Shown here: positions 1 to 12,745 of the stretch, one piece after another
How the letters are laid out: every line of letters starts with the position of its first letter
Position numbering within the stretch: the stretch's first letter is position 1
Assembly (NCBI GenBank): GCA_024224995.1
Contig: JAAENB010001238.1
Location: 1 to 12,745, forward strand
Reading direction: 5' to 3'
Source of the DNA: a bacterium
GTDB taxonomy: Bacteria; Spirochaetota; UBA4802; UBA5550
DNA: 12,745 nt
Program-made: the position numbers and the translations under genes
The notes under the pieces: model-generated
The model's input: the letters and a program-made list of their open reading frames with translations, nothing else
What the model was told of the DNA's origin: nothing
The model's database searches: none

Positions 1-2
1 AG

Positions 3-1163
3 CTCATAGAACGGAACCTGAATCCAAACAGCTGGGAAAAAGGAGCGGTGGGCGATGACCGGTTTAGCTATTTTGTAGATTTTCCAATATCCATAATATA
101 TGAATCAGGCTTTATATCGCATCCCGATGAAGAGGAAGAGCTGCGCGATCCGAAGCATGTGAATAAGATCGTAAGCGCTCAATACGAGGCATTACTGGAG
201 ACAATAGCCGAAGTTTTTGGGGTTGATATGTTTAGAGAAGAGCCTGAATATACGGGAGTGTCTACCTATAATGAAATAGAGCTGTTAAAACTTGCCAGGG
301 TAGCGGTATATTATACCAGGCATGGAGAGCGGAAAAAGGCCATTGATATAATCAATGTTATGGAGCGGGAATACGGAAGAAGTAAATACGCCAAATATGT
401 AAAATATTACCGGGGAGTAAAACGAAGGCTCGTAACTGCGGAAAGATTTTATAACCGGGGACGAAAATACCAGGGGCTTCAGCGGAAATACCGGAAGCTT
501 TATCGCAAGTACGCGTTTTTGAGCAGGAAATATGCCAAAAAAAGGAGAGGGCAGTATGCCGGCACAGTAAAGCGTTACCGGAGAAACGCGAAGATATATG
601 CCAATAAAAGGAATGTATACGGTAGAAAAGCGCGAAAATATTTTAGAAAAGCACGGCGATATATTAGCGCGAAACCGCTTTTCGCGGTATACAGCAAGAA
701 ATATAATAAATCCCTTGGGCGAAAGAGAAAGAAGCGGCTGAGTCACCGCAAAAAACGCGTATATCGATATCCTGTAGCAGTGAAAAAGGCGTCCCGGTAC
801 ACCCCGATTATATTTACGGTAGAGAAGGGCGAGACCCTGAAGGCAGCCATAGACCGCGCGCTTTCGCCTTCGCCGAAAAACCTAAAAAAGCTGGTGCGGT
901 CCTTTAAGAAAGCCCGGGTGGTAAAATGGAAGAAATACCGCAGGTATTCGAGGAAAAGAAAGCGGAGAGTGACGTATTATAAAAAACGCGTACAAAAGAT
1001 ACATTTTGCCAGGGGGATCTATATTGTAGAGCTGAATCGCAAACTCCGGGTAACGAAAGTGAAAAAGGTAAAAAGAATACACTTAAATCCCTGGCGTTAC
1101 CAGAACCAGGAATATTTAAAAAATTCGTCTTTCGCAAGGAATGTCCGGGTCAAGGCCCTTTAG
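3..1163 (+). CDS. Lys/Arg/Tyr-rich protein of unknown function, 5' end outside window
   Basis: I do not recognise this protein. The reading frame is open to the left edge, so the GTG at 48 is probably internal: residues before it (…NPNSWEKGAVGDD…) continue the same style and no start was seen. Residue numbers here count from that GTG. The first ~110 residues are mixed and partly acidic, with a TPR-like helical stretch at ~77-125 (LARVAVYYTRHGERKKAIDI). From ~133 to 258 there is no Asp or Glu at all, and 31 of the 75 residues at 131-205 are Lys or Arg. Tyrosines at 141, 148, 155, 162, 170, 177, 184, 191, 198 and 205 are spaced by seven, with one step of eight. This suggests a long, very basic helix with an aromatic stripe. 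A nucleic-acid, polyanion or cell-wall binding role would fit the charge, but that is inference. The gene ends in TAG and is followed by an inverted B repeat. Confidence 0.8.
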   Translation, partial: LIERNLNPNSWEKGAVGDDRFSYFVDFPISIIYESGFISHPDEEEELRDPKHVNKIVSAQYEALLETIAEVFGVDMFREEPEYTGVSTYNEIELLKLARVAVYYTRHGERKKAIDIINVMEREYGRSKYAKYVKYYRGVKRRLVTAERFYNRGRKYQGLQRKYRKLYRKYAFLSRKYAKKRRGQYAGTVKRYRRNAKIYANKRNVYGRKARKYFRKARRYISAKPLFAVYSKKYNKSLGRKRKKRLSHRKKRVYRYPVAVKKASRYTPIIFTVEKGETLKAAIDRALSPSPKNLKKLVRSFKKARVVKWKKYRRYSRKRKRRVTYYKKRVQKIHFARGIYIVELNRKLRVTKVKKVKRIHLNPWRYQNQEYLKNSSFARNVRVKAL

Positions 1164-1232
1164 GTTAGAGTGCAGGAGAGGCATGCCCATCCGGCAAAAA
1201 CCTTGAACTCAGCTGACCCCGCAGAGCGGACC

Positions 1233-1314
1233 ATATATAAGGTATATCAACCCGGAATAACGTTTTTCGGTATATTGAGACAGTACCACGAAGCGGGGAA
1301 AAAATACGTCAGAA
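1233..1314 (-). repeat. Truncated inverted copy of the A-B compound repeat, lacking the B hairpin
   Basis: Read on the minus strand, 1282-1233 matches the two arms of the B module at 3483-3599 (ATATACCGAAAAACGT on one side, CCGGGTTGATATACCTTATA on the other). The central hairpin between them is missing, and so is one outer end. Positions 1293-1314 are a 22-nt perfect inverted match to 3454-3475, the linker that joins A to B in the complete copy. Order and relative orientation of linker and B are therefore the same as at the other loci. Module A is lost or replaced beyond 1314. The copy is either a deletion derivative or a form that never received the hairpin. Confidence 0.8.
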
Positions 1315-1395
1315 CCTTTGCAGGTGTTGACCCGGGACAACATCCCCCGGAAACCAAACCTCTGCACGAAGCATCTTCACAGAACAAGCCCGTAA

Positions 1396-1416
1396 AGACG
1401 TTGCACTGCAACGTCT
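1396..1416. repeat. Perfect short palindrome (10-bp arms)
   Basis: AGACGTTGCA and TGCAACGTCT are perfect inverted repeats separated by a single C. The palindrome lies 44 nt beyond the stop of the FlgN-like gene, on that gene's downstream side. No run of T follows on either strand, so it is not a classic intrinsic terminator. It resembles the short GTTGCA/TGCAAC palindromes dispersed in many bacterial genomes; that comparison is from memory and was not searched. Confidence 0.6.
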
Positions 1417-1459
1417 CAAAACAGACCCCCCCTATTTCAAAAGAGTTTCTTAAGAGCGC

Positions 1460-1906
1460 CTACTTCGTAAACTCCAGATTCTTCATACGCGCCAGATCTC
1501 CAATATCTTTCGATATGCTTTTGGCTTTATCCTGAAGAAGTTTCATGAGCTCGTCACGCTCTTTGGCGATTTCGGCAGCTTTAACTTCAATGGTGCCTCT
1601 GAGCTCTTTGATTTCGGAAATAAGAGGATCTTTGCTTTCGGTAATAGTCTTTTCGAAGGTATCATCGGCCATGCCCATAGTGGCCTTAAGCTGGTCTTTG
1701 ACGCGGCTAATGCTGAAATCGATACCGTCAATTTCATCGATAACATTGTTGTCATAAGAAAGAATATTGATGACAGAATCAACATCATCGGCGTCCAGTT
1801 TGTAGCGGGCTTCAACCTGGCGGGCGAACAAGCCGTTAAGAAGGCTGAATTTTTTCTTATACAGTGAAACGAGTTCAGGAAATATCATTTTTAAATCATC
1901 CCTCAA
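1460..1906 (-). CDS. FlgN-like flagellar export chaperone / coiled-coil protein
   Basis: A 148-residue, largely helical protein. Its middle (~15-75, LYKKKFSLLNGLFARQVEAR followed by spaced Leu/Ile/Val) and charged C-terminal coiled coil (~95-140, EIKELRGTIEVKAAEIAKER) resemble the FlgN/FliT class of small export chaperones. Those proteins hold hook-associated or filament-cap subunits for the flagellar secretion gate. The call rests on helical pattern, size and position directly after fliS, not on a diagnostic motif. The chosen start is a TTG at 1906 with AGGAAG eight bases upstream, which overlaps the fliS stop by 11 bp and implies coupled translation. The alternative ATG at 1888 has a poorly placed GAGG and would shorten the protein by six residues. 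It ends in TAG. Confidence 0.6.
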   Translation of the reverse strand: MRDDLKMIFPELVSLYKKKFSLLNGLFARQVEARYKLDADDVDSVINILSYDNNVIDEIDGIDFSISRVKDQLKATMGMADDTFEKTITESKDPLISEIKELRGTIEVKAAEIAKERDELMKLLQDKAKSISKDIGDLARMKNLEFTK

Positions 1907-2333
1907 TACTAAAACTTCCTTTACGGTCGATATTCATATTGCTGTCGGTCCTGGATTCGGTAGCGGAGATCTTTTCCCACGCGTCACGAAGCTCCCTGAG
2001 GTGAGTAACGACAGTCTGGATAATACCGGTATCCTTTTGAATATTGGCTTCAAGGAGCCTTTTTTTAAAATACATATACAAATTGAACAGGTTGTTCGAG
2101 ATTTCACCGCCCTCTTTCATGTTAAGAGAGAGCAGGAGCTCAGTAATAATATCCTGTGCTTTGATGATATTTGTATTAACAATATCATACGTCTTGGGCT
2201 CCATATTGTCAATAGCAATATTGAGAAATTTTATGGCGCCATCATAGAGCATAACAATCAATTTTCCCTGGCTTGCGGTAGTAACTTCGGTTTCTTTATA
2301 TTGGTTAAACGGGTTTTTTTTTGGCACAGCCAT
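1896..2333 (-). CDS. fliS: Flagellin export chaperone FliS
   Basis: A 145-residue protein of usual FliS length. FliS binds the C-terminal helix of flagellin in the cytoplasm, prevents premature polymerisation and delivers it to the flagellar type III export gate. Diagnostic features are the N-terminal NPFNQYKETEVTTASQGKLI and VMLYDGAIKFLNIA, followed by the helical NIIKAQDIITELLLSLNM and the NLFNLYMYFKKRL region that form the four-helix bundle. The ATG at 2333 is preferred because AGGAGAG lies seven bases upstream and the protein then begins MAVPKKNPF, as in the family. An extension upstream to 2372 is possible but has no family support. It lies 75 nt after purC and overlaps the FlgN-like gene, forming a small flagellar chaperone pair. 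Confidence 0.92.
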   Translation of the reverse strand: MAVPKKNPFNQYKETEVTTASQGKLIVMLYDGAIKFLNIAIDNMEPKTYDIVNTNIIKAQDIITELLLSLNMKEGGEISNNLFNLYMYFKKRLLEANIQKDTGIIQTVVTHLRELRDAWEKISATESRTDSNMNIDRKGSFSIEG

Positions 2334-2362
2334 ACAGCATCTCTCCTGGTGTGGTAATAGGG

Positions 2363-2389
2363 CGACAAACACCTCTAATCTTATTGTCG
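2363..2389 (-). promoter_or_regulatory. Small inverted repeat between purC and fliS
   Basis: CGACAA and TTGTCG form perfect 6-bp arms separated by 15 bases in the 75-nt gap before fliS. On the same strand, TTAAGT and TATACG lie 17 bases apart just upstream and are a weak sigma-70-like pair (3/6 and 4/6). fliS may therefore have some expression of its own, or simply read through from purC. Neither element is strong. Confidence 0.2.
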
Positions 2390-2408
2390 TATACTATGTC
2401 CCATAACT

Positions 2409-3296
2409 TTACTTAATAATTGCTTCTTTTATTCTTTTCAATATTGTTTCGTAAATTTTTTGGGTTTTTTCCACAATTTCATCGGGAAGCGGCGGCGGAG
2501 AAGAATTTTTGTCCCAGGAAGTCGTTTCCAGGTAGTCAAGGATAAACTGTTTGTCGAAACTGACGGGAGAAGAGCCTGCGGAATAGGCAGATTTGTCCCA
2601 GAAACTGGAACTGTCAGGGGTGAGCACTTCGTCAATAAGAATAAGTTCATTGTCAGAGAAGCCGAATTCGAATTTGGTGTCGGCAAGGATGATTCCGGCA
2701 GAATCCATGAGTTCTCTGGCGAATTCATAGAGATTAAGGGTAACTTCTCCAAGGTGCCCGGCAATATCATCGCCCAGTTTATCGCGAATTTCATTGATAG
2801 AAACATTAATATCATGACCGGAGTCGGCTTTTGTGGCCGGGGTAAAGAGCGGAGCGTCCAGCTGTTCTGCCAGCTGTAAGCCTTCAGGGAGAGGAATTCC
2901 GCAGATTTTACCCGATTTTTGATAATCTTTCCACCCGCTGCCAATAATATATCCCCTGGCAACGCACTCAAAATCGATTCTTTTGGTTCTTTTGACAATA
3001 ACAGACCGGTCTTTAAGCAGTTCAGGGAAATCGCAAAAGGGTTTAGGGAAATTATTGAAATTTTCTTCAACAATATGATTATTGATAAATTTTATCTTCG
3101 AAAACCAGAGATTGGCTATTTTATTTAGAATAACACCTTTACCGGGAATCCCCTTAGGAAAAACATGATCAAAGGCGGAAAACCGGTCCGAGGAAACAAT
3201 AAGCAGGTGTTCTTTGTCGATTTTATACAAATCCCTGACTTTACCGTTGTAGAACTTTTTAACTCCCGGTATTTTGATGTTAGTAACTGCTTCCAT
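2409..3296 (-). CDS. purC: Phosphoribosylaminoimidazole-succinocarboxamide synthase (SAICAR synthetase)
   Basis: PurC catalyses the ATP-dependent joining of CAIR and aspartate to give SAICAR in de novo purine synthesis, in the cytoplasm. The 295-residue length fits the long form of the family. Motifs in order: the nucleotide-binding GKVRDLY at 18-24, SSDRFSAFD at 35-43, RGYIIGSGW at 114-122, the substrate-binding PLFTPATKADSGHD at 149-162, LADTKFEFG at 204-212 and IDEVLTPDSSSFW at 221-233. All look intact. The ATG at 3296 follows a GAGAGA tract about ten bases upstream, at the edge of repeat module A. gatB precedes it on the same strand but is separated by ~330 bp of repeats. fliS follows after 75 nt. 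No other purine genes are in the window. Confidence 0.97.
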   Translation of the reverse strand: MEAVTNIKIPGVKKFYNGKVRDLYKIDKEHLLIVSSDRFSAFDHVFPKGIPGKGVILNKIANLWFSKIKFINNHIVEENFNNFPKPFCDFPELLKDRSVIVKRTKRIDFECVARGYIIGSGWKDYQKSGKICGIPLPEGLQLAEQLDAPLFTPATKADSGHDINVSINEIRDKLGDDIAGHLGEVTLNLYEFARELMDSAGIILADTKFEFGFSDNELILIDEVLTPDSSSFWDKSAYSAGSSPVSFDKQFILDYLETTSWDKNSSPPPLPDEIVEKTQKIYETILKRIKEAIIK

Positions 3297-3314
3297 CTTT
3301 TTTTTTCTCTCTCA

Positions 3315-3457
3315 AGAAACTAAATTTTGCTTGTGCGCGGGCTTGAAAGCATGGGCTCTTTGGATTGCTGCGGAACTCGCGTTGCTCAAACAGTCCTCAC
3401 AACCCAAAGAGCCCATACTTTCAAGCCGGATGCAGCTAGCAATACTATTTAGTTTCT
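3315..3457 (+). repeat. Repeat module A, copy 1 (143-bp palindrome)
   Basis: Terminal inverted repeats AGAAACTAAAT / ATTTAGTTTCT bound a long hairpin. Its central stem is 3340-3363 with 3404-3427, 23 of 24 positions complementary, the exception being a C-A mismatch. The apex is 3364-3403. The 36-nt apex core 3366-3401 is identical to that of copy 2 at 6448-6590, as are the outer arms in large part, but the inner stem (GGGCTCTTTGG) is unrelated to that of copy 2. The element ends 18 bp before the purC ATG and would be transcribed as its leader. No protein or transposase is encoded. Confidence 0.85.
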
Positions 3458-3482
3458 GACGTATTTTTTCCCCGCTACACAG

Positions 3483-3599
3483 GGTCGATCGTGTCTTAAT
3501 ATACCGAAAAACGTAATTCGGAATGTAGACTATACCCGATGTATTGCTCCGGGTATAGTTTACATTCCGGGTTCATATACCTTATACTAAGACGCGACC
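3483..3599 (+). repeat. Repeat module B, copy 1 (117-bp palindrome)
   Basis: Outer arms GGTCG…GTGTCTTAATATA and TATACTAAGACGCGACC are inverted repeats. Inside, CGGAATGTAGACTATACCCG pairs with CGGGTATAGTTTACATTCCG (19 of 20, the exception being a G-T pair) around an 11-nt apex. Copy 2 at 6681-6854 has the same arms with a G-C pair where this copy has A-T, a compensatory change, plus a much longer apex. It lies 27 bp beyond the gatB stop. Confidence 0.85.
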
Positions 3600-3626
3600 A
3601 CAGGGGCCGCACTCTCTCTCAAGAAA

Positions 3627-5063
3627 CTATTGAGAATCGAGCTTTTTTATTAATAGCTCATTAACCATTTGAGGATTGGCCTTTCCTTTTGATTCTTTCA
3701 TAACCTGGCCAACCAGAAATCCCAGGGCTTTCTTTTTCCCGGCTTTATAGTCTTCTATTGATTGCGGATTATTTGCCAGAATACTGTCAATAATAGGCTC
3801 AATAGACGAAACATCCGTTACCTGTTTAAGACCTTTTTCTTCCACAATGGTTTCCGGGTTTTTGCCCGATTCGAGCATTTCCTGTAAAACCTTTTTAGCG
3901 ATTTTACCGCTAATAGTGTTATTGTCGATAAGTTTGATAAGCTCTGCCAGCATGGAAGGGGTAACAATAAAAGAGTCTATTTTTTCCGGGTTCTCAACTT
4001 TAGCAAGCAATTCGCTCATGATCCAGTTCGACGCTTTTTTGGGATTGCCGCCCTCCTTAACAACAGCTTCGTAATAATCGGCAAGCTGCCGGGTGGAAGT
4101 AAGAACTTCAGCGTCATATTCGGGAAGAGAATAGTCGGAAATAAAGCGCTTGATCCTGGCAGCCGGAAGCTCGGGAAGCTCTTTCCTGATAGCTTCAATG
4201 TACTCATCATCAAGAATAACCGGGGCCAGGTCCGGGTCCGGGAAATAACGGTAATCATGGGCATTTTCTTTGGAACGCATGGAATATGTTTCGTTCGCGT
4301 CCGCGTCCCAGAGCCGTGTTTCCTGGACTATTTTTTCATCACTGGTGATTACCCTTTTTTGGCGGTCAATTTCATAATTTATAGAGGCTTTTACCGCTTT
4401 AAAGGAGTTCAGGTTTTTAATTTCAACCTTTTCACCAAACTTTGGAGCTCCTTTTTCCCGTATTGAGATATTAACATCGCAGCGAAGGCTTCCTTCTTCC
4501 ATATTAACATCAGATACATCAATATATTTCATGAGCATTTTAATATTTTGCAGATATTCATATGCTTCATCACCGGAGCGGATGTCGGGCTCTGAAACGA
4601 TTTCAGCCAGAGGAGTACCGCAGCGGTTAAGATCGACATAGGAAACCTGTTTTTCCGGATCTTCGGAGTGAATTGACTTTCCCGCGTCCTCTTCCAGGTG
4701 AAGCCTGGTAACGCCGATTCTTTTTTTACCGGCATCCGTGCTTATATCCACATATCCGCCCTCACAAATAGGCTTATCGTACTGAGAAATCTGGTATGCC
4801 TTGGGAAGATCAGGATAAAAATAATTTTTCCTGTCGAACTTGCTGTATTTTGCTATGTTTGAATTCAGGGCAAATCCCGCTAATATTGCTTTTTTCAGAG
4901 CTTCTTCGTTAAATACCGGAAGAACTCCCGGTAATGCCAGGCAGACCGGGCAGGTCTGGCTGTTGGGTTTCGCTCCGAATTTTGTAGAACAGGAGCAAAA
5001 TATTTTAGATTTAGTGTTTAGCTGGACATGTACTTCAAGTCCAATTACCGGTTCATATTCCAT
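3627..5063 (-). CDS. gatB: Aspartyl/glutamyl-tRNA(Asn/Gln) amidotransferase subunit B
   Basis: GatB binds the misacylated Glu-tRNA(Gln) or Asp-tRNA(Asn), activates the side chain with ATP and receives ammonia from GatA in the GatCAB complex. The protein is full length (478 residues). Visible features are the N-terminal YEPVIGLEVHVQL, a CxC…CPxC zinc-site arrangement (C23, C25, C38, C41), KNYFYPDLPKAYQISQYD, HLEEDAGKS, the NAHDYRYFPDPDLAPV motif, and the C-terminal YqeY-like tail ending GQVMKESKGKANPQMVNELL. The ATG at 5063 is chosen because GAGG lies five bases upstream and the protein then begins MEYEPVIGLE. The in-frame ATG at 5078 has no ribosome site. gatA and gatC are not in the window. 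Downstream the A-B repeat separates it from purC. Confidence 0.97.
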   Translation of the reverse strand: MEYEPVIGLEVHVQLNTKSKIFCSCSTKFGAKPNSQTCPVCLALPGVLPVFNEEALKKAILAGFALNSNIAKYSKFDRKNYFYPDLPKAYQISQYDKPICEGGYVDISTDAGKKRIGVTRLHLEEDAGKSIHSEDPEKQVSYVDLNRCGTPLAEIVSEPDIRSGDEAYEYLQNIKMLMKYIDVSDVNMEEGSLRCDVNISIREKGAPKFGEKVEIKNLNSFKAVKASINYEIDRQKRVITSDEKIVQETRLWDADANETYSMRSKENAHDYRYFPDPDLAPVILDDEYIEAIRKELPELPAARIKRFISDYSLPEYDAEVLTSTRQLADYYEAVVKEGGNPKKASNWIMSELLAKVENPEKIDSFIVTPSMLAELIKLIDNNTISGKIAKKVLQEMLESGKNPETIVEEKGLKQVTDVSSIEPIIDSILANNPQSIEDYKAGKKKALGFLVGQVMKESKGKANPQMVNELLIKKLDSQ

Positions 5064-5093
5064 AATATCCTCATACATTATAATCAGTTCGTA

Positions 5094-5122
5094 ATGAAAT
5101 AGATTCTTGATAATTTTGTCAA
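5094..5122 (-). promoter_or_regulatory. Likely sigma-70-type promoter for gatB
   Basis: On the minus strand a perfect TTGACA (5122-5117) is followed after 17 bases by TTTCAT (5099-5094), which matches four of six consensus -10 positions. Transcription would start near 5087, giving a leader of about 24 nt with the GAGG site just before the ATG at 5063. Confidence 0.5.
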
Positions 5123-5161
5123 GGAAAATGAGATTTACAGAAGCAATAAAGCATTAAGTAT

Positions 5162-5192
5162 TTGACTTTTATTCATATTACCTGTGTTTTAT
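5162..5192 (+). promoter_or_regulatory. Weak candidate promoter for the 5234 gene
   Basis: TTGACT at 5162-5167 is followed at a spacing of about 17-19 bases by TGTTTTAT, a poor -10. It faces the small membrane protein gene in the divergent region shared with gatB. No better candidate was seen there. Confidence 0.25.
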
Positions 5193-5233
5193 CAGTAACA
5201 ATTTTGAACTTGAACTACTCACAATACCTGGTT

Positions 5234-5755
5234 ATGAATAGAAAAACACAATTTATAGAACTCATACAGAAAAATGCAGCCGGAATTATTATATTTTTCA
5301 TGGTTTCGTCATTATTTGGTTACTTTTACGGAAGAGTTACGGGTTCTTTAATTATTAAGAGCTTTTTAACAAGCAGCAGGCGGTTATCGCTCATACTGTA
5401 TAGACCGGCAACTGAGTTCTATACAATGAGAAAGCTGCTTCGAAGCGAGAATGAACTTGAAAGACTTTCCGGCTATTACGCGCTCCTCGACAATAATATG
5501 ATTGATGAAGACTATTTGCTGGAACTCTATACCTTAGAGCCGTCCATTGTAGTAAAAAGAACCATTATATGGATACTCGGTTTTTCCGATGATTTTGACT
5601 CCGTAAAAAAAAGTTACAGTAAGATATACGCAAAAGCAGACCCTTTGATCAAAAATGAGATTCTTCGGACCCTCCGGAGAAACGATAAAGAATACTATCA
5701 AAAATTCATTGAACAACATAAAGTAAAAAGCGAAATATTGGATTTTCTAAAATAA
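5234..5755 (+). CDS. Small membrane-anchored protein with HEAT-like helical domain
   Basis: I do not recognise a named family. The 173-residue protein has a short N-terminus, one hydrophobic segment at ~14-33 (AAGIIIFFMVSSLFGYFYG) and then an entirely helical, charged domain. Within it, ENELERLSGYYALLDNN, LYTLEPSIVVKRTIIWILGF and DPLIKNEILRTLRRNDKEYY look like two or three short HEAT-type helical repeats of the kind that bind other proteins. The domain would lie on one side of the inner membrane; the topology was not resolved. The ATG at 5234 is chosen to give a normal N-terminus. The upstream TTG at 5162 coincides with a possible -35 box, and neither start has a good ribosome site. It is divergent from gatB, and its last 9 bp overlap the 3' end of the convergent methyltransferase-like gene. 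Confidence 0.75.
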   Translation: MNRKTQFIELIQKNAAGIIIFFMVSSLFGYFYGRVTGSLIIKSFLTSSRRLSLILYRPATEFYTMRKLLRSENELERLSGYYALLDNNMIDEDYLLELYTLEPSIVVKRTIIWILGFSDDFDSVKKSYSKIYAKADPLIKNEILRTLRRNDKEYYQKFIEQHKVKSEILDFLK

Positions 5756-6430
5756 AAAAGGGATAAACCGGTATTTTACCCTGGCCATATATTCCCGGTA
5801 TTCGGGCTGCTCTGCTAAAAACCGTTCTTCAAGAATAGCCCGGTAAATATAGCAGGCTGTTGAAAAAATAAAAATGCTTATGGTATACAGGGTACAGTGG
5901 CTTAAAACAAACCCAATTCTCAATAAAATATCGGTCCCGTACATGGGATGGCGGACAATAGAGTAGAGCCATGAGGTTTTTACCTCCCGCACAGCGATAA
6001 GTATCCCAAAACTCCTGCCCAGGTTAAGCAGGGTCAAAGCCCCGGCAACGTTCGCCGCAAAGGTTACAATCATTGATGCAGTTTGCGCCGTAGGGCTTCC
6101 CGTAAGGGGCTGGCCAATAAGAGCGATTCCCGAACAGAAGGCAAGCAGGGCAATTACCTGGTTAAAAAGACCCGGATCTACAGCCCGGTGCTCTTTCCGC
6201 ATAAGAATTACCATTACCAGTATCATATTCTGGATAATAAAAGCAATCTCAACATAATTCAATTCACCCGATATATACTTGTTATACGCGTGCCACCCGG
6301 TCCACCCTGCAACACAGAAAAACAGGTCCAGGTTAATGAGCAGCTGCCCGTATTTTTTTAAGAACAGGTATATCCGTGGAAACCGTACTTCCAGGAACGC
6401 AATAAATTTTAGTGTGATAGGCGTCTTCAT
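5747..6430 (-). CDS. Isoprenylcysteine/phospholipid methyltransferase-family membrane protein
   Basis: A 227-residue polytopic membrane protein with about five or six hydrophobic segments (~30-47, 58-77, 91-107, 114-139, 163-198). The C-terminus carries the family signature: VRHPMYGTDILLRIG at 159-173 with the conserved Arg-His-Pro, then YRAILEERFLAEQPEYREYMARVKYRFIPFL. In ICMT/PEMT-type enzymes this region binds S-adenosylmethionine. The substrate here is unknown; isoprenylcysteine itself is unlikely in a bacterium, and a lipid or small-molecule O- or N-methylation is possible. The ATG at 6430 is chosen, with GAGG ten bases upstream; an in-frame TTG at 6448 is a less likely start. Module A of the repeat begins 17 bp before the ATG, so the repeat forms the leader of any transcript from upstream. 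Confidence 0.85.
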   Translation of the reverse strand: MKTPITLKFIAFLEVRFPRIYLFLKKYGQLLINLDLFFCVAGWTGWHAYNKYISGELNYVEIAFIIQNMILVMVILMRKEHRAVDPGLFNQVIALLAFCSGIALIGQPLTGSPTAQTASMIVTFAANVAGALTLLNLGRSFGILIAVREVKTSWLYSIVRHPMYGTDILLRIGFVLSHCTLYTISIFIFSTACYIYRAILEERFLAEQPEYREYMARVKYRFIPFLF

Positions 6431-6447
6431 GGTCTTTTTTCCTCGCA

Positions 6448-6590
6448 AGAAACTAAATTGTGATTGTGAGCGGGCCTGAAAGCATCCCCTCTTCTAAATG
6501 CTGCGGAACTCGCGTTGCTCAAACAGTCCTCACATTTAGAAGAGGGGATACTTTCAGGCCAGATGCAGCTCGCAATAGTATATCGTTTCT
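6448..6590 (+). repeat. Repeat module A, copy 2 (143-bp palindrome)
   Basis: It has exactly the length of copy 1 and starts with the same AGAAACTAAAT. The stem 6473-6500 pairs with 6533-6560 at 27 of 28 positions. The one C-A mismatch falls at the same place as in copy 1 (GAAAGCAT / ATACTTTC). The 36-nt apex core (6499-6534) is identical to copy 1. The stem core between them (CCCCTCTTCTAAA) is unrelated to copy 1 but still self-complementary. It lies just upstream of the ribosome site of the methyltransferase-like gene. Confidence 0.85.
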
Positions 6591-6619
6591 GACCTGTTTT
6601 TTCTGCGGAGCTTTCTTAA

Positions 6620-6648
6620 AGAAAACAAAAAAAGAGACCTTTTGTCAA
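6620..6648 (-). promoter_or_regulatory. Weak candidate promoter in the A-B linker, facing the methyltransferase-like gene
   Basis: On the minus strand TTGACA (6648-6643) is followed after 17 bases by TTTTCT (6625-6620), a poor -10 matching three of six positions. If used, the transcript would begin near 6613 and carry the whole A hairpin as its 5' leader. Confidence 0.25.
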
Positions 6649-6680
6649 GGGTTTAACAAATTTTCTAATCCCCGAGCCCC

Positions 6681-6854
6681 GGTCGTGTCTTAATATACAG
6701 AAAAACGTAATTCGGAATGTAAACTATGCCCGGAGTGATGTCTCCGCGGGTTGTGAGGCTGTCTGAGCGGAGCGAGTTCCGAACGTTCTGCGGAGGCATT
6801 ACTCCGGGCATAGTTTACATTCCGGGTCGATATACCTTATATTAAGACGCAACC
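6681..6854 (+). repeat. Repeat module B, copy 2 (174-bp palindrome with long apex)
   Basis: The outer arms match copy 1 (GGTCGTGTCTTAATATA / TATATTAAGACGCAACC). The internal stem is longer, about 35 bp from CGGAATGTAAAC to the CTCCGC before the apex. It pairs with the right arm at all but two positions, and both exceptions are G-T. The apex contains GTTGTGAGG…CTGT…GAGC…CGAGTTCCG, a diverged reverse complement of the module A apex. This ties the A and B families together. Confidence 0.85.
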
Positions 6855-6860
6855 CTCGAC

Positions 6861-6904
6861 CCTGACTTTTCCGAATTTTTCTTGACTTTCCCGGAAGAGT
6901 CAGG
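6861..6904 (+). promoter_or_regulatory. Promoter-like box inside an inverted repeat upstream of the 6954 gene
   Basis: CCTGACTTTTCC (6861-6872) and GGAAGAGTCAGG (6893-6904) are inverted repeats with one G-T exception. Between them lies TTGACT (6882-6887), a -35-like box. A weak AATATC follows at 17 bases. The layout could be an operator over a promoter or a small leader hairpin. The -10 is poor, so the call is tentative. Confidence 0.3.
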
Positions 6905-6953
6905 AATATCAAATTATATCCAACAAGAAGAACTAATTTCAGGAGGGGGGATT

Positions 6954-7403
6954 ATGAAAAAGGTCTGTGATTTTTACATTAAACATGTTTCTCTAATTGG
7001 GGCGCTTTATTGTGCTGTTCCCGTAACTGTTGCGCTTATTGCAGGACTGGTAATGGTAGAGCAGTTCCGGGATGTTTATTTTCTCCGGTATGGATTATGT
7101 ATAACCCTGGGAAGCGGGCTGGGAGCGTATCTGAACAAGCATGGTCTTGAGATGTGGATTTCCCGGCACCGGGGAAGTATGGGACCGGGAACCGTGCTTC
7201 AAGGAGCTGTGGTTGGAGCGAAAATCGGAATCCTTCAGGCATTTTTTCCGGGACTCTTAGCACTCATCGGCAGCAATCATCCCGATCTTGCAATGAAGTA
7301 TATAGTAGCTTCTTCTCTCATCGCTACGGTTCTGGGATTTCTATTCGGAACTGTTCTCTCCCTTGTGGGGCGCAAGTACATTGAGAGAGAAACCCCGGCA
7401 TAA
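6954..7403 (+). CDS. Small four-helix integral membrane protein, unknown function
   Basis: I do not recognise a named family. The 149-residue protein has four likely membrane helices: ~12-34 (VSLIGALYCAVPVTVALIAG), ~42-60 (YFLRYGLCITLGSGLGAYL), ~80-106 (TVLQGAVVGAKIGILQAFFP) and ~114-138 (MKYIVASSLIATVLGFLFGT). The loop between helices 2 and 3 is short and basic (ISRHRGS), and the C-terminus is basic too, suggesting these face the cytoplasm. Helices 2-4 are rich in Gly and small residues, which suggests tight packing. The ATG at 6954 is set by a strong AGGAGG seven bases upstream; the frame is open further left to 6882 but without support. It is convergent with the kinase gene, and a large palindrome lies between them. 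Confidence 0.8.
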   Translation: MKKVCDFYIKHVSLIGALYCAVPVTVALIAGLVMVEQFRDVYFLRYGLCITLGSGLGAYLNKHGLEMWISRHRGSMGPGTVLQGAVVGAKIGILQAFFPGLLALIGSNHPDLAMKYIVASSLIATVLGFLFGTVLSLVGRKYIERETPA

Positions 7404-7414
7404 GGTAGGCGTAG

Positions 7415-7467
7415 GGTCCGGCACGTGTAGGGGCAACGGCGCGCCGTGCCCCTACACGTGCCGGACC
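7415..7467. repeat. Near-perfect 53-bp nested palindrome between convergent genes
   Basis: Arms 7415-7435 and 7447-7467 are perfectly complementary over 21 bp. The 11-nt centre is itself CGGCGCGCCG with one extra A at 7436. It can be read as a 29-bp palindrome (7427-7455, GTAGGGGCA…TGCCCCTAC) placed at the centre of another palindrome (GGTCCGGC / GCCGGACC), with ACGT on each side of the insert. On the plus strand only TTT follows and on the minus strand no T-run, so terminator function for the two convergent genes is possible but not classical. Confidence 0.75.
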
Positions 7468-7484
7468 TTTGGCAAAAAACCTTT

Positions 7485-9425
7485 TTAAAAGAATTTATTT
7501 AGAATTCGAATCAATTCATTTTTACTAACGGGTTTGGTAAGATAATCATCCATACCCGAGTTTAAACATTCTTCCCGTTCATCCTGGCTGATGCTGGCCG
7601 TAAGAGCTACGATCCGGACAGGGGATATATCCCGGGTTGTTTCAAAAGCGCGGATTTTTTTCGTCGCTTCAATTCCGCCCATTTCCGACATATTTATATC
7701 CATAAGAATCAGGTCAAAGGCGGAAGAGAGCTCTTTAGAGTAGGTGTCAACTGCTTCAGTGCCGTCCGGAACAACCGTAACTTCCATACTCATCTTTTTA
7801 AGAATAGCGCTCGCGATTTTGGCATTAACCACATTGTCCTCAGCCAGCATAATAGATAATTTCCTATCAATGATTAATTCTTCATCTTCGTCCGGCTGCG
7901 CGCTTTCAATTTCATTGAATTCTTCACGGGAAAGCAGGGGGAATTGAAGATGGAAGCTGGTTCCGGCATTAACTCCGCTCATCACGCTAATCTTTCCTCC
8001 GTGCCTGTTAACCAATTCTTTGGTAATGGAAAGACCCAGACCCGTGCTTTTTTCACCGGAAGTGCCGGAGCGGGATGATTCGGAAAATTTGTTGAATATA
8101 GTAGCTAATTTGTCTTTGGGAATACCAATGCCCGTATCCTGAATTTTAACCAGGATAGAATTTTCTCTAATTTCAAAAGAGATGGTAACGGAACCGTTAT
8201 TCGGGGTAAATTTAATCGCGTTGGAAATGATGTTATTAAAGATCCTGGTGAGGGAATTTTGATCACCGGATATTACCGAATAATTGATATTGTTCTCTTT
8301 TAGGGTAATTGAAATTCCCTTTGGTTTGGCCATGTATTTTAAAGAGTCAATACTTAAGTTGACTATATCCATAAGCTGCACCGGGGACATCTCCAGTTCA
8401 ACATTCTCCGAGCTGCTGCGGGAAAGATCAAGAATGTCATTAACCAGGGAGAGGAGGAAATTTCCCGATTTTTTAATATGCTGCATATATTCACGGCTTT
8501 CATCGGAACAGTCGGTATTTTGAAGAAGGAGCTCAACAGACCCCAGGATTCCCGAAAGGGGGGAGCGAAGGTCATGAGACGCGATAGACAGGAAGTCATC
8601 CTTGAGTTTGGAAAGGCTTTTTAAATCCAGGATCTTTTTTTGAAGATCGTTATATAATAACCTGGCTTCGAGATGGATCTTAACCCGGGATAATAACTCT
8701 TCTTTCGCAAAGGGTTTAATTACATAATCCGTAACCCCTGCTTTAAAAAGCTGTAAAATACCCGATTGATCGGAGATATCGCTCATCACAATAACAGGCA
8801 ATTTCCTCATGCCCAGGTCATTCCTGGCCATACTGCAAAGCTCGGCGCCGTTGATTCCGGGCATGGTAAACCCGGTAACAACCATATCAATTTCATCTCC
8901 CGCAGCTTCAAGCATCATATACGCTTCTTCCCCGCTTGACGCGGCATACACAGCCCCAACCAGGCCTTCAAGGCATTTTGAAACAACGAAAAGGGTGTTC
9001 ATATTATCATCAACACAGAGGATATTTGATTTTTCAAAAAGTTTTTGCGGATATAATATCGTGGTAATGGTGTCGAGAAGTTCTCCTTCAATAAAGGGCT
9101 TGGAAATAAAATCGGTGCCCCCGGCAAGAAATCCTTTTCTCCGTTCTTCCAGGGAGTCCAGGGAGGTAAGAAAAACCATGGGAATGTTCCGGTATTTTTG
9201 AGGGCCAAATCGAAGTTTGGAGCATACATCATAACCGGAAATGCCGGGCATTTCCACATCCATGGTAATGATATCGGGCATAGCACCGGGAATTTTCCGG
9301 ATGGCATCTTCACCCGATTTTGCTTCAATAATATTAAATTCCTCACCCAGTTCTTTTTTTACCAGGTATCGGCTAACCGAGCTGTCATCAACAACAAGGA
9401 CTTTTTTCTTTTTAGGCGTATCCAT
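7485..9425 (-). CDS. Cytoplasmic hybrid histidine kinase, REC-REC-HisKA-HATPase-REC
   Basis: A 646-residue multidomain signalling protein with no membrane segment or input domain. REC1 (~8-122) has D13/D14, phosphoacceptor D56, T87 and K109. REC2 (~134-250) keeps D139/D140, S215 and K237 but has Gly185 where the phosphoacceptor Asp should be. HisKA (~270-340) has H284 in the SHDLRSPL box. HATPase (~385-500) has the N box NNIISNAIKF, G1 DTGIGIP, F box IFNKF and G2 STGLGLSI. REC3 (~523-646) has E529/D530, D576, T609 and K631. The probable route is H284 to D576, with REC1 modulated by another kinase; partners are unknown. The start at 9425 has GGGAG five bases upstream. It follows the lipoprotein gene by 75 nt and has its own likely promoter. 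Confidence 0.93.
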   Translation of the reverse strand: MDTPKKKKVLVVDDSSVSRYLVKKELGEEFNIIEAKSGEDAIRKIPGAMPDIITMDVEMPGISGYDVCSKLRFGPQKYRNIPMVFLTSLDSLEERRKGFLAGGTDFISKPFIEGELLDTITTILYPQKLFEKSNILCVDDNMNTLFVVSKCLEGLVGAVYAASSGEEAYMMLEAAGDEIDMVVTGFTMPGINGAELCSMARNDLGMRKLPVIVMSDISDQSGILQLFKAGVTDYVIKPFAKEELLSRVKIHLEARLLYNDLQKKILDLKSLSKLKDDFLSIASHDLRSPLSGILGSVELLLQNTDCSDESREYMQHIKKSGNFLLSLVNDILDLSRSSSENVELEMSPVQLMDIVNLSIDSLKYMAKPKGISITLKENNINYSVISGDQNSLTRIFNNIISNAIKFTPNNGSVTISFEIRENSILVKIQDTGIGIPKDKLATIFNKFSESSRSGTSGEKSTGLGLSITKELVNRHGGKISVMSGVNAGTSFHLQFPLLSREEFNEIESAQPDEDEELIIDRKLSIMLAEDNVVNAKIASAILKKMSMEVTVVPDGTEAVDTYSKELSSAFDLILMDINMSEMGGIEATKKIRAFETTRDISPVRIVALTASISQDEREECLNSGMDDYLTKPVSKNELIRILNKFF

Positions 9426-9461
9426 GTATGCTCCCAGGTATGATACAGGTATTAGCCTAAT

Positions 9462-9490
9462 ATTAAATCATCTTTTGTTGATAATGTCTA
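9462..9490 (-). promoter_or_regulatory. Likely sigma-70-type promoter for the hybrid kinase
   Basis: On the minus strand TAGACA (9490-9485) is followed after 17 bases by TTTAAT (9467-9462). Each box matches the consensus at five of six positions. Transcription would start near 9455, about 30 nt before the kinase ATG, so the kinase can be expressed apart from the upstream lipoprotein genes. Confidence 0.5.
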
Positions 9491-9500
9491 ATTGTTTTTT

Positions 9501-11264
9501 TTATTTTGTATAATAAACCCATAATTCACGGCCGGCACCGTTATCTGCGTTCGCGGAAAAGTAGAGTTTATCGTTAAAAACCGTCAGGTGTTTGGGTTCG
9601 GAGTGACCGTTGTCGCCGTCAATATTCATGGCAACAGAGGGAGCATTGGTACCGTCATAGCACCAGAGTTCGTATCCCCGGCCGGAAGCAAGGGCCTGAA
9701 AATAGAGTTTGTTCCGGTAGACAGCGAGGTGTTCAGGTTGTGAGCCGACAAAACCCGGGTATAGGTCAAATTCGGTAAACGCTTCCGCCGCTACCGGGTT
9801 CGCGTTATAACTCCAGAGCTCCATTCCATTGTCCGGACCCTCAGCACTAAAGAACAGGGTGTCGTTAAAAACAACAAGATCCACAGGGTTAAAACTACCC
9901 ATAATCGAATCGTACATATCGGCAATTTCCGATGGTTCGTTAGTACCGTCATATTTCCAGAGTTCCCCGCTATGACCCTGTTCGTCCCTGGCCTGGAAGT
10001 ATAATGCATTATTAAATACAGCCAGGTGAGAAACATCAGCGCTGCCGGAGCCGTCGTAAATATCCACTACCAGTGAAGGAGCATTGGTTCCGTCATAGGA
10101 CCAGAGCTCGGCACCCAGAGAGGACCATTGGCCTGCCTGGAAATAGAGTTTATTGTTAAAGATAGTCATGTAGGATGGTTCAGAGCCCATTATACCGGGA
10201 ATGATATCGGCAATTTCCGAAGCGGAAGTGCCGTTGTATTTCCAGAGTTCTTCACCGTTTCCCGACCCGTTGTCGGCCTGGAAATAGAGCTCACCCTGAA
10301 AAACCGTAAGGTAACAGGGATTGGACCCATTGTATTGATCTCCGGTATAAATATCCGCAGCTTCTTCAGGAGCACTAATGCCGTTGTAGCGCCAGAGTTC
10401 AGTACCGTTAGAACCGCCGTCGGCAGCGAAATAGAGCTCGCCATTGAATACAGCCATATGCTCCGGGTTTGAACCATCGCTATCACCATCAATATTCGCA
10501 ACCATTTGAACAACAGCGTCTTCAAAATCGAGACCAATCCCGCTAGCGGATTCGCCCATATCATTGGCAGTGTAAACCAGGAGATGGGTCGCGCCCGCGG
10601 GAACAGCGGAATCCGCGGCAAGAGTAAAATTCAGGTTGCTGCCGCTTGCGGCCAGGGTTTCTATTGCCGTAGAAAGTACGGCCGATTTGGTAACGGCGTT
10701 CTCCCCCCAATAGAGGCGGTACTCCGTAATATTGCTTTCATCAGCGGCGGGGGTAACCGTAACAGTGCCTGTTAATTCATCTTCAGTACCATCGGAGTCA
10801 ACGGGAAAGCTAATTCCGGCGGCGTTTGTCAAAGGAACGGTACGGTCGGTTACGGGGCAGCTCGTACCGGATGATATCTCACCATATTTATTTGCCGTAA
10901 CAACGAGCAGGAGAGAAGCACCTGCCGGGAAAACGGTATTTTCAGGGATGGTATAGGATATGTCAGTTCCCTTCGCTGGAAAAGAGGCGATTACTCCCGA
11001 GAGCCTGGTTGAGGGGGAGGAACCCCAGTAGAGGCGGTATTCGTCTATATCGCTTTCATCATCAGCATGGGAAATGGAGACGGGCAGGGAAACCTCGTTT
11101 GTGCCGGGATCGGTGTCCGCACCTGCGGAAATACCGCGCGCCGAATCATCAGGAGCCATAACTCCGCCGAAACCCTCCCAGCAGCCGGAAAGAGATAAAG
11201 AAACAGCCAGTATAATGGCTAATAGAGTGTAATAAGATAAACTTTTATTCATTTTATAATCCAT
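9501..11264 (-). CDS. ELWxxDGT-repeat lipoprotein, predicted seven-bladed propeller (downstream paralogue)
   Basis: The N-terminus has a lipoprotein signal (MNKSLSYYTLLAIILAVSLSLSGC), so the mature protein is probably lipid-anchored at its Cys and exported. Next come two ~100-residue beta-sandwich-like repeats, each with EYRLYWG and a PAGA..LLV.TAN..GE ending, similar in layout to fibronectin type III domains. Then follow seven ~46-residue repeats of the ELWxxDGT type (xxLAVFNxxLYFxAxxxxxGxELWxYDGT), the last ending ELWVYYTK. Seven repeats suggest one closed beta-propeller. Ligand and role are unknown. The ATG at 11264 overlaps the upstream stop as TAATG, implying coupling; the ATG at 11252 (four residues shorter) is an equally possible start. 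It is a paralogue of the adjacent upstream gene. Confidence 0.85.
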   Translation of the reverse strand: MDYKMNKSLSYYTLLAIILAVSLSLSGCWEGFGGVMAPDDSARGISAGADTDPGTNEVSLPVSISHADDESDIDEYRLYWGSSPSTRLSGVIASFPAKGTDISYTIPENTVFPAGASLLLVVTANKYGEISSGTSCPVTDRTVPLTNAAGISFPVDSDGTEDELTGTVTVTPAADESNITEYRLYWGENAVTKSAVLSTAIETLAASGSNLNFTLAADSAVPAGATHLLVYTANDMGESASGIGLDFEDAVVQMVANIDGDSDGSNPEHMAVFNGELYFAADGGSNGTELWRYNGISAPEEAADIYTGDQYNGSNPCYLTVFQGELYFQADNGSGNGEELWKYNGTSASEIADIIPGIMGSEPSYMTIFNNKLYFQAGQWSSLGAELWSYDGTNAPSLVVDIYDGSGSADVSHLAVFNNALYFQARDEQGHSGELWKYDGTNEPSEIADMYDSIMGSFNPVDLVVFNDTLFFSAEGPDNGMELWSYNANPVAAEAFTEFDLYPGFVGSQPEHLAVYRNKLYFQALASGRGYELWCYDGTNAPSVAMNIDGDNGHSEPKHLTVFNDKLYFSANADNGAGRELWVYYTK

Positions 11265-12745
11265 TATTTTACGTAGAAGACCCATAATTCACGACCGGCA
11301 CCATTGTACCCGTTCGCGGAAAAGTAGAGTTTATTGTTAAAAACAGTTAAATGCTCGGGGTAGGAGCTGTTGTTATCCCCGTCAATATTAAAAGCCTCGT
11401 AAGGGGCATTAGACCCGTCATAGCACCAGAGTTCAGCACCGTTGCCGCTCGATCCCCGGGCCTGGAAATAGAGTTTATTTCTGAAAACCGTAAGGAACCT
11501 GGGGCTAGAACTATTAGATCCCGTGTTTATATCAATTTCCTCAAAACCGTCTTCAGGAACAGGATTGGAGGCATAACTCCAGAGCTCGGTCCCGTTTTCC
11601 GTATCACCTTCGGCACTGAAATACAAGCGGTCGTTAAAGACTGCTAAATGCTCGGGATAAAAAGCATCAAACGTTCCGGTCTTCATGTCGGCAATTTCCG
11701 TGGCCGTGGAGCCGTCATATTTCCAGAGTTCATAGTTATGCCCGTTCCCGTCACGGGCATTGAAATATAATTCGCCATTGAATACTGCCAGGTGAGTAGG
11801 ATCGGAACTTTGTCCGTCATAGATATCAACAACCAGGGAGGGATCGGAAACCCCGTCATAGGACCAGAGTTCCGAGTTACCCGGTAAAAAGACAGAGCAT
11901 CTGAAAAAGAGTTTATTGTTAAAAACCGTTAAATAATCGGGTTCCATACCTGAATAGCCGGGAACATAGTCACCCATTTCAACAGCAGTGACCCCATTGT
12001 ATTTCCAGAGTTCCAGGCCGTGACTTGTAGAGCCGCTGGCCTGAAAGTAGAGTTCATCCTGAAAAACAGCAAGGTGTTTGGGATCGGAACCAAAAAAACC
12101 GGTGTACATATCAGCTGCTTCTTCCGGAGGATTTACCCCGTCATACCGCAAGAGCTCATTACCAATTGAACCGTTGTTGGCGGCGAAATAGAGTTTGTTG
12201 TCAAAAACTACCATATATTCCGGGTTTGAGCCGGAACCGGACCCGTCTATATTACAGGCCATTTTCAGGATCTCATCATCAAAATCGAGCGCAATTCCGC
12301 TTGCGGCTTCACCCAGATTATTTGCCGTAAAAACCAGCAGGTGAGAGGCTCCTGTGGGAACCGAAGTATTTTCCGGAAGAGAAAAGTTTAAATCGCTCCC
12401 TGTTGCTGCCAGGGACTCAATAGGAGTGGTATGGCCCGGGAGTTTGCAGTTTTCGTTTTCACCCCAGTAGAGACGGTATTCCGTAATATTATTTTCAATA
12501 GAGGCGCGGGTAACGGCAACAGTCCCTCCAAGTTCATCTTCATCCCGGTCTGTATCATGGATAAATGAAATACCCCGGGCATTGACAAGGGGAACAGTAC
12601 GGTCCGAAATGGAACAGTAGGCGCCCGATGTTTTTTCACCATACTTGTTCGCGGTAATAACCAGCAAGAACGAGGCTCCCGTAGGAAGAACGGTATTTTC
12701 GGGAATGGTATAACATATGTCTGCACCCTGTGCCGGAAAAGAGAT
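11264..12745 (-). CDS. ELWxxDGT-repeat protein, upstream paralogue, 5' end outside window
   Basis: The frame is open to the right edge, and its first visible residues (ISFPAQGADICYTIPENTVL) align with the first sandwich repeat of the downstream paralogue. The true start and any signal peptide therefore lie outside. The 493 visible residues contain the end of that repeat, a full second one (EYRLYWGEN…) and seven ELWxxDGT blades: ELLRYDG, ELWKYNG, ELWSYDG, ELWKYDG, ELWSYAS, ELWCYDG and ELWVFY. Each blade matches its counterpart at the same position in the neighbour (for example the fifth lacks DGT in both, the sixth has ELWC in both), so the whole gene was duplicated. It is presumably exported like its neighbour. 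Its TAA stop overlaps the next ATG by one base. Confidence 0.88.
   Translation of the reverse strand: MSFPAQGADICYTIPENTVLPTGASFLLVITANKYGEKTSGAYCSISDRTVPLVNARGISFIHDTDRDEDELGGTVAVTRASIENNITEYRLYWGENENCKLPGHTTPIESLAATGSDLNFSLPENTSVPTGASHLLVFTANNLGEAASGIALDFDDEILKMACNIDGSGSGSNPEYMVVFDNKLYFAANNGSIGNELLRYDGVNPPEEAADMYTGFFGSDPKHLAVFQDELYFQASGSTSHGLELWKYNGVTAVEMGDYVPGYSGMEPDYLTVFNNKLFFRCSVFLPGNSELWSYDGVSDPSLVVDIYDGQSSDPTHLAVFNGELYFNARDGNGHNYELWKYDGSTATEIADMKTGTFDAFYPEHLAVFNDRLYFSAEGDTENGTELWSYASNPVPEDGFEEIDINTGSNSSSPRFLTVFRNKLYFQARGSSGNGAELWCYDGSNAPYEAFNIDGDNNSSYPEHLTVFNNKLYFSANGYNGAGRELWVFYVK

Follow-up and report, generated by a model that had tools for sequence, protein, structure and literature searches.

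Compound palindromic repeats with a conserved internal-loop core in a spirochaete contig, probable copies of a non-coding mobile element

Small-repeat families and the element compared

BOX elements are built from joined modules, box A, box B and box C. The pneumococcal ones are described as small, highly structured interspersed repeats that probably influence the genes transcribed with them, and the authors regard them as parasitic elements that move infrequently (PMC3049150). A survey of GTAG and CGTC REPs gives REP units of 20–40 bp with stems of 5–13 or 8–9 bp, reports CGTC repeats in Spirochaetes, notes self-complementary tracts in some terminal inverted repeats (TIRs), and defines MITEs as non-coding elements of 70–300 bp with terminal inverted repeats of 15–30 bp (PMC3733652). 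Chunjie, by its cited title, sits in an operon without disturbing it (PMC10969869).

The window analysed here (12,745 nt, contig JAAENB010001238.1 of assembly GCA_024224995.1) holds two compound palindromes, each an A module followed by a B module. Set beside those descriptions, they are BOX-like in being small, interspersed, structured repeats of joined modules, and set apart from BOX by having variable arms around a core that persists across phyla. They share with GTAG/CGTC REPs, REPtrons and TIRtrons (PMC3733652) a dispersed palindromic form and possible mobilization by Y1/RAYT enzymes, but are nested palindromes spanning 117–174 nt (inner arms 20–35 nt) with an internal core, well outside the REP size given there. 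Size, lack of coding capacity and possible hairpin effects on neighbours are MITE-like (PMC3733652, PMC10969869); in contrast to MITEs, terminal inverted repeats in a regular form accompanied by target duplication were not seen outside copy 1. Template-switching hairpins, in the portion of PMC8794818 considered, account for many-base compensatory changes and perfect stems, and are described for RNA genes, whereas the present case would be a mobile repeat family. On balance, we think that the A–B units probably belong to an unnamed family of non-coding mobile elements.

Modules, core and folding

The following features were located, where R1 denotes a model of the core, used both for genome matches and for assigning core-positive or core-negative status.

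1233–1317, minus strand: inverted remnant comprising B without its inner hairpin, the linker and the tip of A
2409–3296, minus strand: purC (SAICAR synthetase; PF01259), ATG at 3296, downstream of putative insertion 1
3306–3322, plus strand: left copy of a 17-nt direct repeat around A1–B1, TCTCTCTCAAGAAACTA
3315–3457, minus strand: module A copy 1 (A1), a long imperfect palindrome in the gatB–purC gap just 5′ of purC, outer arms AGAAACTAAAT and ATTTAGTTTCT
3353–3367 and 3400–3414: arms of the innermost stem of A1, different from A2 and still complementary
3368–3398, minus strand: core of A1, GAGGACTGTTTGAGCAACGCGAGTTCCGCAG; R1 match of 60.4 bits over 3353–3413
3454–3475: A1–B1 linker, identical to the complement of 1293–1314
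3483–3599: module B copy 1 (B1), a palindrome without the core
3613–3629, plus strand: right-hand copy of this 17-nt repeat, overlapping the gatB stop codon
3627–5078, minus strand: gatB (PF02934, PF02637), upstream of putative insertion 1
5747–6430, minus strand: PEMT/ICMT-like gene, ATG at 6430, downstream of A2 (PF04191, 25.3 bits, cut-off 25)
6448–6590, minus strand: module A copy 2 (A2), just 5′ of the PEMT/ICMT-like gene
6501–6531, minus strand: core of A2, with the same sequence as the A1 core; R1 match of 62.5 bits over 6486–6546
6681–6854, plus strand: module B copy 2 (B2), a palindrome with a degenerate core
6755–6781, plus strand: degenerate core of B2, GAGGCTGTCTGAGCGGAGCGAGTTCCG; R1 match of 33.8 bits over 6740–6798

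Repeat comparison confirmed the original prediction that A and B occur in the same order at two sites (3315–3599 and 6448–6854) as nested palindromes. A1 and A2 form a direct repeat of 169 nt (3302–3470 and 6435–6603, 82% identity), and the B modules repeat directly over 3486–3538/6680–6732 (92%) and 3538–3599/6793–6854 (87%). Nested inverted repeats are present in A at 3340–3367/3400–3427 (93%) and 6473–6500/6533–6560 (96%), and in B at 6713–6747/6790–6824 (94%) and 3519–3538/3550–3569 (95%). A truncated, inverted third copy had been placed at 1233–1314; it was recovered (1255–1282 against 3492–3519, 1236–1258 against 3564–3586), with its linker matching over 26 nt (1292–1317 against 3451–3476, 96%) and the remnant extending to 1317, and the predicted 22-nt linker identity is present in the sequence.

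Beyond the original prediction, the centre of module A proved to be conserved and its arms not. On the minus strand the core reads GAGGACTGTYTGAG–apex–CGAGTTCCGCAG, and this conserved internal-loop core, situated close to the tip of a long palindrome, is the mark of the family. Within the window R1 matched A1, A2 and, in degenerate form, B2 only; B1 gave no match to it.

Folding against shuffled sequences covered three stretches, 3311–3467 as RNA (z −9.2) and B2 and B1 as DNA (z −9.5 and −5.6, respectively), and in each case 0 of 200 shuffles were as stable. Across 37 aligned copies, an alignment omitting L125 (core the same as L117), L146 (a near-twin of L143), L096 and three copies from genome G021, arm covariation was 0.440 compared with 0.178 when shuffled (sd 0.016; 0 of 500 shuffles), with 156 double-changed cells against 71.5 and a best slid register of 0.207. 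The arms thus vary between genomes while staying complementary. Between A1 and A2, differences fall on 14 of 30 inner-stem bases versus 16 of 139 elsewhere (P = 4 × 10−5), a count whose right-arm window lies one base off the true register, and both sides had changed in seven of the eight changed pairs in the alignment read by eye.

Such covariation is also expected of a structured RNA acting in cis or in trans, in which the core would be a protein-bound internal-loop motif and leader copies would regulate the downstream genes. This reading gains from the position of A1 and A2, each of which ends 17–18 nt upstream of a minus-strand start codon, and from the core, where, in our own reading of the alignment, GA steps flank the apical stem in an arrangement we take to be akin to a kink-turn. 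The window copies alone contain five G-U and no A-C pairs, which leans towards an RNA role. Pairing overall shows no strand preference, however: the helices of 92 copies hold 12 G-U and 7 A-C (P = 0.36), and other, differently drawn counts gave G-U to A-C ratios of 33 to 37 and 8 to 4. Rfam 15 likewise returned no match at the gathering score for the window and seven loci with core copies, in keeping with the earlier remark that the repeat matched no family that could be named. Under lax filters the B1 inner hairpin resembled mir-iab-4 (21.7 bits, cut-off 73, E 0.52) and gatB resembled RAGATH-27 (30.2 bits, cut-off 76.1, E 0.43), both at chance level. Literature searches for the core and box strings returned only unrelated plant papers and did not meet the family, which, as far as those searches and Rfam reach, we claim is not in print.

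Putative insertion sites and dispersal

Both genes were in view in 19 relatives, all of which have gatB and purC 1–54 nt apart, compared with 330 nt in the window (loci were read for gatB at 30 of 48 purC matches). A unit of about 300 nt fills the gap in the window and is missing there in these relatives, which also argues against a structured-RNA leader at this site. These short gaps, together with the 17-nt direct repeat (none of 4,824 control windows gave a word longer than 14), make the A1–B1 unit look inserted; the repeat overlaps the element's own end and so may not be a target duplication. No flanking direct repeats beyond chance were found at copy 2, nor consistent ones at the copies other than copy 1. 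At 11 other purC loci gatB was out of view; of these, L168 and L171 have a half-element some 210–290 nt before purC, a point for the structured RNA, and L174 has element-like sequence behind purC, so the purC neighbourhood is not empty in all relatives. The infB–rbfA spacer of genome G019 is 213 nt long with an element; the five best-matching relatives have 86–261 nt of unrelated spacer and the other 24 have 1–80 nt, which is compatible with a second insertion site.

The 19 short gaps, judged without folding, suggest empty sites devoid of a pre-existing hairpin. They thereby bear on a further explanation, in which intrinsic terminators or other hairpins received a short core insertion. A T run follows the inner stem on both strands in the G021 type, and the copies within G005 and within G019 differ in their outer arms, as that explanation would have it, but arm sequence is common to the copies within each of G021, G025, G035 and G043. 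Moreover, the five terminator-like sites between 1150 and 7000 (5.7 expected) include only one in a module, of seven pairs at 3339–3358 within one A1 arm. We consider this origin very improbable.

Core copies are dispersed through related genomes. R1 made 83 matches in 16 of 118 relatives of the nearest compared genome, a spirochaete MAG, with 0 to 34 copies per relative (34 in G021). Such uneven copy number, and translated, unannotated neighbours that look dissimilar between copies and lie on either strand, tell against a structured RNA, which we hold to be unlikely overall. Among 229 genomes of a gammaproteobacterial class, 3 contained the core pattern. Its narrow form was present in 1 of 392 genomes of the spirochaete phylum, and a form with an apex of at most 20 nt in 9 of 118 relatives of G035; the wide form matched none of 349 genomes of the phylum to which G393, a Sediminihaliea genome, belongs. 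Each of the six genome pattern scans had a backward-pattern control, and none of these controls returned a match. A near-identical pattern occurred in 2 of 29 mixed records, both viral. In viral contigs the narrow pattern gave no matches, a looser one 16 (L094 and L104 accepted by eye, L096 by R1) and a third pattern 6, L111 being weak (R1 E 0.0075).

Similarity searches of A1–B1 against plasmids and of A2–B2 against phages gave no match; the core matched plasmids and phages weakly, with looser copies in the Ilyobacter polytropus plasmid pILYOP01 (R1 E 0.011 to 0.63). A pseudoknot beside the L104-type core, found in L104 and Ilyobacter, was not general and was dropped. The whole A1–B1 unit was found in neither of two genomes by DNA search nor in 148 relatives, four of which gave weak matches of 23–38 nt, one of them (L083) being the core. 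On sequence comparison, the part that recurs across genomes is the core, with other arms. Copies range from intact to decayed, and in 17 of 92 the core lies inside an open stretch of 150 or more codons, so not every copy is proved intergenic.

Y1 transposases and a possible route of spread

The original prediction had proposed an RAYT/IS200 transposase and a check of nearby genes. In the TIRtron sense of PMC3733652, as far as its cited sections describe it, the repeats could be the terminal repeats of a Y1/RAYT transposon, in which case a single RAYT subfamily would have spread them as solo ends. Y1_Tnp genes are present in 14 of 14 core-positive genomes, but also in 21 of 26 core-negative ones (status by R1; Fisher P = 0.14). 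In G001 a RAYT-like frame has a core-less remnant about 180 bp to its 5′ side, and two full copies fall in Y1 windows where 0.28 were expected from density (P = 0.03). The link first looked suggestive and was dropped as evidence after comparison with control loci: element sequence lies near 5 of 45 Y1 loci from nine genomes, one of the five having 25–27-nt matches only, versus 4 of 16 control purC and rbfA loci (P = 0.22), whose stretches were on average not longer than the Y1 stretches. No Y1 gene was seen with the element on both sides, and G021, with the most copies, has none at its three Y1 loci. We therefore judge this route decidedly unlikely, a little more so than the structured RNA. 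A search through Y1 genes met no autonomous relative of the element. The outer ends of the G001 copies are inverted repeats.

The predicted mobile, structured family is supported by multicopy relatives, arm covariation and an empty site, and its RAYT/IS200 link is not. For a non-coding mobile element, A1–B1 would have entered the gatB–purC gap by transposition or recombination. The folded hairpin, whether single-stranded DNA exposed at replication or RNA, may be recognized by a trans-acting enzyme; the element is probably recognized through its core, as a folded single strand, and this would not require a fixed terminal sequence. Template switching at replication could keep the drifting arms complementary, and leader hairpins left behind at purC and the PEMT-like gene may incidentally modulate the expression of these genes. 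On general grounds, a single-strand (HUH-type) transposase is a candidate mobilizer.

More tentatively, in a reading that we consider rather unlikely, the repeats may represent a class of mobile palindromes known by an internal core and not by their ends, whose free arms are rewritten as a pair, each genome having its own arms round the same core of about 26 conserved bases, common to spirochaetes, gammaproteobacteria and virus-like contigs. If so, they would provide a natural system for testing how a long palindrome can change in sequence and still remain perfect, and how a mobilizing enzyme can recognize structure. They would also constitute a widespread small-repeat family so far overlooked because its arms escape similarity searches and its copies can be annotated as hypothetical proteins. 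A frame of one element type is matched by 163 proteins at E 0.001 or better (the best 120 of 163 listed).

Palindromic units in the window

The compound palindromic A-B units of the original prediction were confirmed in the window as two units and an inverted remnant:

1233–1317, inverted: remnant that has lost the inner B hairpin and nearly all of A; outer B sequence, the linker and the tip of A remain
3315–3599: unit A1-B1, flanked by gatB and purC
6448–6854: unit A2-B2

The surrounding genes are of ordinary kinds (fliS, purC, gatB, a PEMT/ICMT-like gene and a hybrid sensor kinase), as identified by a Pfam scan in which five of the ten frames examined gave no match. The three stretches that were folded were much more stable than shuffled sequence, with z-scores of −9.2 (3311–3467), −9.5 (B2) and −5.6 (B1). 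A start codon lies on the minus strand 17–18 nt beyond the end of both A1 and A2. The A2-B2 linker contains some 60 nt (6612–6674), with a short inverted repeat of its own, that are missing from the A1-B1 linker. A sigma-70-like site (TTTACA, 18 nt, TATACT or TATATT) occupies the same place on the plus strand in B1 (3559–3588) and B2 (6814–6843); 19 such sites were counted in 1150–7000, against 12.0 expected.

Elsewhere in the window, a perfect 21-nt inverted repeat, GGTCCGGCACGTGTAGGGGCA, with an 11-nt spacer lies at 7415–7467, between a small frame lacking a Pfam match and the sensor kinase; by eye it bears no likeness to module A or B. Two adjoining large frames at 9501–12667 contain ∼141–144-nt repeats (ELW.YDG motifs), with long stretches 70–77% alike, and give the impression of a repeat protein duplicated in tandem. 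A 371-residue frame at 48–1163, without a Pfam match, has a very high content of Lys, Arg and Tyr.

Probable insertion at gatB–purC and a possible one at infB–rbfA

The gatB–purC gap, which holds A1-B1, measures 330 nt in the window and 20 nt in L001, a locus of the spirochaete MAG G001. This MAG encodes the closest GatB in the collection (77% identity; the next listed among the best 80 matches reaches at most 61%), and for PurC several relatives of G001 are equally close to the window, at up to 74% identity. The window most probably comes from a spirochaete; the comparison genomes are labelled ‘spirochaete’ because they were selected as relatives of G001. Loci were obtained for 30 of 48 purC matches, L001 being the G001 locus again and L012 lacking purC. 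At 19 of the 30, gatB was in view 1–54 nt away and in the same orientation, and at none of these 19 was a family copy seen inside the pair; in the other 11, the stretch examined contained no gatB match.

A 17-nt exact direct repeat (3306–3322 and 3613–3629) bounds A1-B1; shared words in 4,824 random windows reached 14 at most. Because A2 carries part of this repeat too, that part belongs to the A end, and the repeat may therefore represent a shared recombination core rather than a simple duplication of the target. No significant repeat flanks A2-B2.

The purC neighbourhood of relatives has met the family as well, as seen at three of these 11 loci: in L171 a full core copy sits ∼1.2 kb ahead of purC and a half-element about 210–250 nt ahead of it, L168 has a half-element some 290 nt before purC, and L174 has element-like sequence behind purC. 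It is the same half of the element that precedes purC in L171 (1254–1288) and L168 (2659–2693). These half-elements possibly mark one shared old insertion site.

At a second site, genome G019 carries a copy between infB and rbfA, in a gap of 213 nt. The corresponding spacers measure 86–261 nt in the five best-matching relatives, where the core is absent by eye, and 1–80 nt in the remaining 24, which is compatible with insertion, though no clean empty site was found. Overall, we consider it reasonably probable that the A-B family consists of mobile elements.

A conserved core between variable arms

A DNA search of 148 relatives with A1-B1 gave only weak matches, in four; one of them, to the centre of A, fell within a palindrome loop whose arms were different. 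With a narrow apex, the pattern of this core was found in one of 392 genomes of the phylum. Widening the permitted apex to as much as 20 nt gave 33 copies in 9 of 118 relatives of G035, another genome of the spirochaete set, and the backward-pattern control found none in the same 118; two of the 33 are in G001, with arms unlike those of the window. In an alignment of 37 copies, GAGGACTGTYTGAG and CGAGTTCCGCAG are nearly invariant. A covariance model of the core (E ≤0.001) gave 83 matches in 16 of 118 relatives of G001, led by G021 (34), G035 (11) and G017 (9). Copies in G021 range from intact to decayed, which is what an old dispersed repeat should show. In one copy (L274; G025 C52 55593–55684) part of the core is tandemly duplicated.

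Outside the phylum, a core pattern was found in 3 of the 229 genomes searched in the gammaproteobacterial class of G393 (Sediminihaliea), and a stricter pattern in none of 349 genomes of its phylum. Two viral contigs, L094 and L104, also carry it, and a third, L096, has a variant core resembling that of B2. The L104 element (1199–1468) can be read as a small hypothetical protein, and 163 public proteins, some named Gallionella or its family, match such a frame; these frames are most likely spurious. On the Ilyobacter polytropus plasmid pILYOP01 (L115 and L116), several looser core-like copies adjoin a hairpin, GTTACTTTTC..GAAAAGTAAC, whose loop is able to pair with the sequence immediately downstream.

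The stems on either side of the core covary (0.440 in 37 copies, against 0.178, sd 0.016, in shuffled data, reached in 0 of 500 shuffles, and at most 0.207 in slid registers), bearing in mind that relatedness survives shuffling and that a structure derived from the sequences tends to outscore slid ones. Likewise, 272 of 420 arm cells were Watson–Crick (35 copies), against a permuted mean of 169.6 and maximum of 198 (1,000 permutations), and mean helix content was 13.1 pairs (92 copies) versus 1.1 in a single random pairing of arms taken from different genomes. Between A1 and A2, differences affect 14 of 30 bases in the innermost stem and 16 of 139 elsewhere (P 4e-5; right-arm window one base off), and on reading the alignment seven of eight altered pairs were altered on both sides. 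The variable stem is core-adjacent in G035 and the window, and outer in G005 and G019.

G-U pairs, which would favour one RNA strand, were not significantly commoner than A-C pairs, which would favour the other (12 versus 7; P 0.36; 33 to 37 and 8 to 4 when drawn differently). This agrees with pairing that is maintained in the DNA itself, for example by template switching (PMC8794818). The window alone, with five G-U and no A-C, leans towards an RNA role.

Known repeat classes and the mobilising enzyme

Rfam gave no family match at its cut-offs, and lax filters yielded chance-level matches only. In size class and habit the elements are like BOX elements (PMC3049150), REPs (PMC3733652) and MITEs (PMC3733652, PMC10969869). 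Unlike the elements described there, the present ones combine a conserved internal core with free arms. Given this difference and the Rfam result, we place the family among small dispersed palindromic repeats as a variant. That it is recognised through its internal core seems rather unlikely.

A link to RAYT/IS200-type transposases, as had been suggested, found no support. Element sequence lay near 5 of 45 Y1 transposase loci (all matches of the nine pattern-positive genomes, leaving out seven further model-positive ones) and at 4 of 16 control loci around purC and rbfA in the same genomes, one of the four being a 19-nt match only and the control set excluding the G019 rbfA locus, picked because of its copy. 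Since the controls carry it too, proximity to Y1 genes carries no weight for now. Y1_Tnp genes occurred in 35 of 40 genomes searched: 14/14 positive versus 21/26 negative by core model (P 0.14), and 9/9 versus 26/31 by the pattern with the 20-nt apex limit (P 0.57). Of the five Y1 loci with element sequence, two are in G017 and hold full copies, a count of 2 where density predicts 0.28 (P 0.03). Remnants or short matches were present at each of the two G035 loci, and the fifth locus, in G001, has a remnant without the core. This remnant (L332 5139–5227, contig C19) lies ∼180 bp before a RAYT-like frame, which has several CTCTGRGG repeats in front of it.
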